From Candidatus Goldiibacteriota bacterium HGW-Goldbacteria-1 (GTDB taxonomy: Bacteria > Oederibacteriota > PGYV01): DNA of 64,000 bases. The notes under the pieces are model-generated. The model had not been told where the DNA came from, did not search any database, and worked only from the letters and a program-made list of their open reading frames with translations. Positions 1-64,000 of the stretch are shown in pieces. The number at the start of each line of letters is the position of its first letter. Position 1 is the stretch's first letter. The DNA is taken from contig PGYV01000004.1 in the NCBI GenBank assembly GCA_002839855.1, positions 327,988 through 391,987 of the forward strand, written 5' to 3'. The translations under genes were made by a program, and so were the position numbers.

Positions 1-1
1 A

Positions 2-169
2 ACAACATTTGAAATGAAAGCCGTTTCAAATGAACACGGGAAAATAAAATACGAAGCCACCGTGACACCTTCCACTTCCGGGGCTGTGAATTATTCCGTA
101 AGGGTAATGCCGGCGCATCCGGACGTTGCTTTTAAATTCCTTCCCGGCTACATTAAGTGGTACGAATAA
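2..169 (+). CDS. Alpha-glucan phosphorylase, C-terminal end (partial)
   Basis: An open frame enters from the left edge and stops with TAA at 167-169, giving about 55 residues. The last stretch, with 'YSVRVMPAHPDVAFKFLPG', matches the conserved C-terminus of the bacterial alpha-glucan (glycogen) phosphorylase type, where a 'GYTVRV.P.HP' motif precedes the end. This enzyme releases glucose-1-phosphate from glycogen by phosphorolysis. A glycogen debranching enzyme lies elsewhere in the window (24065-26092), consistent with glycogen use. The catalytic region is outside the window, so the identification rests on the tail alone. Confidence 0.6.
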   Translation, partial: TTFEMKAVSNEHGKIKYEATVTPSTSGAVNYSVRVMPAHPDVAFKFLPGYIKWYE

Positions 170-184
170 AATAATCTTTTACAG

Positions 185-212
185 CAGGCGCCGGGCGAAA
201 GCACGGCGCCTG
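185..212. other. GC-rich hairpin after the phosphorylase gene
   Basis: Perfect 9-bp stem (caggcgccg / cggcgcctg) with a 10-nt loop, 15 bp after the phosphorylase stop. There is no good T-run on the plus strand, so it may be a processing or pause hairpin rather than a strong terminator. It lies just ahead of the ribosome binding site (ggaggg, 221-226) of the next gene. Confidence 0.4.
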
Positions 213-232
213 TATATTAAGGAGGGTTAAAA

Positions 233-619
233 ATGTCAATGAGAACCCCTAAAGAAATGAAAATGCAGGAAACAATCATTAAAACCTTAAAAACCATATA
301 TTTAAACCAGAAAGGCGCGGACTCTGTACTTACCAACATTGACAAAGCAGAAGCGGTGGTACAGGGGTTGTATCCGGACCTTATCGCGAAGGGAAACCAG
401 ACTTACACTTTTAAAGTGGAAACCGAAAGCACGGTCACAGACGGGTCCGCGATAGAGTGGAAAAGTTTTTCGGAAAAAATAGGCACCTTTTACCTGCTTG
501 TGCCGGAACCTTTAAAAACAGAGGCCCTTTCAATCATTAAAAAACTTGCCATCCCGCATATTGTGATTGCCACATATAAAATCGCGGATAACAAGTTAAA
601 GTTTAACAACCTGCCATAG
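233..619 (+). CDS. Hypothetical protein (128 aa)
   Basis: A small soluble protein that I do not recognise. It begins at 233 after a strong ribosome binding site (ggaggg at 221-226). A second in-frame ATG six bases on (239) is less well spaced. The sequence is mixed alpha/beta, without a signal peptide, membrane segment or cysteine motif. The C-terminal half ('FYLLVPEPLKTEALSIIKKL') looks like a beta-alpha-beta element. It lies on the same strand as the glycogen phosphorylase end, 63 bp downstream, and may be co-transcribed. No function is proposed. Confidence 0.6.
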   Translation: MSMRTPKEMKMQETIIKTLKTIYLNQKGADSVLTNIDKAEAVVQGLYPDLIAKGNQTYTFKVETESTVTDGSAIEWKSFSEKIGTFYLLVPEPLKTEALSIIKKLAIPHIVIATYKIADNKLKFNNLP

Positions 620-629
620 ACAGAGGGAA

Positions 630-823
630 AACCGCAGCTAAGCAGCTGAGCGGCTGGGCAAAAACGGAAGGTCAAAAAAAGTTTAAGCTATAGGCAGTTA
701 AGCATACGCGAAAGATTTGGGGGAAATACCAGCTTAAATTGCTTATGATTATTTCTTCGCTTTAGCTTAAATGCTTAAGACGCTTTTGCTTATCTCTTTC
801 GCTATAGCTTATATCGCTTATTC
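630..823. repeat. Degenerate 'agcttaa / cagctgcttagct' repeat tract
   Basis: This gap between convergent genes is filled with imperfect copies of short words such as 'gctaagcagctgagcggctg' and 'tttaagctata/gcttaaatgctta'. The first word is the reverse complement of the 16-bp tandem unit at 36325-36383. The second resembles the duplicated sequence after the methyltransferase gene (10507-10650). No ORF or RNA gene is seen. Confidence 0.45.
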
Positions 824-3800
824 CTATTTTATTGCTTTGCAGTACGCGTCAAGCGCCGACAGCGCTTCTTGTATCCCTTTTATTTTTACGTGAAGCACGC
901 CCTCTTTAAGCGACACTCCTTTAACCCCGGCTTTTGAAAGTTCCCTTGGCCCTATTGAGGGTTTGTCATACCAGACCACAAACATCTCTGTTTCATTCAC
1001 GGATATTTCATCCGCCGCAAGCAGCCTACCGGCAATTTTTAATTTTAAAACATAAAATATATTCTGCGCTTCCTGCGGCATTTTTCCCCAGACATCTTCA
1101 ACCTGTTTTTTTACGGTTTCCGCTTCAGCTGTGCTCTGCGCCGCAAAAATTCTGCGGTATATCCTTACCTTTTCGCCTGTATCCCAGACATATTCATCCG
1201 GTATGTGCGCTTCAAAATCTGTTTTTATTTTTGTATCCTTATCCGGCACATGCACTTCGCCTTCAATTTCAGCCACCGCTTCTTCCAGCATCCTGCAGTA
1301 CATCTCAAAACCTATTTTTTCCATGTAGCCGTGCTGTCTTGTGCCAAGAATATTTCCGGCTCCTCGCAGTTCAAGGTCGCGCATGGCAATTGAAAAACCC
1401 GCGCCCGGGTCCACATAACTTTCAAGCGTTTTTAACCGCTCCCTGGCGGTTTCTGTCATGGCCCGAACATCCGCCACCATCATATAAGCGTACGCCTGCC
1501 TGTCGCGGCGGCCCACCCTGCCCCTAAGCTGATAAAGCTGGGACAGCCCAAACCTGTCCGCGCTGCTTACTATTATTGTATTAACATCCGGCATATCAAG
1601 GCCGGATTCCACTATGGTGGTGGTGATAAGCACATCAAATTTTTTTAGAAGAAAATCTTCCATCAGGTGTTCCAGTTCGCCTTTGTCCATCTGTCCGTGC
1701 GCGGTTTTAAAACGTATCTCCGGCAGTAATTTCTGAAGGCTTTCTTTTGTTTTTTCCAGCGTCCTTATGCTGTTGTGCACGTAGAACACCTGTCCTTTTC
1801 TTAAAACTTCCCTTAATATTATTTCGCGCAGCACCTGCATACGCTCCTGTATTATCACCGTTTCAATCGCTTTCTTGCCCGGCGGCGGCGTCTGTATTAT
1901 GCTTATGTCCCTGATGCCGGAGAGGGAAAAATAAAGAGTCCTTGGAATAGGGGTGGCGGTAAGCGTCAGCAAATCAGCTGACGGATATTTCTGCCTTAAG
2001 TTTTCCTTATTCTTAACCCCAAAATGCTGCTCTTCGTCAATTATCACAAGTCCGGGGTTTTTAAATTCCACAGAGGCGGATAACACAGCGTGGGTGCCTA
2101 TAAGGATATCGGTTTTACCTTCTTTTAAACGCTGCAGAATTATTTTTTTATCGGATGCTTTAACCAGCCTTGACAGCATATCCACTTTTACGGGATAGTC
2201 AGCCATTCTTTCCCTGAAGGAATTCAGGTGCTGCGCCGCAAGCAGCGTGGTGGCGGTAAGCACAAGCACCTGTTTGCCGTCGTTTACCGCCTTAAAAGCG
2301 GCGCGCATTGCCACTTCTGTTTTGCCAAAACCTGCGTCACCGCAGACAAGCCTGTCCATCTGTTTTTCCTTTTCCATATCCGCCATCACGTCATTAATGG
2401 CCTTTGCCTGGTCCGGTGTTTCCTCAAAGATAAAGGCATTTTCAAAAGCTTTTACCGTGGCATCAGATAAGCTGTACTTTATCCCTAAAGAGGTTTTTCT
2501 TGACGCGTAAATCCTTAAAAGCTCCGCGGCCATTTCTTTCATCTCGCGCTCTATTGCCTCTTTAGAGCGCCTGAAGACCTGCGTGCCAAGTTTGGACAAA
2601 ACCGGTATTTTGTCCGACCCGGTATATTTGTCTATAAGGTCTATTTTATAAATGGGAATATACAGTTTGTCATCCCCGAAGTATTTTATGTAAAGAAAGT
2701 CCCCCGTTATCCCGTCAAAATCCATATTGCGGACGCCTTCAAAAACTCCTATGCCGTGTTCCCTGTGCACAATATAATCGCCTTTTTCCAGGTCGGTGTA
2801 ATGCTTCAGCGCTTTTAGGTTTTTATCCTTTACCCTGCTTAAAATTTTACCTTTATACCTGTCAAAAATTTCCCTGTTGGAAATTACACACAGCTTCGCT
2901 TCTGTTAATACAAAGCCCCTGTATATATCGGCGTTTATGAATTCAACATGCGGCGCTTTAGCGTTTTTTTCCTCTGCTTTCTGCGTTATTATAGTTTTTA
3001 AATGCTCTGTCTCACCTTCATTGTCAGATGCAATATATACAGAATGCTTTTTTATTTCCTGCGCGGCCAGATAATCAAAAAGCCGTTCCATGTCGCGTTC
3101 AAACGCCGGATTAGCTGATGCCTTTAAACTTTGCGCGTCATTTCCTACAGCTGTTTCATATACTTTCAGCTTCGGGTATTTTTTTATTTTCTTTAAAATT
3201 GTCCTTATGGAAAAAATGTTTTTTTCCGCGTCTTTCGGGTCAATATACCTTTCTATCTTTTTTATTTTTTCAAGAATTTCGCTTTTTAAACCTTCAAGCC
3301 CGTCGGTTATTATCACGGCGTCATTTCCATTTATGTATTCAAGGATGGAAGAATGCCCCCTTCTTGCGGGTCCGCCCGGGTTAAAAATAAACAGCTGCGC
3401 TTCCTTTACCGAATGCGTGGTGTCAAAAGTGTCCGGCGAAAAATAACGCACGGATTCTACAGTATCGCCGAAGAATTCTATCCTTACCGGATATTCGCCG
3501 CCCGGCGCGTACACGTCAAGTATGCTGCCCCTTACGCTGTATTCAAAACACTCGGACGCCTTTACGCACCGCTCGTAGCCGTTGCTGTTAAGCGCCTTTA
3601 TTATTTCTTCCATGCCAGCGCCGGAGCCTGCTTTAATATTAAACATAAATCCGGATATATCTTCCGGCGGCGCTATTTTTTCGGAAACGGCATTTATATC
3701 CGTTATTACTATTTTTTTTCCCCCCGACAGCATCAGTTTTATGGCTGACGCCCTTTCCTTTGACACTTCGCGGGATGCCTTTAACTGTGTATAAAGAAGG

Positions 3801-4057
3801 CTGTCATCTTCCGGGTACGCCGCAATCTGCGCGTTGTGTTTGAAAATATTCTGCAGGCTCAGCATTTCTCCAAAAAGAGGGTATATGTTTTCAGACGAGG
3901 TGATTATTACAAGGTCTTTATTGACCGCGGATGCCAGATATGAATACATCACAGCTTTGAAAGACGGGTTTACAGAATCCACCAGGCAGTCTTTGCCGGC
4001 AGAAAGTTTTGTGACGGTATTTTTTAGGCTTGCTGACCTTTCAAGGGCGGATAACAT
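824..4057 (-). CDS. mfd: Transcription-repair coupling factor Mfd
   Basis: ATP-dependent DNA translocase that displaces RNA polymerase stalled at DNA lesions and recruits the UvrA excision machinery. The 1077-residue length is typical. The domains run: UvrB-like N-terminal region (about 1-350), RNA-polymerase interaction (CarD-like) domain from about residue 420 ('DYIVHREHGIGVFEGV'), Walker A 'GDAGFGKTE' near 570, DEEQ box near 673, motif VI 'QLRGRVGRRDRQ' near 845, and the TRCF C-terminal domain ending near 1060. The start overlaps the end of pgpA by 17 bp. It is the last gene of the minus-strand run lolA-like to mfd, so translational coupling is likely. No missing motifs were seen. Confidence 0.96.
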   Translation of the reverse strand: MLSALERSASLKNTVTKLSAGKDCLVDSVNPSFKAVMYSYLASAVNKDLVIITSSENIYPLFGEMLSLQNIFKHNAQIAAYPEDDSLLYTQLKASREVSKERASAIKLMLSGGKKIVITDINAVSEKIAPPEDISGFMFNIKAGSGAGMEEIIKALNSNGYERCVKASECFEYSVRGSILDVYAPGGEYPVRIEFFGDTVESVRYFSPDTFDTTHSVKEAQLFIFNPGGPARRGHSSILEYINGNDAVIITDGLEGLKSEILEKIKKIERYIDPKDAEKNIFSIRTILKKIKKYPKLKVYETAVGNDAQSLKASANPAFERDMERLFDYLAAQEIKKHSVYIASDNEGETEHLKTIITQKAEEKNAKAPHVEFINADIYRGFVLTEAKLCVISNREIFDRYKGKILSRVKDKNLKALKHYTDLEKGDYIVHREHGIGVFEGVRNMDFDGITGDFLYIKYFGDDKLYIPIYKIDLIDKYTGSDKIPVLSKLGTQVFRRSKEAIEREMKEMAAELLRIYASRKTSLGIKYSLSDATVKAFENAFIFEETPDQAKAINDVMADMEKEKQMDRLVCGDAGFGKTEVAMRAAFKAVNDGKQVLVLTATTLLAAQHLNSFRERMADYPVKVDMLSRLVKASDKKIILQRLKEGKTDILIGTHAVLSASVEFKNPGLVIIDEEQHFGVKNKENLRQKYPSADLLTLTATPIPRTLYFSLSGIRDISIIQTPPPGKKAIETVIIQERMQVLREIILREVLRKGQVFYVHNSIRTLEKTKESLQKLLPEIRFKTAHGQMDKGELEHLMEDFLLKKFDVLITTTIVESGLDMPDVNTIIVSSADRFGLSQLYQLRGRVGRRDRQAYAYMMVADVRAMTETARERLKTLESYVDPGAGFSIAMRDLELRGAGNILGTRQHGYMEKIGFEMYCRMLEEAVAEIEGEVHVPDKDTKIKTDFEAHIPDEYVWDTGEKVRIYRRIFAAQSTAEAETVKKQVEDVWGKMPQEAQNIFYVLKLKIAGRLLAADEISVNETEMFVVWYDKPSIGPRELSKAGVKGVSLKEGVLHVKIKGIQEALSALDAYCKAIK

Positions 4058-4535
4058 TGGTTATCAGCTGCTGCAGCGGCAGGTCCAGCTTAAAATAAAT
4101 TACCGCCCACATAAAAATATTCGCCTGAATTCCGGCTATTACGTCATCAATCATTATGCCCGTGCCGCCGGGAAGCGCTTCTGACTGCCTTGCCGGAAAT
4201 ATTTTCAGAATATCAAACACGCGCGACGCGAAAAAACCTATTATCATCCTTGAATCAGTGTAGGGGATAAACATCATGGTCACCATATAGCCCGCCACTT
4301 CATCTATTACCACCCGTGAAGGATCCTTTTTGCCGTGTATCACAATCGCGTAGTTGGAAGCCCAGATACCGGCAAGCACAAGTATTACGGTAATTATTAC
4401 ATAGGGTGCCGGGTGCATATCGCGCAGAAAAAACCAGTACACGGGAAGAAATGCCAAAGTAGCCACTGTGCCTGAAGCCTTGGGCGCATAGCCGGTGTAA
4501 AAAAAAGAAGTGAAGATTATTATAAGCTGCCTCAT
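4041..4535 (-). CDS. pgpA: Phosphatidylglycerophosphatase A
   Basis: Membrane phosphatase that converts phosphatidylglycerol phosphate to phosphatidylglycerol, the step after PgsA. The 164 residues contain the family motifs: 'GTVATLAFLPVY' near the N-terminus, 'IDEVAGYMVTM' in the middle and 'PGGTGIMIDDVIAGI' towards the C-terminus, with acidic active-site residues and several hydrophobic segments. The stop and start codons of pgpA and pgsA overlap (TAATG), and its 3' end overlaps the mfd start. Having pgsA directly upstream supports the assignment. Confidence 0.93.
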   Translation of the reverse strand: MRQLIIIFTSFFYTGYAPKASGTVATLAFLPVYWFFLRDMHPAPYVIITVILVLAGIWASNYAIVIHGKKDPSRVVIDEVAGYMVTMMFIPYTDSRMIIGFFASRVFDILKIFPARQSEALPGGTGIMIDDVIAGIQANIFMWAVIYFKLDLPLQQLITNVIRP

Positions 4536-5155
4536 TAGAGTTCGCTTTCAAAAATTGATTTGTTCTTGAAAAAATATTCCATGCCGGAAATAAGCGAAAA
4601 AGAAGCCGCTATAAAGAAAAGGATGTACGGGATAACTTTCAGCATCCATGTGTCCTGGCTTACATCCATCAGTTCGCCCGCGTTTATCCCGTAAAATACA
4701 AGGGTCTTGTGAATGGACATTAAAAGAAGCGTGGCGGAAATTGCCGTCATTTCAGTGGCGGTCTTTAACTTGCCCCATTTGCTGGCAGCAATTATTTTTC
4801 CCTGCTGCGCGGCCATGGTCCTGATTCCTGATACAAAAAATTCCCTGCTGATGATTATTATTACCATCCATACCGGCGCCACCTGAAGGTGCACAAAACA
4901 TAACAGCGCCGCAAGCACCAGTATTTTATCCGCTAGCGGGTCCATTACCTGCCCGAAAATACTTATAATGTTGTACTTTCTTGCAATATAGCCGTCAAGA
5001 AAATCGCTTATGGACGCGATTAAAAAAATTCCCAGCGCCACATAATTCCACATAAGCCTTTCGGCCAGTATCGTGGGGATAAAGGCAAAAGTGATAATTA
5101 TTCTGAACATTGTAATTCTGTTTGGAAGTTTCTTAAGATTTTCGCTTATCTGCAT
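4535..5155 (-). CDS. pgsA: CDP-diacylglycerol-glycerol-3-phosphate 3-phosphatidyltransferase
   Basis: Integral membrane enzyme making phosphatidylglycerol phosphate from CDP-diacylglycerol and glycerol-3-phosphate. The diagnostic CDP-alcohol phosphotransferase motif D-G-x2-A-R-x8-G-x3-D-x3-D is present ('DGYIARKYNIISIFGQ' followed by 'VMDPLADK', about residues 50-75), and there are about five hydrophobic segments. It has 206 residues, overlaps the rimO end by 10 bp and shares one base with pgpA downstream, so the three genes form one operon. A generic CDP-alcohol transferase is the only alternative; the pgpA neighbour favours PgsA. Confidence 0.93.
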   Translation of the reverse strand: MQISENLKKLPNRITMFRIIITFAFIPTILAERLMWNYVALGIFLIASISDFLDGYIARKYNIISIFGQVMDPLADKILVLAALLCFVHLQVAPVWMVIIIISREFFVSGIRTMAAQQGKIIAASKWGKLKTATEMTAISATLLLMSIHKTLVFYGINAGELMDVSQDTWMLKVIPYILFFIAASFSLISGMEYFFKNKSIFESEL

Positions 5156-6450
5156 AATTCCCCTTTCAGATCATAACCCTGCGCTCCGGTTATTTTTACG
5201 TTACAAAAACTTCCGGCAGAGAGCTTTTTTTTGGTATTGATAAGTACATAACTGTCAATGTCAGGAGCGTTGCCCTGCGTCCTTGCAGCGTAAGTGTTAT
5301 TGTTTTTCATTCCCGCAATTAAAACTTTAACCTTTTTTCCCTGTAACGTTTCTTTATTATATGCGTATTTTTCAGCTGAATCAACCATTAATATGTCACG
5401 CCTTCTCTCACACTCTTTTTTTGCGGCTTTGCCTTTTAAGGTATAAGCGTGCGTGCCCGGTTCGTCAGAATAAGCAAAAAAACCGGCCCTGTCTATCAAA
5501 CCCTGATTTATAAATTCCCTTAATTCATTAAAACGCGCCTTTGTCTCGCCGGGATATCCGGTTATAAAAGCGCTTCTTATTATTATCCCCGGTACCTGTT
5601 CTTTTAAATACTTTATAATTTCAATTATGTCTTTTTTTCTGTAGCCGCGCCTCATACTTTTTAGAATATCGTCATTAACGTGCTGAAACGGCATATCAAT
5701 GTAGCGGCACAGCCTTTCATCTTTTTTCATTACTTTTACAACCCGTTTTATAATTTCAAGGTCCGGGTAAAGATATAAAAGCCGCAGCCAGAAATATTTT
5801 TTTGTTTTTTTAAGGATTGCTTCAAGCAGTTTATCCAGTTTCTTTTCGCCGTAAATATCCGCGCCGTAATATACAAGGTCCTGCGAAATAAGGTTTATCT
5901 CTTTTATCCCGGATTCTGTCATGGCGTGTGTTTCTTTTACAATATCTTCAATTGTCCTGCTTCTGTACTTTCCTTTTATGGACGGAATGGCGCAGAAACT
6001 GCATTTATGATTGCACCCTTCGGATATTTTCACGTACGCGGAATAGGAATTTAAAAGCGCGGTGTGGTTTTTGCCTTTATAGATAAACGGTTTTTCATTT
6101 ACAAATTCGCCGCCTTTTTCCACCGCGGTTTTTATATTTTCTATATTGTTGACGCCCACCCAGGCATGCACACCCGAAAATTTTTCTTTTAAGCCCTTTA
6201 AATCCTTGGAAACAAAACACCCCGCCACCACCACTTTTAATGCGGGCTTTTTTTTCTTAAGGGACAGCATTTCCGTAATTGCGCCGGATGATTCTTCCCT
6301 GGCGCTTTTTAAAAACGCGCAGGTATTTATTAATATCACATCGGCGTCAGACGGGTCTGTGGTTAAAAGGGCGTTGTCCAGGCATGAAAGCATGCACTCT
6401 GTATCAACGGTGTTTTTTGGGCACCCAAGGCTTATGACTCCAAGTTTCAT
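5146..6450 (-). CDS. rimO: Ribosomal protein S12 methylthiotransferase RimO
   Basis: Radical-SAM enzyme that methylthiolates an aspartate of ribosomal protein S12. The N-terminal MTTase domain begins 'LGVISLGCPKNTVDTE', which supplies the first cluster cysteine and is typical of RimO rather than MiaB. The radical-SAM CX3CX2C motif is 'GCNHKCSFCAIP' (about residues 147-158). A TRAM domain follows from about residue 370. The length of 434 is normal. It lies between yajQ (29-bp gap) and pgsA (10-bp overlap). The cluster order rodZ-rimO-pgsA-pgpA is common in bacteria. Confidence 0.94.
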   Translation of the reverse strand: MKLGVISLGCPKNTVDTECMLSCLDNALLTTDPSDADVILINTCAFLKSAREESSGAITEMLSLKKKKPALKVVVAGCFVSKDLKGLKEKFSGVHAWVGVNNIENIKTAVEKGGEFVNEKPFIYKGKNHTALLNSYSAYVKISEGCNHKCSFCAIPSIKGKYRSRTIEDIVKETHAMTESGIKEINLISQDLVYYGADIYGEKKLDKLLEAILKKTKKYFWLRLLYLYPDLEIIKRVVKVMKKDERLCRYIDMPFQHVNDDILKSMRRGYRKKDIIEIIKYLKEQVPGIIIRSAFITGYPGETKARFNELREFINQGLIDRAGFFAYSDEPGTHAYTLKGKAAKKECERRRDILMVDSAEKYAYNKETLQGKKVKVLIAGMKNNNTYAARTQGNAPDIDSYVLINTKKKLSAGSFCNVKITGAQGYDLKGELCR

Positions 6451-6479
6451 ATTAATACCCCTTGGGTGATTCTGTATTT

Positions 6480-6983
6480 TTACGAACGGAAGTTCGTGAA
6501 CTGCATGTCAATTCCAAAATCCTTCTGCTTTAAATGCGCCATAACTTCCTGAAGGTCGTCAAGTTTGGGCCCTGACACCCTTACCACGTCTTTCTGGATG
6601 GAAGCCTGTATCTTTTTCAGCCCAAGCTCTTTTATGTATTTCACGATATCTTTTGCTTTTTCCTGCGGAATGCCGTCCTGTATGGCTATGTCCTGGTGCA
6701 TTTTATCCATGCCGGTCTGCACAGGTTCGGAATCTGTAAGCGCCTTTATGGGTATGCCCCTTTTGATCAGCTTATTTTTAAGCACATCATTGGCAGCGCG
6801 TACTTTATAATCATCAGTTGATTTAATAATTATTTTTTTGTCTTCTTTTTTAAGTTCAATTTCCGTATTGCTGTCGCGGAAATCATACCTGTTGGTTATT
6901 TCCCTTAACGCCTGGTCTATGCCGTTAACCATTTCCTGCATGTCTACCTTTGAAGAAATATCAAATGAGTTATCGCCTGCCAT
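6480..6983 (-). CDS. yajQ: YajQ family nucleotide-binding protein
   Basis: Small cytoplasmic protein of 167 residues with the family hallmarks: 'SFDISSKVDMQEMVNGIDQA' at the start, 'YDFRDSNTEIEL', 'VKYIKELGLKKIQASIQ' and the end 'DFGIDMQFTNFR'. The family has two ferredoxin-like domains. Members bind nucleic acids or nucleotides, and cyclic-di-GMP binding has been shown for some. It lies between rodZ-like and rimO genes with gaps of 16 and 29 bp, so it is probably in the same transcript. The biological role in this organism is not evident from sequence. Confidence 0.93.
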   Translation of the reverse strand: MAGDNSFDISSKVDMQEMVNGIDQALREITNRYDFRDSNTEIELKKEDKKIIIKSTDDYKVRAANDVLKNKLIKRGIPIKALTDSEPVQTGMDKMHQDIAIQDGIPQEKAKDIVKYIKELGLKKIQASIQKDVVRVSGPKLDDLQEVMAHLKQKDFGIDMQFTNFRS

Positions 6984-6999
6984 TAATCAACGCCTCCTT

Positions 7000-7899
7000 T
7001 TACTGTTCGGCCGGAGTTTCAGCGGCAGCCGGTTCCTGTTCTATAACTTCTGTCGGAACAGCAGTCGGAACTTCCGTGGGCTTTCTTGCACCCTGTGTGA
7101 AACCCTGCCCTTTATCTATGTACCAGTTTTTACCCGACTGGAAGATAAGCCCGTTTATCACTTCGCCCTCTTCTCCTATCGCGCCGATGGATTCGCCGTT
7201 TACCGTAAATTCAACTCCTGCGGCATTTCCCACTAAAAAAACAATCTTAGTGATGTCTTTCCACCTTTTATCAGAGCCTTTTTTCAGAAGAAAATCTTCT
7301 TCTCCGTTGTCATGCCTTACCTTTATCCAGGTATCCGCCTTGCCCTTTGCTAAAACATTAAGGGTTTCTGTCTGGCCGGGAACGGGATAAACAGATTTAT
7401 TACCTTCTGATTTTTTTCCGCCTAACACGGCAAAAAGTATTATAGCCAGAATAAGAAGCGCAGCCGCGGCAATTACAATTATCAGGTTCTTTTTATTGTT
7501 TAAAGTAAGCTCCATTCCGCCGGCTTTTAACACGGGCGTTTCCGCCTGTTTTTCATGAAACTGTTTTTCGTGGTCGTGATTAGCGTCTTTAAGCACGCTT
7601 TTTGCAAAATCGCCTTTAATTGTTTCTTTGCCTATCCTGTTAATCTCTTTTTCCGTCTGCTGGCCTTCCGGCGTCTGGTCAAACAAAGATATAATCTGAG
7701 CTTCTTCCAGTTTTAAAAAGCGCGCGTAAGTACGCAGAAAAAGCCTCATATAAACCGGCTTTTCAAAAGCGGTGGCATCTTCCTCTTCCAGCGCCTTTAA
7801 ATACACCGGGTCCACTTTCATTTCTTTATGCAGATCCTGAAACTTAAGGTTTCTTGACTCCCTTGCTTTCTTTAGAAGATCTCCGTATCCTTTTAACAT
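7000..7899 (-). CDS. RodZ-like protein: HTH, membrane segment and DUF4115 domain
   Basis: Bitopic membrane protein resembling RodZ, which links MreB to the cell-shape machinery. An N-terminal helix-turn-helix of the RodZ (HTH_25) type spans about residues 5-70 ('LLKKARESRNLKFQDLHKEM'). One hydrophobic segment follows near 138-160 ('LIIVIAAAALLILAIILFAVLGG'), then a periplasmic beta-rich DUF4115-like domain (about 175-265) and a Pro/Thr/Glu-rich tail. It has 299 residues. It lies between the LolA-like lipoprotein and yajQ, the usual setting of rodZ next to rimO/pgsA. mreB is not in the window. Confidence 0.85.
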   Translation of the reverse strand: MLKGYGDLLKKARESRNLKFQDLHKEMKVDPVYLKALEEEDATAFEKPVYMRLFLRTYARFLKLEEAQIISLFDQTPEGQQTEKEINRIGKETIKGDFAKSVLKDANHDHEKQFHEKQAETPVLKAGGMELTLNNKKNLIIVIAAAALLILAIILFAVLGGKKSEGNKSVYPVPGQTETLNVLAKGKADTWIKVRHDNGEEDFLLKKGSDKRWKDITKIVFLVGNAAGVEFTVNGESIGAIGEEGEVINGLIFQSGKNWYIDKGQGFTQGARKPTEVPTAVPTEVIEQEPAAAETPAEQ

Positions 7900-7915
7900 T
7901 TATAGCTCCTCTCGT

Positions 7916-8887
7916 TTACTTTATTATCGGGTTTCCCTGCATAAGGTCAGATGCTTCTATTATTTCAATGCCTTCCGGCGCTTTGAAAATAAAAGCACTG
8001 TCCTTAAACTCGGGCAATAAATCCGCTTTTTCGGCGGAATATTTTTTTATGTTTGAAAAAACCGATTCCACAATCATTGCTTCATACTTCATCTTCATGG
8101 ATTCGGGGAACAGCGTCTCTTTATTCACTTTTACCGTAAGCTCATCAAAAGCCATTTCCTGCTTCTTTACAGGAATCATTTTTATGGTATAGAAGTTTTC
8201 CGAAACAGTAAGGGTAGACTTGCTTCTTTTGGAAAAGTACGCTATTGAAGATTCAAAATCTATGTAAAATTTTGAATTAAAACTCATCTGTTCCACGTCC
8301 TGCTTTATTACCTGGCTTAAAACAGGAGTATATACCCATACCGTTTTTCCGTCAGAGATAAGATGCTGTTCGGTGGGTTCGGAGTAAATCACTTTGAATT
8401 TGTCCGGCTTTACTATGTAAGCAAGCCCTTTAATTCTCTGGGACGTGTCCGCGTCAGTGTATTTTGTATTTATGTCAATGTTCATAATTATGGCTTTTCT
8501 TTTAACCTGAGCCGCCTCTATTTTTTCAATGACTTCCTGAAGTGTAATTTCCTCTTTTTTTTCGGGAGTGCTTACTGACTTAGCTTTAACAACCGCGGTT
8601 GGTTCTTTCTTTGCCGCTGTTTTTGTGGCAGTGGGCGCTGGTTTTGCTTCTTTTGTGGATGTAGGCGATGGCTTTGCTTTTGTCGGTACTGCAGTCAGAG
8701 TAAATGTCAATGTGGCTGTCTGTGTGGGTTCCTCTTTTACTGACTGTGCCTGAACACCGGCCTGCGCAGTGGCGTCTGCCGCGGCTGAAATATCCGCGTC
8801 TTTTATGACTGTTTTATTATCAGTGGCGCAGCTGATTAAAAAAACCATAGAAATCAATGTTAAACCTATAACTATATTTTTATTCAT
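7916..8887 (-). CDS. LolA-like outer-membrane lipoprotein carrier/sorting protein
   Basis: Lipoprotein: the N-terminus ends in a lipobox ('LISCATDN', Cys about residue 20). A low-complexity Thr/Pro/Ala/Lys linker follows (about 50-115, for example 'TLTFTLTAVPTKAKPSPTST'), then a LolA/LolB-type half-barrel from about 120 to 310 ('IVKPDKFKVIYSEPTEQHLISDGKTVWVYTP'). LolA itself is a soluble periplasmic chaperone, so a lipid-anchored copy on a long linker is a variant. It may take part in lipoprotein sorting or envelope assembly. It is first in the run to mfd, with its ribosome binding site (aggacc/ggagg-like) directly upstream. Confidence 0.75.
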   Translation of the reverse strand: MNKNIVIGLTLISMVFLISCATDNKTVIKDADISAAADATAQAGVQAQSVKEEPTQTATLTFTLTAVPTKAKPSPTSTKEAKPAPTATKTAAKKEPTAVVKAKSVSTPEKKEEITLQEVIEKIEAAQVKRKAIIMNIDINTKYTDADTSQRIKGLAYIVKPDKFKVIYSEPTEQHLISDGKTVWVYTPVLSQVIKQDVEQMSFNSKFYIDFESSIAYFSKRSKSTLTVSENFYTIKMIPVKKQEMAFDELTVKVNKETLFPESMKMKYEAMIVESVFSNIKKYSAEKADLLPEFKDSAFIFKAPEGIEIIEASDLMQGNPIIK

Positions 8888-9075
8888 ATTAAGGTCCTCC
8901 TGTACGGCAAACTTACCGCTTAACCATTGTAATGATAAAATCCTTTAAAATCAAGAAAAAAAAGCATAAGGGGCTGTGTTTGAAACACGCATTTCAACGG
9001 TGGATACCATTGTTTACATAAACCACCCCTTTTCAGCGCTTCCAATTTTACCTGCCATGCTGTATTATATCAGCC

Positions 9076-10515
9076 ATGATAAAAAAAGACAGGCGTCCTA
9101 AAAAGCACTTACAGGCAAAACACGGCAATAACAGGCAGCCCTCGGCGCGCCCCGCGCAGCCGTCCGGCACATCTGCCGCGCGCAGGGATATTACCGTTAC
9201 AATTGACGGATTTGCCTACGGCGGCGACGGAATCGCGCGGTTTGAAAACAGCACGGTCTATATCCCGTATGCGCTTCCGGGCAGCACAATTACCGCCAGG
9301 ATAACAGAAGAAAAAAATAAAGTTATTCAGGCGCGGATGGTATCTGTCGTAAAACCTTCGCCTTTTTACACAAAACCCGAATGCCCTTATTTTGGCGAAT
9401 GCGGCGGCTGTGATTTTATGAACATGCCTTATGAGACCCAGGCGAATTTTAAAATAGATATAATACAGGCAATAATGGAAGAAACTGCCGCTATAAAAAG
9501 CCCGCCGATGAAACCCCTTATAAGATATGAAGTGCCGCTGCATTACCGCAACAGGGCCGAATACAGGCCGGCGGTAATTGGAAGCAAGATATCACTTGGC
9601 TTTTACCGGGCGCGCAGCCACGAAGTTATAGGCATTAAAGAGTGTTTATTATTACACCCGAAAATAAACCTTCTTGCAAAAATTATTACGGATTCTATAA
9701 ACGAAAACCCGCACAGCGCGTCTATTTACAGCCCTTCAAAACATAAGGGCTATCTGCGCCACGTGACAATAAGAATAAACAGCCGCGGCGACGCGCTTAT
9801 CACCTTTGTGGTAAACGGTAAAGAGCCAAAACAGTTTATCCTGCGCGCCGCTCAGGCGCTGCAGGCACAGCCCGGTATCGCGGGCATTCTTATCAACTTT
9901 AACATGGAAGAGACAAATGATGTCTTTGGTTCAAGGGAAAAAATTCTCTACGGCAGGCCTTCAATAATAGAAACCGCCGCGGGTATTTCTTTTAAATTAA
10001 ATAACAGCGCCTTTTTTCAGGTAAACGCGGTTATGATGGAAAAAATGGCTGAATTTGTAGGCAAAAAAATCCCTGACAGGGCATCTGTCTTGGATTTATA
10101 CGGCGGCGTCGGCGCGCTTACCCTCCCGTCGCACAAAAAATTCAGGGACATAACTGTAATTGAAGCGGACAGAAACGCGGCCCAGAACCTGCGCGAAATA
10201 ATTAAATGGAATAAAATTTCACACGTAAACATAATTACAAGCAAAGTGGAAGATACAATAGACAGGGTTTTGGAAGATAAATCTTTTGACGCCGCCGTAA
10301 TTGACCCGCCGCGTTCAGGCATGCACCCGCGCGTAATAAGCGCGATTAAGGCGGCGAAAATAGGTACTCTTATTTACATTTCCTGCAACCCTTCAAGTTT
10401 TGCCCGCGATATAGCGGATTTAAAATCGCATTACCACCTTGATGAAATGACCCCTTTGGACCAGTTTGCCCAGACATACCACACGGAAATCATGGCGCGC
10501 CTCAGCATAATATAA
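9076..10515 (+). CDS. 23S rRNA (uracil-C5)-methyltransferase, RlmD/TrmA family
   Basis: SAM-dependent RNA m5U methyltransferase. A basic N-terminal tail (1-35) precedes a TRAM domain (about 37-95). A [4Fe-4S] cysteine set follows ('CPYFGECGGC' near 103-112, with a later Cys near 190). The SAM motif 'LDLYGGVGALTLP' lies near 339, 'VIDPPRSGMHP' near 410, and the catalytic 'SCNPSSFARD' near 436. The length of 479 residues and the cluster fit the RlmD/RlmCD branch; the exact uridine cannot be told from sequence. It is a rare plus-strand gene, diverging from the LolA-like gene. Confidence 0.9.
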   Translation: MIKKDRRPKKHLQAKHGNNRQPSARPAQPSGTSAARRDITVTIDGFAYGGDGIARFENSTVYIPYALPGSTITARITEEKNKVIQARMVSVVKPSPFYTKPECPYFGECGGCDFMNMPYETQANFKIDIIQAIMEETAAIKSPPMKPLIRYEVPLHYRNRAEYRPAVIGSKISLGFYRARSHEVIGIKECLLLHPKINLLAKIITDSINENPHSASIYSPSKHKGYLRHVTIRINSRGDALITFVVNGKEPKQFILRAAQALQAQPGIAGILINFNMEETNDVFGSREKILYGRPSIIETAAGISFKLNNSAFFQVNAVMMEKMAEFVGKKIPDRASVLDLYGGVGALTLPSHKKFRDITVIEADRNAAQNLREIIKWNKISHVNIITSKVEDTIDRVLEDKSFDAAVIDPPRSGMHPRVISAIKAAKIGTLIYISCNPSSFARDIADLKSHYHLDEMTPLDQFAQTYHTEIMARLSII

Positions 10516-10650
10516 AACATAGCACCTTAGCGGATTAAGCAATTAAGCTATAGCGCTCTGTCAGAACAACCTTCCATATTTATTAACCCGAACTCCTGAT
10601 AATATAAAACATAGCACTTTAGCGGATTAAGCATTTAAGCTATAGCGAAA
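10507..10650 (+). repeat. Direct duplication at the 3' end of the methyltransferase gene
   Basis: A segment of about 45 bp beginning 'ataatataaaacatagcacc' and ending 'aagctatagcg' occurs at 10507-10555 and again at about 10600-10648, with a few mismatches. The first copy includes the methyltransferase stop codon, so the second copy carries a vestige of the gene end. The spacer between copies is about 45 bp. Confidence 0.75.
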
Positions 10651-10666
10651 AATAAAAACTTTTTTT

Positions 10667-13045
10667 TTAAATTTTCTGCTGGTCAGCAATTGTGAAATAA
10701 AAAGAGGCCCCTTCGCCGGCGTGTGAACTTACCCATATTTTCCCTTTGTGCTGGGTTACTATTTTTCTGCATACCGCAAGGCCTATCCCGGTGCCTTCAT
10801 ATTCATCCTGAGTATGCAGTTTTTCAAATATTTCAAATATTTTTTCCTTATAGCCTTCTTCTATCCCTATGCCGTTGTCTTTTACGCAAAACTCCCATTC
10901 ATTGCCTTTTTTCTCCGCAAAAACTGCAATTACCGGTTCTTTAACGCGCCTTGTAAACTTAACGGCATTACCTATAAGATTTTCCATAAGCCTTATCATC
11001 TGTGTCTTTGCCCCGCGGATAACAGGAAGGTTTCCTTTATTTACCGTTATCTTTGATTCCTGTATAGCTGACTTCATGTCCAAAAGACAGGTCTGCACAA
11101 CCTCATTCATATCTACATCCGTAAAAGGCTCCGCCTTGCTTTTATTGCCCACCCTTGAATACTCCAGAAGGTCTTTAATAAGCTGCCTTAACCTTATGGC
11201 CCCGTTCATTATATTATCCAGAAATTCTTTGCCTTCCGAATTAATCTGCGTACCGTACTTTTTAATAAGCAGCTCTGAGTATATGTATATCATCCTTAAC
11301 GGTTCCTGCAGGTCATGCGAAGCCACATACGCGAACTTTTCAAGTTCTTCATTTGATTTTAAAAGTTCCGCCACTGACTGTTCCAGTTTTTTCTGTACCT
11401 CTATCACCTGTGATATTTCCATTATATTAACAAGCGTTGCCGTTGAATTTTCAAATATTATCTCTTTTTTATTAACCGCCACCCATTTTGCTTCACCCTG
11501 ATTATCTCTTAACATTAAATTACAAGTGATTTCATGGCGGCACTCTTTAAACCGTTCTTCCGTAAGCACCCCGTTTTCATCCTGTAGTTTTGCCAGAAAA
11601 CCCGCAAGGGTAAGCGCCTGCGACTCTTTATATTCCATACCGGAAAGTTCACAAAAACCTTTATTTGCAAAAACTACTTTTTCATTTTTTATTATAACAA
11701 TACCCATCATCTGCTGTTCCGTAAGCATCCTGAACTTTTCTTCAGACGTCTTCACCGCTTCCATCGCCTGAATGATTTCGGTTATATCCCTTGCCTCAAT
11801 CACAAGCATCTGAACACTGCCATCAAATCCCATTACAGGAGAAATTGAAACATCCACTTTTATATCTTTGCCGTCAGAAAAACGTATATTTGTTTCATAT
11901 CTGAATGTTTCGCCTGCAGAAGCTTCCGACACACCAAGTTTTAATTGTTTAGTGTCAAATTCATTGGCATCCCACCATGGTACATCCCATATTTTAATCC
12001 CTTTCATACCCTCAAAAGAACCTGCAAAAGTATCAAAAGACCTTTTGTTGGCGTCAATCATGCTTCCGTCAGCTGATAATAACCCGATAAAGTCAAAAGA
12101 AGACTCAAATATTGCTTTAAACCGGTTCTCGCTTAATTTAAGTTCTTCGAGAGTTTTTTTAATTTCTTTTGTCTTTTTATCAACTTCGTTTTTAAGCGAT
12201 TTATTCCAGACAAAAAACACCATAAACACAAACAGACTTAGACCGACAAACAGCGATAAAAATACCAGTAATTCCCTTCTGCTTATTATTTCCGAACCGC
12301 GCCAGGCAACTTCTATTTTTTTATATTCTGCCGCACTTATCAATTTAAAACCTTTTTCAAGAACTGCCAGCAGTCCGGGCCGGTTCTTATTAACAGCCCT
12401 GTGAAAAGCCCCCGTATAAAGGTTCATACTGTACTTAAAATCATCCTCTATCTTTCTTTTATTCAGATAATAAATTGCGGGAGGTTTGTCAACACAGAAA
12501 ACTTTTATCATGCCCGCGGCGGCTTCGGCAATTATCTCCGCGTAATCTGTGTATTCAGCCATTTCCGTAATACCGTCTTTTTTAAGCACCTCTATGCAGG
12601 CATCCCCCTTTTTAACCCCAATATTAAAACCATGAAGCGAATCCAAATTACGTATCCCTGAAATATCCTTATGAAAAAATACCGGAACCTCTATCACCGC
12701 GTATGGTTGCGTAAACAGGTATTTTTTCTGCCTCTCTTCGGTTTTAAATATGGAATCTATGACATCGGCTTTGCCTGAATCAATTTTTTCAAAAGCACTG
12801 CTCCACTGCATTCCTTCAAGGTTGACTTTTATGCCTGTCTTTTTTTCCCACAGTTTCCAGTGGTCAATGGAAATACCGACAAGTTCACCGTTTTTTTCGC
12901 GAAAAGAGTACGGCGGGTAATTATCATCAATAACAACATTAATTTCAGATATAGTTTCAGCAGATATTGTATAGGCAGGAAAAAATAAAATTAAAACAAA
13001 AAAAAGTATCAGCGCCGGTGCTGTCCCTAACTTCCCCATTTTCAC
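10667..13045 (-). CDS. Sensor histidine kinase with periplasmic SBP_bac_3 domain and two PAS domains
   Basis: Large hybrid-input sensor kinase (792 aa). In order it has: a signal peptide (1-30); a periplasmic solute-binding type 3 domain (about 32-250, 'INVVIDDNYPPYSFREKNGE'); a membrane span near 260-280; PAS domains at about 310-430 and 440-560; a HisKA with 'VASHDLQEPLRMI' (His near 577); and an HATPase domain with N box near 693, 'DNGIGIEEGY', and 'GTGIGLAV' near 752. It presumably binds a small amino-acid-like ligand and phosphorylates a response regulator encoded elsewhere, because none is adjacent. The stand-alone gene lies downstream of phoU. Confidence 0.9.
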   Translation of the reverse strand: MKMGKLGTAPALILFFVLILFFPAYTISAETISEINVVIDDNYPPYSFREKNGELVGISIDHWKLWEKKTGIKVNLEGMQWSSAFEKIDSGKADVIDSIFKTEERQKKYLFTQPYAVIEVPVFFHKDISGIRNLDSLHGFNIGVKKGDACIEVLKKDGITEMAEYTDYAEIIAEAAAGMIKVFCVDKPPAIYYLNKRKIEDDFKYSMNLYTGAFHRAVNKNRPGLLAVLEKGFKLISAAEYKKIEVAWRGSEIISRRELLVFLSLFVGLSLFVFMVFFVWNKSLKNEVDKKTKEIKKTLEELKLSENRFKAIFESSFDFIGLLSADGSMIDANKRSFDTFAGSFEGMKGIKIWDVPWWDANEFDTKQLKLGVSEASAGETFRYETNIRFSDGKDIKVDVSISPVMGFDGSVQMLVIEARDITEIIQAMEAVKTSEEKFRMLTEQQMMGIVIIKNEKVVFANKGFCELSGMEYKESQALTLAGFLAKLQDENGVLTEERFKECRHEITCNLMLRDNQGEAKWVAVNKKEIIFENSTATLVNIMEISQVIEVQKKLEQSVAELLKSNEELEKFAYVASHDLQEPLRMIYIYSELLIKKYGTQINSEGKEFLDNIMNGAIRLRQLIKDLLEYSRVGNKSKAEPFTDVDMNEVVQTCLLDMKSAIQESKITVNKGNLPVIRGAKTQMIRLMENLIGNAVKFTRRVKEPVIAVFAEKKGNEWEFCVKDNGIGIEEGYKEKIFEIFEKLHTQDEYEGTGIGLAVCRKIVTQHKGKIWVSSHAGEGASFYFTIADQQKI

Positions 13046-13078
13046 CCTCTTAACACTATGTTTGTCATCTTACAAAAA

Positions 13079-13154
13079 GGCGGTTTGGAAAAATCCGGTG
13101 GGGTTAATTTTATTCGGGCTTCAAACCCGTCCCGCGGATTATGTCCAAACCGCC
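13079..13154 (-). terminator. Large branched hairpin followed by T-run (probable terminator of the pst-phoU transcript)
   Basis: The outer stem is 11 bp and perfect (ggcggtttgga 13079-13089 with tccaaaccgcc 13144-13154). An inner aatccg/cggatt pair and a 'gggcttcaaaccc'-like hairpin lie within it. On the minus strand the stem is followed directly by TTTTT, as in an intrinsic terminator. It lies between the phoU stop (13297) and the kinase start (13045). The loop is much larger and more structured than a normal terminator, so it could also be a small RNA end or a regulatory leader for the kinase. Confidence 0.6.
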
Positions 13155-13296
13155 CGCAATGTTCCTGATTTCCCGTTATTGGATCCATAATTATTATACA
13201 CAATAAAAACGGGAAAAACAAATTTTATTACCCGCGCACGCGTATTAACCGCAGGTATAGTACCGGCACATCCCCATTAACACTTTATTACTCTTT

Positions 13297-13956
13297 TTAT
13301 TCATCTATGTGGTGTTTTATTGTCTTTCCTTCCAGCATATAGACCACATCTTCGGCTATATTTGTCACATGGTCAGCCATTCTTTCTATATGTTTGGCTA
13401 CAAGTATAAGCCTTATTCCCCTTTTTATATTATTGTTATCTTCCATCATATACGTTAAAATTTCGCGGAAAACCTGAACATACAGGCTGTCAATTTCGCT
13501 GTCTTTTAAACATATTTCCCTTGCTGCCGCGGAATTCTTCTCAACTATCGCGCTTACCGCCTGCCTTAACATCTTTCTTGTCTCTTCTTCCATTTTTGGA
13601 ATGTCAACAAGCGGTTTTAACGGAGGGTGTTTTGCCAGGTAAATAGAGGCATGAGCCACATTTATTGCTAAATCGCCTATGCGTTCCAGATCATTATTTA
13701 TTTTCTGCAGCGACGTTATAAACCTTAAATCCACCGCCATGGGCTGCCTTTTTGCCAGCAGTTCCAGGCACTGCCTGTCTATTTCCACTTCAAGCAGGTC
13801 TATTATCTGATCATCCTCTATAAGTTTTTCCGCCATTTCCACATCCATATCCACAAGCGATTCAACGCTTTTATGCACAGCGTCATCCACCATCGCCGCC
13901 ATCTTTAATACATTTTTTTTAAGGGCTTCCAGTTCTTCATCAAAATGCCTTTCCAT
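13297..13956 (-). CDS. phoU: Phosphate transport system regulator PhoU
   Basis: Cytoplasmic all-helical regulator (219 aa) that couples the PstSCAB transporter to PhoR and keeps the Pho regulon off when phosphate is sufficient. Two PhoU three-helix repeats are visible, with metal-ligand-type motifs 'RQPMAVDLRFITSLQKINNDLERIGDLA' (first half, quoted in part: 'NNDLERIGDLAINVAHA') and 'AKHIERMADHVTNIAEDVV' (second half). It begins 64 bp downstream of pstB on the same strand, the usual pst-phoU arrangement. Confidence 0.96.
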   Translation of the reverse strand: MERHFDEELEALKKNVLKMAAMVDDAVHKSVESLVDMDVEMAEKLIEDDQIIDLLEVEIDRQCLELLAKRQPMAVDLRFITSLQKINNDLERIGDLAINVAHASIYLAKHPPLKPLVDIPKMEEETRKMLRQAVSAIVEKNSAAAREICLKDSEIDSLYVQVFREILTYMMEDNNNIKRGIRLILVAKHIERMADHVTNIAEDVVYMLEGKTIKHHIDE

Positions 13957-14020
13957 ATTTTTCCTCCGTTATAAAGAAAGTATATTTAAAATTAACCCGC
14001 CGAGTATTATACCCTAAACT

Positions 14021-14788
14021 CTACCCGAATCTGCCTGTTATATAATCTTCCGTTATTTTTTTATCCGGCTTTGTGAATATTTTAGATGTCTCGCCGTATT
14101 CAGCAAGCTCTCCCATCATAAAGAATGCCGTATTATCAGCCACTCTTGCGGCCTGCTGCATATTATGCGTGACTATTATTATAGTGTAGTTCTTTTTAAG
14201 TTCCTGTATCAATTCTTCAATTTTCGCAGTTGAAATCGGGTCAAGCGATGCTGTGGGTTCATCCATTAATATTACTTCCGGCCTTATTACAAGGGCGCGC
14301 GCGATGCAAAGCCTTTGCTGCTGGCCTCCGGACAGGTCATACGCGTTTTTATTCAGGTTATCCTTTACTTCATCCCAAAGCCCGGCTTCACGCAGGCTTT
14401 CTTCCACTTTTAAATTCAGTTCCGCCTCCCCTTTAAACAGCCTGTTCACCCTTAACCCGTAAGCGACATTTTCAAATATGGATTTTGGAAACGGGTTTGG
14501 TTTCTGAAAAACCATCCCAACTTCACGGCGCAGCCTTGTCACGTCCACGCTTTTTTCATTTACATCCATTCCGCCGAATAAAAGCGTGCCTTTGGTATGT
14601 GTCCCTTCAATTAAGTCATTCATCCTGTTTATGGAGCGAAGAAAAGTGGATTTTCCGCATCCGGAAGGGCCTATCATTGCCATCACTTTATTTTTCATTA
14701 CATCAAGATTTATGTTTTTCAGCGCGTGATGGCTGCCGTAATAAAAATTAAAATCAACCGCTTTTATGCTTAGTGTGTTTTCTACCAT
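14021..14788 (-). CDS. pstB: Phosphate ABC transporter ATP-binding protein PstB
   Basis: ATPase of the high-affinity phosphate importer. Motifs: Walker A 'GPSGCGKST' (residues 40-48), Q-loop '[17 protein letters not shown]' (PstB-specific), ABC signature 'LSGGQQQRL', Walker B '[12 protein letters not shown]' and H-loop 'VTHNMQQA'. The length of 255 residues is standard. The start overlaps the end of pstA by 7 bp, and phoU follows, so pstC-pstA-pstB-phoU are one transcription unit. Confidence 0.97.
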
Positions 14789-15666
14789 TTTCTCCCTCTC
14801 CTTGCTTTTATTCTTATTGCTATCGCTGCCGCGTTTACCGCAAGCACAAGCATAAGCAGCACCAGCGCGGTTCCATAGGCGATTTCCATCTGGCCTGCCT
14901 GGCTGCCCTCTGTCATTAAAGCGTAAATATGGTAAGGAAGCGCCATCACTTCAGAAAACAGCGAATCCGGCAGTTTTATGGTAAAGAAAGTGGCGGCCGT
15001 AAACATAATAGGCGCGGTCTCGCCGGCGGCGCGGCCTATGCCCAGTATTACCCCGGTTAATATTCCGGAAATAGCGTTGGGAAGAATTACTTTGTACATA
15101 GTCTGCCACCTTGTGGCGCCAAGCGCCAGCGAAGCTTCTTTAAATGATTTGGGGACAGACAAAAGCGCTTCTTCTGCCGTGACTATAATAGTGGGAAGCA
15201 CCATTATCCCAAGCACAACAATTCCGGATAAAAGCGACACGCCAAACTGCATAAACTTTACAAGAAACGCAAGCCCAAAAAGGCCGAAAACAATTGACGG
15301 CACACCGGCAAGCGAATTTATTCCTATTCTTAGAAGCCTTACCATTTTCATATTGGTGCTGTACTCTGTAAGCCAGACTGCTGTTAGCACTCCCAGCGGC
15401 AGGGCAAAAAGTATAGCGCCTGTGGACAGTAAAAAAGTCCCCATAATAGCCGGGAAAATTCCGCCTTCTGACATTCCATTTTCAGGAAATTTTATAAAGA
15501 AATCAACACTAAGCGCCCCGAAACCTTTTACAACAATAAAACCTATAAGCACAATAAGCGATAATACGACAGACAGCACGCAGGCTTTAAGCACAATAAA
15601 GCCGGCTGACTGTTGGGCGTATCTTTTTTTATCTATTGCCTGCTTTTCCGGATTGGTGTCTTTCAT
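14782..15666 (-). CDS. pstA: Phosphate ABC transporter permease PstA
   Basis: Inner-membrane permease subunit, 294 residues with about six membrane helices. The ABC-permease EAA loop is present ('[20 protein letters not shown]'), together with the PstA-type '[17 protein letters not shown]'. It overlaps pstC upstream by 4 bp (ATGA type) and pstB downstream by 7 bp. With PstC it forms the channel for phosphate delivered by PstS. Confidence 0.96.
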
Positions 15667-16538
15667 TTATTCTTCCCTTTTTTGATATTTTCCGCGATGA
15701 TGTTAAAAATAATATTAAAAATAAACAGAATAAGCCCCATGGCAAACAGCATATAATAATGAGAATCACCCACAACTGTTTCCCCCATTTCACCTGCTAT
15801 GCAAGCGGTCATGGGCCTCATAGGGACGAATATATTATCCGGGATTCCCCTTGAACCGCCTGCTGCCATTAACACTGTCATGGTCTCGCCCATTGCCCTG
15901 GAAATTCCCAGAATTATTCCCGTAAGTATGCCTGACTTGGCGGCGGGGACAGATACCCTTATTATAGTCTCCCATTTTGTCCCGCCAAGCGCCAGGGACG
16001 CGTGCCTTAATTCCTTAGGGACAGCGGTAACCGCGTCCTCTGTAATGCTGGCAATTGTCGGCACCGACATTATGGCAAGAAGTATTGCAGCGGTAAAACC
16101 GGTAAGCCCGGTATCAAGATGAAATATGTTTTTTACCAGGGGCGCAAGAAATACAATTCCAAAAAAACCAAGCACCACGGAAGGTATACCCGCAAGCACT
16201 TCCAGTGCGGGTTTAATTATTTCCCTTACTTTTGCCGGCGCTATTTCCGCAAGATATACAGCAGCGCCCACGCCAAGCGGCACGGCAATGGCTATCGCCG
16301 TGAACGTAACGTAAAATGATGACAGTATTAAGGGCCACATGCCAAACAAAGGCGGATCGTCAGTGGGCCTCCAGACTTTCCCTGTCAGTGTGGATATTAT
16401 TCCGTATTCCCTGAAAGCCGGCACCGCTGAAACTATAAGTGTCATGGCTATGCCAAAGAGAAACAAAATGGAGATAAATGACACCATTGGAAGAGCCCGC
16501 TCTATAAAATTCTTTTTCATTCCGCTATGTACAGCCAT
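15663..16538 (-). CDS. pstC: Phosphate ABC transporter permease PstC
   Basis: Second permease subunit (291 aa, about six helices), with the EAA-type loop 'HASLALGGTKWETIIRVSVP' and 'VLAGIPSVVLGFFGIVFLAP'. An alternative start is the Met-Lys at residue 7. A four-repeat Pho box (16583-16621) and a -10 TATAAT (16568-16573) lie just upstream, and a terminator separates it from pstS. The pstCAB-phoU unit therefore has its own phosphate-controlled promoter. Confidence 0.96.
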   Translation of the reverse strand: MAVHSGMKKNFIERALPMVSFISILFLFGIAMTLIVSAVPAFREYGIISTLTGKVWRPTDDPPLFGMWPLILSSFYVTFTAIAIAVPLGVGAAVYLAEIAPAKVREIIKPALEVLAGIPSVVLGFFGIVFLAPLVKNIFHLDTGLTGFTAAILLAIMSVPTIASITEDAVTAVPKELRHASLALGGTKWETIIRVSVPAAKSGILTGIILGISRAMGETMTVLMAAGGSRGIPDNIFVPMRPMTACIAGEMGETVVGDSHYYMLFAMGLILFIFNIIFNIIAENIKKGKNK

Positions 16539-16567
16539 TCAACCTTCCTTATCTTTTATTTGACTGA

Positions 16568-16621
16568 ATTATAGATTTTTATGATTAAATCTCTGTTAGC
16601 CTAATGTTAATTTTCTGTTAA
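16568..16621 (-). promoter_or_regulatory. Pho box and -10 hexamer of pstC
   Basis: Read on the minus strand there are four hexamers at exactly 11-bp pitch: TTAACA (16616-16621), TTAACA (16605-16610), CTAACA (16594-16599) and TTAATC (16583-16588). A TATAAT (16568-16573) follows 9 bases after the last. TTAACA direct repeats at 11-bp pitch are the known binding pattern of PhoB/PhoP-family regulators, and phoB is encoded nearby. The repeats cover the -35 position, as expected for an activator. Confidence 0.85.
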
Positions 16622-16622
16622 T

Positions 16623-16652
16623 AAAAAGGGCGGGGTTATCCCCGCCCTTTTT
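16623..16652 (-). terminator. Intrinsic terminator after pstS
   Basis: A near-perfect 13-bp GC-rich stem (aaaaagggcgggg / ccccgccctttt, loop ttat) with flanking A and T runs sits 13 bp after the pstS stop and just upstream of the pstC Pho box. It should end or attenuate the porin-pstS message, so that the binding protein is made in excess over the permease. Confidence 0.9.
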
Positions 16653-16664
16653 ATCCAAAACATT

Positions 16665-17507
16665 TTATTTTACGGGAACGTAACCCACTTCTTTTACTAT
16701 CTTCTGTCCGGCAGGGCTTAATACGTAATCAATGTACTGTTTTACAAGCCCGGATGGATCTCCGTTAGTGTACATAAAAAGCGGCCTTGCAACCTTATAC
16801 GTTCCGTTTATTACATTTGCCTCTGTTGCCATTACCCCTTCAACTTTAAGCACTTTCATATCATCTGACAAAAATGCCAGCCCAAGATACCCTATGGCGC
16901 CTTCCGTATTCTTTACATTTTCCGCCACTTCCCTGTTGGAAACCGTCATTATAGAATCATCACGAAGCTTTGCGCCCCTTAAAACAAGCTCGCTGAACAC
17001 TTCATATGTGCCTGATGTGGTATCCCTGGAAACCGCGACTATTTTTCCGCTGCCGATGCCAAGCTGGCTCCATTTGGTTATCTTTCCGCTGAAGATATCG
17101 CGCAGCTGGTTAATGGTGATGGCATCAACCGGATTGGATTTATGCACAACCATTGCTATACCGTCTTTTGCAACTTCAGTTCCAAAAGCATTAACCCCTT
17201 TAGATTTGGCATTAATTATCTCTTTTGCCTTAATAGCCCTTGAAGCATTGCCGATATCCGCGGAACCGTCAATAATGGCGGCTATACCCACTCCCGAACC
17301 GCCGCCTTTTACCGATACTTCAACAGAAGGGTTTGCCTTCATAAATTCTTCCGCGGCTTTCTGCGCTATGGGAAGCACCGTAGTAGAACCCGTAAGTGAA
17401 ATCTTATTTTCTGATTTTTTTGCCCACGGCCAGTCCCACGCGAATGCCGAACCTGCCGCCAATGCCATTACTGATAATACAACTGCCATTTTAAAAAATT
17501 TTTTCAT
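16665..17507 (-). CDS. pstS: Periplasmic phosphate-binding protein PstS
   Basis: Solute-binding protein of the Pst transporter (280 aa). A signal peptide with an Ala-x-Ala site is seen ('AAGSAFAWDWPW'). The phosphate-binding loops of the family are present: 'LTGSTTVLPIAQKAAEEF' near residue 38, 'GGGSGVGIAAI' near 68 and 'SRDTTSGTYEVFSE' near 160. It lies 27 bp downstream of a porin gene that carries its own Pho box, and is followed by a terminator. Porin and PstS are probably co-expressed in phosphate starvation. Confidence 0.95.
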   Translation of the reverse strand: MKKFFKMAVVLSVMALAAGSAFAWDWPWAKKSENKISLTGSTTVLPIAQKAAEEFMKANPSVEVSVKGGGSGVGIAAIIDGSADIGNASRAIKAKEIINAKSKGVNAFGTEVAKDGIAMVVHKSNPVDAITINQLRDIFSGKITKWSQLGIGSGKIVAVSRDTTSGTYEVFSELVLRGAKLRDDSIMTVSNREVAENVKNTEGAIGYLGLAFLSDDMKVLKVEGVMATEANVINGTYKVARPLFMYTNGDPSGLVKQYIDYVLSPAGQKIVKEVGYVPVK

Positions 17508-17534
17508 TTCTTTCTCCTTTTATATTTTTTTAAA

Positions 17535-18560
17535 TTACCAGCTCCACTTTGTCTGTGCCATCCAAAGATTTGTTGTCACGGGGCTTGATGCGCCGCCAAC
17601 CTTATCCTGTTCCATCTGATAGTTAAGCTGAAGAAGTACTTTTTCAGTAACATCATAGTTTAACCCTATTGCGTAAACATTTTTTTCATCCCTTACCTTT
17701 AATGTGTCCGGGTTTGAAACCATATACATCGCATGGGCGCTTATCCCGTCAACAATTTCCATTCCAAGATATGCGCTTAAAGACTGCCCGATTCCGCTTT
17801 TGCCGGATGACTTCTGGTCTTTTGATTCAAGCGCTTCAACAAAGCCCGATATTGGGCCGCTTGCGAAACCAACCACAACCGCTTTCCTGTCAGCATACTT
17901 TGCAAGGCTTGACGGCTGTCCGTTTACCTGCTGGTCTTCTCCAATCTGGTGCCCTAAATAAGAACCCCTTACATATATACCTGCAATAGGAACAATGTTT
18001 ACGCTTGCAACAACTGACTTTGCAAGGTTTGCTTCCGCTTTCTTGTAGCCTGAGCCGCTTAAAACACCGGCTTCAAAGTTTCCAAGTTCCATCGGAAGGT
18101 ATCCTCTTAAAGCCACGCCATAATCCGCGCTGTCAACAAGCTTAAGCTTGTCTTCAAGAGCTTTTTCAATAAGCGGGTATTCCCATGTGTCAATTGTACC
18201 AAAAGGAACAGGCTGAAGGCCCGCCCTTAATGACATTCCCGCGTCCATTAATAATGGAATACTCTTTAAATCCACATAAGCGTACTTAACCCAGGTTCCA
18301 AAATTAATATTGTTTTGCCCGTCAGTATTTTCATAATCAAGCGTCAACGCGCCTTCATACCCTTCCCCCGTTGTCTTTACCCTTACATACGTCCTTTTTA
18401 CTTCAAATGCGCTTTTCTTTTGTGCTGCGTTGTCATAACCAAGCGTGTACCTGAACCAGTTGTAGCCATAAACTTTTGTTTCAGGCCCGGCGGCAAAAAC
18501 GCCCGCCGATATTGCCAGACTTAATACCGCTGCAGCTGTGATTCTTAAAACTTTTTTCAT
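17535..18560 (-). CDS. Outer-membrane porin, probably phosphate-starvation induced
   Basis: 341-residue protein with a signal peptide (cleavage after 'AGVFA', about residue 24), alternating beta-strand patterns typical of a beta-barrel and a C-terminal aromatic residue ('LWMAQTKWSW'), as in outer-membrane barrels. It has no recognisable soluble domain. Its position between a Pho box and pstS suggests a phosphate or polyphosphate entry channel, like OprP/OprO in other bacteria, but the sequence similarity seen here is only general. The alternative is a general short-chain porin. Confidence 0.8.
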   Translation of the reverse strand: MKKVLRITAAAVLSLAISAGVFAAGPETKVYGYNWFRYTLGYDNAAQKKSAFEVKRTYVRVKTTGEGYEGALTLDYENTDGQNNINFGTWVKYAYVDLKSIPLLMDAGMSLRAGLQPVPFGTIDTWEYPLIEKALEDKLKLVDSADYGVALRGYLPMELGNFEAGVLSGSGYKKAEANLAKSVVASVNIVPIAGIYVRGSYLGHQIGEDQQVNGQPSSLAKYADRKAVVVGFASGPISGFVEALESKDQKSSGKSGIGQSLSAYLGMEIVDGISAHAMYMVSNPDTLKVRDEKNVYAIGLNYDVTEKVLLQLNYQMEQDKVGGASSPVTTNLWMAQTKWSW

Positions 18561-18600
18561 TGTCTTCCTCCTTGTTTTTATAACTTCATCTTACGGTGAA

Positions 18601-18654
18601 ATTATAAAAAACAAGGATTAACATACAGTGAATTAAAAATTAATTATCAGTTAA
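18601..18654 (-). promoter_or_regulatory. Pho box and -10 hexamer of the porin-pstS unit
   Basis: Minus-strand hexamers TTAACT (18649-18654), TTAATT (18638-18643), TTCACT (18627-18632) and TTAATC (18616-18621) lie at exact 11-bp pitch. TATAAT (18601-18606) follows 9 bases later. The geometry is identical to the pstC box, which makes chance unlikely. The third repeat is the weakest. Confidence 0.8.
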
Positions 18655-18665
18655 GATTTTTTTGG

Positions 18666-20423
18666 CTAAAAAGAAGGAAAATATAACGTAAAAACAGTGC
18701 CTTTGCCGGCTTCACTTGTCACGGTAACGTCGCCGCCGTGCACAAGCATTATGTGTTTTACAATTGAAAGGCCAAGCCCGGTGCCGCCAAGTTTGCGCGA
18801 GCGGGAGCGGTCAACCGTATAGAACCTTTCAAACAGCCTGGGAAGGCTTTCTTTAGGGATAGAGCATCCCGTGTCTTTTACGCTGATTAGGATTGAATTA
18901 TTTTCACGCGCCGCTGATACAATTACGCTTCCGCTGTCAGTGTACTTGACCGCGTTGTCAATAAGGTTTATAAGCGCCTGTTCCGCCATTATGGGGTCTG
19001 CCTTGGCATAAAAGCCGCTGTCTTTCATTTCAACAGCAAGCGTAATGCCTTTTTGCGCGGCTTTTTTTTCAAATATTTTCACTGCAGAAAGAACCGTTTC
19101 TTTAAGATTTGCTTTTTCAAAACGTACACCGTGTTCTTTTGCTTCCAGTTTTGACAATGAAAGCAGGTCTTCCACAATATTGACAAGCCTGTCAGTGTGT
19201 TTTATTATTATCCCAAGGTATTTTTTCTCGCTTTCGGTTTCCGTTTCGGCTTCCAGCGTTTCGGCAAAACCCTTTATTGCCGTAAGCGGCGTCTTTAATT
19301 CATGGGATACATTTGCCACAAAATCTTTTTTCATTTCTTCAAATTCCTTAATACCCGTGACATCATACAGGATTAATACAACCCCTGAAGTTTCTTTTAG
19401 GTAGTTGGCGCCGGCAAGATAAACCCTGTTGTTTATTTCCAGCTGTTCGGACAGCCCTGCTCTTTCTTTTAATGCCTTTTCAATCAGGGCATTAAATCCC
19501 GGCGACAGCATCAGTTCCCAGTAAGATTTTCTTTCCGCCTCACCGGTAAAACCTGTATTTTTCAGCATTGTTTTAAAACTGTCATTTACAAGCTGAATTC
19601 TGCCTTTTTCATCCGTAACCAGCAGCCCTTCTTTTATTGAAGTAATTACGGTATTAAGTTCTTCTTTCTGCATGGATAGTTCTGAAAAAAGTTTTTTGAC
19701 CCTTCCTGCCATGTGGTTAAAGTCATCGCCCATCTTCTGCAGTTCGTCGCCGCTTTGTATGTTTACCAGGACATCAAAATCGCCTTCAGACATTTTTCGG
19801 GTGGCATTTTCCAGGTCTTTAACAGGGCGTGATATTTTTTTTGCGGCAAAAAACATAATTATCACGGACACGGCAAGTATAAGCAGTGTTAAATTTATTA
19901 TTTTACCCGTCAAACTGGCAATAAGCCCGTTTACCCTGTCAGAAAACATACTTAACCTTATGACTCCGGCAGGATTCCCTTGTGTATCATTAAACAGCAT
20001 GGCAAAGTACAGCATCTCTTTTTTTGCCGTGTCACTGTAACGGATGGAATGTCCAAATCCGCCGTGCAGGGAATTTTTAAGGGCTTCCTGAATTTCCGGC
20101 CTTTCCATGTGATTTTCCATTTTATCCGGGTTATTCTCTGAATCCGCCAATACCCTGCCGTTAACATCAACAACAGTCAGCCTGTCGCCTGTTTTTTTGT
20201 CTGTTTCAATTGCGTAATTTTCAAGCCCCAAAAAATCTTTTTTATTTACATATTCTTCCACCTGCGGCATCAGGACATATCCCGTTGTTTTTAGCCTTTC
20301 CTGCAGCATGTCAATATAATTTGACCTTATTGCCCTGACGGAAAAAAAAGTGATAAGCAGCGATAGTGCAATTATAATGGAAAAAAAATATAAGAAGGTT
20401 TTCAGAAATATGGACTTTTTCAT
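18666..20423 (-). CDS. phoR: Phosphate regulon sensor histidine kinase PhoR
   Basis: Membrane sensor kinase of 585 residues. An N-terminal span (about 8-28) and a second near 175-195 bracket an extracytoplasmic domain. HAMP (about 195-245) and PAS (about 255-355) domains follow, then HisKA with 'FVANVSHELKTPLTAIKGF' (His near 372) and an HATPase domain with 'NLIDNAVKYTD' and 'GTGLGLSIVKHIM'. It overlaps phoB by 4 bp and lies next to the pst genes. The typical PhoR signature around the His box supports the name. It senses phosphate through Pst and PhoU. Confidence 0.92.
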   Translation of the reverse strand: MKKSIFLKTFLYFFSIIIALSLLITFFSVRAIRSNYIDMLQERLKTTGYVLMPQVEEYVNKKDFLGLENYAIETDKKTGDRLTVVDVNGRVLADSENNPDKMENHMERPEIQEALKNSLHGGFGHSIRYSDTAKKEMLYFAMLFNDTQGNPAGVIRLSMFSDRVNGLIASLTGKIINLTLLILAVSVIIMFFAAKKISRPVKDLENATRKMSEGDFDVLVNIQSGDELQKMGDDFNHMAGRVKKLFSELSMQKEELNTVITSIKEGLLVTDEKGRIQLVNDSFKTMLKNTGFTGEAERKSYWELMLSPGFNALIEKALKERAGLSEQLEINNRVYLAGANYLKETSGVVLILYDVTGIKEFEEMKKDFVANVSHELKTPLTAIKGFAETLEAETETESEKKYLGIIIKHTDRLVNIVEDLLSLSKLEAKEHGVRFEKANLKETVLSAVKIFEKKAAQKGITLAVEMKDSGFYAKADPIMAEQALINLIDNAVKYTDSGSVIVSAARENNSILISVKDTGCSIPKESLPRLFERFYTVDRSRSRKLGGTGLGLSIVKHIMLVHGGDVTVTSEAGKGTVFTLYFPSF

Positions 20424-21097
20424 TCTTCCGCCTTGTAACCCACGCCGCGGATATTTTTTATAAGTTTGCCCGCGGGCCCCAATTTTTCCCTTAAATGCTT
20501 AATATGGACGTCTATGGTCCTGTCCACAACTGTCTTTTCATCCCCCCAAAGGCTTTCCAGCAGCTGCTCCCTTGAAAAAACCCTGCCCTTTTTCAGTATA
20601 AGAATTTTAAGTATGTTAAATTCAGTGGCTGTAAGGTCAATATTATTTCCCTTTACTTCCACAGTATGCTTTTCTTCATCAATTACAATGCTTCCAGCTT
20701 TTATTTTTTTGTCTGCTTTATTTCTTACCGGCCTTCTTAAAACCGCCTTTACCCTTGCCGTCAGCTCGCGCGGGGAAAAGGGCTTTGTGACATAATCATC
20801 AGCGCCAAGTTCCAGCCCTAATACCTTGTCGGTTTCAGAGGATTTGGCGGTAAGCATTATAATAGGAATGTCAGATGTGTTATTGTCTTTTTTCATGGTT
20901 TTGCAGACTGTTAAGCCGTCAATTTCAGGCATCATAAGGTCAAGTATTACAAGCGCGGGTTTTACCTTAACAAGCGATTTTAAAAACGATTTGCCGTCGC
21001 CGTATTCTTTAGTTTTAAAACCCTCTTTTTGAAGGTTTATCGCGACAAGTTGGGCAATATCTTCTTCATCGTCCACTATTGCTATTAACTCTTCCAT
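20420..21097 (-). CDS. phoB: Phosphate regulon response regulator PhoB
   Basis: OmpR/PhoB-type response regulator, 225 aa. The receiver domain spans 1-120, with phospho-acceptor Asp in 'VILDLMMPEIDG' and conserved Lys in 'DDYVTKPFSPREL'. The winged-helix DNA-binding domain spans about 130-222 ('REQLLESLWGDEKTVVDRTI', 'KNIRGVGYK'). It is translationally coupled to phoR. Its likely targets in the window are the two Pho boxes at 16583-16621 and 18616-18654. Confidence 0.93.
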   Translation of the reverse strand: MEELIAIVDDEEDIAQLVAINLQKEGFKTKEYGDGKSFLKSLVKVKPALVILDLMMPEIDGLTVCKTMKKDNNTSDIPIIMLTAKSSETDKVLGLELGADDYVTKPFSPRELTARVKAVLRRPVRNKADKKIKAGSIVIDEEKHTVEVKGNNIDLTATEFNILKILILKKGRVFSREQLLESLWGDEKTVVDRTIDVHIKHLREKLGPAGKLIKNIRGVGYKAEE

Positions 21098-21139
21098 TTT
21101 TCACCTCTTCTTCTTTGTTAACTATTTTTAACAAAGGTT

Positions 21140-21156
21140 TGTTAAGAATTGGTTAA
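21140..21156 (-). promoter_or_regulatory. Possible weak Pho half-box upstream of phoB
   Basis: Two hexamers on the minus strand, TTAACC (21151-21156) and TTAACA (21140-21145), are spaced 11 bp apart, 43 bp or more upstream of phoB. A further TTAACA at 21116-21121 is out of phase, and there is no good -10 at the expected place. It may allow modest autoregulation; the evidence is weaker than for the other two boxes. Confidence 0.4.
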
Positions 21157-21169
21157 TTTTTAAACTTTT

Positions 21170-21661
21170 TTACAGTATCTTAACCTGGTCCATTGATTTT
21201 ACTATTATCTCCACCTTGCCTTTATAGTCCTTTACCCTTCCTTCAACCCTGACTTTTTTGTTAAGAAAATATTTTTCCGGGGATGCCGGGAACTTCACAA
21301 AATCAGAGGCAAATATTACCAGAGACAGCCCCTGCTTGTAGTTTTTATCAAAATTCAAAAAGCAGACCTTGCCGCTGTTATATGAACCGACAATAATACC
21401 TTCTGTCACCACATACCGCCCCAGATATGAAGCTGCGTCCTGCGGCTTTATCTTTACCATCTCTTTTGTTTCAAAATCCGAAGCGGGACGGGTACTTGTT
21501 GCAGGTTCACCTGCAGGCGCGGCTGAAAGTTCAGACGCAGCCGGGGTTATCTTTGATACTTTTTTTATCTCGTCAATAATTAAAAACTTAACCGCTACGA
21601 TTATAAGCAGTACGGCAAAGGTTACAAAACCTGTTTTCTTATAAAAATCCCCGTTGTTCAT
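21170..21661 (-). CDS. Membrane-anchored OB-fold protein
   Basis: About 163 residues from the ATG at 21661, which overlaps the stop of the upstream nuclease gene (ATGA type) and has a ggaggg ribosome binding site. A longer reading from 21694 has no support. One membrane span (about 10-28) is followed by a Ser/Ala/Pro linker. An OB-fold-like domain follows (about 65-163), with 'YLGRYVVTEGIIVGSYNSGK' and 'YFLNKKVRVEGRVKDYKGK', the pattern of small nucleic-acid-binding OB domains. Coupling to a thermonuclease suggests both act on DNA or RNA outside the membrane. Confidence 0.75.
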   Translation of the reverse strand: MNNGDFYKKTGFVTFAVLLIIVAVKFLIIDEIKKVSKITPAASELSAAPAGEPATSTRPASDFETKEMVKIKPQDAASYLGRYVVTEGIIVGSYNSGKVCFLNFDKNYKQGLSLVIFASDFVKFPASPEKYFLNKKVRVEGRVKDYKGKVEIIVKSMDQVKIL

Positions 21662-22188
21662 CTCATTTCCCTCCCGCCGGCTCCCTGTTCCCACACGCCT
21701 TTTTTAAACTGCCTGGCAATGTTTTCAAGCATAAGGAATTCTTTGGTCTTTGAACATTCGGATTTGGCATAGACATAAGCATAACCGCTTTTTACCAGCT
21801 CCGCGTTTACCAGCACGCCTTCTTTGGTATAAACATACGCCAGAAGCCTTCCGTATTTATCGTTCATATTCAGGGTGTCATATTCTATTATTACTTCTTT
21901 TCCCTGAATAAGATTTTTAACATACGCTTTTGCCTCTTTTCCGAATTTCTGCACGGGCAGGTCAGGGTGATGAAGTTCAGGAGTGTCTATACCCAGAAGC
22001 CTTACAAGATTATTACGTTCTTTTATCTTGATGGTATCCCCGTCAATCACCTGTTCTGTTACCGCGGGAAACTTTACCCATCTTTTCTTTTCATTGGCGG
22101 CTTTAATGGCATTATTGCCAAGCCAGACAATTCCAAGCACCGCGGCAGTAAGAATGATTACAGAAACATAAAAATTTTTATTTTTCAT
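21658..22188 (-). CDS. Thermonuclease (SNase-like) with N-terminal membrane anchor
   Basis: 176-residue staphylococcal-nuclease-type enzyme. A hydrophobic N-terminus (about 7-24) could be a signal or anchor. The SNase fold begins at 'VIDGDTIKIK' (about 46), with 'VRLLGIDTPE' supplying the catalytic Arg and acidic residues, and 'DKYGRLLAYVYTKEGV' carrying the second catalytic Glu/Arg region. It should cut DNA and RNA in a calcium-dependent way in the periplasm or outside the cell. It is coupled to the OB-fold gene downstream. Confidence 0.9.
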   Translation of the reverse strand: MKNKNFYVSVIILTAAVLGIVWLGNNAIKAANEKKRWVKFPAVTEQVIDGDTIKIKERNNLVRLLGIDTPELHHPDLPVQKFGKEAKAYVKNLIQGKEVIIEYDTLNMNDKYGRLLAYVYTKEGVLVNAELVKSGYAYVYAKSECSKTKEFLMLENIARQFKKGVWEQGAGGREMR

Positions 22189-22246
22189 ACATTTACCCCT
22201 GTTGATTTTTAAAAACGTGAATATTATAACATAAATTTAAGACAAT

Positions 22247-22513
22247 GAGGGACGGATGCACGGAGGGACAGAGGGACGGAAGTAAAGACAAAACAAATAT
22301 TGAAAATTCGAAATTGGAAGATTAGATTAACACCTACAGGGGTTGGGTGTGTTTTTTCAGTGCGTGCCGCCCGGCTGCCAATGACGTTAACATATTGGCG
22401 GATTCAAGTTTATTTGGATACAAACATACCAGTTTGCGGCGCGTACTGAAAAAATATACCCAACCCCGGTAGAGCTGAGGGACGGATGCACAGAGGGACA
22501 GAGGGACAGAAGT
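22247..22513. repeat. Dispersed 'gagggacgga' repeats flanking a long inverted repeat
   Basis: The 449-bp gap between the nuclease and recombinase genes has no ORF of interest. Two copies of a sequence made of 'gagggacggatgca' and 'gagggacagagggac' words lie at about 22247-22283 and 22476-22513. Related copies occur at 36192 (inverted), 53637, 53799 (inverted), 58908 and 60388. The long inverted repeat and two REP elements occupy the rest. Confidence 0.7.
22334..22472 (+). repeat. Long inverted repeat (about 37-bp arms), possible structured RNA or MITE
   Basis: The arms at 22334-22370 and 22436-22472 pair over their whole length. In the central 32 bp (22339-22370 with 22436-22467) the only four non-Watson-Crick positions would be G-U pairs in a plus-strand RNA, and A-C mismatches in a minus-strand RNA. 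The 65-nt loop holds a further 6-bp stem (gccaat 22377-22382 with attggc 22394-22399). The ends are CTAC and GTAG. No protein is encoded. Confidence 0.75.
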
Positions 22514-22530
22514 AAAATCCAAATCAACTG

Positions 22531-22607
22531 CCGCGGCCTAAAGACCCGCGTCTACCAGAACATAAAACTAAATCAAAAAAACGCGCCCTAAAGGGACGCG
22601 GCTACCA
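22531..22607 (-). repeat. Two REP-like elements (GTAG plus GC hairpin)
   Basis: Elements at 22531-22556 and 22581-22607. On the minus strand each starts GTAG and continues as a short GC-rich hairpin (gcgggtc..ggccgcg and gcgtccc..gggcgcg, with a TTTA loop). This is the head-plus-palindrome layout of REP elements mobilised by RAYT-type transposases. They lie just downstream of the recombinase stop. Confidence 0.75.
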
Positions 22608-22637
22608 GATCTAAACCAAGCTGCCTAGTTGCTGCCT

Positions 22638-23528
22638 TCATCCCCGCGGATGATACTTCTTATGCAGATTTTTAAGGCCGCTTCTGTCAATGTGGGTATA
22701 AATCTGCGTTGTGGCAATATCGGAATGGCCCAGCATTTCCTGCACGCTTCGCAGGTCAGCGCCGCCTGCCAGAAGATGTGTGGCAAAACTGTGCCGAAAA
22801 ATATGCGGGTAAACATCTTTTTCTATTTTCTCTTTTTTTGCGTACCGCTTTATAAGTTTCCAGATACCCTCGCGCGTAAATTTTCCCCCGCGCTTTGTTA
22901 CAAAAAGATTCGGGCAGAACTTTTTTACTATTTCCATACGCACTTCAAGGTAGTTCTTAATCGCGTCCACAACGTATTCCCCTATTGGGACAAGCCTTTC
23001 CTTGGACCCTTTTCCAAAACACCTTATCACGCGTTCATCCAAATCAACATCGGTAAGTTCCAGGTTTACAAGTTCGGAAACGCGCACTCCGGATGAATAT
23101 AAAAGTTCCATTATAGCCCTGTCCCTTTTTCCTTCCGGTTTTGACATATCCGGCGATGACAATAAAGCGTCTATGTCCTGTTTCAGAAGCACTTCAGGCA
23201 TTTTTTTACGCGTTTTAAAAGTTTCAAGGTTTTCAAAAGGGTTTTTGTCGGCAGCTTTTGTTTTTATCATGTATTTATAAAGCCCCCGCAGGCTTACCAG
23301 AGCGCGGGCTATTGAAAGCGGGGAGTATTTGTGCGACTTCATGTAAAAAATAAAATCCACAATTGAATCTTCGGTAACTTCTGTTTCTTTTCTCTCTTCC
23401 ATATATTTAAGAAATATTTCTATGTCAGACGCGTATGCCGCCGCGGTATTTTTTGAAAGCCCTTTTTCATATAGGGTATACCCTTTATACTTTTCCCTGA
23501 TGCCTTTTATGGAATCAGTCCCGCCCAT
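22638..23528 (-). CDS. Site-specific tyrosine recombinase, XerD-like
   Basis: Tyrosine recombinase (296 aa) that probably resolves chromosome dimers at dif. An N-terminal SAM-like core-binding domain (about 15-95) is followed by the catalytic domain. The active-site set is Arg in 'LYSSGVRVSELVNL', Lys in 'CFGKGSKERLVPIG', His/Arg in 'HIFRHSFATHLL', His in 'MLGHSDIATTQIYTHI' with the catalytic Tyr, and the typical Xer end 'LHKKYHPRG'. It overlaps the next upstream gene by 14 bp. No attachment site or phage genes are nearby, which favours a housekeeping role over an integrase. Confidence 0.9.
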   Translation of the reverse strand: MGGTDSIKGIREKYKGYTLYEKGLSKNTAAAYASDIEIFLKYMEERKETEVTEDSIVDFIFYMKSHKYSPLSIARALVSLRGLYKYMIKTKAADKNPFENLETFKTRKKMPEVLLKQDIDALLSSPDMSKPEGKRDRAIMELLYSSGVRVSELVNLELTDVDLDERVIRCFGKGSKERLVPIGEYVVDAIKNYLEVRMEIVKKFCPNLFVTKRGGKFTREGIWKLIKRYAKKEKIEKDVYPHIFRHSFATHLLAGGADLRSVQEMLGHSDIATTQIYTHIDRSGLKNLHKKYHPRG

Positions 23529-24072
23529 TAATCATCCCCGCAAGCGCGCGAATTTTTCTTATACTGCCCGGCGATTTTTCCACGGCGCCTGTTTTATCCA
23601 TGCTGCCAAATGTCATGACAAAAGGCGCTTTTATGCCGTTAACCGCTAACATTGAAGCAATCTCTCTTTTTGCGGGCAGGAAATACTTTTTTTTGCCGCT
23701 GCCTGCCGTAAGGATTATTATGCCTTTTGTTTTGACGGCTGTTTTTTTACTGTTGTATTTTTCCCACTGCGGCTGGTTTCTGTCAATAAAAGCTTTTAAG
23801 GGCGCGGGTGAGCCGCAAAAATATACAGGAGAGACAATAATGACAAGTTTTACTTTTTTTATTTTAGAAATAAGCGCGTCAGCGTCATCATGATAGACGC
23901 ACCTGAAAGTTTTGGCGCACTTATTGCACGCGGTGCATGCTTTTATTTTAAGGCGGTTAATGTCAGTTATTTCCGCGTTTTTTACATTAAGGAATTTCAG
24001 GAGAATTTCCGCGATTTTACCGGAATTGCTGTTTTTTCGCGGACTGGCATTAATTACAAGTACGTCAGCCAT
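23515..24072 (-). CDS. Flavodoxin-family NAD(P)H-dependent oxidoreductase
   Basis: 185-residue FMN-binding reductase of the NADPH-dependent FMN reductase type. The phosphate-binding loop is 'NASPRKNSNSGKIAEILL' and the second FMN loop is 'SPVYFCGSPAPLKAFIDR'. A cysteine group 'CTACNKCAKTFRC' (about residues 45-57) is typical of the iron-sulfur flavoprotein-like subset, although the ligand spacing here is shortened. It overlaps the recombinase gene by 14 bp and the debranching enzyme by 8 bp, so the three genes are probably co-transcribed. The substrate is unknown. Confidence 0.85.
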   Translation of the reverse strand: MADVLVINASPRKNSNSGKIAEILLKFLNVKNAEITDINRLKIKACTACNKCAKTFRCVYHDDADALISKIKKVKLVIIVSPVYFCGSPAPLKAFIDRNQPQWEKYNSKKTAVKTKGIIILTAGSGKKKYFLPAKREIASMLAVNGIKAPFVMTFGSMDKTGAVEKSPGSIRKIRALAGMINGRD

Positions 24073-26092
24073 TTGTCCCGTTTGAAAGGTAATCTTCTAT
24101 GTAAGAACGCAGCAGTTCCGCCACAGCCCACGCGTGCGATATTCTTCCGCGCGCCGTGTAAGGAAAATTGCCGTCAAACATCTCTGATACCGTGGATAAG
24201 CCGGCGTTTTTCAGATGTTCAAAAAACGGTTCATATACGGTCTCTATAAATTCAAGGCTTTCTTTTCCCCGTCCAAATGTCTTAAAATATGCGGTTACAA
24301 AATGGCCCACTGTAAATCCCCAGACTGTGCCCTGATGCGCGGCAGCGTCGCGCGCGTTCTGGTCCCCGTCATAGCGCTGTTTAAACATAACATTCATATT
24401 GCTTAATGTGCGCATTCCAAAAGAGGTATAAAGTTCTTTAATAACGGCGTTCATTATTTTTTCTTTTTTGGCAATTTCCTCTATAAGAGGAAAAGGAAGG
24501 CTTATTGCCATTACCTGATTGGGCCTTACATTGCTGTCGTTATTTATCCCGTCAATTACGTCATAAAGGTAGCCGCCGTCCGCGTACCAGAATTTTTCAT
24601 TGAAACTTTTGTACACCTTATCCGCCAGGTCTTTATATGACACGGACATTTCCGCTTCGCCGTTCTTGTGGGATATTTCCTGCATCGTGCGCAATGCGTT
24701 ATACCACAGCGCGTTTACTTCAACTGACTTTCCCTGCCTTGGCGTAATAGGGGTTCCGTTTATTTTGGCATCCATCCAGGTAAGCTGCATCCCGGGATAC
24801 CCCGCGTCTAAAAGCCCGTCAGTGTCAGCATGTATATTATAGTCCGTGCCGTTAATGTGTTTGTGTATTATCCAGGTAAGCCTTTTAAAGAAATCTGTCT
24901 GGGCTGCCACAAGCGCCGTGTCCCCGGTATAATCAAGGTATTTTTTAAGGGCGTAGAAAAACCACAATGTGGTATCCACCGACATATATGTAATGTCATT
25001 TTTTTCCATTGTCATTTTAAGCGGCAGTAATCCGTTTTTTTCAAACAACAAAGCGCTTTCAAGGACTTTTTTTGCCTCTTCAAATTTATGCAGCACAAGA
25101 AAAATACCCGGCAGGGACGCAAACGTATCCCTGAACCACGTGTAATTTGCCCACGGAAGCCCCGCCACCATGTAAGGGGTGCCGTCTTCCCTTACTACAA
25201 CAAACGATTCCGCCGCGGAAATAAGTTCCTGCACCGATGCCCTGTAATCATCTTCGCGCACGCACGCGCCTGTCACTTCACAGATTTCATGTATTTTTTT
25301 AACTTCTCCCGCGTAACGGCTTTTAAGCTCCGCGGTATTCATGTCAGGTACATCCTCTGTGGAAAAAACTATTGACTTAGGATGGTTATATTCAAGGTCC
25401 AGGGTGAATTTGCCAACGTTATAAAGATCCTCTACCGCGTCAAATCCGGATACGTCTTCTTTCATGTAGAAAAAGTCCCTGTACCATACCCCTTCAAGCT
25501 CCACTTCCCCGCCGTCCGGCAGATAAATAAAAGCGGGCGGCATATTCATGTACGCGTGAATAATGGTTTTTTTGTTTCCGTTATCAAGTTTTACCGACGG
25601 GTCAAATATAGGCATTTCCCTTATAAGATGCTCCGCTTCCCGAAAAGCAATAAGAGGGCGTATGTGAAGTTTTGCGTGGCTGTCCGGCGTAAGTACGGTA
25701 TATGTGACAACAGTGCTGTTTGTGTCTTTCATAAGATAAACTTCTTTTTTAAGCCTTATATTATCAATAAGGTAAAGGAACGTTACAATGTCATCTTTAA
25801 GCCTGAAGTTTTCAAGCAGGGAATAACCTTTGGGATAAACTGTTTTTTTATATTTATGCGTGGAAATGTGGTAGATGTGCCCTGCAACTTCAAGTTCTTC
25901 GTCGCAGTTTGGGAACATTACCATTCTGTTGTCAACACCTGGAAGTTTGGCAACCAAAAGCCCGTGATGCCTTCTGGTATTGGTCATAAGTATAGTGGAA
26001 GACGCATAGCTTCCGCGCCTGTTTGTAACTATCCATTCCTTCTCTGCCGCAACGTTAAAATCGTTGCAGATGTGCCGTCCAAAAGAAATCAT
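24065..26092 (-). CDS. Glycogen debranching enzyme (amylo-alpha-1,6-glucosidase type)
   Basis: 675-residue cytoplasmic enzyme of the archaeal/bacterial type. The N-terminal beta-sandwich domain starts 'EWIVTNRRGSYASSTILMTN'. The C-terminal (alpha/alpha)6 barrel (about 290-665) carries 'LPWANYTWFRDTFASLPG' and 'LTWMDAKINGTPITPRQGK', which include the acidic catalytic residues of the amylo-1,6-glucosidase family. It hydrolyses alpha-1,6 branches left by phosphorylase, whose gene end lies at 2-169. Its 5' neighbour region is repeat-rich and no promoter was picked out. Confidence 0.92.
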   Translation of the reverse strand: MISFGRHICNDFNVAAEKEWIVTNRRGSYASSTILMTNTRRHHGLLVAKLPGVDNRMVMFPNCDEELEVAGHIYHISTHKYKKTVYPKGYSLLENFRLKDDIVTFLYLIDNIRLKKEVYLMKDTNSTVVTYTVLTPDSHAKLHIRPLIAFREAEHLIREMPIFDPSVKLDNGNKKTIIHAYMNMPPAFIYLPDGGEVELEGVWYRDFFYMKEDVSGFDAVEDLYNVGKFTLDLEYNHPKSIVFSTEDVPDMNTAELKSRYAGEVKKIHEICEVTGACVREDDYRASVQELISAAESFVVVREDGTPYMVAGLPWANYTWFRDTFASLPGIFLVLHKFEEAKKVLESALLFEKNGLLPLKMTMEKNDITYMSVDTTLWFFYALKKYLDYTGDTALVAAQTDFFKRLTWIIHKHINGTDYNIHADTDGLLDAGYPGMQLTWMDAKINGTPITPRQGKSVEVNALWYNALRTMQEISHKNGEAEMSVSYKDLADKVYKSFNEKFWYADGGYLYDVIDGINNDSNVRPNQVMAISLPFPLIEEIAKKEKIMNAVIKELYTSFGMRTLSNMNVMFKQRYDGDQNARDAAAHQGTVWGFTVGHFVTAYFKTFGRGKESLEFIETVYEPFFEHLKNAGLSTVSEMFDGNFPYTARGRISHAWAVAELLRSYIEDYLSNGTNG

Positions 26093-26168
26093 GTCCCTGT
26101 ATTCCCCTTAATAAATTTATTTCAATTATCAAATCTTCGAATCTTCTAATTTTCCGAACTACCAACTA

Positions 26169-26334
26169 CCGCGGGCTAAAGACCCGCGTCTACCAATACG
26201 AAATCTTTTATCCAATAACCTGTTATCCCATATCCCATAAATAAACCATACATCAAAAACACGCGCCCTAAAGGGACGCGGCTACCAGATCTTTTTGCCA
26301 ACCATCCAAGCATCCAACCTTCCAAGCATCCGTT
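26169..26334 (-). repeat. Two REP-like elements and an 'aagcatccaacctt' repeat
   Basis: REP-like elements at 26169-26194 and 26261-26287 have the same GTAG-hairpin forms and the same orientation as at 22531 and 22581. They are followed at about 26294-26334 by 'ccatccaagcatccaacctt'-type sequence, also found near 60490. The region separates guaA from the debranching enzyme gene. Confidence 0.75.
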
Positions 26335-26338
26335 ACTA

Positions 26339-27868
26339 CTACTCCCACTCTATTGTCGCGGGGGGTTTGTTAGAAATATCATACACCACCCTGTTTATTC
26401 CCTTTACTTCATTTATTATTCTTGAACTGACGGTGCTTAAAAGTTCATACGGCAGTTTTACCCATTCCGCCGTCATACCGTCCCTTGAATGCACGGCCCT
26501 TACGGCTAAAACATTTTCATACGTCCTTTTATCGCCCATTACGCCTACGGTTTTAACCGGAAGCAGGACGCCAAAAGTCTGCCATATTGTAAAGTATAAT
26601 CCCGCCTTTTTTATCTCTTCTACAATTATATCATCTGCCCTCTTTAAAACCTCAAGTTTTTCTTTTGTAATATCGCCAAGTATCCTTACCGCAAGCCCGG
26701 GGCCGGGGAAAGGCTGCCTCATAAGCACTTCTTCGGGGATGCCAAGTTTTCTTCCTATTTCCCTTACTTCATCCTTAAACAGGAATTTAAGCGGTTCCAC
26801 AAGTTTCATATCCATTTTTTCCGGCAGGCCGCCCACGTTGTGGTGCGACTTAATTGTAACCGAAGGCCCTTTTACCGAAACGCTTTCAATAAGATCCGGA
26901 TACAGCGTGCCCTGCGCAAGGTAGTGAAACTTGCCCAGTTTTTTTATGTTCTGTTCAAAAACTTCTATGAAATAATTGCCTATTATTTTTCTCTTTTTTT
27001 CCGGTTCGCTTACCCCTGCAAGCCTTTTTAAAAAACCCGCTTCCGCGTCCGCGTAGCGGACGGTTAATCCAAGTTTTTTATACATTGCCATCACGCGTTT
27101 TTCTTCATTAAGGCGCAGCAGCCCGTTGTTTACAAAGACATTTACAAGCTGTTTCCCAATGGCTTTGTTTATAAGAATTGCCGCCACCGTGGAATCCACG
27201 CCGCCGGACACGCCGCAGACCACTTTTTTATTTCCCACTTCTTTTCTTATTTCGGCTATGGTGGTGTTAATGTAAGATTCCGCTGTCCAGTCGCGCTTTG
27301 CTTTGCATATCTTCGCGAAATTGCTTATTATTTTCTTTCCGTTTTTCGTGTGCACCACTTCTGGGTGAAACTGCACCGCGAAGAAGTTTTCTTTTTTGTG
27401 GCTGATAACGGCATATTTGGAACCTGTTGTGGAAGCCGCCACTTCAAAATTTTTCGGAATTAAAGTCATTTTATCGCCGTGGCTCATCCAAACCTGTTCT
27501 TTATTCTTAAGCCCTGCCAGAAGCGGGCTCTTTTTAACATGCAGTTCCGCAAAACCGTATTCCCTGTGTTTTGACCCCGCCACTTTTCCGCCAAAGAAAT
27601 GCGATATTACCTGCATCCCGTAGCAGATGCCCAGCACGGGTATTCCAAGTTCAAATATTCCCTTATCCGGAACCGGCGCGTCTTTTTCATAAACAGAAGA
27701 AGGGCTGCCGGAAAGTATTATGCCTTTGGGGTTTAAAGCTTTAATATCCGTAAGTTTCATTGAAAAAGGGTGCACTTCGGAATATATGTTTAATTCCCTT
27801 ACCCTTCTTGCAATAAGCTGTGTGTACTGCGAACCAAAATCAAGAACCAGTATCATGTCATTTTTCAT
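26339..27868 (-). CDS. guaA: GMP synthase (glutamine-hydrolysing)
   Basis: Converts XMP to GMP with ATP and glutamine. It has 509 residues. The class I amidotransferase domain (1-190) has the catalytic Cys in '[16 protein letters not shown]' (near 80) and His/Glu in '[12 protein letters not shown]'. The ATP pyrophosphatase domain has the PP-loop '[12 protein letters not shown]' near 219. The C-terminal dimerisation domain ends '[10 protein letters not shown]', which is invariant in GuaA. guaB lies 47 bp upstream on the same strand, so the two last steps of GMP synthesis form an operon. Confidence 0.97.
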
Positions 27869-27915
27869 ATTAATTCCCGTGATATTTATTTTAATCAGGC
27901 AGCAAGGCCGCTTTT

Positions 27916-29406
27916 TTATCCGTTAACCCTGTAATTGGGCGCTTCGTTTGTGATTGCAATATCGTGCGCGTGGGATTCTTTAAGCCCCGCGTTGGAAATT
28001 TTTACAAACCTTGTGTCCCTCTGCAGTTCTTTTATTGTCTTTGTCCCGCAGTATCCCATGCCGCTTCTTAACCCGCCTATCATCTGATGCACGGTGGACG
28101 ACAGCCCGCCCCGAAAAGGCACGCGGCCTTCAATTCCTTCGGGAACAAGTTTATCTTCTTCTTCATCCCACTGAAAATATCTTTCCCTGCCGCCGCGTTT
28201 TTTCATTGCCGCAAGCGACCCCATTCCCCTGTGAACCTTAAAACTTCTGCCTTCTAACAGTACGGTTTCTCCCGGGCTTTCTTCAGTACCCGCGAAAAGC
28301 CCGCCTATCATAACAGAATCCGCGCCTGCCGCTATTGCCTTTACTATATCGCCGGAGTATTTGATACCGCCGTCTGCTATTACCGGAATGCCTTTTTTTG
28401 AAGCTGCCTTAACACAGTCCATTATAGCGGTCACCTGCGGCACACCCATGCCGGAAATAATTCTGGTTGTGCAGATAGAACCGGGCCCCATTCCAACTTT
28501 TATGCCGTCAACACCCGCCGCTATAAGGTCGCGCGCCGCGTCTTCTGTTGCTATGTTTCCGCCAAGTATATCCACTGACGGGAATCTTTTTTTCACTTCT
28601 TTCACCGCTTTTAAAACGCCTTCGGAATGGCCGTGCGCCGTATCCACCACAAGCGCGTCAACACCCGCTTTTATAAGCGCTTCCGCGCGTTCCATCATGT
28701 CATTGCTTGGCCCTATCGCGGCTGCCACGCGCAGCCTGCCAAACTTATCAACCGTGGCGTTTGGGTACATTAATTTTTTTTCAATATCTTTAATTGTAAT
28801 AAGCCCTTTTAATTCAAAATTTTTATTTACCACGGGAAGTTTTTCTATCCTGTTGTCGTGAAGTATCTGCTTTGCCTGTTCAAGCGTGGTACCGGTTTTT
28901 GTGGTAATAAGTTTATCCGCGGGCGTCATAATTTCTTTGACCAGCTGTTTTTTATTTTTTACAAAACGCAGGTCCCTGTTGGTAAGGATACCCACAAGTT
29001 TTTTGCCCTCTATAATAGGAAAGCCGGAAATGTGATATTTATTCATAAGTTCCCCGGCCTGCATTACTGTGGCATCCGGAGAAAGGGTAACAGGGTCAAG
29101 TATCATTCCGCTTTCAGATCGTTTGACTTTGTCAACTTCCCGTACCTGTTCTTCTATTGTAAGATTTTTATGTATAACGCCTATTCCGCCCACCTGCGCC
29201 ATTGCAATTGCCATTCTGGATTCTGTTACAGAATCCATGGCAGCCGACACAAGGGGTATATTTATATGAATATTTCTGCTGAACCTGGTCTTTGTCTCCG
29301 CCTCTTTTGGAAGCACGGCAGAACGCCTTGGAACAAGCAGAACGTCGTCAAATGTAAGGGCCTCTTTAAGAATTTTGGATGAATTATTCATAACTTTGCG
29401 GATCAT
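27916..29406 (-). CDS. guaB: Inosine-5'-monophosphate dehydrogenase
   Basis: Oxidises IMP to XMP with NAD+. The start at 29406 is chosen because aaggagg lies just upstream; a reading from 29439 is longer than the family and has no such site. From this start there are about 496 residues. The barrel opens '[15 protein letters not shown]'; two CBS domains are inserted (about 95-205); the catalytic loop '[15 protein letters not shown]' holds the active Cys near 311; and the phosphate site is '[15 protein letters not shown]'. It is followed by guaA. Confidence 0.96.
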
Positions 29407-29572
29407 TGTGTTTTCCTCCTTTTGAAGATAAAATATCACATTTACAGGTAATAGTCAATTTCATAAAAATAGATATAATACGGCCGGAAAATTGACGTAT
29501 TAAAAATAAAAGTATCACATTATGAAAAAATATACACCAATTTTTAAAACAGAAATTTGGGAAAAAACTGTG

Positions 29573-30562
29573 CTATTTAAAAGGTATTGTCACCAGAAAG
29601 TATGCTAAAGCAGAGATAAGTGCGGCAGCGGGAATCGTGATAATCCAAGCCCATATAATTCCGCCTGCAACGCCCCATTTAACGGCAGAAAGCCTTCTTA
29701 TGGAGCCTACTCCCATTATGGAACCCGTGATAGTGTGCGTGGTGGAAACAGGAATACCCATTGCAGTTGCAACGTATAAGCTTATCGCGCCCCCTGTTTC
29801 CGCGCAAAAGCCGTCTATTGGTTTTAACTTGGCCACTTTCTGGCCCATTGTTTTTACTATCCTCCAGCCGCCAAACATTGTGCCAAGCGCGATAGCAACG
29901 TAGCACGACAGCGCCACCCACATTGGTATTTCAAAAACTTCTATTATACCGGCGCTGAACAACAGCCCGGTTATAATACCCATTGTTTTCTGCGCGTCAT
30001 TTCCGCCGTGCCCCATACTGTAAAGGGCGGCTGATAAAAGCTGGCCTTTGCGGAATAAATGGTCCACTTTTACAGGCGTGGATTTTCTTACCAGCTGATA
30101 TACAAGCTGACCTATCAGCCTGCCAAGAATAAAACCGGCAAGAGGCGATATAACTATAAAAATAGCGGTCTTAAAAATACCGCTGTAAATCAGCGCCGAA
30201 GGGCCCACTTTTACCATGGCAGCGCCTATAAGCCCGCCTATCAAAGCGTGTGAAGAACTTGTGGGAAGTCCAAAATACCATGTAATTATGTTCCAAATGC
30301 AGGCTCCCATTAACGTCCCAAAAATTACCTGCTGGGTGATTATGTTTACATCAATTATCCCTTTGCCCATAGTTTTTGCGACAAGGTGCCCAAAAAAGAA
30401 GAAAGCCAGAAAATTAAACGAAGCCGCCCAGATGACAGCGTATTTAGGGGACAACACGCGCGTTGAAACAATAGTGGCTATTGAATTCGCGGAATCATGA
30501 AACCCGTTTAAAAAATCAAAAAGCAAAGCCAGCAGAATAAGCAGTATTATCGTAGTGGTCAT
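29573..30562 (-). CDS. Inorganic phosphate transporter, PiT family
   Basis: Low-affinity phosphate permease (329 aa, about 10 membrane helices) of the PiT family. Both signature repeats are present: 'NGFHDSANSIATIVSTR' near the N-terminus and 'GGNDAQKTMGIITG' in the middle, plus 'LPTSSSHALIGG' and 'IPVSTTHTITGS'. The gene lies 9 bp downstream of a DUF47 (PhoU-like) gene, its usual partner. No Pho box was found upstream, which fits constitutive use when phosphate is plentiful. Confidence 0.95.
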   Translation of the reverse strand: MTTTIILLILLALLFDFLNGFHDSANSIATIVSTRVLSPKYAVIWAASFNFLAFFFFGHLVAKTMGKGIIDVNIITQQVIFGTLMGACIWNIITWYFGLPTSSSHALIGGLIGAAMVKVGPSALIYSGIFKTAIFIVISPLAGFILGRLIGQLVYQLVRKSTPVKVDHLFRKGQLLSAALYSMGHGGNDAQKTMGIITGLLFSAGIIEVFEIPMWVALSCYVAIALGTMFGGWRIVKTMGQKVAKLKPIDGFCAETGGAISLYVATAMGIPVSTTHTITGSIMGVGSIRRLSAVKWGVAGGIIWAWIITIPAAALISALAYFLVTIPFK

Positions 30563-30571
30563 ATTATCCTT

Positions 30572-31198
30572 CTATGCCTGTTTTACAAGTATAGACTCTA
30601 TGTTATGAGCCACATGCTTGCATATATCCAGTGAAGTTTCGGCTATCTGATAGATTTCTTTCCATTTAATTACCTGTATCGGGTCTTTTTCATTTTCAAA
30701 AAGTTCCATAAGCGCTGAATCCCTTAACCTGTCGCCAAGCGATTCAAGGTTTCCCACTTCAACGCAGGCTTTTAAAATATTATTCATGTTCTTCATGTCC
30801 CTTAATCCCGCAACCGCTCCGGAAATAACATTAACAGCCTGGGTTATAAGCTCCGCGAACTGAACCATATTTTTATCCGGCCCTTTAAGCTTGTACAGCC
30901 TCATCCTTGCCACTACAGTATTCATAATGTCATTTACTTCATCCATCTCTTTTGCAAGCTGATGTATGTCTTCCCTGTCAAAAGGGGTGATAAAAGTTTT
31001 GTTAAGATGGTCCATAATTGCATACGCCATTTTATCGCCGTTTCTTTCAATTTCTTTCATTTTTGTCTGTGATTGTTCCGTTACCTCGGACTGTGCCACT
31101 ATTTCGCGGAAACAGGCCGCGGCATCAACCAGGTTAACCGCCTGTTTGTCAAAAAATTCAAAAAAGTTAAATTCTTTCGGAAAAAATCTGGATAGCAT
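30572..31198 (-). CDS. DUF47 family protein (Pit accessory, PhoU-like)
   Basis: 208-residue helical protein of the DUF47/PhoU-like family. It starts 'FFPKEFNFFEFFDKQAVNLV', with 'ERNGDKMAYAIMDHLNKTFITPFDREDIHQLAKEMDEV' (quoted in part: 'TFITPFDREDIHQLAKEMD'), the family hallmark. These proteins are encoded with Pit transporters and are thought to regulate them. A ribosome binding site (ggag) and a -10-like TATACT (minus strand, 31218-31223) precede it. Confidence 0.92.
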   Translation of the reverse strand: MLSRFFPKEFNFFEFFDKQAVNLVDAAACFREIVAQSEVTEQSQTKMKEIERNGDKMAYAIMDHLNKTFITPFDREDIHQLAKEMDEVNDIMNTVVARMRLYKLKGPDKNMVQFAELITQAVNVISGAVAGLRDMKNMNNILKACVEVGNLESLGDRLRDSALMELFENEKDPIQVIKWKEIYQIAETSLDICKHVAHNIESILVKQA

Positions 31199-31484
31199 AA
31201 GTTACTCCTTTAATTTTAGTATAATTTCTGTTAAACGCGATAACTATAACATGTTTTATTCAAAATTTCAAATTGTTAATTTTTAATAAATTTTAGTTTC
31301 CCCCGGGTGTTAATACTGTTAATTCTGTGGGTAACTTTCTGTATAACGTAAAACCTGCGGTAATACCGCCTTTTTTTATCCACAGCGTTTCAACAATAGT
31401 AAAAACGTATTATTGCCTTTATTTTAAAGGGTTTTATTGGTTTTGTGGTCATTTCACACATGGAATGTTGTAAAAAGCAGACAT

Positions 31485-32417
31485 TTATTGAACAGATGAT
31501 ATTATATATATCCACATGGAAATTGTAAACAAAGACAGCGCGGTGGTCACGGTTATGGCAGCCGCGCTGAATTCGTGGTCGCTGCCGTATTTCTTAACCA
31601 GCACATAACTTGAAAGGGCTGTCGGGAAAGAAAAGGTTAAAACAGCCACGCCAAGAGTCTCTTTATCCGTAATTTTCAGCAGATAAGTAAATATAAAAAA
31701 GCTTAAAGCCGGAAACAATAGAAGTTTTATAAACGATGCCAGCCCAAGAAGCACCCTGTCCCTGCGGATTATGGCTATATTTAAACCCGCGCCCACAGCC
31801 AGAAGCATTAATGGCGACCCCATCATGGCAAGCATGCTGATTGTGTTTGAAAAAACAACAGGTATTTTTAAGCCGTAATAAGAGGCCGCAAGCGCGGCAA
31901 TGCAGGTAAGAATAAGCGGGTCTTTTAAAAGCACCTCTGCCAGCCTCTGTTTTTTTGAATTATCTTTGTGGATGATATTCAGATAAGCTATTGCAAGCCC
32001 TATAAGCACAGGCGCCACAAAACCTGTTACCACGCTTAACCTTGCAAGCCCGTGGGTGCCGTATAAGCTGTAAGCTATGGGAAACCCGATGTAGGCAATG
32101 TTGGACCTTAAAGCGCCGTTGACAAAAGCGCCTTTTTTTTCTTTGGGAAGCTTCATCGCTATAAGGACACACAGAATAAATACAAGTACAGACACCGCAT
32201 AAAGCCCAAGTATAACCTTAATTTCAAAAATTTCTTTAAACGGGACTTTATAAATGGAATCAAATATCATGACCGGCAGGATAAGGTAATACGCAAGATT
32301 ATTAAGAAAAGTTTCCGTGCAGGGTTCCATCACCTTTTTCTGTTTTAACGCGAACCCGATTGCTATTATTATAAATGTGGGTATTACGCTGTTTATAATT
32401 AACATGTTTTTCTCCAT
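31485..32417 (-). CDS. AEC family transporter (auxin efflux carrier-like)
   Basis: 310-residue membrane protein with about ten helices, typical of the bacterial AEC family. The two-fold repeat has a 'LAYYLILPVMIFDSIYKVPF' segment early and 'FSFPTALSSYVLVKKYGSD' late; the latter carries the conserved Pro/Ser motif of the family. Bacterial members carry malate, malonate or other organic anions, and the substrate here cannot be told. The neighbour downstream is unrelated, and the 286-bp gap before the DUF47 gene holds only AT-rich sequence and a short hairpin (31357-31369). Confidence 0.88.
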   Translation of the reverse strand: MEKNMLIINSVIPTFIIIAIGFALKQKKVMEPCTETFLNNLAYYLILPVMIFDSIYKVPFKEIFEIKVILGLYAVSVLVFILCVLIAMKLPKEKKGAFVNGALRSNIAYIGFPIAYSLYGTHGLARLSVVTGFVAPVLIGLAIAYLNIIHKDNSKKQRLAEVLLKDPLILTCIAALAASYYGLKIPVVFSNTISMLAMMGSPLMLLAVGAGLNIAIIRRDRVLLGLASFIKLLLFPALSFFIFTYLLKITDKETLGVAVLTFSFPTALSSYVLVKKYGSDHEFSAAAITVTTALSLFTISMWIYIISSVQ

Positions 32418-32435
32418 TATTATTAAAACTTTAAC

Positions 32436-33458
32436 CTACATCCGGCCGGCCAGTTTTTTTATATCACCAAACCGGGATGACTTAAAATCAGGGTTTAATT
32501 TATTTACAACTTTTAAATCCGCGTAGCCGTAGGTCAGAAAAAAAGTAAAACAACCGGCGCGTTTTCCCGCTTCAACATCAAACTGGCTGTCGCCTATCAT
32601 AAGGGTCTGGCTTTTATCAATTTTATACTTTTTCATTAAAAGGTTCAACGGGTACGGGTGGGGTTTTCTTTTGGCCACGGATTCGCTGCCCAGTATAATA
32701 TCAAAATAACCGTCTATTCCAAGTTCTTCATTAATGCCCTTTATGTACCGGGAAAGCTTATTGGAAACAATGGCAAGTTTGACTCCCTTTGACTTTAATT
32801 CCTTTAACGTTTCTTTAACACCCTTAAACATTATAAGGCCTTTTTTATAGTTAATGTCATATAAACGCCTGTACTGTTTTATCAGTTTATCCATTGAAAC
32901 ATTTTTTATAACGTCAGGAAACATGTCTTCTATAAAGTTATCAAGCCCGGTGCCCACCGCGGTGTGCACCTGTTCCATGGTAAATTTCTTCATGCCGTAA
33001 TACGCTGCCATGGCATTAGCCGTGGCAAGTATTCCCGGCGCGCTTTCAACCAGTGTGCCGTCAAAATCAAAAATCATAAGTTTAAAATTGTAATCTGAAT
33101 TTATTGTGTCGTCGTGTGAATAAGGGGGAGAGCACGCGCAGATTATTTTTAAAACGCCCCTGCCCGTGTTTTTTACTTTATGGAGAACGCCCGGCGGAAT
33201 AAGCACGCTGTCATTTTTTATTACCTTAAAACTTCTGCCATTAAGCGTCATTATGCCGCTGCCCGCGGTAAAGTAATATATTTCCTCTGTTTTTATGTGT
33301 TTGTGCCCAATTGTGGAAAGCCCCGGTTTTAAGCTTGCTTCCGCAAGGGTGACGTTTTTCACCGGCGCGTTTGTGGTGTCTGTTATAACGCGGATTATGG
33401 AGCTGTCTTTGGTGACAAAAGGTTTTACTTTTTGAATATTGCTTTTATGTATTTTCAT
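32436..33458 (-). CDS. Cupin-HAD phosphatase fusion protein
   Basis: 340 residues with two domains. Residues 1-105 form a small cupin with metal-ligand-type motif 'GHKHIKTEEIYYFTAGSG' and 'GVLHKVKN'. Residues 123-335 form a HAD hydrolase of the phosphoglycolate-phosphatase group: nucleophile motif 'FDFDGTLVES' (near 129), 'VSNKLSRYIKG' as motif II and 'MIGDSQFDVEAG' near 288. It probably dephosphorylates a small phosphorylated metabolite, with the cupin as ligand sensor or isomerase. The fusion is unusual and is in one uninterrupted frame. It overlaps the PHP phosphatase gene upstream by 4 bp. Confidence 0.87.
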   Translation of the reverse strand: MKIHKSNIQKVKPFVTKDSSIIRVITDTTNAPVKNVTLAEASLKPGLSTIGHKHIKTEEIYYFTAGSGIMTLNGRSFKVIKNDSVLIPPGVLHKVKNTGRGVLKIICACSPPYSHDDTINSDYNFKLMIFDFDGTLVESAPGILATANAMAAYYGMKKFTMEQVHTAVGTGLDNFIEDMFPDVIKNVSMDKLIKQYRRLYDINYKKGLIMFKGVKETLKELKSKGVKLAIVSNKLSRYIKGINEELGIDGYFDIILGSESVAKRKPHPYPLNLLMKKYKIDKSQTLMIGDSQFDVEAGKRAGCFTFFLTYGYADLKVVNKLNPDFKSSRFGDIKKLAGRM

Positions 33459-34255
33459 TTTATCTTTACCATTACGGGTTTTCTGTTTTTAAACACGGCA
33501 ATTTCTTTAATGCCTATCTCTTCAAATATTTCATACGCGCGCTTTAACCCGTAAAAAGTGTCCTTAACATAGTGCGAATCAGAGCCCACAGTGATTATTT
33601 TTCCGCCAAGTTCCATGTATGCTTTTAGCACATCCGCTCCCGGAAGCATGTCGCCGCCGTGATACCTGAAACCGGATGTGTTAACCTCTATTCCCGCGCC
33701 GCGGGAGATGAGTGTTTTTAAAATATCATCAATTTCCTTTTTAAACATCTCGTAGCCGTATTCCGGCAAAAACTGCACGCCGCGCCTGTGCACAAGGTTT
33801 AAATGTCCTAAAACATCAAAATTACCGTAAGAGGCAAGTTTGTAAACCTCTTCAAAATACGCTTTGTAAGCGTCTTTAATATCAGAATACTGCTGAAAAT
33901 ACTCTTCATACACAGGGGTAAATTCGCCCACATGGTGAAGCGACCCCATTATAAAATCTATATCCTTATTTTCTATGTACTTTTCATATTCATCATGAAA
34001 AATATGCGGCTCGCCGGCTTCAAACCCTTTCATAAGATTGGGAAATCCGCCGCGCGCGTCTTCTATAGCTTTGGTGTAACCGGTGTAATTAAACTTTGTG
34101 TGATTCTGTTTGTGAAGCGGGTGAAAATCAAGGTGTTCTGTAATTGTAATATAGCCCACGTTTTCGGCCTTGGCTTTTACAAGTACTTCATCTATGGCCT
34201 GGGAAGCGTCCCAGGAAAATGACGTGTGCAGGTGCGAATCTGTATAGTTGTACAT
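33455..34255 (-). CDS. PHP-domain histidinol-phosphatase (HisJ-like)
   Basis: About 266 residues from the ATG at 34255, chosen because 'aaagga' lies seven bases ahead; an ATG 18 bases further upstream has no ribosome binding site. The PHP metal-binding motifs are complete: 'DSHLHTSFSWDA', 'TITEHLDFH', 'FIMGSLHHVGEF' and 'ITVGSDSHYVKDTFYG'. This is the HisJ family, which removes phosphate from histidinol phosphate or related sugar or amino-alcohol phosphates. Other histidine genes are absent. It overlaps the cupin-HAD gene by 4 bp, so two phosphatases are co-made. Confidence 0.88.
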   Translation of the reverse strand: MYNYTDSHLHTSFSWDASQAIDEVLVKAKAENVGYITITEHLDFHPLHKQNHTKFNYTGYTKAIEDARGGFPNLMKGFEAGEPHIFHDEYEKYIENKDIDFIMGSLHHVGEFTPVYEEYFQQYSDIKDAYKAYFEEVYKLASYGNFDVLGHLNLVHRRGVQFLPEYGYEMFKKEIDDILKTLISRGAGIEVNTSGFRYHGGDMLPGADVLKAYMELGGKIITVGSDSHYVKDTFYGLKRAYEIFEEIGIKEIAVFKNRKPVMVKIK

Positions 34256-34280
34256 CTTTTTTCCTTTTGACATTTAATGT

Positions 34281-34313
34281 AAAAAATCCACGGGCACACA
34301 CCCGTGGATTTTT
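34281..34313 (-). terminator. Intrinsic terminator of RNase P RNA
   Basis: Strong stem (aaatccacggg / cccgtggattt, loop of about 6) with a T-run on the minus strand, starting about 7 bp after the 3' end of the RNase P RNA. It also lies just upstream of the PHP phosphatase gene start. Confidence 0.9.
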
Positions 34314-34319
34314 ATTTAA

Positions 34320-34706
34320 AACGGCAGTGTAAGCCGGATTCTGTGTCCCCGTTGCCGGGGTGCCAGCCATTAATCTTAGCGGTCTACCCGGAGCTTAAGA
34401 GATGAAGCATCCCTGCCCCTTTGCTTGCGCAAAGAGATCTGCCCCCTATTTGACCTTGCTCCCGGTTGGGTTTTCCGTGCCGTGTCGCTTGCGCTTCACG
34501 CGGTGGGCTCTTACCCCGCCTTTTCACCCTTACTCCGTCATGAAAATATCATACACGGAGCGGTCTGTTTTCTGTGGCACTATCCTTTACGCTGCGCTTT
34601 CGCGCCGCGCACCCCGCTGTTCTAGTGGGAACCGTGCTCCATGGAGTCCGGACTTTCCTCGGAAGAATCATCTGAATATTCCTCCGTGGCCAGCTGCACT
34701 GCCGTT
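34320..34706 (-). ncRNA. rnpB: RNase P RNA, bacterial type A
   Basis: Catalytic RNA of RNase P, about 387 nt. On the minus strand the conserved 5' block 'gaggaaagtccggactcc' (about 34644-34661) and 3' block 'acagaatccggcttac' are both present. Helix P1 is a perfect 10-bp pair between the ends (34697-34706 with 34320-34329). A P3-like hairpin (ggaggaat / attcttcc) lies between P1 and the conserved block. Length and layout fit type A. An intrinsic terminator follows. The 5' 85 nt overlap the coding end of the LemA-like gene on the same strand. Confidence 0.95.
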
Positions 34707-35260
34707 AACTTGCTCTCTTCAATCTGTGGTAATTCGGTAAAACCTTTCGATTTTGCCAGAAGAACAAAGGGCATGGTCTTTATGCGGAAATTATACTCGC
34801 TTACCGTGTCCCTGTAATGATTGCGCTTTATCTTATATTCATGTATAAACTCTTTTGTAACAAGGCCCCATTCAAGGTAGTAAAACCTTTCGCGCCTTAA
34901 TTCCATTTTCTTATTGTACTGTGCAATTATGGTATTAACAGACTCTTCAAGTTTGCCTATGTGCGCGGCTTTATCTTTTAATGTGTCGCCGCCAAGAATA
35001 ATGCTTCTGGCGCCTACCGCTTCGTCAAAAGGTTTGGGGTCGTATTTCATTTTATCCTTATCCATCATTTCCCTGTACTTAATTGTCCTGTCCACTATCT
35101 TGCTTACGTAATATTCCATTCTGCCCCAGTCCTCAACCGAATAACTTTTAAGGTTCGTAAGGGATTGGGTAAAAACCCTGTCAAACATTACAAGGCTGAT
35201 AAAACCGCCTATTGCCATTCCTATTAGTACTAAAATCAGGGTTGTCAGTTTCTTAACCAC
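34622..35260 (-). CDS. LemA-like membrane protein with C-terminal tail overlapping rnpB
   Basis: 212 residues: one N-terminal membrane span (about 5-27), a helical coiled-coil-like body, and the LemA-type signature 'HYRDTVSEYNFRIKTMPFVL' followed by 'AKSKGF'. LemA proteins are membrane-anchored helical bundles of uncertain role. The family normally ends soon after 'GF'; here an acidic Ser/Glu-rich tail of about 30 residues ('YSDDSSEESPDSMEHGSH') is encoded inside the 5' end of the RNase P RNA. Ribosome binding site 'ggaggtata' is just upstream. The overlap is real in sequence; the tail probably has no conserved function. Confidence 0.78.
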   Translation of the reverse strand: MVKKLTTLILVLIGMAIGGFISLVMFDRVFTQSLTNLKSYSVEDWGRMEYYVSKIVDRTIKYREMMDKDKMKYDPKPFDEAVGARSIILGGDTLKDKAAHIGKLEESVNTIIAQYNKKMELRRERFYYLEWGLVTKEFIHEYKIKRNHYRDTVSEYNFRIKTMPFVLLAKSKGFTELPQIEESKLTAVQLATEEYSDDSSEESPDSMEHGSH

Positions 35261-35386
35261 GTTATACCTCCGGGTTATTGTTTTGCACCATGAAAACCAG
35301 TTTTTAAGCCGTTATTTATTATATCAATTGAATAGCGGGTATGTCAATTCTGAATTGGGCTGGGGAGGGGATATGTTTGTTTACTG

Positions 35387-35974
35387 CTAAATTATCTTTA
35401 TCCCCTTCATTGCGTTTTTTACAACCGGGAGTTCTTTTTTCGCCTTAAACTCTTTTTGCGTCATAATATACGGCGACAAAGGATTGCCATAAAGCTTAAG
35501 GCAGTTTTTTTCAAGTTTTATTAACGCGGGTTCAATTTCTTTTACCGCCGTTTCATCCTGCACCACAATAAACAGGTCAATATCGCTGTCCGGCTTTTCC
35601 ACCCCTGAAGCAACAGAACCATATAAAACAGCAGTTACAATTTTACTGTTTTTTAAGCCGTCTTTTATGGTTTTTTTAAGTTCTTTAAGCGGGTCTGCAG
35701 CCCCGGGCATTTTATTCATTACCGCTGATATAATGTCATAGGCATAGCTGTCCGTGTTCAACTCCCACAAATTTACGTTTCCCGCCCTTACTACTTTAAG
35801 AAAATTAACACTGAACAGTTCGTTTATCGCCCTGTTAACGCTCATGTGGGATGTTTTCAGCTGCCGGGCAATCTCCCTTTCGCTCATTTTAGGCGGATTT
35901 GAAAGAAAAAATTCCGCCACACGCGCTTTTGTGCCGGTTGATATAACCTTTAAGACCGATTCATTGAATACCAT
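35387..35974 (-). CDS. HTH - nucleotidyltransferase fusion protein
   Basis: 195 residues. An N-terminal winged helix-turn-helix (about 12-70, 'SEREIARQLKTSHMSVNRAI') is joined to a minimal nucleotidyltransferase domain (about 95-190). The latter has the pattern 'VLYGSVASGVEKPDSDIDLF', giving the GS and DxD motifs of the pol-beta-like fold. Related minimal NTases act in toxin-antitoxin or nucleotidyl-transfer signalling, but here no HEPN partner is adjacent. The start at 35974 follows 'aaaggag'. Two abutting 21-bp palindromes lie directly upstream, so the HTH probably controls its own gene. Confidence 0.85.
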   Translation of the reverse strand: MVFNESVLKVISTGTKARVAEFFLSNPPKMSEREIARQLKTSHMSVNRAINELFSVNFLKVVRAGNVNLWELNTDSYAYDIISAVMNKMPGAADPLKELKKTIKDGLKNSKIVTAVLYGSVASGVEKPDSDIDLFIVVQDETAVKEIEPALIKLEKNCLKLYGNPLSPYIMTQKEFKAKKELPVVKNAMKGIKII

Positions 35975-35984
35975 ACGCTCTCCT

Positions 35985-36026
35985 TTGTAACACTTTATGT
36001 TACAATTGTAACATATTACGTTACAA
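35985..36026 (-). promoter_or_regulatory. Twin 21-bp palindromic operators upstream of the HTH-NTase gene
   Basis: Two perfect palindromes lie side by side. 35985-36005 has arms ttgtaaca/tgttacaa with 5-nt centre cttta. 36006-36026 has arms ttgtaac/gttacaa with 7-nt centre. Both are 21 bp, so the centres are two helical turns apart, as for cooperative repressor dimers. They end 11 bp before the start codon, where they would block initiation. Confidence 0.8.
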
Positions 36027-36151
36027 AGTCAAGAATGGTACAAATCTATCCCATAACCATTTATCCCATATCCCATAAATGAAACCCGAGGGACGGAGAT
36101 AACTTACAGGTAACATCTTACAAGTTACAACTGAAACCTGTTACACCAAAA

Positions 36152-36179
36152 ACGCGCACCTTAAAAGGTGCGGCTACCA
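36152..36179 (-). repeat. REP-like element
   Basis: Minus-strand GTAG followed by a compensated hairpin (gcacctt..aaggtgcg). The stem differs from the other copies at paired positions, which supports selection for the hairpin. It lies in the 418-bp gap between the HTH-NTase and flavin-reductase genes. Confidence 0.7.
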
Positions 36180-36191
36180 CTTCCAAACCTT

Positions 36192-36383
36192 CCTTCCGTC
36201 CCTCTGTGCATCTATCCCTCTGTCTCTCGCGTTCTTTCTTCCGACCCTCTGACCTTCCGACCCTCTGACCTTCCGACCCTCTGACCTTCCGACCTTCTGA
36301 CCTTCCGACCTTCTGCCTTTTCTTCCCAGCTGCTTAGCTTCCCAGCTGCTTAGCTTCCCAGCTGCTTAGCTTCCCAGCTGCTG
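36192..36383. repeat. Two adjacent tandem repeats with 16-bp units
   Basis: An inverted copy of the 'gagggac' repeat (36192-36230) leads into five copies of 'ccgaccctctgacctt' (36241-36316, the last two with one change). After eight bases come nearly four copies of 'cccagctgcttagctt' (36325-36383). Both arrays have a 16-bp period although the units differ. There are no spacers and no ORF. Confidence 0.9.
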
Positions 36384-36392
36384 CCGTTACCG

Positions 36393-36974
36393 TCATTTTG
36401 TCTTTTTAATCTTACTCCCCACAGCAAACGCGTCACCGATTTTATTACCCACGCCATAATAAGCCCTGCTGCCGAAGGAACCAAACATTATGGGCTTAAC
36501 CTTTTTTATATCAGGGAGGCTGTTTTTGCCAAGCACATTGCTGTCAGCCACTATCCCCACAATTTCGCCTATAAACATAGTGTGCGACCCGACGTTTACG
36601 GTATTTACCAGTTTACATTCAAGGCAGTAGGGAAATTCTTTTATATATGGAGCGTTTACAAGCGCGCTTTTTTCAGGGGTTAATTTTGCCTCTTCAAATT
36701 TGTTGTATTCCCTGCCGGAAACCAGCCCTGCATAGTCGGCCTGTTTCACAAACTTTTCAGAAGGGATATTTATGGTAAAACATTTATTTCTGATGATATT
36801 TTCATGTGTAAGCCTTACCGGCTGCACGCTTATACTGATACACGGCGGTTTGCTTGATGCTATCCCGCCCCATGCGGCATTCATGATGTTGGGAGCGTCA
36901 TTCTCCCCGTATGTTCCTATTATAAGGACAGGTGATGGAAGCAGTATCGGCTGCGGTGCAAGAAACTTTTTCAT
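36393..36974 (-). CDS. Flavin reductase-like FMN-binding split-barrel protein
   Basis: 193-residue flavoprotein of the flavin-reductase-like (split barrel) family: 'PSPVLIIGTYGENDAPNIMNAAWGG' (in part, 'NIMNAAWGGIASSKPPCISI') and 'NKCFTINIPSEKFVKQADYAG', which line the FMN site, and 'HTMFIGEIVGI' in the second half. Members use NAD(P)H or partner proteins to reduce flavin or other acceptors. The partner and substrate are unknown. It ends nine bases after the tandem repeat array and lies 11 bp downstream of a membrane-protein gene. Confidence 0.88.
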   Translation of the reverse strand: MKKFLAPQPILLPSPVLIIGTYGENDAPNIMNAAWGGIASSKPPCISISVQPVRLTHENIIRNKCFTINIPSEKFVKQADYAGLVSGREYNKFEEAKLTPEKSALVNAPYIKEFPYCLECKLVNTVNVGSHTMFIGEIVGIVADSNVLGKNSLPDIKKVKPIMFGSFGSRAYYGVGNKIGDAFAVGSKIKKTK

Positions 36975-36985
36975 AATATACTCCT

Positions 36986-37480
36986 TTATGCTTGTATCTT
37001 TATTTTTTCCTTAAGGATACTGTATACCTCTTCAAATTCCTTTTTGGATTTAAACATCCGGTTGTTGATTGAATATTTTCTTCCGGTAACCGGGGTCAGT
37101 TCTATAATAATAGTCCCCTGCACGTTTGTTTCTGTCATATTTGTTATCTCGTACCACTTAAATTCGCACATCTCTTTACGCATAGGAAAAGAAATGCCGT
37201 CATCATAAACTGTCAGCACCCTGGGAACTTTTGAAGACATTTCCAGAAGCGGAATCACAATTCCCGCAATAGCAAAGACAACAGAAAACCCTGTCAGCAC
37301 GTAATAAAAAATATCCGCCTGGCTTTCATTTAGTTTTATAAACCCGTTGATTATAAGCCCCCTGTCATTTGTAACTGCCAGGTGGTACAGCACAAAAGCC
37401 CCCGCCCCAAACATAAGGGTTATTAAGGCCATCATCAAATACCCCGACCTGTACCTGTATTCTTTTATTATCTGTTTCAT
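36986..37480 (-). CDS. Membrane protein with PH-like C-terminal domain
   Basis: 164 residues. Two hydrophobic hairpins (about 14-35 and 60-83) are followed by a beta-rich domain ('VLTVYDDGISFPMRKEMCEF', 'IIIELTPVTGRKYSINNR') that resembles small bacterial PH-like/STM3941-type membrane proteins. The function is unknown. It has a ggag-type ribosome binding site and is probably co-transcribed with the flavin reductase 11 bp downstream. Confidence 0.65.
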   Translation of the reverse strand: MKQIIKEYRYRSGYLMMALITLMFGAGAFVLYHLAVTNDRGLIINGFIKLNESQADIFYYVLTGFSVVFAIAGIVIPLLEMSSKVPRVLTVYDDGISFPMRKEMCEFKWYEITNMTETNVQGTIIIELTPVTGRKYSINNRMFKSKKEFEEVYSILKEKIKIQA

Positions 37481-37599
37481 CCTATTTCTCCTTTATGTCA
37501 GTTTAATACCTATTTCCACAAAATTTCCGGTAAATTTCCGCGAAATATTATCACCATCGCAGATAAATTGCAGATAAATTGCGGGTAAAAAATCCCGCT

Positions 37600-38841
37600 T
37601 TACTTCCCGGGTTTGTCGGCTTTAAGCTGTTTTTCCCAGTCCACTTTACCCGTAAACTGCATCACCACAAACAGGGTTATAACAACAAGCGCGGTGATTG
37701 TAAGCCCTGTGTATCCCTGCAGAAAGAACGCGGCGGAGAAAAGCACAAGGTAAACAAACTGCGACAGCCCCACTTCAAAAAAAGCAAACTTATTGCCCAC
37801 AACCAGGCGCATGTAGCTTATGACAAGAAAAATGGATACGGCAGAGGCGATGGTAAAGGCAATGTAAATGTTCACCACATCCGCAAGGTAAGAAAGCATA
37901 AGGTGGAAGCTGAAAAAAGCCGCGGCAATGAAAAAGTAATTCATTGGATGAATCTTTATTCCCTTTATCGCGGTGATTATGAACATAAGAAAGAAAAAGA
38001 AGAACAGCGACACAGGCGCGAAAAAGCTTACCTGGCTGGCAAAAGGGCCGGGATTAAGTTTCTTTGGCATTTCAAGGCCGATATTTATGCCTGACAGCAG
38101 GTTCTTGTAATTCCACGCAAGTTCCCACCCTTTTTCTGTTTTCTTTTTGGACGAAGGCGACATAGCCCTTTCCGGAAAATCTATTTTATTAAAATCAGTT
38201 GTCATGACAAGGTTAAAGTTTTTCACGTTGGTAACGCTGCTGCCAAAACTGTACCACCAGTTATCCATTCCCTGTGAAACATAAGAAACAGTTACAGACG
38301 CTTTTTCACCTGCTTTCATAGGAAGCTTAACAGCCACTTTCCCGTTTGCAGGCCTTACGTTTTCAAATTTTTTCCCGTTAACCATTATTAAAAAGTCGTC
38401 ATAAACACCGTTTGACGAAGGGAATTTATAGACAAAATTAACATCAGTGTTTTTACCCGCGGTATTAATAAAACCATATTCCCCCGCTATCTTTACTTTA
38501 TATGTGGAGTACCAAAGCAGCCCCTTCTTGCGGTAATCAAGGTTAAAGTCGGCTTTAAGGTCTGTTGATTCAAGGTTAATGCCAAACTGTTCGATGGTTT
38601 CAACCGTACGCGAAGCCATCCTGTCTGTATCTTCATCCCTTTCCTTTACGGTCTTCATTTTCTTTTCCTCATAAAATACATCCGGCGCTTCCTGGTCCTG
38701 ACTTGCCCCCCAAAGCCCGCCCACACGCTGTTTTAATTTATCATCCTGCGAGTAAGACCGAAAAGAAGTAACCGACCCCAATATCATCCACCCGATTAGA
38801 GCAATAACGTAGATAAGAACTAACGGAAATATCTTCTTCAT
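37600..38841 (-). CDS. CreD-like inner-membrane protein
   Basis: 413 residues. An N-terminal span (about 5-24) precedes 'KLKQRVGGLWGASQDQEAPD', which matches the early CreD motif. A long periplasmic region (about 60-260) follows, then a cluster of about six hydrophobic segments with 'IHPMNYFFIAAAFFSFHLML' and 'VVNIYIAFTIAS', the most conserved CreD stretch. CreD belongs to envelope-stress (CreBC) regulons in enterobacteria. No CreBC pair is next to it here. Confidence 0.78.
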   Translation of the reverse strand: MKKIFPLVLIYVIALIGWMILGSVTSFRSYSQDDKLKQRVGGLWGASQDQEAPDVFYEEKKMKTVKERDEDTDRMASRTVETIEQFGINLESTDLKADFNLDYRKKGLLWYSTYKVKIAGEYGFINTAGKNTDVNFVYKFPSSNGVYDDFLIMVNGKKFENVRPANGKVAVKLPMKAGEKASVTVSYVSQGMDNWWYSFGSSVTNVKNFNLVMTTDFNKIDFPERAMSPSSKKKTEKGWELAWNYKNLLSGINIGLEMPKKLNPGPFASQVSFFAPVSLFFFFFLMFIITAIKGIKIHPMNYFFIAAAFFSFHLMLSYLADVVNIYIAFTIASAVSIFLVISYMRLVVGNKFAFFEVGLSQFVYLVLFSAAFFLQGYTGLTITALVVITLFVVMQFTGKVDWEKQLKADKPGK

Positions 38842-39085
38842 AAACCCTCCTGAAATATTATTTATTGAATTTTCCCTAATTGCCCTATAGTATCCGCCTT
38901 ATAAGATATTCTGTCAACCAGCCGGATATACTTATTTTCGTATTACAGAATATAAACAAATTACTTATTTTCTTTAAGCACTTTATTTACCATAATATCA
39001 GATACTTTTCCGGTTCTTCATAGGCGCACATATGGGCGAAGTTTTATATAATATTTATATATTCCCCCGCTTTTTTGGCTGTTAT

Positions 39086-40885
39086 TTATTCTTCAGTTGC
39101 AAATCCGCCGCCTTCAGTAACTTGAATTACCGTAGTTGCTAAAAGTCCCCATAGAATTACCGGTCCAAATGTAGAAAAAGCCAGCAATTTAACAGCCATG
39201 CGTTCGCCGCTTACTCCCAAAATATGAACACAAGCCTTTTTTAAATATTCTGATGATATTTTACCTCTAAGATAAGCCACAACAAAAGGCCAGAGCGAAA
39301 CAGTCAAAGCAACCGCAGCACCCGCTCCTACAACCTTACCGCCATCAAAGTCCTGATGAGTTTTTGACTGATGTAATAACTTATCAAAATTTTCCTCAGT
39401 AACATTTGTAACATATTCATTACTGATACCCGACGAACTGACCATATCATGTTCTTTAAAATAGTTATCATATACTTCATTTGTTGTTATTACCTCATCA
39501 CTTGGATATTTGGACAATGCTTTTTCTATCAGTTCCGGACTGTCAGTTGCCTTTAAAGATACAGCCAGTCTTTCATGAGTATCAGAGTTTTCAAAAATAA
39601 TGTCCGTTGATGGATGCGATTCATTTTCAAATAATTTTGCCACCCACCTGTCGCCGTCTGTGTTTTCGGCTTTTTCAACCATGTGTTCAAACATTTTACC
39701 CTTTATCATGGTTATTACGCCTTGCATCTGCTCTTCATCATAATTCTGCATATGTTCTGCAATTTCTTCAACTTCAGCATTTTTTAATTTTGAAAACCTT
39801 TCTCTGATTGCATCCAGAAACATTTCCCCCATAGGCCCTTCAAGTTTGTCATAATCTCTTGTTTTTAAAGCGACCATAGCAATTGATGTATAAACATTGT
39901 CCCTGATTACTGGTGTTTTCACCACAACTTCCCCGGTGTAATATTCTCTCATTCTTTTAACTACGATTAAAATATTGTTTTTTGTCATAAGTTTGGAGAA
40001 TTTATTTATCTGGTAAGATACTATCTTTTTAGTTTCTTTAGAAACTTCAACAAGAGCAGAAAAAGGAACAGAAAAACTGCCTTTTTTCTTAACTTCCTTA
40101 AACCCAACCCAGAATATAACACCCACGAATGTAGTTACAACTAATTCAGCAAAGATTAAAGGATTAACCATGGGAATTACAGAGAAAAGAGAAAAAAATA
40201 ATGATAATAACTGCTTAAATACCATAAGAACTGTCAGTAATATCCCGGAAATTAATCCAAAATATTTAAATACATCCTTTGGCTCATCAATCTTGACTCC
40301 AACGTACCGCCCTATTGAATAAGCCATATAAGCTTCAAGCGCAATACTAACGGCAACTCCTATTCCCATTTTACCGGGTAACCCTGCCAAAACCGCATTA
40401 ACAACTGCAGTCTGTGTTATTATTGCCCTTATCCCGTCATCAGATGATGCCTTTCTTAAAAACATTACCCGGAAAGGTTCAAATATATAATCTCTAATCC
40501 GTTCTACAGAAAACAAAACCATTGTCTTTTTTAGCGCACTATCAACTTCCGGATTGCCGTCATTTAAATTCTTATACCTGTTAATGCGCTCTTTCATTAA
40601 ATCATCATTAATACTATCCTTATCCGTTATGTCGGTCGTATTTAACTCTACATTTGCCTTAATCGTATCTTTATCTGTTTTATAGCTTAATTTACTGTGC
40701 TTGGAGTTTTTATTTTCAAGGTTTGCGGAACTATTATTTTTTAAATCTTCAGAATTATAATCTCTTGTGCCTTTGCAGTTGGGATATTTTTTGCACCCAT
40801 AAAACTGTTTGCCTGCACTTTTCCCTTTTCTCGCCGTACGAAGCACCATTTCGTTGCTACATATGGGACACTTAGGTGTATCCAT
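39086..40885 (-). CDS. Zinc-ribbon membrane protein, DUF697-like (599 aa)
   Basis: I do not recognise the full-length protein. It opens with a topoisomerase-type zinc ribbon (C6, C9, C31, C37; 'CPICSNEMVLRTARKGK'). A Lys/Asp/Ser-rich linker follows (about 45-100). A hydrophobic region (about 150-260) begins 'AVVNAVLAGLPGKMGIGVAVSI', somewhat like DUF697 membrane domains, followed by a soluble helical section (about 300-520). Two more hydrophobic stretches near the C-terminus (about 525-545, 570-592) complete it. It is a singleton with gaps of over 200 bp on both sides, at the edge of the accessory island. Confidence 0.6.
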   Translation of the reverse strand: MDTPKCPICSNEMVLRTARKGKSAGKQFYGCKKYPNCKGTRDYNSEDLKNNSSANLENKNSKHSKLSYKTDKDTIKANVELNTTDITDKDSINDDLMKERINRYKNLNDGNPEVDSALKKTMVLFSVERIRDYIFEPFRVMFLRKASSDDGIRAIITQTAVVNAVLAGLPGKMGIGVAVSIALEAYMAYSIGRYVGVKIDEPKDVFKYFGLISGILLTVLMVFKQLLSLFFSLFSVIPMVNPLIFAELVVTTFVGVIFWVGFKEVKKKGSFSVPFSALVEVSKETKKIVSYQINKFSKLMTKNNILIVVKRMREYYTGEVVVKTPVIRDNVYTSIAMVALKTRDYDKLEGPMGEMFLDAIRERFSKLKNAEVEEIAEHMQNYDEEQMQGVITMIKGKMFEHMVEKAENTDGDRWVAKLFENESHPSTDIIFENSDTHERLAVSLKATDSPELIEKALSKYPSDEVITTNEVYDNYFKEHDMVSSSGISNEYVTNVTEENFDKLLHQSKTHQDFDGGKVVGAGAAVALTVSLWPFVVAYLRGKISSEYLKKACVHILGVSGERMAVKLLAFSTFGPVILWGLLATTVIQVTEGGGFATEE

Positions 40886-41089
40886 AATCCCTCCCGCCGA
40901 GTGTAGTCTGCCAACTTAACACACTAAGTTTTCTTAATAACAAATAGTAAATATTGCTACTGCATTCTTTTATATCGATTTTTATTATAATCCTTATTCA
41001 GTTATATGGTCAACGCATTTTCATTGAAACTTATCACTGTAATAAGTTGTTATACCGTTGTCTTGCAGGTAATAAAATATTTGTAAGAC

Positions 41090-41710
41090 TTAAACGCTAA
41101 CACTTTCCATAGAATACTTTATTTCGCACAGGTTAATGTCAACACCGTTTGCTTTAAGCAACGACAAAAGCTTACTTGCCAGATTATAATCACCATTACT
41201 GCTGTTCTTTCTTTGGGATTCTTCATAATAAACCGCATCAGCCACAATCACCGGTTTAAAGTTAAAAGTCTTTGCCGGAAAAATATTATCTGCATTTGAA
41301 ACCATATAGCAGTAATATCCTGCAATCTGGCAGATGGCTTTTGTTAGGTCGTCTTTTGACGCATATTTAAGTTCATACAGGTAAATGTCATTACCATTTT
41401 TGCCAATCAGGTCTATATGTCCCGCACCTGATTTCTTTCCAACCGGGAATTCTCTGCACACTATGTCAATCCCGTTTAACTGTCCGCTTTCACATATAAA
41501 CCGCTGAAGCTGAAGTTCGCGTGTGGAAGCAAGGGGTATTCTTGGAAATTTGGCGACTTCAGGCATGGAATAATATCCAATTTTAGCGCATGCCTCCTTT
41601 GTGTTTTCAATTACATCAGCAATTAATTTAGCATCAGCATTGTTGAGAATTGTCCTTCGTGTCTTAGAATCCGCCTTTTCAAGTTGCTTGAATATTTTTA
41701 TATCACTCAT
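41090..41710 (-). CDS. PD-(D/E)XK-type nuclease-like protein under a sigma54 promoter
   Basis: 206 residues. The middle carries a restriction-endonuclease-like core: 'GAGHIDLIGKNGNDIYLYEL' with D near 100 and E-L-K near 114 ('YLYELKYAS'), then 'AICQIAGYYCYMV', where Gln aligns with the extra motif of archaeal Holliday-junction-resolvase/Mrr-like nucleases. The N-terminal 90 residues are helical. It is a single-gene unit: 63 bp upstream is a -24/-12 promoter with a palindromic activator site, shared with the two operons of the island. It is probably a DNA or RNA nuclease effector; the substrate is unknown. Confidence 0.72.
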   Translation of the reverse strand: MSDIKIFKQLEKADSKTRRTILNNADAKLIADVIENTKEACAKIGYYSMPEVAKFPRIPLASTRELQLQRFICESGQLNGIDIVCREFPVGKKSGAGHIDLIGKNGNDIYLYELKYASKDDLTKAICQIAGYYCYMVSNADNIFPAKTFNFKPVIVADAVYYEESQRKNSSNGDYNLASKLLSLLKANGVDINLCEIKYSMESVSV

Positions 41711-41772
41711 TTCCGTTCCTCCCGATTCTCTTTAATATCCTGTTAAAATATAACTTCTTCTACGTTTATATT

Positions 41773-41788
41773 AGCAATTCATATGCCA
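41773..41788 (-). promoter_or_regulatory. Sigma54 promoter of the nuclease gene
   Basis: Minus strand TGGCAT-N5-TTGCT, with GG at -24 and GC at -12 in correct register (consensus TGGCAC-N5-TTGCA/T). The expected transcription start is about 11 bp downstream, giving a leader of about 50 nt before the ATG at 41710. Confidence 0.82.
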
Positions 41789-41827
41789 CGGAAATATGGG
41801 ATAAAATAAGGGGATTTTAGAGAGGAG

Positions 41828-41842
41828 TGTCAAAAAGTGACA
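41828..41842 (-). promoter_or_regulatory. Activator site TGTCA-N5-TGACA upstream of the nuclease promoter
   Basis: Palindrome tgtca-aaaag-tgaca, 40 bp upstream of the -24 element and just after the stop codon of the upstream hydrolase gene. The intervening sequence shares 'aggggatttt' with the corresponding region at 58851-58860. It is the probable enhancer for the AAA+ activator at 46181. Confidence 0.78.
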
Positions 41843-41848
41843 GTAAAA

Positions 41849-43087
41849 TTATAGTTTAGTTTCCTCTTTATCGGCTAATTTCAGAACCTTGTGTTTTTTA
41901 AAAATATCCGCATATTTGCAGGGGTTATTAGTATGAATTGGGATAATTACACCCGGTTTCAACTTATCAGCCAGTTTCTTCAGGGCTGCTACATCCGCAT
42001 GCCCGGATGCATGGATTTTACACATTTCGACATTTTTCCCCGCCCAATAGTTATTTTCCTGCTTTAGATACCCTTCCCACATCGACCAAATTACCCTTGA
42101 GCCTTCCAACTTCTTCTTGAACGCTTCCCTGACATGATGGTGGTCGATTATTACGTACTGCTCAGGGTTTTCTAAAATTTCTTTAACCGATATTTTATTC
42201 TTACCGAATTTATATATCTTATAATCTTTAAAAATTACCTTTGAGTGATTGCTATTTTTTACACAATAAACCTTAATATTATTTGCGTTATATTTAGGCA
42301 TGCTTATAGGCCATTTTTCAAGTATGTATGCCTGATATGGATCGATAATAAACGTCTTGCGAGTTTTAACACAGGCTCTATAAATACTCCTGAACCTTCC
42401 GATATTCTGACTGCTGAACGAAATAAAAGTCAGCCCTTTATGTTCTTTCTGTAGTTCTTTAACAAGATCATCTTCCACGTTTTCTTCGGTACGGTTCTGC
42501 CTTTCAGTCCCCCCTATCATCGTTCCTTCAAGCAGCAGTGCATCTACCTGCTCGTTAACTCCTTTTAACAAGTTCTCAAACACCCAATTTCTCTGCCCAT
42601 TCGCCCTGAAGTCACCCGAATACACCAGCGTTTTCCCGCCTGCCTTAACTTTAAAAGCCATAGAATCATAAGCAGAGTGGTCTACGCTATAAGCTGTTAT
42701 CTCGAAAGGCCCGATAATAAATACTTGTTTATCTTTTATCATTCTAAAACGGCTTTCACTAATCTTGAATTTTTCCAGCATTTCAGAAATAAGAGTTAGG
42801 TCAATGCTCCCTTTACTTGCGTATACAGGAATGCTCTCTGCCGAATAGGCAATCAGGCCGTAGTGGTCCTGGTGCGAGTGGCTTAATAGAATTGCATCTA
42901 TATAGGGTTGTTTGTATAATCCTGGTTCGTCTGGCAGCATTTCTCGTGCTTTACGTTTGTCAAAATTCTTACCGTCTTTATCATATAGCGGTAAACCCAT
43001 GTCAATTATGATAGCGTGGCCGTCGTGAGAAATCTTTACGCAGCTCCCGCCGATTTCCAAAGAGCCGCGAAGAATGGATAGTTTCAT
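41849..43087 (-). CDS. MBL-fold hydrolase, RNase J/beta-CASP-like (second copy)
   Basis: 412-residue metallo-beta-lactamase-fold protein. Motif II is 'LLSHSHQDHYGLIAYS' (near 70-76), motif III His lies in 'YSVDHSAYDSMAF', and motif IV Asp is in 'LVYSGDFRANGQR'. The C-terminal part has 'IHASGHADVAALKKLADKLK' (near 361) and 'VIIPIHTNNP' (near 382), the order found in beta-CASP nucleases such as RNase J and CPSF73. Processing or decay of RNA is therefore likely. It overlaps the 43084 gene by 4 bp and is a divergent paralogue of the protein at 44817-46184. Confidence 0.82.
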   Translation of the reverse strand: MKLSILRGSLEIGGSCVKISHDGHAIIIDMGLPLYDKDGKNFDKRKAREMLPDEPGLYKQPYIDAILLSHSHQDHYGLIAYSAESIPVYASKGSIDLTLISEMLEKFKISESRFRMIKDKQVFIIGPFEITAYSVDHSAYDSMAFKVKAGGKTLVYSGDFRANGQRNWVFENLLKGVNEQVDALLLEGTMIGGTERQNRTEENVEDDLVKELQKEHKGLTFISFSSQNIGRFRSIYRACVKTRKTFIIDPYQAYILEKWPISMPKYNANNIKVYCVKNSNHSKVIFKDYKIYKFGKNKISVKEILENPEQYVIIDHHHVREAFKKKLEGSRVIWSMWEGYLKQENNYWAGKNVEMCKIHASGHADVAALKKLADKLKPGVIIPIHTNNPCKYADIFKKHKVLKLADKEETKL

Positions 43088-43920
43088 TTTCGATCCTGTA
43101 TTTTCAATCCAAAATCCTCAGCTAATTCTTTTCTGCTTATTTTTGATGGTTTTCCTTTCAAATATTTGTTAGTCAGTAAATCATTCCTATCTTTCATGAT
43201 TTTTATCAATCCATTCTTGTCATCTTTTATAAAAACTTCACTAAACTTGAATTTAAGATGCTCCACATTATAATCTTTTGATAACTGCAACACTTTAAGT
43301 AGGTTCTTTTCTATTTCTTTAGATCTTTTCTTATAACTATCAATTCCTTGACAATCATAATATTCAGCCGGTGCGATAACTTCAATTTGAAACTTATTAC
43401 ATTTTGGTGCCCATCTATCATCTTTGTCTTTTTCTTTTTCTCTCATAATTAGATAAATCATAAAATTCGTAATTATTTCAATAACTGCAAATATTAAAGT
43501 ATCCGCACCTTTCCATTCTTTTACTTCCGCAAGTTTAAGAACGTTTTTATGCTTTTTTGCCAGATCAATAGAAAATTTACCACCCGATTTACTACTATTA
43601 TTGTATCCGGATAACAGATTTAGTTCAGTTGTCCAATTTTTTAGCAATCCAATTAATCTTACAAGAGGGACTTCTAATTTATTCCTATTTGAATATTTAT
43701 CAATTGTATTGTCTTTCAAAGGCACAAAACCCCTAAGTTTTCCTCTTTGACTGCTTTCCTTAAAACTTTTACTTTTAACCTCTTCTTCTAAAATTTTTAG
43801 TATGTTTATTAGATTATCTTCGTTGATCTTTTTTAATTCAGATATATTATCCTTTTTGTTTTTGACATCTATTCCTGTCCTTTTCTTTATCTCTTTGTTA
43901 ATTGTTTCTCTAATTCCCAT
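43084..43920 (-). CDS. Hypothetical protein with possible PD-(D/E)XK core
   Basis: About 278 residues from the ATG at 43920, which has 'aggtgg' six bases upstream; a TTG at 43995 in the same frame gives a longer version without a ribosome binding site. The protein is Lys-rich and more AT-rich than its neighbours. A central 'FSIDLAKKHKNVLKLAEVKE' (D...E-V-K) followed by a hydrophobic helix resembles a nuclease core, but support is weak. It lies between the ankyrin and second MBL genes, overlapping the latter by 4 bp, so it belongs to the activator operon. Confidence 0.6.
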   Translation of the reverse strand: MGIRETINKEIKKRTGIDVKNKKDNISELKKINEDNLINILKILEEEVKSKSFKESSQRGKLRGFVPLKDNTIDKYSNRNKLEVPLVRLIGLLKNWTTELNLLSGYNNSSKSGGKFSIDLAKKHKNVLKLAEVKEWKGADTLIFAVIEIITNFMIYLIMREKEKDKDDRWAPKCNKFQIEVIAPAEYYDCQGIDSYKKRSKEIEKNLLKVLQLSKDYNVEHLKFKFSEVFIKDDKNGLIKIMKDRNDLLTNKYLKGKPSKISRKELAEDFGLKIQDRK

Positions 43921-44039
43921 TTTAACCACCTGCTCTATATTTTTTTTACTTGGTTTTTCAGCACGATTGTCTTCAAACCCTAAAAGAATTGCCAAACGTA
44001 TGTATATATTTCATCGTCTTCTACTTTAACTCGCTTTTT

Positions 44040-44810
44040 TCATACCCCCAGTACAAGCTGGCCTTTGGTGTGTTTGTTTAATATCTTTATTATCTCACCG
44101 TCGCTGGTTAAATCATAGACGGTTTTGTCGTCGTAGTTTATTACGGTCATATCGGCGCCGTGCCTTAGCAGGGTCATGATTATCCGGATGCGGCCGAGCC
44201 TGATTGATTTTATGTGTTTATCTTTTTCACTTCTGCCTTTTAACATGTTAAATTCAAACCTTCTGTATAAAAACTTTTTATACTGATCACTGACCACCCT
44301 CATCAGCGGGGTGTTGTTGTCGTGGTTTCTTTTATTCACATCAGCGCCGTTTTTTATCAATAACCTTACAGACCTGTAATCTAAATCTGAACACGCGGAT
44401 TCAACGGAAATATCCGCGGCATTAACCCCGGCATCAAGCGCCATCTTTACATCCGGGTATCCAAACCAGTTTATCAACTGTCTTTCACATGAAGATTTGG
44501 GTGAAATTCCCAAATTGTGTATTATCATCATATTATAATAGTCGCAGACTTCCGCCATAACGTCAAAGATACTGCGGCTGCTGTCCGCAGTTGCATACGC
44601 ATCTGCCCCGTTATCCACCAGCAGTTTTATCATATCTGCCATTACCGGCCCGCAGTGTTCATACGCGACATGCGCAAGGGGTTCTGCTGTATGGTCGTAA
44701 GCAGCAGGATTCGCGCCGGCTTTAATAAGGCCTGCGGCAATCTGTAAGTTACCCCTTTGTACCGCATCTAAAAGATGCATGTTTAAAAACGTATTTTCAA
44801 CCATACGCAT
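44040..44810 (-). CDS. Ankyrin-repeat protein (activator operon)
   Basis: 256 residues, nearly all ankyrin repeats. Clear units include 'LLDAVQRGNLQIAAGLIKAG', 'MIKLLVDNGADAYATADSSR', 'SVRLLIKNGADVNKRNHDNN' ending 'TPLMRVV', and 'RIIMTLLRHGADMTVINYDD'. It has no signal peptide or enzyme domain, so it should be a cytoplasmic binding or sensor protein. It begins 6 bp downstream of the first MBL gene and is translationally close to it. Confidence 0.88.
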   Translation of the reverse strand: MRMVENTFLNMHLLDAVQRGNLQIAAGLIKAGANPAAYDHTAEPLAHVAYEHCGPVMADMIKLLVDNGADAYATADSSRSIFDVMAEVCDYYNMMIIHNLGISPKSSCERQLINWFGYPDVKMALDAGVNAADISVESACSDLDYRSVRLLIKNGADVNKRNHDNNTPLMRVVSDQYKKFLYRRFEFNMLKGRSEKDKHIKSIRLGRIRIIMTLLRHGADMTVINYDDKTVYDLTSDGEIIKILNKHTKGQLVLGV

Positions 44811-44816
44811 CTGCCT

Positions 44817-46184
44817 TTACAGTTTTATTGTCTTTCCTCTTTCAAGCATCACCACATCACCGTGCATTTTTTTAAAGGCGTCCGGGTTTTCGGTGTGGAC
44901 CGGGATAATCCGCTTTGCCGACACGCCGTCTATCATCTTTTTAACCCCTGCGTGGTCTGCGTGGCCGGAACAGTGAATTTGGGCTAACTTCATCCCAAAG
45001 TGGTCAAGCCAGTTATTAAGGCAGTCGCGGTATTCTTCGTTGCCTTCGCCTTCAATGTAATGTTCGGACATGGAATATACAAAAGTACCTTTGCCCGGCT
45101 GTATGTCAATAAGCTGCGACAGTTCGGACGCGGACATGAACATTACCGTGTCCTTTAAGTTTTTCTTTACCCACTTATAATCCACGGTTCTTTCAAGGTA
45201 TGGCTTGGCGTAGATGTAAGAACGCTTGTCTTCTGCGGCTATGTCGCCGTCTTTGTTGAAGATTTTTATGTTGGGATTGCCGATAATATCCGGCATGCCT
45301 TCTACTATGTGTTTGGCGTTGTCCACCGCGTACCCAAACCCCGCATTGCACACCAGCACTTTTCCTGCGCGCTTTGCCGCATTACACAGGCTGCGCACCC
45401 TGTCTAAATTACGAAACGAGAAATTAAAGCAGGTAAGCCCCTGTGACTTTTTCATGGTTTCGCAGAATTCATTTTCTACGTCAGATTCGGTCATTTTTTT
45501 CTTAAACACAGCGTCATCAGATGCGCGCACCCTTGTGCCTTCGGTTATAAGGTAATCTGCCCCGGCTTTTTTTGCGGCCCTTATAAAATCTTCTGTCATT
45601 TCCGGTTTAAAACCGTGAAAGCGGTAGTCCCCGGAATAGGCAATTGTGCCTTCGGGGGTTTTAATAATAAAACCATACGCGCCGGGGACTGAATGGTCCA
45701 CATGGACAGGCGTTATTTCAATATCTTTTATCTGAAAACTTTTCCCCGATTTAAACTCCACCACATTGCCGTTGTCTTCTGATTTAAAAGAGGGATATAT
45801 AGTATTAAACGTGTCATTAATTTTTTTGGAGCCGTGCCCCATATATACTGGAATTAAAGGGTCCACATCTGCCACATCGCCAAAATGGTCGCAGTGGATA
45901 TGGGAGATTAGAATTGCGTCGTAGGCGGGCTTTTTGTATTTTAGGTCTGTGTAATACAGCGCTTCTTTGCTGTAAATGCCTTCTAACTTTGGCACAATGC
46001 CAAATTCAAAGTAATCGCGCAGCCCTAACTTGCCGCGCGGGTTTACAAATTCCAGCCCGCTGTAAATGCCTTCGCCGCGGTCAAACGGAATGCCAAAATC
46101 CAGAAATATCTTTGTCTTTCCCGCTTCTAAAAGTATCTTATTGCCGCCTATTTCGTTTGCCCCGCCAAATGGTGTTATTCTCAT
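44817..46184 (-). CDS. MBL-fold hydrolase, RNase J/beta-CASP-like (first copy)
   Basis: 455 residues. It starts 'MRITPFGGANEIGGNKILLE' (the RNase J-like 'GG..EIGGN' opening). Motif II is 'ILISHIHCDHFGDVAD' (near 95-102), 'VHVDHSVPGAYGFII' gives motif III and 'IAYSGDYRFHGFKP' motif IV. The C-terminus has 'IHCSGHADHAGVKKMIDGVS' (near 403) and 'IIPVHTENPDAF' (near 428), as in beta-CASP ribonucleases. It overlaps the activator gene by 4 bp, so it is the first gene after the regulator. An RNA-processing role is inferred from the family. Confidence 0.85.
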   Translation of the reverse strand: MRITPFGGANEIGGNKILLEAGKTKIFLDFGIPFDRGEGIYSGLEFVNPRGKLGLRDYFEFGIVPKLEGIYSKEALYYTDLKYKKPAYDAILISHIHCDHFGDVADVDPLIPVYMGHGSKKINDTFNTIYPSFKSEDNGNVVEFKSGKSFQIKDIEITPVHVDHSVPGAYGFIIKTPEGTIAYSGDYRFHGFKPEMTEDFIRAAKKAGADYLITEGTRVRASDDAVFKKKMTESDVENEFCETMKKSQGLTCFNFSFRNLDRVRSLCNAAKRAGKVLVCNAGFGYAVDNAKHIVEGMPDIIGNPNIKIFNKDGDIAAEDKRSYIYAKPYLERTVDYKWVKKNLKDTVMFMSASELSQLIDIQPGKGTFVYSMSEHYIEGEGNEEYRDCLNNWLDHFGMKLAQIHCSGHADHAGVKKMIDGVSAKRIIPVHTENPDAFKKMHGDVVMLERGKTIKL

Positions 46185-47767
46185 TCTTCATCTCCTGCTG
46201 TTTCATCTTTTATGTCGTAATCTTTCATCTTCTTTTTAAGTGTGTTAAGCACCATACCTATCGCTTCCGCTGCCTTTTTCTTTTTGCCCTTAAATATCCT
46301 AAGCGCCTTTCTTATTGCCGCTTCTTCTGCCTGGGCTATTGTGGTAATTGTGGTGTCATCGCACCCAATTTCACGCACGGGGGCAAGTTCCATGTCTTCG
46401 CAGCGTTCTTCATCCAGCAGTTTTTTTAAGTCTTCGCCTGTGGCGTCAAAAATTATGCATCTGTATATAAACTTGTGCAGCTGCCTTACGTTGCCCGGCC
46501 AGTCATAACTTTCAAGGGTTTCAAAATCTTTTTTGCCAAGGGTGAAGTCTTTAACCTGTTCTTTCTGTTTAAGGTTGTAAGTGATGCTTACCGCAAGCTG
46601 CTTTATGTCTTCTTTGCGTTCGCGCAGGGGCGGCAGCCTTAAAGTGACGCCGGACAAGCGGTAATATAAATCTTCGCGGAATTTTCTTTCTTTAATCATC
46701 TTTTTTATGTTGGCATTAGTGGCGGCAATAACGCGCACATCCGCAGAATGAGCTTTGCCGTCAAAGCCAAGCGGCCAGTACTGAAAGTCCTGCAGGAATC
46801 TTAACAGCTTGCTTTGAATTTCCAGGGGCATTTCTGTTATTTCATCCAGAAATAATGTTCCGCCTTCTGCCTGTTTAATTACGCCTTCCCTGCTTTTATC
46901 CGCCCCGGTAAACGCGCCTTTTTCATGGCCAAACAGAGTGCTTTCCATAAGGTCGTGGTTAATTGCCGCGCAGTTTACCGCCACAAACTTGTCCTGTCGC
47001 CTTTTGCTGGCTTCACTTACCATTCTTGCAAGAAATTCTTTTCCGGTACCTGTTTCACCCACAATTAAAACCGGGGTTTCAAACCCGCCCACAATTTTCG
47101 CTTTTTTTCTTATTATCGCCAGCGCCTTACTGTCGCCGGTTAACATGTATTCGCTGGTTTCATATTTTTTAGCGCGGTTAATTTCTTCGGGAGTAGCGCT
47201 GTCAAAAGCAGTCTTTTTAATCATATCCACAAGCCCCGAAGTATCGCCCACATCCCATTTAAAATACATCTGGTAAGTGTATTCCACAAACTTGCGCCTG
47301 CCTTCTGCCTGCGGGTCTTTTGAAGTATATTTTTTCAGTTCAAAACTTTTGTATATTTCATTTATACGCTGAAAATCAGCTTCAGGAATTTCAAAATCTT
47401 TTTTTATAAGGTCGGTTATCATGGCGCCATCAATACCTTCACGCGCTTCTTTTATGTAAGGCATAAAGAATTTTACTTCCGGGGATTTAATTTCTATTCT
47501 GTCGCCGATAAGATAGAAAGTTACCGCCACCTTTTCTTTTTCAAGAGCAGTAATAGCATCTTTAAGCTGCACCGCATAATCCGCTTTAAGCCGCGAGCCG
47601 ATGATGTAAATGTTTTCATAATCTTTGCCTAAGTATTTCAGAAGGTCATCGTGAATGCCATCCGCAGCGGTGAATTCAATATCCGCCTCTTTAACCCCCC
47701 TTAAAATCATAGCCGAAGCCGTGTAGTACTGATTTTTGTGAACTGTAAGAATTAACCTTTTACCCAT
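46181..47767 (-). CDS. Sigma54-dependent AAA+ transcriptional activator (RtcR-like layout)
   Basis: 528 residues from the ATG at 47767, which follows 'agaggtg'; a reading from 47818 would run through its own promoter. The N-terminal sensor domain (about 1-115, 'KNQYYTASAMILRGVKEADI', 'ENIYIIGSRLKADYAVQLK') is Rossmann-like and resembles a DHH-phosphoesterase N-lobe without the catalytic Asp/His residues. A helical linker follows. The AAA+ domain has Walker A 'VGETGTGKEF' (near 236), the sigma54-contact loop 'GAFTGA' (near 286), Walker B 'GTLFLDEITEMP' (near 304) and the 'REDLYYRL' sensor. A Fis-type HTH ends the protein. It should activate -24/-12 promoters, including its own. Confidence 0.92.
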   Translation of the reverse strand: MGKRLILTVHKNQYYTASAMILRGVKEADIEFTAADGIHDDLLKYLGKDYENIYIIGSRLKADYAVQLKDAITALEKEKVAVTFYLIGDRIEIKSPEVKFFMPYIKEAREGIDGAMITDLIKKDFEIPEADFQRINEIYKSFELKKYTSKDPQAEGRRKFVEYTYQMYFKWDVGDTSGLVDMIKKTAFDSATPEEINRAKKYETSEYMLTGDSKALAIIRKKAKIVGGFETPVLIVGETGTGKEFLARMVSEASKRRQDKFVAVNCAAINHDLMESTLFGHEKGAFTGADKSREGVIKQAEGGTLFLDEITEMPLEIQSKLLRFLQDFQYWPLGFDGKAHSADVRVIAATNANIKKMIKERKFREDLYYRLSGVTLRLPPLRERKEDIKQLAVSITYNLKQKEQVKDFTLGKKDFETLESYDWPGNVRQLHKFIYRCIIFDATGEDLKKLLDEERCEDMELAPVREIGCDDTTITTIAQAEEAAIRKALRIFKGKKKKAAEAIGMVLNTLKKKMKDYDIKDETAGDEE

Positions 47768-47813
47768 TTTTTTCACCTCTGTCTCCTTTTTACCTGCCGT
47801 GCAGGTATGTAGT

Positions 47814-47829
47814 AGCATTTCCTATGCCA
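47814..47829 (-). promoter_or_regulatory. Sigma54 promoter of the activator operon
   Basis: Minus strand TGGCAT-N5-ATGCT. The invariant GG and GC are in register; the -12 TTGC is ATGC, so it is somewhat weak. The predicted leader is about 36 nt before the ATG at 47767. Confidence 0.7.
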
Positions 47830-47892
47830 CAATCCAGGCGGGAATAAAGCTTTATTTAATTGATGTTTAATTATGACAGGGAAAGCGGGTTA

Positions 47893-47925
47893 TGTCAATT
47901 ATTGACAAGGTGTCAAATACTGACA
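47893..47925 (-). promoter_or_regulatory. Tandem TGTCA-N5-TGACA activator sites
   Basis: Two 15-bp palindromes, 47893-47907 (centre attat) and 47911-47925 (centre aatac), with centres 18 bp apart. They lie about 64-96 bp upstream of the -24 element, the normal range for enhancer sites of AAA+ activators. The same palindrome occurs upstream of the other two island promoters. Confidence 0.82.
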
Positions 47926-47995
47926 GGCAGAATTAGTTCTTAGTTATTAGTAGCCTAGAAAAAGAATACGAGAATACAGTAAAAATTTCTATTTA

Positions 47996-49111
47996 TTAAC
48001 CATTAAACCTTATCTGAAAATTTAAATCTATGTAAAAACCCGAATCATCTTTTACGATGTTTCCAAAATCATAACTTTTATTCTCACTAGTGGAAGGTAT
48101 ATCAAAGTGGGTGTCATTAAAAAGATAATCCTTAAACTCATTCCATTTAAAAAAGTGATAACACAATATCTCTCCATCGTCTTTTACCACAATAAAACCA
48201 CCAGAAGCATCATAAGATCCATCCCAAGGTTCTGTTGCAGTCATTCCCAGAGCAGATGCCGTTAATAAATTCATTACTTTATTCTTATAAAATGGTCTTC
48301 GAGGATCGTTTATTTTTAAGAAGTCATCTGTTTCCATATCTTCAACCAATGTTTTAATTTTCGCTTTACCTTTTTTATAATAAAATATTTTAATTAATTC
48401 AGGTAAAATGTATACAAGATCCCCATCCACCATCTTTAAATTTTTCATAAAATTTTCATCTTTATATAAATCGAACTTTAAAGTACATCCCTTTTTATTC
48501 AATTCTTCAACCTTTGTTTTAGTACCGGAAATTGCATTTATTGAATCAACATCTTCTTTGGATAATCTTCCTTCAATCCTGAATCTAAGCCCTGAAGCTT
48601 CAGCCGCATTAAACAGCGTAGCAGAAGCGCCAACCTTGGATTTTATACTGAAACCAAGTCTGTGTCTGGAACTTGTTACAGAATCCTCTATAGAAAGATC
48701 AAGATCGCTTTTATTTTTTCCTTTTTTATCTTTTCTATTTTTTACTGATGTTACCATGCTTTTTGCCAAAAAATCTTTCAGTGTTTCATCTTTAATTTTA
48801 ATTGGTGGCTTTTCTGTCTTTATTACTTTTAATAATTCTGAAGAAAATTTTACAAATTCAGAGACAGGAATAAAAACAGTCTTTTTTTGCCCTTTAATTT
48901 CTACTTGCTTTTTAGATATTATATAATCAACATCAGATTTAGGATCTATCCTGTGAGCAGCCAATACTTTCATAACTTCAGTTGCAAGTTTTTGAAGTTT
49001 TACATCCGCTCCATATAATTCACCATCTGCTAATAATTTATAAAGTACATAAATCTCACTCCACTCGCCTTTATTGCCTGTCATCTCTTCATACGACTTC
49101 TTTTTAGCCAT
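47996..49111 (-). CDS. HpaII-family type II restriction endonuclease
   Basis: 371 residues. The N-terminus 'MTGNKGEWSEIYVLYKLLAD' is the hallmark of the HpaII restriction endonuclease family, which cuts CCGG. The rest is Lys-rich and AT-rich, with 'GFSIKSKVGASATLFNAAEA', a conserved middle segment of the family. It shares one base with the end of the methyltransferase gene upstream, forming a restriction-modification pair. The recognition sequence is inferred from the family only. Confidence 0.85.
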   Translation of the reverse strand: MAKKKSYEEMTGNKGEWSEIYVLYKLLADGELYGADVKLQKLATEVMKVLAAHRIDPKSDVDYIISKKQVEIKGQKKTVFIPVSEFVKFSSELLKVIKTEKPPIKIKDETLKDFLAKSMVTSVKNRKDKKGKNKSDLDLSIEDSVTSSRHRLGFSIKSKVGASATLFNAAEASGLRFRIEGRLSKEDVDSINAISGTKTKVEELNKKGCTLKFDLYKDENFMKNLKMVDGDLVYILPELIKIFYYKKGKAKIKTLVEDMETDDFLKINDPRRPFYKNKVMNLLTASALGMTATEPWDGSYDASGGFIVVKDDGEILCYHFFKWNEFKDYLFNDTHFDIPSTSENKSYDFGNIVKDDSGFYIDLNFQIRFNG

Positions 49112-50322
49112 TATATTTCCTCCACTTTATCAACAATACATCCTGCTACAGCTTTTATCATTGGTACAGGAACCGAATTTCCAAATTGTTTATATGCTTG
49201 TGCATCAGCAACAGGTATCTTAAATTTATCCGGATATCCCTGCAATCTGGCCCATTCTCTTGGTGTCATCTTTCTGATACCCTCTCTGTTAACTTCCCCT
49301 TTAATCTTAGTAACCGGAGTAAAGTCTTTTAATTTGTAATCCATAACCAAATTACGTTCTCTTCCCATACCCCCGACTACAATTGCATTTGCTATTCCGT
49401 CATCAGGTATAATTTCATACCCAAATCCATTACCTTTTGATGCATGTCTTGCTTTATGCGCTTTAAGTGTCTTTAAATACTGAGTTGATAAATAGTATTT
49501 TGAAGAAACCACATCTTTTTCTTTGATGTCAGAAAATTTGACTTTCTTACCTGTAGGTGCAGGATATTCAAATTCATTTATTTTTAAATCTTTTCTAAAT
49601 CCCACTATTACAATACGTTCTCTATTTTGAGGCACGCCATAATTTTTTGCATTTAACACCTTAGGTTCAGGTACATAGTAATTTAATTCATTTCTTAAAA
49701 CATCCAATATAACTTGTAAAGTTTTACCTTTTTCATGATTTGTAAGTCCTTTTACATTTTCCAATAAGAAAGCTTTCGGTTTTTTTTCTTTAAGTATTCT
49801 TGCCACATCAAAGAATAAGGTTCCCCGTATATCTTCAAAACCTTTTCTTTTACCTGCAATACTGAAAGACTGACAAGGAAAACCTGCAACTAAAACATCA
49901 TGATCCGGTATATTTTTGGCATCAACCTTTGTTATATCTCCGAATGGCATTTCTCCAAAATTTTCTTTATATGTAACCTGCGCTGATTTATCCCACTCCG
50001 AAGTAAACACACATTTCCCGCCAAGATTTTGAAATGCTATTCTCATTCCGCCTATACCCGCAAATAAATCAATAAAAGTAAATTTAGGAGTTTCAGGCGG
50101 CGGAAAAGGAACATTCATCTTAAACAACTCCGGCTGAAATCCGGGAGGTAAAAATTTTACACCTTCTTTATAATATTCTTCCGCTTCCGTACCGTAAGAT
50201 TGAAGATAATGTGTGGCATATGCAAATTTTTCGTTTTCTTCTTCAACAAGATAATTTTCAATCTCTTTTATTGCATCAGAATAACTTCTTTTACTTTTTT
50301 TCTTTGCAGCCCTTTTTGCCAT
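49111..50322 (-). CDS. DNA (cytosine-5)-methyltransferase
   Basis: 403 residues with the ordered C5-methyltransferase motifs: SAM-binding 'FIDLFAGIGGMRIAFQ' (near 85), catalytic 'GFPCQSFSIAGKR' (Cys near 147), 'ENVKGL' (near 189), 'QNRERIVIVGFR' (near 232) and motif X 'QFGNSVPVPMI' near the end. A Lys-rich N-terminal extension of about 75 residues precedes motif I. It should protect the cognate site from the HpaII-like enzyme. It overlaps the vsr gene by 32 bp and the endonuclease by one base. Confidence 0.95.
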   Translation of the reverse strand: MAKRAAKKKSKRSYSDAIKEIENYLVEEENEKFAYATHYLQSYGTEAEEYYKEGVKFLPPGFQPELFKMNVPFPPPETPKFTFIDLFAGIGGMRIAFQNLGGKCVFTSEWDKSAQVTYKENFGEMPFGDITKVDAKNIPDHDVLVAGFPCQSFSIAGKRKGFEDIRGTLFFDVARILKEKKPKAFLLENVKGLTNHEKGKTLQVILDVLRNELNYYVPEPKVLNAKNYGVPQNRERIVIVGFRKDLKINEFEYPAPTGKKVKFSDIKEKDVVSSKYYLSTQYLKTLKAHKARHASKGNGFGYEIIPDDGIANAIVVGGMGRERNLVMDYKLKDFTPVTKIKGEVNREGIRKMTPREWARLQGYPDKFKIPVADAQAYKQFGNSVPVPMIKAVAGCIVDKVEEI

Positions 50323-50734
50323 AATTACACCCTTTTTTCAGAATCAACTCCACACATTTGGATGGATTCTTTTTGATTTGTGAATCCCAGAACCTCTGAA
50401 CTACCCACCCTTGACTCCTTAACTCTCTGGTTACCTTTCTATCCCTTGCAATATTACCTTCAATTTTTTTCCACCAAAAGTCCCTCTTACTTTTAATGTT
50501 AAATCTTCTTTTTTTCCAGTCTTTGCCATGAAAAAACTCACTGTCGCAAAAAACTACCATTTTTAAATCTTTCAGTACAAAATCGGGAGTTCCATATATC
50601 GATTTTACGTTTCTATTAAATTTAATTTTTTGCTTTCTTAACTCTATCGCAATCAGCTTTTCAATCAAAGTTCCTTTAGACTTAACCGCTTTCATGCAAT
50701 TTGACCTTTGTACTTTAGTTAAAATATCTGTCAT
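50291..50734 (-). CDS. vsr: Very short patch repair endonuclease (Vsr)
   Basis: 147 residues. The family motifs are 'RSNCMKAVKSKGTLIEKLIA', 'YGTPDFVLKDLKMVVFCDSE' with the active-site Asp, 'FFHGKDWKKRRF' and 'RELRSQGWVVQRFWDSQI'. Vsr nicks next to T in T:G mismatches that arise by deamination of 5-methylcytosine, so its pairing with the C5-methyltransferase makes sense. It overlaps that gene by 32 bp. AT-rich like the rest of the cassette. Confidence 0.93.
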   Translation of the reverse strand: MTDILTKVQRSNCMKAVKSKGTLIEKLIAIELRKQKIKFNRNVKSIYGTPDFVLKDLKMVVFCDSEFFHGKDWKKRRFNIKSKRDFWWKKIEGNIARDRKVTRELRSQGWVVQRFWDSQIKKNPSKCVELILKKGCNYGKKGCKEKK

Positions 50735-50744
50735 AACATATGCA

Positions 50745-52409
50745 CTAGTTTATTTTTAGCCCATCATTAAAAAAACTTAATATTTTTGCAATTGTCTTTT
50801 TTTTAACTTTTGATGAAATAACATCAAAAGCATTTTTAGTTTTTAAAAAATCTCTAGGCTGTTTTGCATTTTTATACACATCTGATTTCTTATACTCACT
50901 ATAACACAAATCATATAACTCTTTTACGGGCTCTTTTGGAAGCATATCGATATTATTTAAAAAAGACATTATTCCTTTCATCTTTGTCTGATCTTTAAAT
51001 AACGAACTTGAATTTTTTATTATCTTCATAATATGAAACCCGGCAGGTCCTGCAATAGATGTCCTTACGATAGTTTTATATTGCCTTCCCGCTTTCATTA
51101 TTTTTTGCCAAATTAAATAAGGTACAACATATTCAAATTCCGTCTTACTTTCCTTAAATACATCATCAAAATATGTTGAAAATATGTCATCTTCTTTAAC
51201 AAATGCTTTCCATAAATTATCATAAAAGGCAAGGTTAGCTCTTATCAACTCAGTATTTGTTATCTTAATCATTTTCTTAATTTTTGAATCTTTAATCTTT
51301 TTCTGATTGTATTGATTTTTCTTTCTTTCATAATAAAAATTATATGGTTCAAGTTCTCTTTGTAATTTAACTTGATATGGATGATTTGATTTTAAATCTC
51401 TTTCACCTACCGGATTTTGTCTATTATTCGCTTCTATAATCCCGTCAATGAGTTGCACATTCTCAGATTCATCCCTAACCTCTACAATACGTGCAATCAA
51501 ATGTGCATCAGATGGTTTACTATTCCCAATAGTAGTAACTGTTTGACATCCATTTATTATTTGCGGATTATACATTTCTATTATTTTTCTTTTTTCGTCA
51601 ATGATATCTACTTTTTCGGCTAATATAGTTATACCATTATTATAAAACCAAAATTCGCCAGGATTTTCCTCTAGTGTTTTTTGAATTGCTTTATTAGGTT
51701 TGCTTTTTTCAAAAAAAACTCTGACATTTCTAGAAAAAAGATTTTCTTTAAATTGTACGAACATCTTTCGCATAATATTTGTCTCTACATTGCATACATA
51801 AGCATTAAATTCAGCATTATCGTTTTTATAATCCATTTTTTCGGAATAGCACAGCTGTACCATCCCAAGTTTGGGATTATTCCCTCTTGTCCATTCTTCA
51901 TATCTTCTCTCAAGATTTTCAAAAGACACAATAAATATAGAATCGTCCTTATTATAAATTTCTGAATTTTTATTAAACTTATCAGTGGTAATAAAATAAC
52001 TGTGAATCTCATACCCGTCAATATACGCAACTCTTGCATCTTCTAACTTTTCTTTAAGTTGTTTATGAGCATATTTTTTTATAACCGATAGATCTAAAGA
52101 AGAAGATGTTATAAAATCATTAAAAGCTCTTAGTTTAAGTAATTCTTCTTTATTGAAGTTTTTATTACCAAAAGAATCAGAGTATTTTGATTGATAAATT
52201 TTTATTGTTTTTGATTTTGTATCAATATGTATTGCATCGCAACCCGCATCATGAGACTTATCTGTTATAATATTTAATATTTCACTATTTCCAAGTGTTT
52301 CATTAGCATCAATAAACCAAAATATAAAGGCTTTCGGGACAGGTATTTCATTTTTTCTAGCAATATTTAGTAAATCAGACTTTAATCTTTCTTCCCATTT
52401 TTTTTCCAT
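50745..52409 (-). CDS. AIPR (abortive infection phage resistance) family protein
   Basis: About 554 residues from the ATG at 52409, chosen for its 'ggagg' site; an upstream in-frame ATG at 52451 lacks one. The N-terminal part (about 30-130) has a restriction-endonuclease-like pattern ('DAGCDAIHIDTKSKTIKIYQ'). The AIPR core follows with 'FWFYNNGITILAEKVDI' and 'MYNPQIINGCQTVTTIGNS', the family signature. These proteins are often linked to restriction-modification systems. It lies 10 bp upstream of vsr and is probably co-transcribed with the cassette. Confidence 0.88.
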   Translation of the reverse strand: MEKKWEERLKSDLLNIARKNEIPVPKAFIFWFIDANETLGNSEILNIITDKSHDAGCDAIHIDTKSKTIKIYQSKYSDSFGNKNFNKEELLKLRAFNDFITSSSLDLSVIKKYAHKQLKEKLEDARVAYIDGYEIHSYFITTDKFNKNSEIYNKDDSIFIVSFENLERRYEEWTRGNNPKLGMVQLCYSEKMDYKNDNAEFNAYVCNVETNIMRKMFVQFKENLFSRNVRVFFEKSKPNKAIQKTLEENPGEFWFYNNGITILAEKVDIIDEKRKIIEMYNPQIINGCQTVTTIGNSKPSDAHLIARIVEVRDESENVQLIDGIIEANNRQNPVGERDLKSNHPYQVKLQRELEPYNFYYERKKNQYNQKKIKDSKIKKMIKITNTELIRANLAFYDNLWKAFVKEDDIFSTYFDDVFKESKTEFEYVVPYLIWQKIMKAGRQYKTIVRTSIAGPAGFHIMKIIKNSSSLFKDQTKMKGIMSFLNNIDMLPKEPVKELYDLCYSEYKKSDVYKNAKQPRDFLKTKNAFDVISSKVKKKTIAKILSFFNDGLKIN

Positions 52410-52776
52410 AGTTCCTCCATTATAAAAATTAAAATTTTTATTCGAAATCAATTATCTATGCTTATATTATCCTTATTTTTATTTATAAATTTACTCAGAA
52501 TATCTAAATTTATAAATACCCTAACTTTTATTAACTTTCAAAGACTGGTAATTTTTATATGACCCTTTATCGCCATTTTATATTTTTAAATTCCTTTTTA
52601 TTATAAAATCTTAAGAATGCTTCGTCTTCACATTTAAATAGTTGATAACTACTACTATAAAACCCACTTTTTTTAACCTGCATAACTTATGAATAATTAC
52701 TCTATCGTCCGCTCCCAGTTTCTAATATTTTATACATATTCCCACATATAAACCAACGTTTCAATACCTAATTCTA
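52410..52776. other. AT-rich intergenic region
   Basis: This 367-bp gap between the AIPR gene and an ankyrin gene is very AT-rich, with T-runs and no ORF, RNA gene or repeat that I can support. It presumably holds the promoter of the restriction cassette (minus strand), but no clear -35/-10 or -24/-12 pair stands out. Confidence 0.5.
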
Positions 52777-53514
52777 TCACTCCAAAACTCTATATAACAC
52801 TGAAGATAACGCCGCGAGGTTTTTAGCGGTTTTGGAGAATTTGTTGCGGATATTCACATCCGCACCGGCTTTGATAAGCGCCTGTGCTATTGGCGCCAGG
52901 TCTTTTTCTTCTATCCCTTCAAAATACTCCGTATGCAATATTTCCTCCGCTTCCTTGTAAACCGGTAAACCAAAAGACGTATTACAGGTCAATTCCGGGA
53001 TGAAATACCTTAACGCAAGGTACATAAGCGGGGTAAAGCCGCAGGAATCCTGCGCGTTTGCATCTGCCCCGCGTTTAAGCAGTTTTTTTATTGTCCTAAG
53101 CCGGCTTATATAACACGCCTGCATCAACACCGTTGTATTTTCTGCCTTGTGAAATAACCTGCCTGTAGCGTAATATCCCCCCATGTCTTTATACCGCAGG
53201 TTTAAATCCGGTTTGTATTTTAGGACTTCTGTTAGTACGGTGTGATCTATATTATTTATTGCAATAAAGACCGCGGTCTTGCCGGTATCATCCCTGTCGT
53301 TGATGTTATACCCCATACTGATAAGCGCCTTTATATGATCAAAAAGGCCATTTGCCACCGCATATTCCATTACCCTATAAGAATGACCATCATCCAGTTC
53401 AATAATTGTATTATGCATATCGGCGCCTGCTTTAACAAGTTTGTGCGCCCTTTCAAAATCACCATCTTTAAAAGCTGATGCGAATTCGCGGCTTAAGAAA
53501 GACATTTTTTTCAT
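52777..53514 (-). CDS. Ankyrin-repeat protein
   Basis: 245 residues of ankyrin repeats: 'FASAFKDGDFERAHKLVKAG', 'HIKALISMGYNINDRDDTGK', 'TIKKLLKRGADANAQDSCGF' with 'TPLMYLA', and 'ALIKAGADVNIRNKFSKTAK'. No enzyme domain. It lies between the restriction cassette and the MoxR/VWA operon, with its own ribosome binding site (aaaggag), and no sigma54 element was found upstream. It is related in style to the ankyrin proteins at 44040 and 56951. Confidence 0.88.
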   Translation of the reverse strand: MKKMSFLSREFASAFKDGDFERAHKLVKAGADMHNTIIELDDGHSYRVMEYAVANGLFDHIKALISMGYNINDRDDTGKTAVFIAINNIDHTVLTEVLKYKPDLNLRYKDMGGYYATGRLFHKAENTTVLMQACYISRLRTIKKLLKRGADANAQDSCGFTPLMYLALRYFIPELTCNTSFGLPVYKEAEEILHTEYFEGIEEKDLAPIAQALIKAGADVNIRNKFSKTAKNLAALSSVLYRVLE

Positions 53515-53591
53515 CGAAACTCCTTTTTAACATTTATCCAATATACTTATATCCCATATCCCATAAATTAGAACATTAAACAAATCAAGTA

Positions 53592-53829
53592 CCGCGGGCT
53601 GAAGACCCGCGTCTACCAATACAGAATACAAAACACGAGGGACGGATGCACGGAGGGTCGGAGGGTCGGAAGTAAAACAAAATATCCAATCCAACCCACC
53701 AGACCAACCGAACCCCCCCAAACCAACGAACATCCAGGCCAAAAACGCGCACCCTAAAGGGTTCGGCTACCATTACCAATGCATAACCAAAATAAAACTT
53801 CTGTCCCTCCGTGTATCTGTCCCTCTGCT
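53592..53829 (-). repeat. Repeat-filled gap: two REP-like elements and two 'gagggac' repeats
   Basis: REP-like elements lie at 53592-53618 and 53745-53772 (minus orientation). A direct 'gagggacgga' repeat lies at 53637-53673 and an inverted copy at 53799-53829. The inverted copy runs into the end of the VWA-protein gene (stop at 53828). No gene is seen in the 313-bp gap. Confidence 0.75.
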
Positions 53830-55051
53830 ACACCCTTATCCTTACATTCCTCGCTCCTTCAACATCTATTCCTGTGGTCAGGACTAAAATCTGTTCTTTT
53901 GGCATTTCTTCTATTTCTTCCACATACCCGTCTGTAAGCGCGACAAAGTTTAGCTTTTTTGACCTGTTATTATCTTCCACTTTTTGCCACCTTTTTATCA
54001 CACAGTTAATGTCTGTGCCGCCGTACCCGTTCATCACAGTTGGTATTGGCTGGCCTTTTTTTAGCACGTACTGAATTTTGGTATCAAAAAATACCACTTC
54101 TTCAAACTGCGGCAGCGCCATAATGTAGCCAAGAAAGTCTTCTGTAAGGTCTTTTGTGGAAGCAGACACGTCCACCGCGGCATAAACCACAAACGCCGGG
54201 GTTTTGCGCCGTGGGAAAAAACTGTCACACACCTTTATTCTTCTGTTTGCCCTTGAAAAGTCATAATCTTTTTTTTCAAACTGTTTTTTTAATACATCCT
54301 TAAACGGAAAGGATTTTTTAACCGCCTTTAAAAGCCCTTTTACAAAATTTCCCGCGGCGTTGCCGTATTCTTCCGCGCCGTTTAACACGTCTTTAATCAT
54401 CTGCTTTACCCTGCCGTCCAGGCCGGACACGTCTTCGTCGCATTCTTCCCCGTAAATGTCAATTTCTTCTGTCTTTCCGTTTTTTAACGTCACTATTGCC
54501 TTATTGCCCCTGCGCACAACACGTTCTATAAACAACGCCAGTTCTTTATAAATATCATCGGCGTTAATGTTTACAATTCCGTTAAACCCGTCCGGACTTT
54601 TATTCTTTTTACCCGTGATGCTGTTTAAAAAATCCATATCAAGCAGCCCTTGCGGGATATCCAGCTTAAAATTATGGGCAAGCATTTCATTTATTACTAT
54701 GTCTGTGGCAAAATTCCACAAAGTTTTGTCCCTGCCGGCGCTGCGCGACATGGAAGATAATATTATGTGCGACGCTTCGTGCATAAGGACAAACATGCGC
54801 TCCTGCATTGTCAAAGACGCCATAAACGCGGGGTTATACTGCAGCATTCCCCTGCCTTTAAAGATACTTACCCCTGCCGTCTGTATGGTGTCTGACTGCT
54901 GTTTTTCTAACAGCACAAGCACCGCGCCAAAAATCCGGTAATTGTAGTTTATAAGCAGCCGTTCTATTGGAAGAATTTCATCTGGTGGTAAAATTTCATC
55001 CGGCGGCACCAATTTTTCTTTTGAAAGTGTTTTTTCAGCCACTTTTATCAC
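53828..55051 (-). CDS. Metallopeptidase-like and VWA-like domain protein (MoxR partner)
   Basis: 407 residues. The N-terminal half is a predicted metallopeptidase domain with HExxH-type 'LMHEASHIILSSMSRS' (near 90). The C-terminal half is a VWA-like domain: 'YAAVDVSASTKDLTEDFLGY' (MIDAS DxSxS, near 294), 'GYGGTDINCVI' (near 340) and 'VALTDGYVEE'. This two-domain architecture is known as a partner of MoxR-type ATPases, whose gene lies one base upstream. The pair probably remodels or cleaves a target protein. Confidence 0.85.
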   Translation of the reverse strand: MIKVAEKTLSKEKLVPPDEILPPDEILPIERLLINYNYRIFGAVLVLLEKQQSDTIQTAGVSIFKGRGMLQYNPAFMASLTMQERMFVLMHEASHIILSSMSRSAGRDKTLWNFATDIVINEMLAHNFKLDIPQGLLDMDFLNSITGKKNKSPDGFNGIVNINADDIYKELALFIERVVRRGNKAIVTLKNGKTEEIDIYGEECDEDVSGLDGRVKQMIKDVLNGAEEYGNAAGNFVKGLLKAVKKSFPFKDVLKKQFEKKDYDFSRANRRIKVCDSFFPRRKTPAFVVYAAVDVSASTKDLTEDFLGYIMALPQFEEVVFFDTKIQYVLKKGQPIPTVMNGYGGTDINCVIKRWQKVEDNNRSKKLNFVALTDGYVEEIEEMPKEQILVLTTGIDVEGARNVRIRV

Positions 55052-55052
55052 C

Positions 55053-56126
55053 TTACGCCATTAACAGTTTGTCTGCCCAGCGGTCCATGGGCATACCCGC
55101 CACCTTTAACTTAACAAGGGTTTCCGGGTCGTGCTTTACAAGTTCTTCCGCAAAAAGCGCCAGCAGTTCCTGCGGCAGGTTATTGCCGGTTAAAAAGTCG
55201 GTGAACCTTTGAAAGACCTCTATTTTTTTAACGCCGGTTTTAAATTTAAGTTTTGCGGCTTCTTTTATAACCGATGCCTGCCTGAAATTGTCCGCCTGTA
55301 AAAACCGCACTGTCATTTCTTTATCGCCTTCGGTGACTTTAAGCGCGTCAATGGACGAATTTTCCAGAAAGTCTATGAACTGATTTACGGTTTCTTCTGA
55401 CAGCAGGGACTTGGCAAACATAACCGCCTGCTTTTTTAAGTGCGGTTTTGACTTTAGATTTTCAAGCCCAAGTTTTTTTATCACCATGTCGTAAAGCGAC
55501 CAGGCGCGCGGGCATGTCCACGGGGAAAAGGGCTCTGCGCTGTTGGGGCCGCGGTAAAGCTGGTTTGGGTGGTTACGCAGAAAGTTTTCAATTATTTCCG
55601 CGGGCCTTTGATACTTTATCCAGTCGTTTATGCCGGGGCGTTTCATTCCAAATATCGCCGCCCTGCCGCCTGTTAACGCGCTGGTTAGTATCTTGGCAAA
55701 CGTGCCGTCATCGCCCCCCATATTGCCGGAAATCACTATCATTGTCCCGTCCGGAAGTTTAAGCCCGTCTATGGACTTCATCTGCACCACATCTAACACC
55801 GCGCCCTGCACAGCTTCATCTGCAAGGGTGAATTCATCAAAATGTAAAAGCGCGCGGCCGTTTTCTTCTATCACCTGTTTCCATATTACAGGCGGCTTCC
55901 ATTCCATAAACTGCCCGTGCAGGTCCGGCATGCCTTTTATGTCATACGCCTCTAACCTGCCCAGCGACAACGGCATGTATTTTCTGCCAAGTTCTGCGGC
56001 TATTTCACGCACGGCAAAACTTTTGCCTATTCCCGGCTCCCCGAAGATCATGACCGCAGGCGGGTTTTCAAATTCATTAAGCCCCCTTATAACGTCCTTA
56101 AACTCTTCCGGCGTAAGTTTTTCCAT
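55053..56126 (-). CDS. MoxR-family AAA+ ATPase
   Basis: 357 residues: Walker A 'GEPGIGKSFAVREIAAEL' (near 30), Walker B 'ALLHFDEFTLADEAVQGAVL' (near 96), sensor I 'IVISGNMGGDDGTFAKIL' and an arginine-rich segment 'RPGINDWIKYQRPAE'. MoxR ATPases act as chaperones that pair with VWA-domain proteins, and such a protein is encoded one base downstream. The gene begins one base after the ankyrin-like gene upstream, so tight operon structure is clear. Confidence 0.9.
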   Translation of the reverse strand: MEKLTPEEFKDVIRGLNEFENPPAVMIFGEPGIGKSFAVREIAAELGRKYMPLSLGRLEAYDIKGMPDLHGQFMEWKPPVIWKQVIEENGRALLHFDEFTLADEAVQGAVLDVVQMKSIDGLKLPDGTMIVISGNMGGDDGTFAKILTSALTGGRAAIFGMKRPGINDWIKYQRPAEIIENFLRNHPNQLYRGPNSAEPFSPWTCPRAWSLYDMVIKKLGLENLKSKPHLKKQAVMFAKSLLSEETVNQFIDFLENSSIDALKVTEGDKEMTVRFLQADNFRQASVIKEAAKLKFKTGVKKIEVFQRFTDFLTGNNLPQELLALFAEELVKHDPETLVKLKVAGMPMDRWADKLLMA

Positions 56127-56127
56127 T

Positions 56128-56970
56128 TTATATTCTCCCTGTGTTTTGTCCGGCTTCTATCAGCCTTTTTCTTGTTTCAAACATTACTGCTTTTAAAACC
56201 AGCTTAATGTCAGATACCTGCTGCGCGTTTGTCCTTATGCCGTAAACGGCCGGGTTAATTGCCCCGCCAAGCGCGCACATATGTTCAAGATTTTCTGTCA
56301 GCCGCGTAAAGTTTATGCCCAGCACGCCGATGATACCCGCTATTCTTTCATCTTTTAAATCCATGACTGCGGCTTTAATCTCTTTTCTTATGAAACTGCT
56401 TATTTCATCTTTTCTTAAATACCTGATAATATCGCGCGCGCTGCGCATAATTGCGTAATCCAGCGGGGTCTTTTCATAAAAAGAAACCCTGTTAACGCAG
56501 AAACCACACGATTTTAAAAAATCAAGATGTTCTATATCAAGATGCCATCCCGCCCAGCACACAGCGGGCATAAAAATGTCATCCCACGCGGAAGCGTTAA
56601 CCGCGCTGTCTGCAATTGCCTTTGTAAGTGTCAAATTACCTGTACACGCCCCAAGAGACATAGGCGCAAGCAGCAGTTCTGAAATTGGGGTGTACAGATT
56701 AAAATTCACGCCGGTTTTTTCTGTATTATCCATAAACCTTATAAATTCCCCGCCCTGTTCGCCGCAAATGCCGGACTTTAACATTTTTCTTATAATTTCC
56801 GCGCCGCCTTCGGCTAACACCGCGTGCACAATGGCGCGTTTCTGGTGTTCTTCAAGGAGCCGCGTGTCAAACCGCCTTAATAAACACATGGCTTCATCCG
56901 CAAAGCCGGCTTTTATCCGGCTTAACATGTCATCTGTAAAACGCGCCGTTTCAATATCCGCCGATACCAT
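56128..56970 (-). CDS. Divergent ankyrin-like repeat protein
   Basis: 280 residues. Repeats are degenerate but recognisable ('GGAEIIRKMLKSGICGEQGG', 'HLDFLKSCGFCVNRVSFYEK' with 'TPLDYAI'). The rest is helical, without a known catalytic motif. The start has 'aaggtg' upstream and overlaps the preceding ankyrin gene by 20 bp. It lies immediately before the MoxR gene, so it may supply target recognition for that ATPase. Confidence 0.72.
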   Translation of the reverse strand: MVSADIETARFTDDMLSRIKAGFADEAMCLLRRFDTRLLEEHQKRAIVHAVLAEGGAEIIRKMLKSGICGEQGGEFIRFMDNTEKTGVNFNLYTPISELLLAPMSLGACTGNLTLTKAIADSAVNASAWDDIFMPAVCWAGWHLDIEHLDFLKSCGFCVNRVSFYEKTPLDYAIMRSARDIIRYLRKDEISSFIRKEIKAAVMDLKDERIAGIIGVLGINFTRLTENLEHMCALGGAINPAVYGIRTNAQQVSDIKLVLKAVMFETRKRLIEAGQNTGRI

Positions 56971-58051
56971 TTTGCACCTTTAAGTTGTGTATTTGAATCA
57001 CGCGCCTTAGGAATTTTTTTAATTTTCCTTGTGCAAAATCAAGGGGGTTGTTTACACCGTGAAAAGATTTAACGTCGTACCCGGCTTTTACTAAAAGTTT
57101 AAGCATCTTTATTTTTTCACCGTTATCCGGCATGGATGCAAGCCAGCAGAAATAAGACAGCCGGTCAAAAGAAGTGATATCAGCCCTTAACTGCAGAATT
57201 TTATCAAGAGTCTTGTACTTATTATCTGCCATGCATTCGCTTAATATTGTCCTTCCCTGCTTGTCCGCCAGATGAAGGTTTCCGCCAAGTTTTACAAATA
57301 TGTCTAATGTATCCAGTACCATTTTTACGCCGTCTTCATAAACTGATACTCTATAAAACGCGGCAGTTCTGCCGTATTCATCCTGCGCGTTTACGTCCGC
57401 CCCATACTCTTTCAGCAGCGCGGCGCATTTAAAAGCCGTCTTATGAGCTGTCATGGCACAGATGAAAAGAGCCGTAATAATATGGCTGCCTGAATTAATA
57501 CTTTTTAATTTTTTAAGTATTTTACCCAGTTTAACCTTGTCATCGTACTGCGCCGCTTTTAAGCCAGGTACTGCCAATTTTCCGGGTTCTCCCGGGAAAA
57601 CATAAGACATAACCGTGTTAAGCGCATCCGCATGTTTAAAACCGCCCGTTTCAAACCACGGGGCATAATCCCCGGTATTATATTTAAGGCCGGCGGAAAA
57701 AGCCGCCTTTATCATTTTTATACTGCCATGCCTTACACAGGGCCTTATGATATTGCCCTTTTCATGCGCCATGTTAATATCAACGCCCTTATTTATAAGC
57801 CAGACAGCGAATTTTTTATCATTTAACTGAAATGCTTCATTAAGAAGGCACACAGGGTCGTAATTGGGATGTGTCTGCAGAATAATTTCTGCAAGTTCTA
57901 AACTGCCGCAATACGCGATTAGTTCAAAGTACCAGCCTGCCGCACCGGTTAAATCAAGCCGCGCACCGTCTTTAATAAGTTTTACAGCGCCTTTGGCATC
58001 GCCATTTAATATGGCATTTCCCAGAAGTTCATTCGGCAGAATATTTTTCAT
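56951..58051 (-). CDS. Ankyrin-repeat protein (MoxR operon)
   Basis: 366 residues. Repeats include 'NAILNGDAKGAVKLIKDGAR', 'KFAVWLINKGVDINMAHEKG', 'KCAALLKEYGADVNAQDEYG' and 'TAAFYRVS', 'MLKLLVKAGYDVKSFHGVNN'. No signal peptide. It starts one base after the DUF4258 gene stop, without a strong ribosome binding site, so it probably depends on translational coupling. Confidence 0.85.
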   Translation of the reverse strand: MKNILPNELLGNAILNGDAKGAVKLIKDGARLDLTGAAGWYFELIAYCGSLELAEIILQTHPNYDPVCLLNEAFQLNDKKFAVWLINKGVDINMAHEKGNIIRPCVRHGSIKMIKAAFSAGLKYNTGDYAPWFETGGFKHADALNTVMSYVFPGEPGKLAVPGLKAAQYDDKVKLGKILKKLKSINSGSHIITALFICAMTAHKTAFKCAALLKEYGADVNAQDEYGRTAAFYRVSVYEDGVKMVLDTLDIFVKLGGNLHLADKQGRTILSECMADNKYKTLDKILQLRADITSFDRLSYFCWLASMPDNGEKIKMLKLLVKAGYDVKSFHGVNNPLDFAQGKLKKFLRRVIQIHNLKVQNGIGGY

Positions 58052-58052
58052 G

Positions 58053-58316
58053 TTACGCTGCGCAGAAATAAGCGTTGTTGTATTTAACGGTAGTTATCGT
58101 GTTTTCACGGATGTGAATGCAAAAGTCTTTGTACGCTATTACGGTTTCTGTCCCGCGGCTTAATTTAATCTTTGCCGCAAAGCCGTTGTTTATAATCTCT
58201 GCTGTTTTTTCAGAGACTTCTTTAATGTCCCTGCAGCCCGCCCTTTGAAACATTCTGTCCGCCGCGTGATGGCTTAAATAAAGCTCCCTTTTGCCGTAGT
58301 TAAATTTAAGTTCCAT
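58053..58316 (-). CDS. DUF4258-like small protein
   Basis: 87 residues. 'LSHHAADRMFQRAGCRDIKE' matches the DUF4258 pattern (hHA..RM..R.....I), followed by a short beta-sheet ending 'TVIAYKDFCIHIRENTITTV'. The fold is related to RelE/BrnT-like small toxins, but no toxin residues can be asserted. It lies 18 bp after the first gene of the operon and one base before an ankyrin gene. Confidence 0.75.
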   Translation of the reverse strand: MELKFNYGKRELYLSHHAADRMFQRAGCRDIKEVSEKTAEIINNGFAAKIKLSRGTETVIAYKDFCIHIRENTITTVKYNNAYFCAA

Positions 58317-58334
58317 AATTGCCTCCCTGTTTTT

Positions 58335-58727
58335 TTATATTACCGGTTTTGCAGATTTGGCCTTTTTATTTGCCGGCGGACACGTGTTTTCTAACGCCCT
58401 TTTAAGCCTTGCAAAATAAATAAGTATTTCTGAAAATGCCTCTCTTGTTATGATGTTTTTATCAAATGATGTGTAAATATTGGTTTTCATCCTTGCCATT
58501 TCCTGCTTTATTGCCGCTATGCCTTTTCTTTTTGTCTTTGCCCCGGAAAGGTAATCTGTTACCAGCATCATAATGGCCCTGGCAGAATTAGGGAGCGGAT
58601 CCCTTAAAAACGGATCGTGTTTGTTATCATGTCCTGTTAAATAATAAAGACACTTCTGAAATTCCCTGGCGTTTTTATAAAGTTCTGTTGCTTCTATCTC
58701 TGTTTCCGCTTCTTTCTGCTTCTGCAT
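58335..58727 (-). CDS. Small helical protein, first gene of the MoxR operon
   Basis: 130 residues, predicted almost entirely helical: 'LYKNAREFQKCLYYLTGHDN', 'NSARAIMMLVTDYLSGAKTK', 'FSEILIYFARLKRALENTC'. The pattern recalls four-helix-bundle proteins of the Avd/S23-like type, but no reverse transcriptase or 23S insertion is nearby, so I assign no function. It is preceded by 'aggagagacacc' and by a -24/-12 promoter 87-102 bp upstream. Confidence 0.65.
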   Translation of the reverse strand: MQKQKEAETEIEATELYKNAREFQKCLYYLTGHDNKHDPFLRDPLPNSARAIMMLVTDYLSGAKTKRKGIAAIKQEMARMKTNIYTSFDKNIITREAFSEILIYFARLKRALENTCPPANKKAKSAKPVI

Positions 58728-58761
58728 GGTGTCTCTCCTTTTAATCTTTTCACTTCAACTG

Positions 58762-58787
58762 CCGCGCCCTAAAGGGACGCGCCTACC
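58762..58787 (-). repeat. REP-like element in the 5' leader of the MoxR operon
   Basis: Minus-strand GTAG-headed hairpin (gcgcgtccc / gggcgcgg forms), placed between the sigma54 promoter (58814) and the first start codon (58727), so it would be transcribed in the mRNA leader. Confidence 0.72.
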
Positions 58788-58813
58788 AAACCTACTTCTG
58801 CTATACCTGTAAT

Positions 58814-58829
58814 AGCAATCCGCGTGCCA
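58814..58829 (-). promoter_or_regulatory. Sigma54 promoter of the MoxR operon
   Basis: Minus strand TGGCACG-N4-TTGCT, an exact match to the -24/-12 consensus. The predicted start is about 58803, with a leader of about 76 nt. It drives the six tightly packed genes from 58727 to 53828. Confidence 0.9.
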
Positions 58830-58880
58830 CTGAAAAAAAGGACATAAACAAAGGGGATTTTGGGGCGCAAAGGGGGAAAG

Positions 58881-58895
58881 TGTCAAAAAATGACA
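58881..58895 (-). promoter_or_regulatory. Activator site TGTCA-N5-TGACA upstream of the MoxR operon promoter
   Basis: Palindrome tgtca-aaaaa-tgaca, 52 bp upstream of the -24 element. The same palindrome lies upstream of the nuclease promoter and twice upstream of the activator promoter. Confidence 0.82.
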
Positions 58896-58907
58896 GGAGT
58901 GGTACCG

Positions 58908-59113
58908 AGGGACGGATGCACGGAGGGACAGAGGGACGGAAGTTTGGTGAAGCAGATGCTTGGATGTTTAGATGTTTGGAGGCTCGGTAAATACAATTAT
59001 AAGAACCAAATCAACTGCCGCGGGCTGAAGACCCGCGTCTACCAAAGCGAAGCCAAAACATAAAACCTAAAACAAAAAACCAAAAACGCGCACCCTAAAG
59101 GGTTCGGCTACCA
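58908..59113 (-). repeat. Dispersed repeats and two REP-like elements
   Basis: 'gagggacgga' repeat at 58908-58942, an 'agatgcttggatgtttagat' repeat from about 58949, and REP-like elements at 59018-59044 and 59086-59113 (same orientation as all others). No gene is seen between the MoxR operon promoter and the next terminator. Confidence 0.75.
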
Positions 59114-59159
59114 TTGCCAAAACAAATTTATACCAGGAACAAACAATAATTATAAAAAC

Positions 59160-59190
59160 AAAAACGCCCTGCGGGTGCAGGGCGTTTTTT
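59160..59190 (-). terminator. Intrinsic terminator after the lipoprotein gene
   Basis: Perfect stem aaaaacgccctgc / gcagggcgttttt with a 4-nt loop and A/T runs on both sides, 31 bp after the stop at 59221. It can act in both directions, but only the minus-strand gene is adjacent. Confidence 0.92.
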
Positions 59191-59220
59191 ATATGTAAGG
59201 ACTAAACTTTAAAAACTAAC

Positions 59221-60249
59221 TTATTCTTTAGCCAGTTCTTCTTTTAATTTATTCGCCATTCTTTTTGCTGCTTCTGCTGACAGTTCTTTTAAATCACGCA
59301 GAATTTCGCCGGACGGGTCTGCAACATCGGGTTCTATTTTATCCGGCCAGTTTTTGCCGCCGGACATTCTCCAGGTTACTGCTTTATGCGTGGGCCTTGC
59401 AAGTTTCATGGGGGCAAGGTCGTCCATTACCGGCCTTTCAAAATCCGCTATAATTTCCCCTGTCTTATCTATCATAACCATTGTCATATCAACCTTCACT
59501 GTCCCTACCACCCTGTCTTTGCTTACAATAACCCTTACTCCCTGCGGAGGCGGCAACAGCGTGTCTGCCATTACCACTATAACAGCGTCAAGTTTTGCCG
59601 CCGCGCATACGGCTTTGGCCTGTTCCAGCAATGCCATTTTAAGCCCCTGGTTTTCGCCTTCATCTGTTACCCTTTCGCCGTTTACGTATTTTATTGTAGT
59701 GCCTGATTCCGCATTATTAAAAAGCGTGTAAGGGATAAACGGGACTCCTTTTGCGCCTATAAGCACTTCTTTGTGGCCATCAAGCACTTTCTGCGCAGCA
59801 GCTGCCGGATTTTTTCTTGCTTCTCCCGCTGCTGATGCCGCCTGCAGCCCTTCTTTTAATGCTGTCATAAAATCCGCGTTTGAATCGCCCTGTACTTTTG
59901 TAATCATCGCGTCCGGATTTTCCTTAAAGTAACTTAAAGCACCTGCTGCCTTTGACATTGTGCCCGCGTAGTAATAAGCCGGAACTTTGGCAAGCGAAGC
60001 TGACGGTACAATAGTAAATAACCTTGCGGATTTCAACTGATATTCCGCCTGCGCCAGCGCGTAATCAGCGGCCTGCTGCATTACAGCGTTATTGGCGGCA
60101 TTTGAAGGCGCGGATTTAACCATTGTCAAACTTAAAACGCCCGCCCTTTTTACCCCAAGAAGAGCTTCTTTGTTAATCTGCGTCCCCGCGCAGCCAACAA
60201 CTGATAAAACAACCGCAACAGCAAGTACAGACAAAAACAATCTTTTCAT
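59221..60249 (-). CDS. Lipoprotein of unknown function
   Basis: 342 residues from the ATG at 60249 (ribosome binding site 'ggaggg'; a longer reading from 60288 is unsupported). The signal peptide ends in a lipobox ('VLSVVGCAGTQ', Cys about residue 20). The mature protein is alpha/beta, with 'RAGVLSLTMVKSAPSNAANN' and 'CAAAKLDAVIVVMADTLLPP', and Ala-rich segments. It resembles the general pattern of nucleotide-free periplasmic lipoproteins but I do not recognise the family. It is a single transcription unit with a strong terminator. Confidence 0.72.
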   Translation of the reverse strand: MKRLFLSVLAVAVVLSVVGCAGTQINKEALLGVKRAGVLSLTMVKSAPSNAANNAVMQQAADYALAQAEYQLKSARLFTIVPSASLAKVPAYYYAGTMSKAAGALSYFKENPDAMITKVQGDSNADFMTALKEGLQAASAAGEARKNPAAAAQKVLDGHKEVLIGAKGVPFIPYTLFNNAESGTTIKYVNGERVTDEGENQGLKMALLEQAKAVCAAAKLDAVIVVMADTLLPPPQGVRVIVSKDRVVGTVKVDMTMVMIDKTGEIIADFERPVMDDLAPMKLARPTHKAVTWRMSGGKNWPDKIEPDVADPSGEILRDLKELSAEAAKRMANKLKEELAKE

Positions 60250-60565
60250 AAAACCCTCCGAATTATATTTTTGCGCATAAACGCACATCTGTTTATAGAC
60301 GTATTAAACCATAAAAATGTTGCAGCAGATATATAAAAAACAGACGCTTGGACGCTTAGATGTTTGGAGGCTTGGCATGCAGACCCGAGGGACGGTAAAA
60401 CAGATGCTTGGACGCTTAGATGTTTGGAGGTTCGGCAAATACAATTACAAAAACAAGAGAGCACAGGCTCGCTTCAACCAGATTTTACCAATCTTCCAAG
60501 CATCCAACCTTCCAAGCATCCGTTTTTGTAAGCATCCAAACATCCAAGCCTCTAAGCATCTATTT
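60250..60565. repeat. Intergenic region with diverged 'cttggacgcttagatg' repeats
   Basis: Two direct copies of a sequence containing 'cttggacgcttagatgtttg' lie at about 60347-60378 and 60404-60434. The reverse-type words 'ccaagcatccaaccttcc' lie at about 60492-60565, and a partial 'gagggacggt' repeat at 60388. A related copy is at 58949. No gene is seen apart from these repeats. Confidence 0.75.
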
Positions 60566-61144
60566 TTAAAACGGGCAGTAGTCCGCGTAGATAAAAAGGG
60601 TGGTGGTGCGGTATTCCTGACTTGTGCCAAGAGGGTCGGGAAGCGCGTCACCGATACTTGGAAAAATTTCCAGCAAAGGAGCCGCAAACATGGAACTATC
60701 CCCTTCCGCTATTGAAAAAAGATTCATATCCCCAAAAACCTTAACAGCAATACCATAAGTCCCGCCTGAATAAATCTGTGCTGCGGGTATGGTAATTAAA
60801 TTCCAGCCTTTGTCTATCCTTACAATTTCAGACTGTGCCATAAGTACGTTAGACGAACTATACAACCCGACTTTCACATCGCCGCCATCCGCGGATTTTA
60901 TGCTTATGCTTGTAACCGTTCCTGAATTATTTGCCTGATGCCTGCTTACCCACACAAGGTCACGCGTCACTTTATAATACTGAATATCACCCATTTTTGT
61001 CCCAATACTTTCCGCATTATCGCAGTTTGCGGCCGGCGTCGGCACTATATACGGCAGAAACGGGTTGCTTCTTTCAGTGCACCCTGTGATAAGTGCTAAC
61101 ATTAGAACAATTGCAGCAGCTGATATTATGAATAATTTTCTCAT
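60566..61144 (-). CDS. Secreted lipoprotein with beta-sandwich domain
   Basis: 192 residues. The lipobox 'LALITGCTERSN' puts the lipid-anchored Cys near residue 22. The rest is beta-rich ('GTVTSISIKSADGGDVKVGL', 'WNLITIPAAQIYSGGTYGIA'), like a carbohydrate-binding or jelly-roll module, but no family is certain. It overlaps the upstream gene by 4 bp and is the last gene of a surface-protein cluster. Confidence 0.7.
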   Translation of the reverse strand: MRKLFIISAAAIVLMLALITGCTERSNPFLPYIVPTPAANCDNAESIGTKMGDIQYYKVTRDLVWVSRHQANNSGTVTSISIKSADGGDVKVGLYSSSNVLMAQSEIVRIDKGWNLITIPAAQIYSGGTYGIAVKVFGDMNLFSIAEGDSSMFAAPLLEIFPSIGDALPDPLGTSQEYRTTTLFIYADYCPF

Positions 61145-62742
61145 TTAATACCCCCGCATGAACTCCACATCCAGCCTATCTGCAGCCTGTAAATAATATC
61201 ATCTGAATCCAGCGAATCAAACGCGTACATTCTTATATTATGCGCGTACTCCGCGCCGGCATCAATTAAGAATCCGCCAAGCGAAAGCCTGAATCCAAGC
61301 TCGCACCCTACTGAAAAACCAAACACTTCATCTGATTCCCCGTCTTCATCATTCTGCCCGCCGCCCGGCCCATAATACTGATTGAACCTTCCGTAGCCGC
61401 CGCCAAACACAGGCCCCACGTATAATCCCGCGGGAGAACTAAAAGAAGGATTAACCTGCCACAACGGGTAAAAATTCGCGGCAATTTTAATTCCCCAGAA
61501 CATGCCGTCAAGCCCTTCGTCGTTATACATAATATTATCAATCCAAGTACTTATACCAAATAAACCGCAGTCGCCCCATCCCATTCTTAAATTAAAATCT
61601 CTCTGCGTGTGATTACCTTCTATTATTCTTGCCAGCGCAAGCATATCTGTTTCCATATAGAAACCGTCTTTTTCATCTTCTGTCTCGGCTTTGGCTTTTG
61701 GCTGTTCAATTCCCTGTTCTTTTCTTAACTCTTCCAGTATCTCTTTTTTTAACCTGTCTTTCATTTCCTGCTCTGTTTCCTGCTTTGGAACAGTTGTCAG
61801 CTGCACTACAGGTGAAGGAACCACAGTCTGTGTAGCTGTCGGCACCGGCGTATATGTATCCGCCGCTGTGGGTGTCATTGTCTCTGTGGGTAAAATCACC
61901 ACTGTGTTTTCGGGTGTGGCAGTTGCAGCCGGTGTATATGAAGATTTTAAATTTGATTTTGCCGTTTTTATATTGGCTGACGGCGTTACGTCAAACGGCA
62001 CCGCCGCGCTGCCGGCTTTCTGATGAAAAGAAATACCCGTGCCCAGTGCAACGCGCCCGCTTGTGGAAATAGAACAGGTAAAATCAAGGCTTGTTTTATA
62101 CCCTATGAAATTACTTGCGCCCAGGATAAGCGATAAGTCCATATTATCAAAATTACCCACATTACTTACCTGCAGCCCCGCGTTCAAATCTAACGTCTGC
62201 GAGACAAACCAGTGCCCCCTTGTATAAAGCCCCAGCCCCACTGAATTTTCCAGTATATTTAAGCTGACTGACGCGTCCATTACATTATTAAAAAAGTACG
62301 TGCCGGCGTAAAGGTTAATAGATGCTGTGCCGGCGCTGCCCATAAGATTGCCCGATAAAAAGAAGTCGTAGCCATTTTCGCTTTTTGCGCCCGCGCCCCA
62401 TTCTTCTGTTTTTTGAATTTTGCCGTTTTCATTTACTGACCACAGTTCTGATACCAAATCCCCGCCGGATACCGATACCATGCAGGCGTTCCCTTTATTA
62501 TTATTGCCCCATTCTTCAACCGCCGCTTTTATTATTATCTTACGCGTGCTGTCACTTTCAAGGTTGAATTTTTCAGACACATCCAGAAGAAGAATTGCGC
62601 CGGTTTTTACGGATGCGGAATTAAACATGCCGCCTGAATAAATATCAGACCGCTTAAAATCATCCAGCGGGGCGGCAAACGCGGGTATTGATAAAATAAT
62701 AAAAATCGCGGAAAGAATTAAATTTTTATTTAAGGCGGCCAT
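61141..62742 (-). CDS. Outer-membrane-type protein with Thr/Pro-rich linker
   Basis: 533 residues with a signal peptide ('IFIILSIPAFAAPLDDF'). An N-terminal beta-rich domain (about 35-255) is joined to a C-terminal beta-barrel-like domain (about 355-533) by a low-complexity linker with 'ATATPENTVVILPTETMTPT' and 'TYTPVPTATQTVVPSPV', then a charged coiled stretch ('QEMKDRLKKEILEELRKE'). It is probably a surface or outer-membrane protein. It is chained to its neighbours by a one-base overlap upstream and a 4-bp overlap downstream. Confidence 0.72.
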   Translation of the reverse strand: MAALNKNLILSAIFIILSIPAFAAPLDDFKRSDIYSGGMFNSASVKTGAILLLDVSEKFNLESDSTRKIIIKAAVEEWGNNNKGNACMVSVSGGDLVSELWSVNENGKIQKTEEWGAGAKSENGYDFFLSGNLMGSAGTASINLYAGTYFFNNVMDASVSLNILENSVGLGLYTRGHWFVSQTLDLNAGLQVSNVGNFDNMDLSLILGASNFIGYKTSLDFTCSISTSGRVALGTGISFHQKAGSAAVPFDVTPSANIKTAKSNLKSSYTPAATATPENTVVILPTETMTPTAADTYTPVPTATQTVVPSPVVQLTTVPKQETEQEMKDRLKKEILEELRKEQGIEQPKAKAETEDEKDGFYMETDMLALARIIEGNHTQRDFNLRMGWGDCGLFGISTWIDNIMYNDEGLDGMFWGIKIAANFYPLWQVNPSFSSPAGLYVGPVFGGGYGRFNQYYGPGGGQNDEDGESDEVFGFSVGCELGFRLSLGGFLIDAGAEYAHNIRMYAFDSLDSDDIIYRLQIGWMWSSCGGIK

Positions 62743-64000
62743 TAAAAGTACCTCGTAGTGCCGACATAAACCGATACTGATGGGTCATCGCTTACAAGGG
62801 TTTTATTAAGTGATAATATGATGTCCGCGCTGCTTGATTTTTTATCAAGATACCATGAAAAACCGCCGTTTAACGCAATGGAGATTGAAAGGCCGTCTCC
62901 CGATACCCCAAAGATTACCGCCGTGCCGGGATTTAAACTGTAATTTTCATCAATAAAATATCTGTAAGTGGCGCCCACGCTTAAATTTAAGCCCGATAAT
63001 GTGTCAAAACCCGCGCCAAGAGAAACTTCCATTTCTTTTAATACCATTATTCCAAGCCTGCCGGAAAGCGCCAGTGAAAAATCCCCTCCGCCGCCAAAAC
63101 CCATATTGGCGCCGCCAAAACTTATGACGTATGTGTCTTTAACACCCGGTGTTTCAAGTTCCGGATTTTTATTGCGCATCCACGCTTCTTTGTCGCTCTG
63201 TTTTATCTGCCCAAGTTCTTTTACCCTTTGGCTTACTTTATCACCATCAGCCTTGCCAAGCCCGGTTATAGTCTGCGCGGCTTCTGCGGCTGCGCGCGCG
63301 GAATCAAAAGCGCCCGCGCCTTCCAGCGCAAGGGAGCACCCCATGTATGCTATCACCCAGCCGGGATATTTTTCCGCCATTTTTCTGAAAGCATAAGCCG
63401 CGGAAAAGTATTTTTCTTCGGAATAATACATAAGCGCTGTTTTTAAACTTTCACGGGCTTCTGCAGTATCAGGCTCCGCGGATTTCACATAGCGCGGCAG
63501 CGGTTTATCCGCGCCAAGTTTTCCGGCGCAGTATAATTTTTCAGGGTTTGTTGTGTTAAGGGCGTCTTTTGCAAAATAAGCGTGATATCCGCCGCCGTTT
63601 TGCGCCGCTTTCCACATGTCCCTTCCCATATCGCGGTACCCTGCAAGGTGGTAAACCCAGCCCGCGTAATAATATGCCGCGGCGCCGTATGGTTCTTCCT
63701 GCCTGTCCGTATCAAGAAAATTTACCGCGGGTTCATACATTCCGCCCGCGCCAAGCGCCATTGCGTATTCCGGCCTTATTTTTGACCATTCGCCGGAATC
63801 TTTAAGCGCCTTGTAATAATTGATGGAATTTATGATGTCGCCCTGAATTAAAAAATCCCTTGCCCCTGCAATACGGTCCGCTGAAGACCACGGCATTGAA
63901 GCGGGCGCTGTTTTATATTTTATGTTCCAGCCGCCGCAGTCACCGGGATTAAATTCGGGAAGCGGTTTGGCATATAAGGCGCCTGTAAAAAATAAACACA
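62742..64000 (-). CDS. TPR-like and beta-barrel envelope protein (5' end beyond the window)
   Basis: The frame is open to the right edge: codons upstream of the Met at 63896 read '...FFTGALYAKPLPEFNPGD', which looks like the end of a signal peptide, so the true start is outside the window. A helical tetratricopeptide-like region (about 60-240 counted from 63896, 'EKYFSAAYAFRKMAEKYPGW') is followed by a C-terminal beta-barrel-like section ending 'SVYVGTTRYF', with a terminal Phe typical of outer-membrane barrels. It heads the three-gene surface cluster. Confidence 0.72.
   Translation of the reverse strand, partial: CLFFTGALYAKPLPEFNPGDCGGWNIKYKTAPASMPWSSADRIAGARDFLIQGDIINSINYYKALKDSGEWSKIRPEYAMALGAGGMYEPAVNFLDTDRQEEPYGAAAYYYAGWVYHLAGYRDMGRDMWKAAQNGGGYHAYFAKDALNTTNPEKLYCAGKLGADKPLPRYVKSAEPDTAEARESLKTALMYYSEEKYFSAAYAFRKMAEKYPGWVIAYMGCSLALEGAGAFDSARAAAEAAQTITGLGKADGDKVSQRVKELGQIKQSDKEAWMRNKNPELETPGVKDTYVISFGGANMGFGGGGDFSLALSGRLGIMVLKEMEVSLGAGFDTLSGLNLSVGATYRYFIDENYSLNPGTAVIFGVSGDGLSISIALNGGFSWYLDKKSSSADIILSLNKTLVSDDPSVSVYVGTTRYF

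Follow-up and report, generated by a model that had tools for sequence, protein, structure and literature searches.

The gene for RNase P RNA (rnpB) in this genome begins inside a protein-coding gene: the last 28 codons and the stop codon of a LemA-like reading frame on the same strand also serve as the 5' part of the ribozyme. The arrangement recurs in every genome of this order of uncultured bacteria in which rnpB is assembled, the end of the protein is conserved as protein, and the one good promoter sequence of the locus stands before lemA, with none at the usual rnpB position. We consider it likely (probability about 0.7) that lemA and rnpB form one transcription unit, that the ribozyme is processed from lemA mRNA, and that the overlap arose when the lemA frame ran on into rnpB.

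A LemA-like reading frame ends inside rnpB

The window analysed is a 64,000-nt stretch of DNA, and all of its features given here lie on the minus strand. A scan of the window against Rfam release 15 at the gathering threshold returned class A RNase P RNA as the sole RNA family (RF00010, 34706..34316, 222.6 bits, E 6e-71, gathering score 100, model positions 1-367). The full-model match and the closing helix P1 identify rnpB (34316..34706) as a class A RNase P RNA lacking P18, with predicted catalytic activity. P1 consists of 10 perfect pairs (34706-34697 with 34329-34320), its 5' strand reading AACGGCAGTG (34697..34706) and its 3' strand CACTGCCGTT (34320..34329). Because P1 pairs perfectly and covaries across families, with both-sided changes at several pairs, the 5' end of rnpB is secure and not an artefact of the model.

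The LemA-like coding sequence (34622..35260, 212 aa) starts with GTG, six bases downstream of a Shine-Dalgarno sequence GGAGG (35267..35271), and stops with TAG inside rnpB. The 85 nt shared by the two genes (34622..34706), that is, the last 28 lemA codons plus the stop, span P1, P2, P3, the conserved GAGGAAAGUCCGG block, which is universal in RNase P RNA, and the beginning of the P4 region; the 5' strand of P1 thus doubles as codons of the protein's tail. An earlier note on this DNA had P1 closing at 34706, the LemA-like frame continuing to 34622 and 85 nt in common, and the RF00010 match and the open reading frame agree with this exactly; the covariance model sets the 5' end at 34706, and not downstream of 34622. 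On the 3' side, rnpB is followed by a PHP-domain-like gene (33455..34273), a conserved neighbour.

The overlap is conserved across the order

We compared the 2.86-Mb genome that contains the window with 13 relatives from the order, 12 of which have rnpB assembled; several of these assemblies are split into many contigs, and one or more come from metagenome assembly. In all 13 rnpB-holding genomes, representing six families (f1 to f6), a LemA-like coding sequence on the same strand enters rnpB. The distance from P1 to the lemA stop ranges from 23 to 124 nt, being 85 nt in f1 (three species, all of the window's genus), 23 nt in f2 and f4, 37 nt in f3, 31 nt in f5, and 49, 60, 124 and 124 nt in f6. 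This recurrence places the overlap beyond chance and rules out an accidental run-on confined to one species. The PHP-domain-like gene lies 3' of rnpB in every genome of the order whose contig extends far enough.

In several relatives P1 is prolonged into the coding sequence as a stem of 13-23 bp. The longest, in G012 (L044), has 23 bp and no mismatch, about twice the usual length, and its outer half is lemA coding sequence. In two f6 genomes (G007 and G013) we rejected the rnpB 5' end assigned by Rfam as too late: P1 forms about 70 nt upstream of it, where the 3' strand pairs with AACGCCGGTG, a sequence that also matches the sister species, and P1 extends to 17 bp. At P3 these two genomes have an insert of about 115 nt, which is folded and leaves the lemA frame open.

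As a separate structural feature, P18 is missing from RNase P RNA throughout the order (L034-L045), with 24 model positions absent between P16/17 and the 3' part, and is kept in f13, a family of the same phylum.

The C-terminal tail is conserved as protein

The LemA-like protein is a divergent LemA relative. It scores 28.3 bits against Pfam LemA (PF04011, cut-off 26.2), and several of its counterparts in relatives fall just under that cut-off. Its AlphaFold2 model (mean pLDDT 84.8) predicts an N-terminal membrane helix followed by an antiparallel helical bundle, as in the LemA family, and the single significant PDB match is a LemA protein, 2ETD (E 8.5e-4, TM-score 0.73 by target). A search for defence-system matches to the protein found none. 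Two further, canonical lemA genes lie at other loci of the same genome. The PKVDF-type C-terminus of canonical LemA is absent here, and a PVxxATE[EK]Y tail (region LTAVQLATEEYSDDSSEESPDSMEHGSH) stands in its place.

Confidence in the model holds as far as about residue 192, and disorder is predicted from residue 193, so that the portion encoded by rnpB includes TAVQLAT, a short stretch that is modelled, and an acidic end that is disordered. The earlier note had described an acidic tail of about 28 residues outside the LemA fold; a tail lying beyond the fold stands, but at about 20 residues, since disorder begins only at residue 193; residues 185-192, its first part, are modelled with confidence. 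Nor is the tail an extra add-on foreign to LemA, as had been supposed, for it occurs across the order. The alignment of LemA homologues that the same note proposed places it in all 13 proteins, gapless from the conserved Pro178 through Glu193, which is invariant, to Tyr195 (12/13).

The families differ in where this tail is encoded. In f1, f5 and f6 its conserved residues are encoded by P1-P3, whereas in f2, f3 and f4 they are encoded 5' of rnpB, free of RNase P constraint, and rnpB begins 23-24 codons later. Even so, the number of residues separating the tail from the LemA core is the same whether the tail is encoded inside rnpB or not. We used this difference in a frame and register test, in which the rnpB-encoded peptides of f1, f5 and f6 were scored against the f2, f3 and f4 proteins by mean BLOSUM62. 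The true frame and register scored 15.3, while the 74 others had a mean of -12.1 (sd 4.3) and a maximum of -1.0. A score this far from the rest would be difficult to account for if the tail were not translated and retained, and the use of tails encoded outside rnpB rules out that the similarity merely echoes conservation of the RNA.

These data bear on the simplest alternative, that the overlap is a harmless run-on in which the lemA frame is open by accident and the protein makes no use of its tail. Predicted disorder after residue 193 and the variation in tail length between families would suit this explanation, but we regard it as unlikely, given the gapless conservation up to Glu193 and Tyr195, which extends to the families that encode the tail outside rnpB, and a weak preference of substitutions within the overlap for third codon positions (15/27, p 0.014). 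At the level of sequence, the comparisons show constraint on both products of the overlap, RNA and protein.

Promoter and terminator signals

Upstream of lemA lies a promoter sequence (35318..35347; TTGACA-N18-TATAAT, with TG before the -10) that matches the consensus at 12 of 12 positions. It is 58 nt before the lemA start, with a predicted transcription start near 35311, and is probably the promoter of a joint lemA-rnpB unit. Extended -10 promoters occur 27-58 nt 5' of lemA in 11 of the 13 order genomes, nine of them exact; the G005 contig starts within the -10, and in G004 no promoter was found upstream of lemA. A pattern search of the 2.86-Mb genome for the exact extended -10 consensus found it only twice, before lemA and before tRNA genes, where the second copy (L112 1402-1487) drives tRNA-Leu(taa) and then tRNA-Met. 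This suggests that the exact consensus marks a stable-RNA class of promoter, and a promoter of such apparent strength would be more fitting for a stable RNA than for a membrane protein of minor importance.

At the usual position of an rnpB promoter, by contrast, none of the 13 order genomes has a usable -10 hexamer, whereas several families elsewhere in the phylum carry TATCAT, TATTAT, TATGAT or TATAAT at -4 to -13 before rnpB. In a comparison of G000 with G002, lemA has diverged most in the 25 codons that immediately precede P1. The locus thus has the configuration expected of a processed RNA: a promoter stands before the mRNA, and the 5' end of rnpB has no conserved one. Directly 3' of rnpB is a terminator-like hairpin with a U run (34282..34313, -23.3 kcal/mol, z -5.1), which the consensus scan that gave the promoter matches did not report.

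An rnpB promoter could instead lie inside the lemA coding sequence, yielding a short leader to be trimmed and leaving the upstream promoter mainly to lemA. There is precedent in small RNAs that start within a coding sequence, such as MicL and DapZ (PMC9438474). The best candidate is ATTACA-17-TATAAT (34818..34790), found by consensus scan with 10/12 matches, which lies 84 nt 5' of rnpB in the window's genus and is kept in G002. In G001, however, its -10 reads TACAAT, and the other families have no counterpart there. The -10 is moreover read from conserved Tyr-Asn codons, so that conservation of the protein explains its retention, and promoter-like sites of 9-10 matches are common by chance inside these genes. 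We therefore judge an internal promoter of this kind to be quite improbable, though a promoter of non-consensus type may also be present within lemA. The earlier note had posed the choice as one between promoter elements within the coding sequence and processing from LemA mRNA; that framing was right, and the position of the promoter and the lack of one at rnpB favour processing.

A model for maturation of RNase P RNA

As the sole good promoter precedes lemA, RNase P RNA is most likely cut from lemA mRNA. Transcription would begin at the stable-RNA-class promoter before lemA, cross both genes and end at the hairpin 3' of rnpB. Ribosomes would translate the LemA-like protein and terminate inside the 5' part of rnpB, and a nuclease would cut or trim the mRNA up to helix P1 to give RNase P RNA. 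This nuclease is probably RNase E/G, which is encoded in 12/14 genomes. RNase J was considered for the role and set aside as less likely than RNase E/G, having no match above the family cut-off in the genomes of the order. The long P1 stems of some relatives (23 bp in G012, 17 bp in G007 and G013) could act as processing stems.

Several points weigh against processing. G004 shows no promoter before lemA, P1 in the window's genus has only 10 bp, without a long processing stem of the f6 type, and repeated translation across P1-P3 should hinder folding of the RNA, which is a cost to the model.

Elsewhere in the window, two metallo-beta-lactamase-fold proteins (41849-43087 and 44817-46184) match the RNase J family model weakly, their scores of 76.7 and 84.1 bits falling short of the cut-off; this RNase J-like pair adjoins an unclassified 303-aa open reading frame and an ankyrin-like one.

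A further, more doubtful idea is that each lemA-rnpB transcript supplies one product only, so that LemA and RNase P would be reciprocally coupled in a conserved switch that uses the double-coded bases of an essential ribozyme. A cut at P1 would yield RNase P RNA and deprive the lemA part of its stop codon, so that tmRNA would have to rescue it, while full translation would have ribosomes unfold P1-P3. A tmRNA scores above cut-off in 9/14 genomes, that of the window included.

Origin of the overlap

Canonical lemA genes also occur next to rnpB outside the order. In part of f13, from the same phylum, canonical lemA lies directly 5' of rnpB and stops 8-10 nt before it, and in G053, from another phylum, its TAA abuts the first base of rnpB with zero gap (L079 1258-1259). 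The lemA-rnpB neighbourhood is for this reason probably older than the overlap. We suggest that lemA lost its canonical PKVDF end and stop codon, that the frame ran on into P1-P3, and that selection on the protein afterwards acted on the C-terminal tail so gained.

How the two overlap geometries came about is a more balanced question. The shift of rnpB by 23-24 codons between f1/f5/f6 and f2/f3/f4 has about even chances of reflecting a tandem duplication, or a contraction, of the rnpB 5' end; after duplication the upstream copy would have been retained for the protein it encodes and the downstream one for its RNA. In favour of this, f3 seems to carry both copies in frame (IIEPKIKTEKYIKDD, then KPVEAVAEENE), and f2, f3 and f4 have in common an RNase P change in P10/P11, from ACCGCC...GUAAGGGUGA to GUAGCC...GUGAUAGUGA (L036, L041, L037, L042, L038). 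The nucleotide similarity between the two putative copies is weak, however, and the shared P10/P11 change conflicts with the rpoB/gyrA tree. The species tree, built from rpoB, rpoC-N, gyrA and other markers, has the topology ((f1,f6),(f2,f4)) with f3 and f5 outside; by separating f3 from f2/f4 it would require more than one event, or a transfer. A deletion with convergence on TE[EK]Y may be the alternative to duplication. A single-event history is unsupported by the marker tree, whose topology implies at least two changes in the history of the overlap.

Comparison with known systems

The closest published bacterial case is that of Staphylococcus aureus, where a gpsB(SA1279)-rnpB transcript is matured to RNase P RNA, with RNase J generating the 5' end (PMC3937233). 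There too RNase P RNA forms the 3' end of an mRNA, out of which it can mature, but the upstream gene is gpsB, with a coding sequence that stops short of rnpB, and a weak start at the 5' end of rnpB also contributes (PMC3937233). The trimming is done by RNase J (PMC3937233), which the order studied here seems to lack. The RNase P RNA of insects and crustaceans lies in an intron of a host gene and is excised from it (PMC6797745), and in this case likewise its own promoter has been lost and the RNA is cut from the host transcript, although the intron belongs to a Pol II gene, there is no coding overlap, and the nucleases are eukaryotic (PMC6797745). Regulatory RNAs that are released by processing of mRNA 3' ends, CpxQ among them, are common (reviewed in PMC9438474), and resemble the present case in that a stable functional RNA is freed by a cut near the stop codon. 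They are, however, regulatory and come mostly from 3' UTRs (PMC9438474), while the RNA in the present case is an essential ribozyme, and the bases it shares with lemA are conserved at the level of the protein.

Nearest in gene order are the canonical lemA genes upstream of rnpB in G020, G031 and G053, which have the same order and strand and closest gaps of 0-10 nt; unlike the genes of the order, they keep a PKVDF-type end of their own and stop before rnpB. Ribozyme helices that double as the code for a conserved protein end are a feature of none of the three published systems, as far as the papers cited show. The open-licence literature searched held no relevant report of LemA together with rnpB, or of RNase P RNA overlapping a coding sequence, and we found in it no published case of P1-P3 as conserved coding sequence.

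Significance

RNase P RNA is among the most conserved RNAs of life and is usually regarded as a stand-alone gene. Gene callers that bar overlaps between coding sequences and RNA genes will truncate or omit genes such as the LemA-like one described here. The locus offers a natural example of protein sequence arising from a structured RNA gene and then being retained. This order keeps the 5' domain of the ribozyme double-coded with a membrane protein and has seemingly abandoned the promoter of rnpB itself; if the processing model is true, the tail of an mRNA can be the source of a universal ribozyme.
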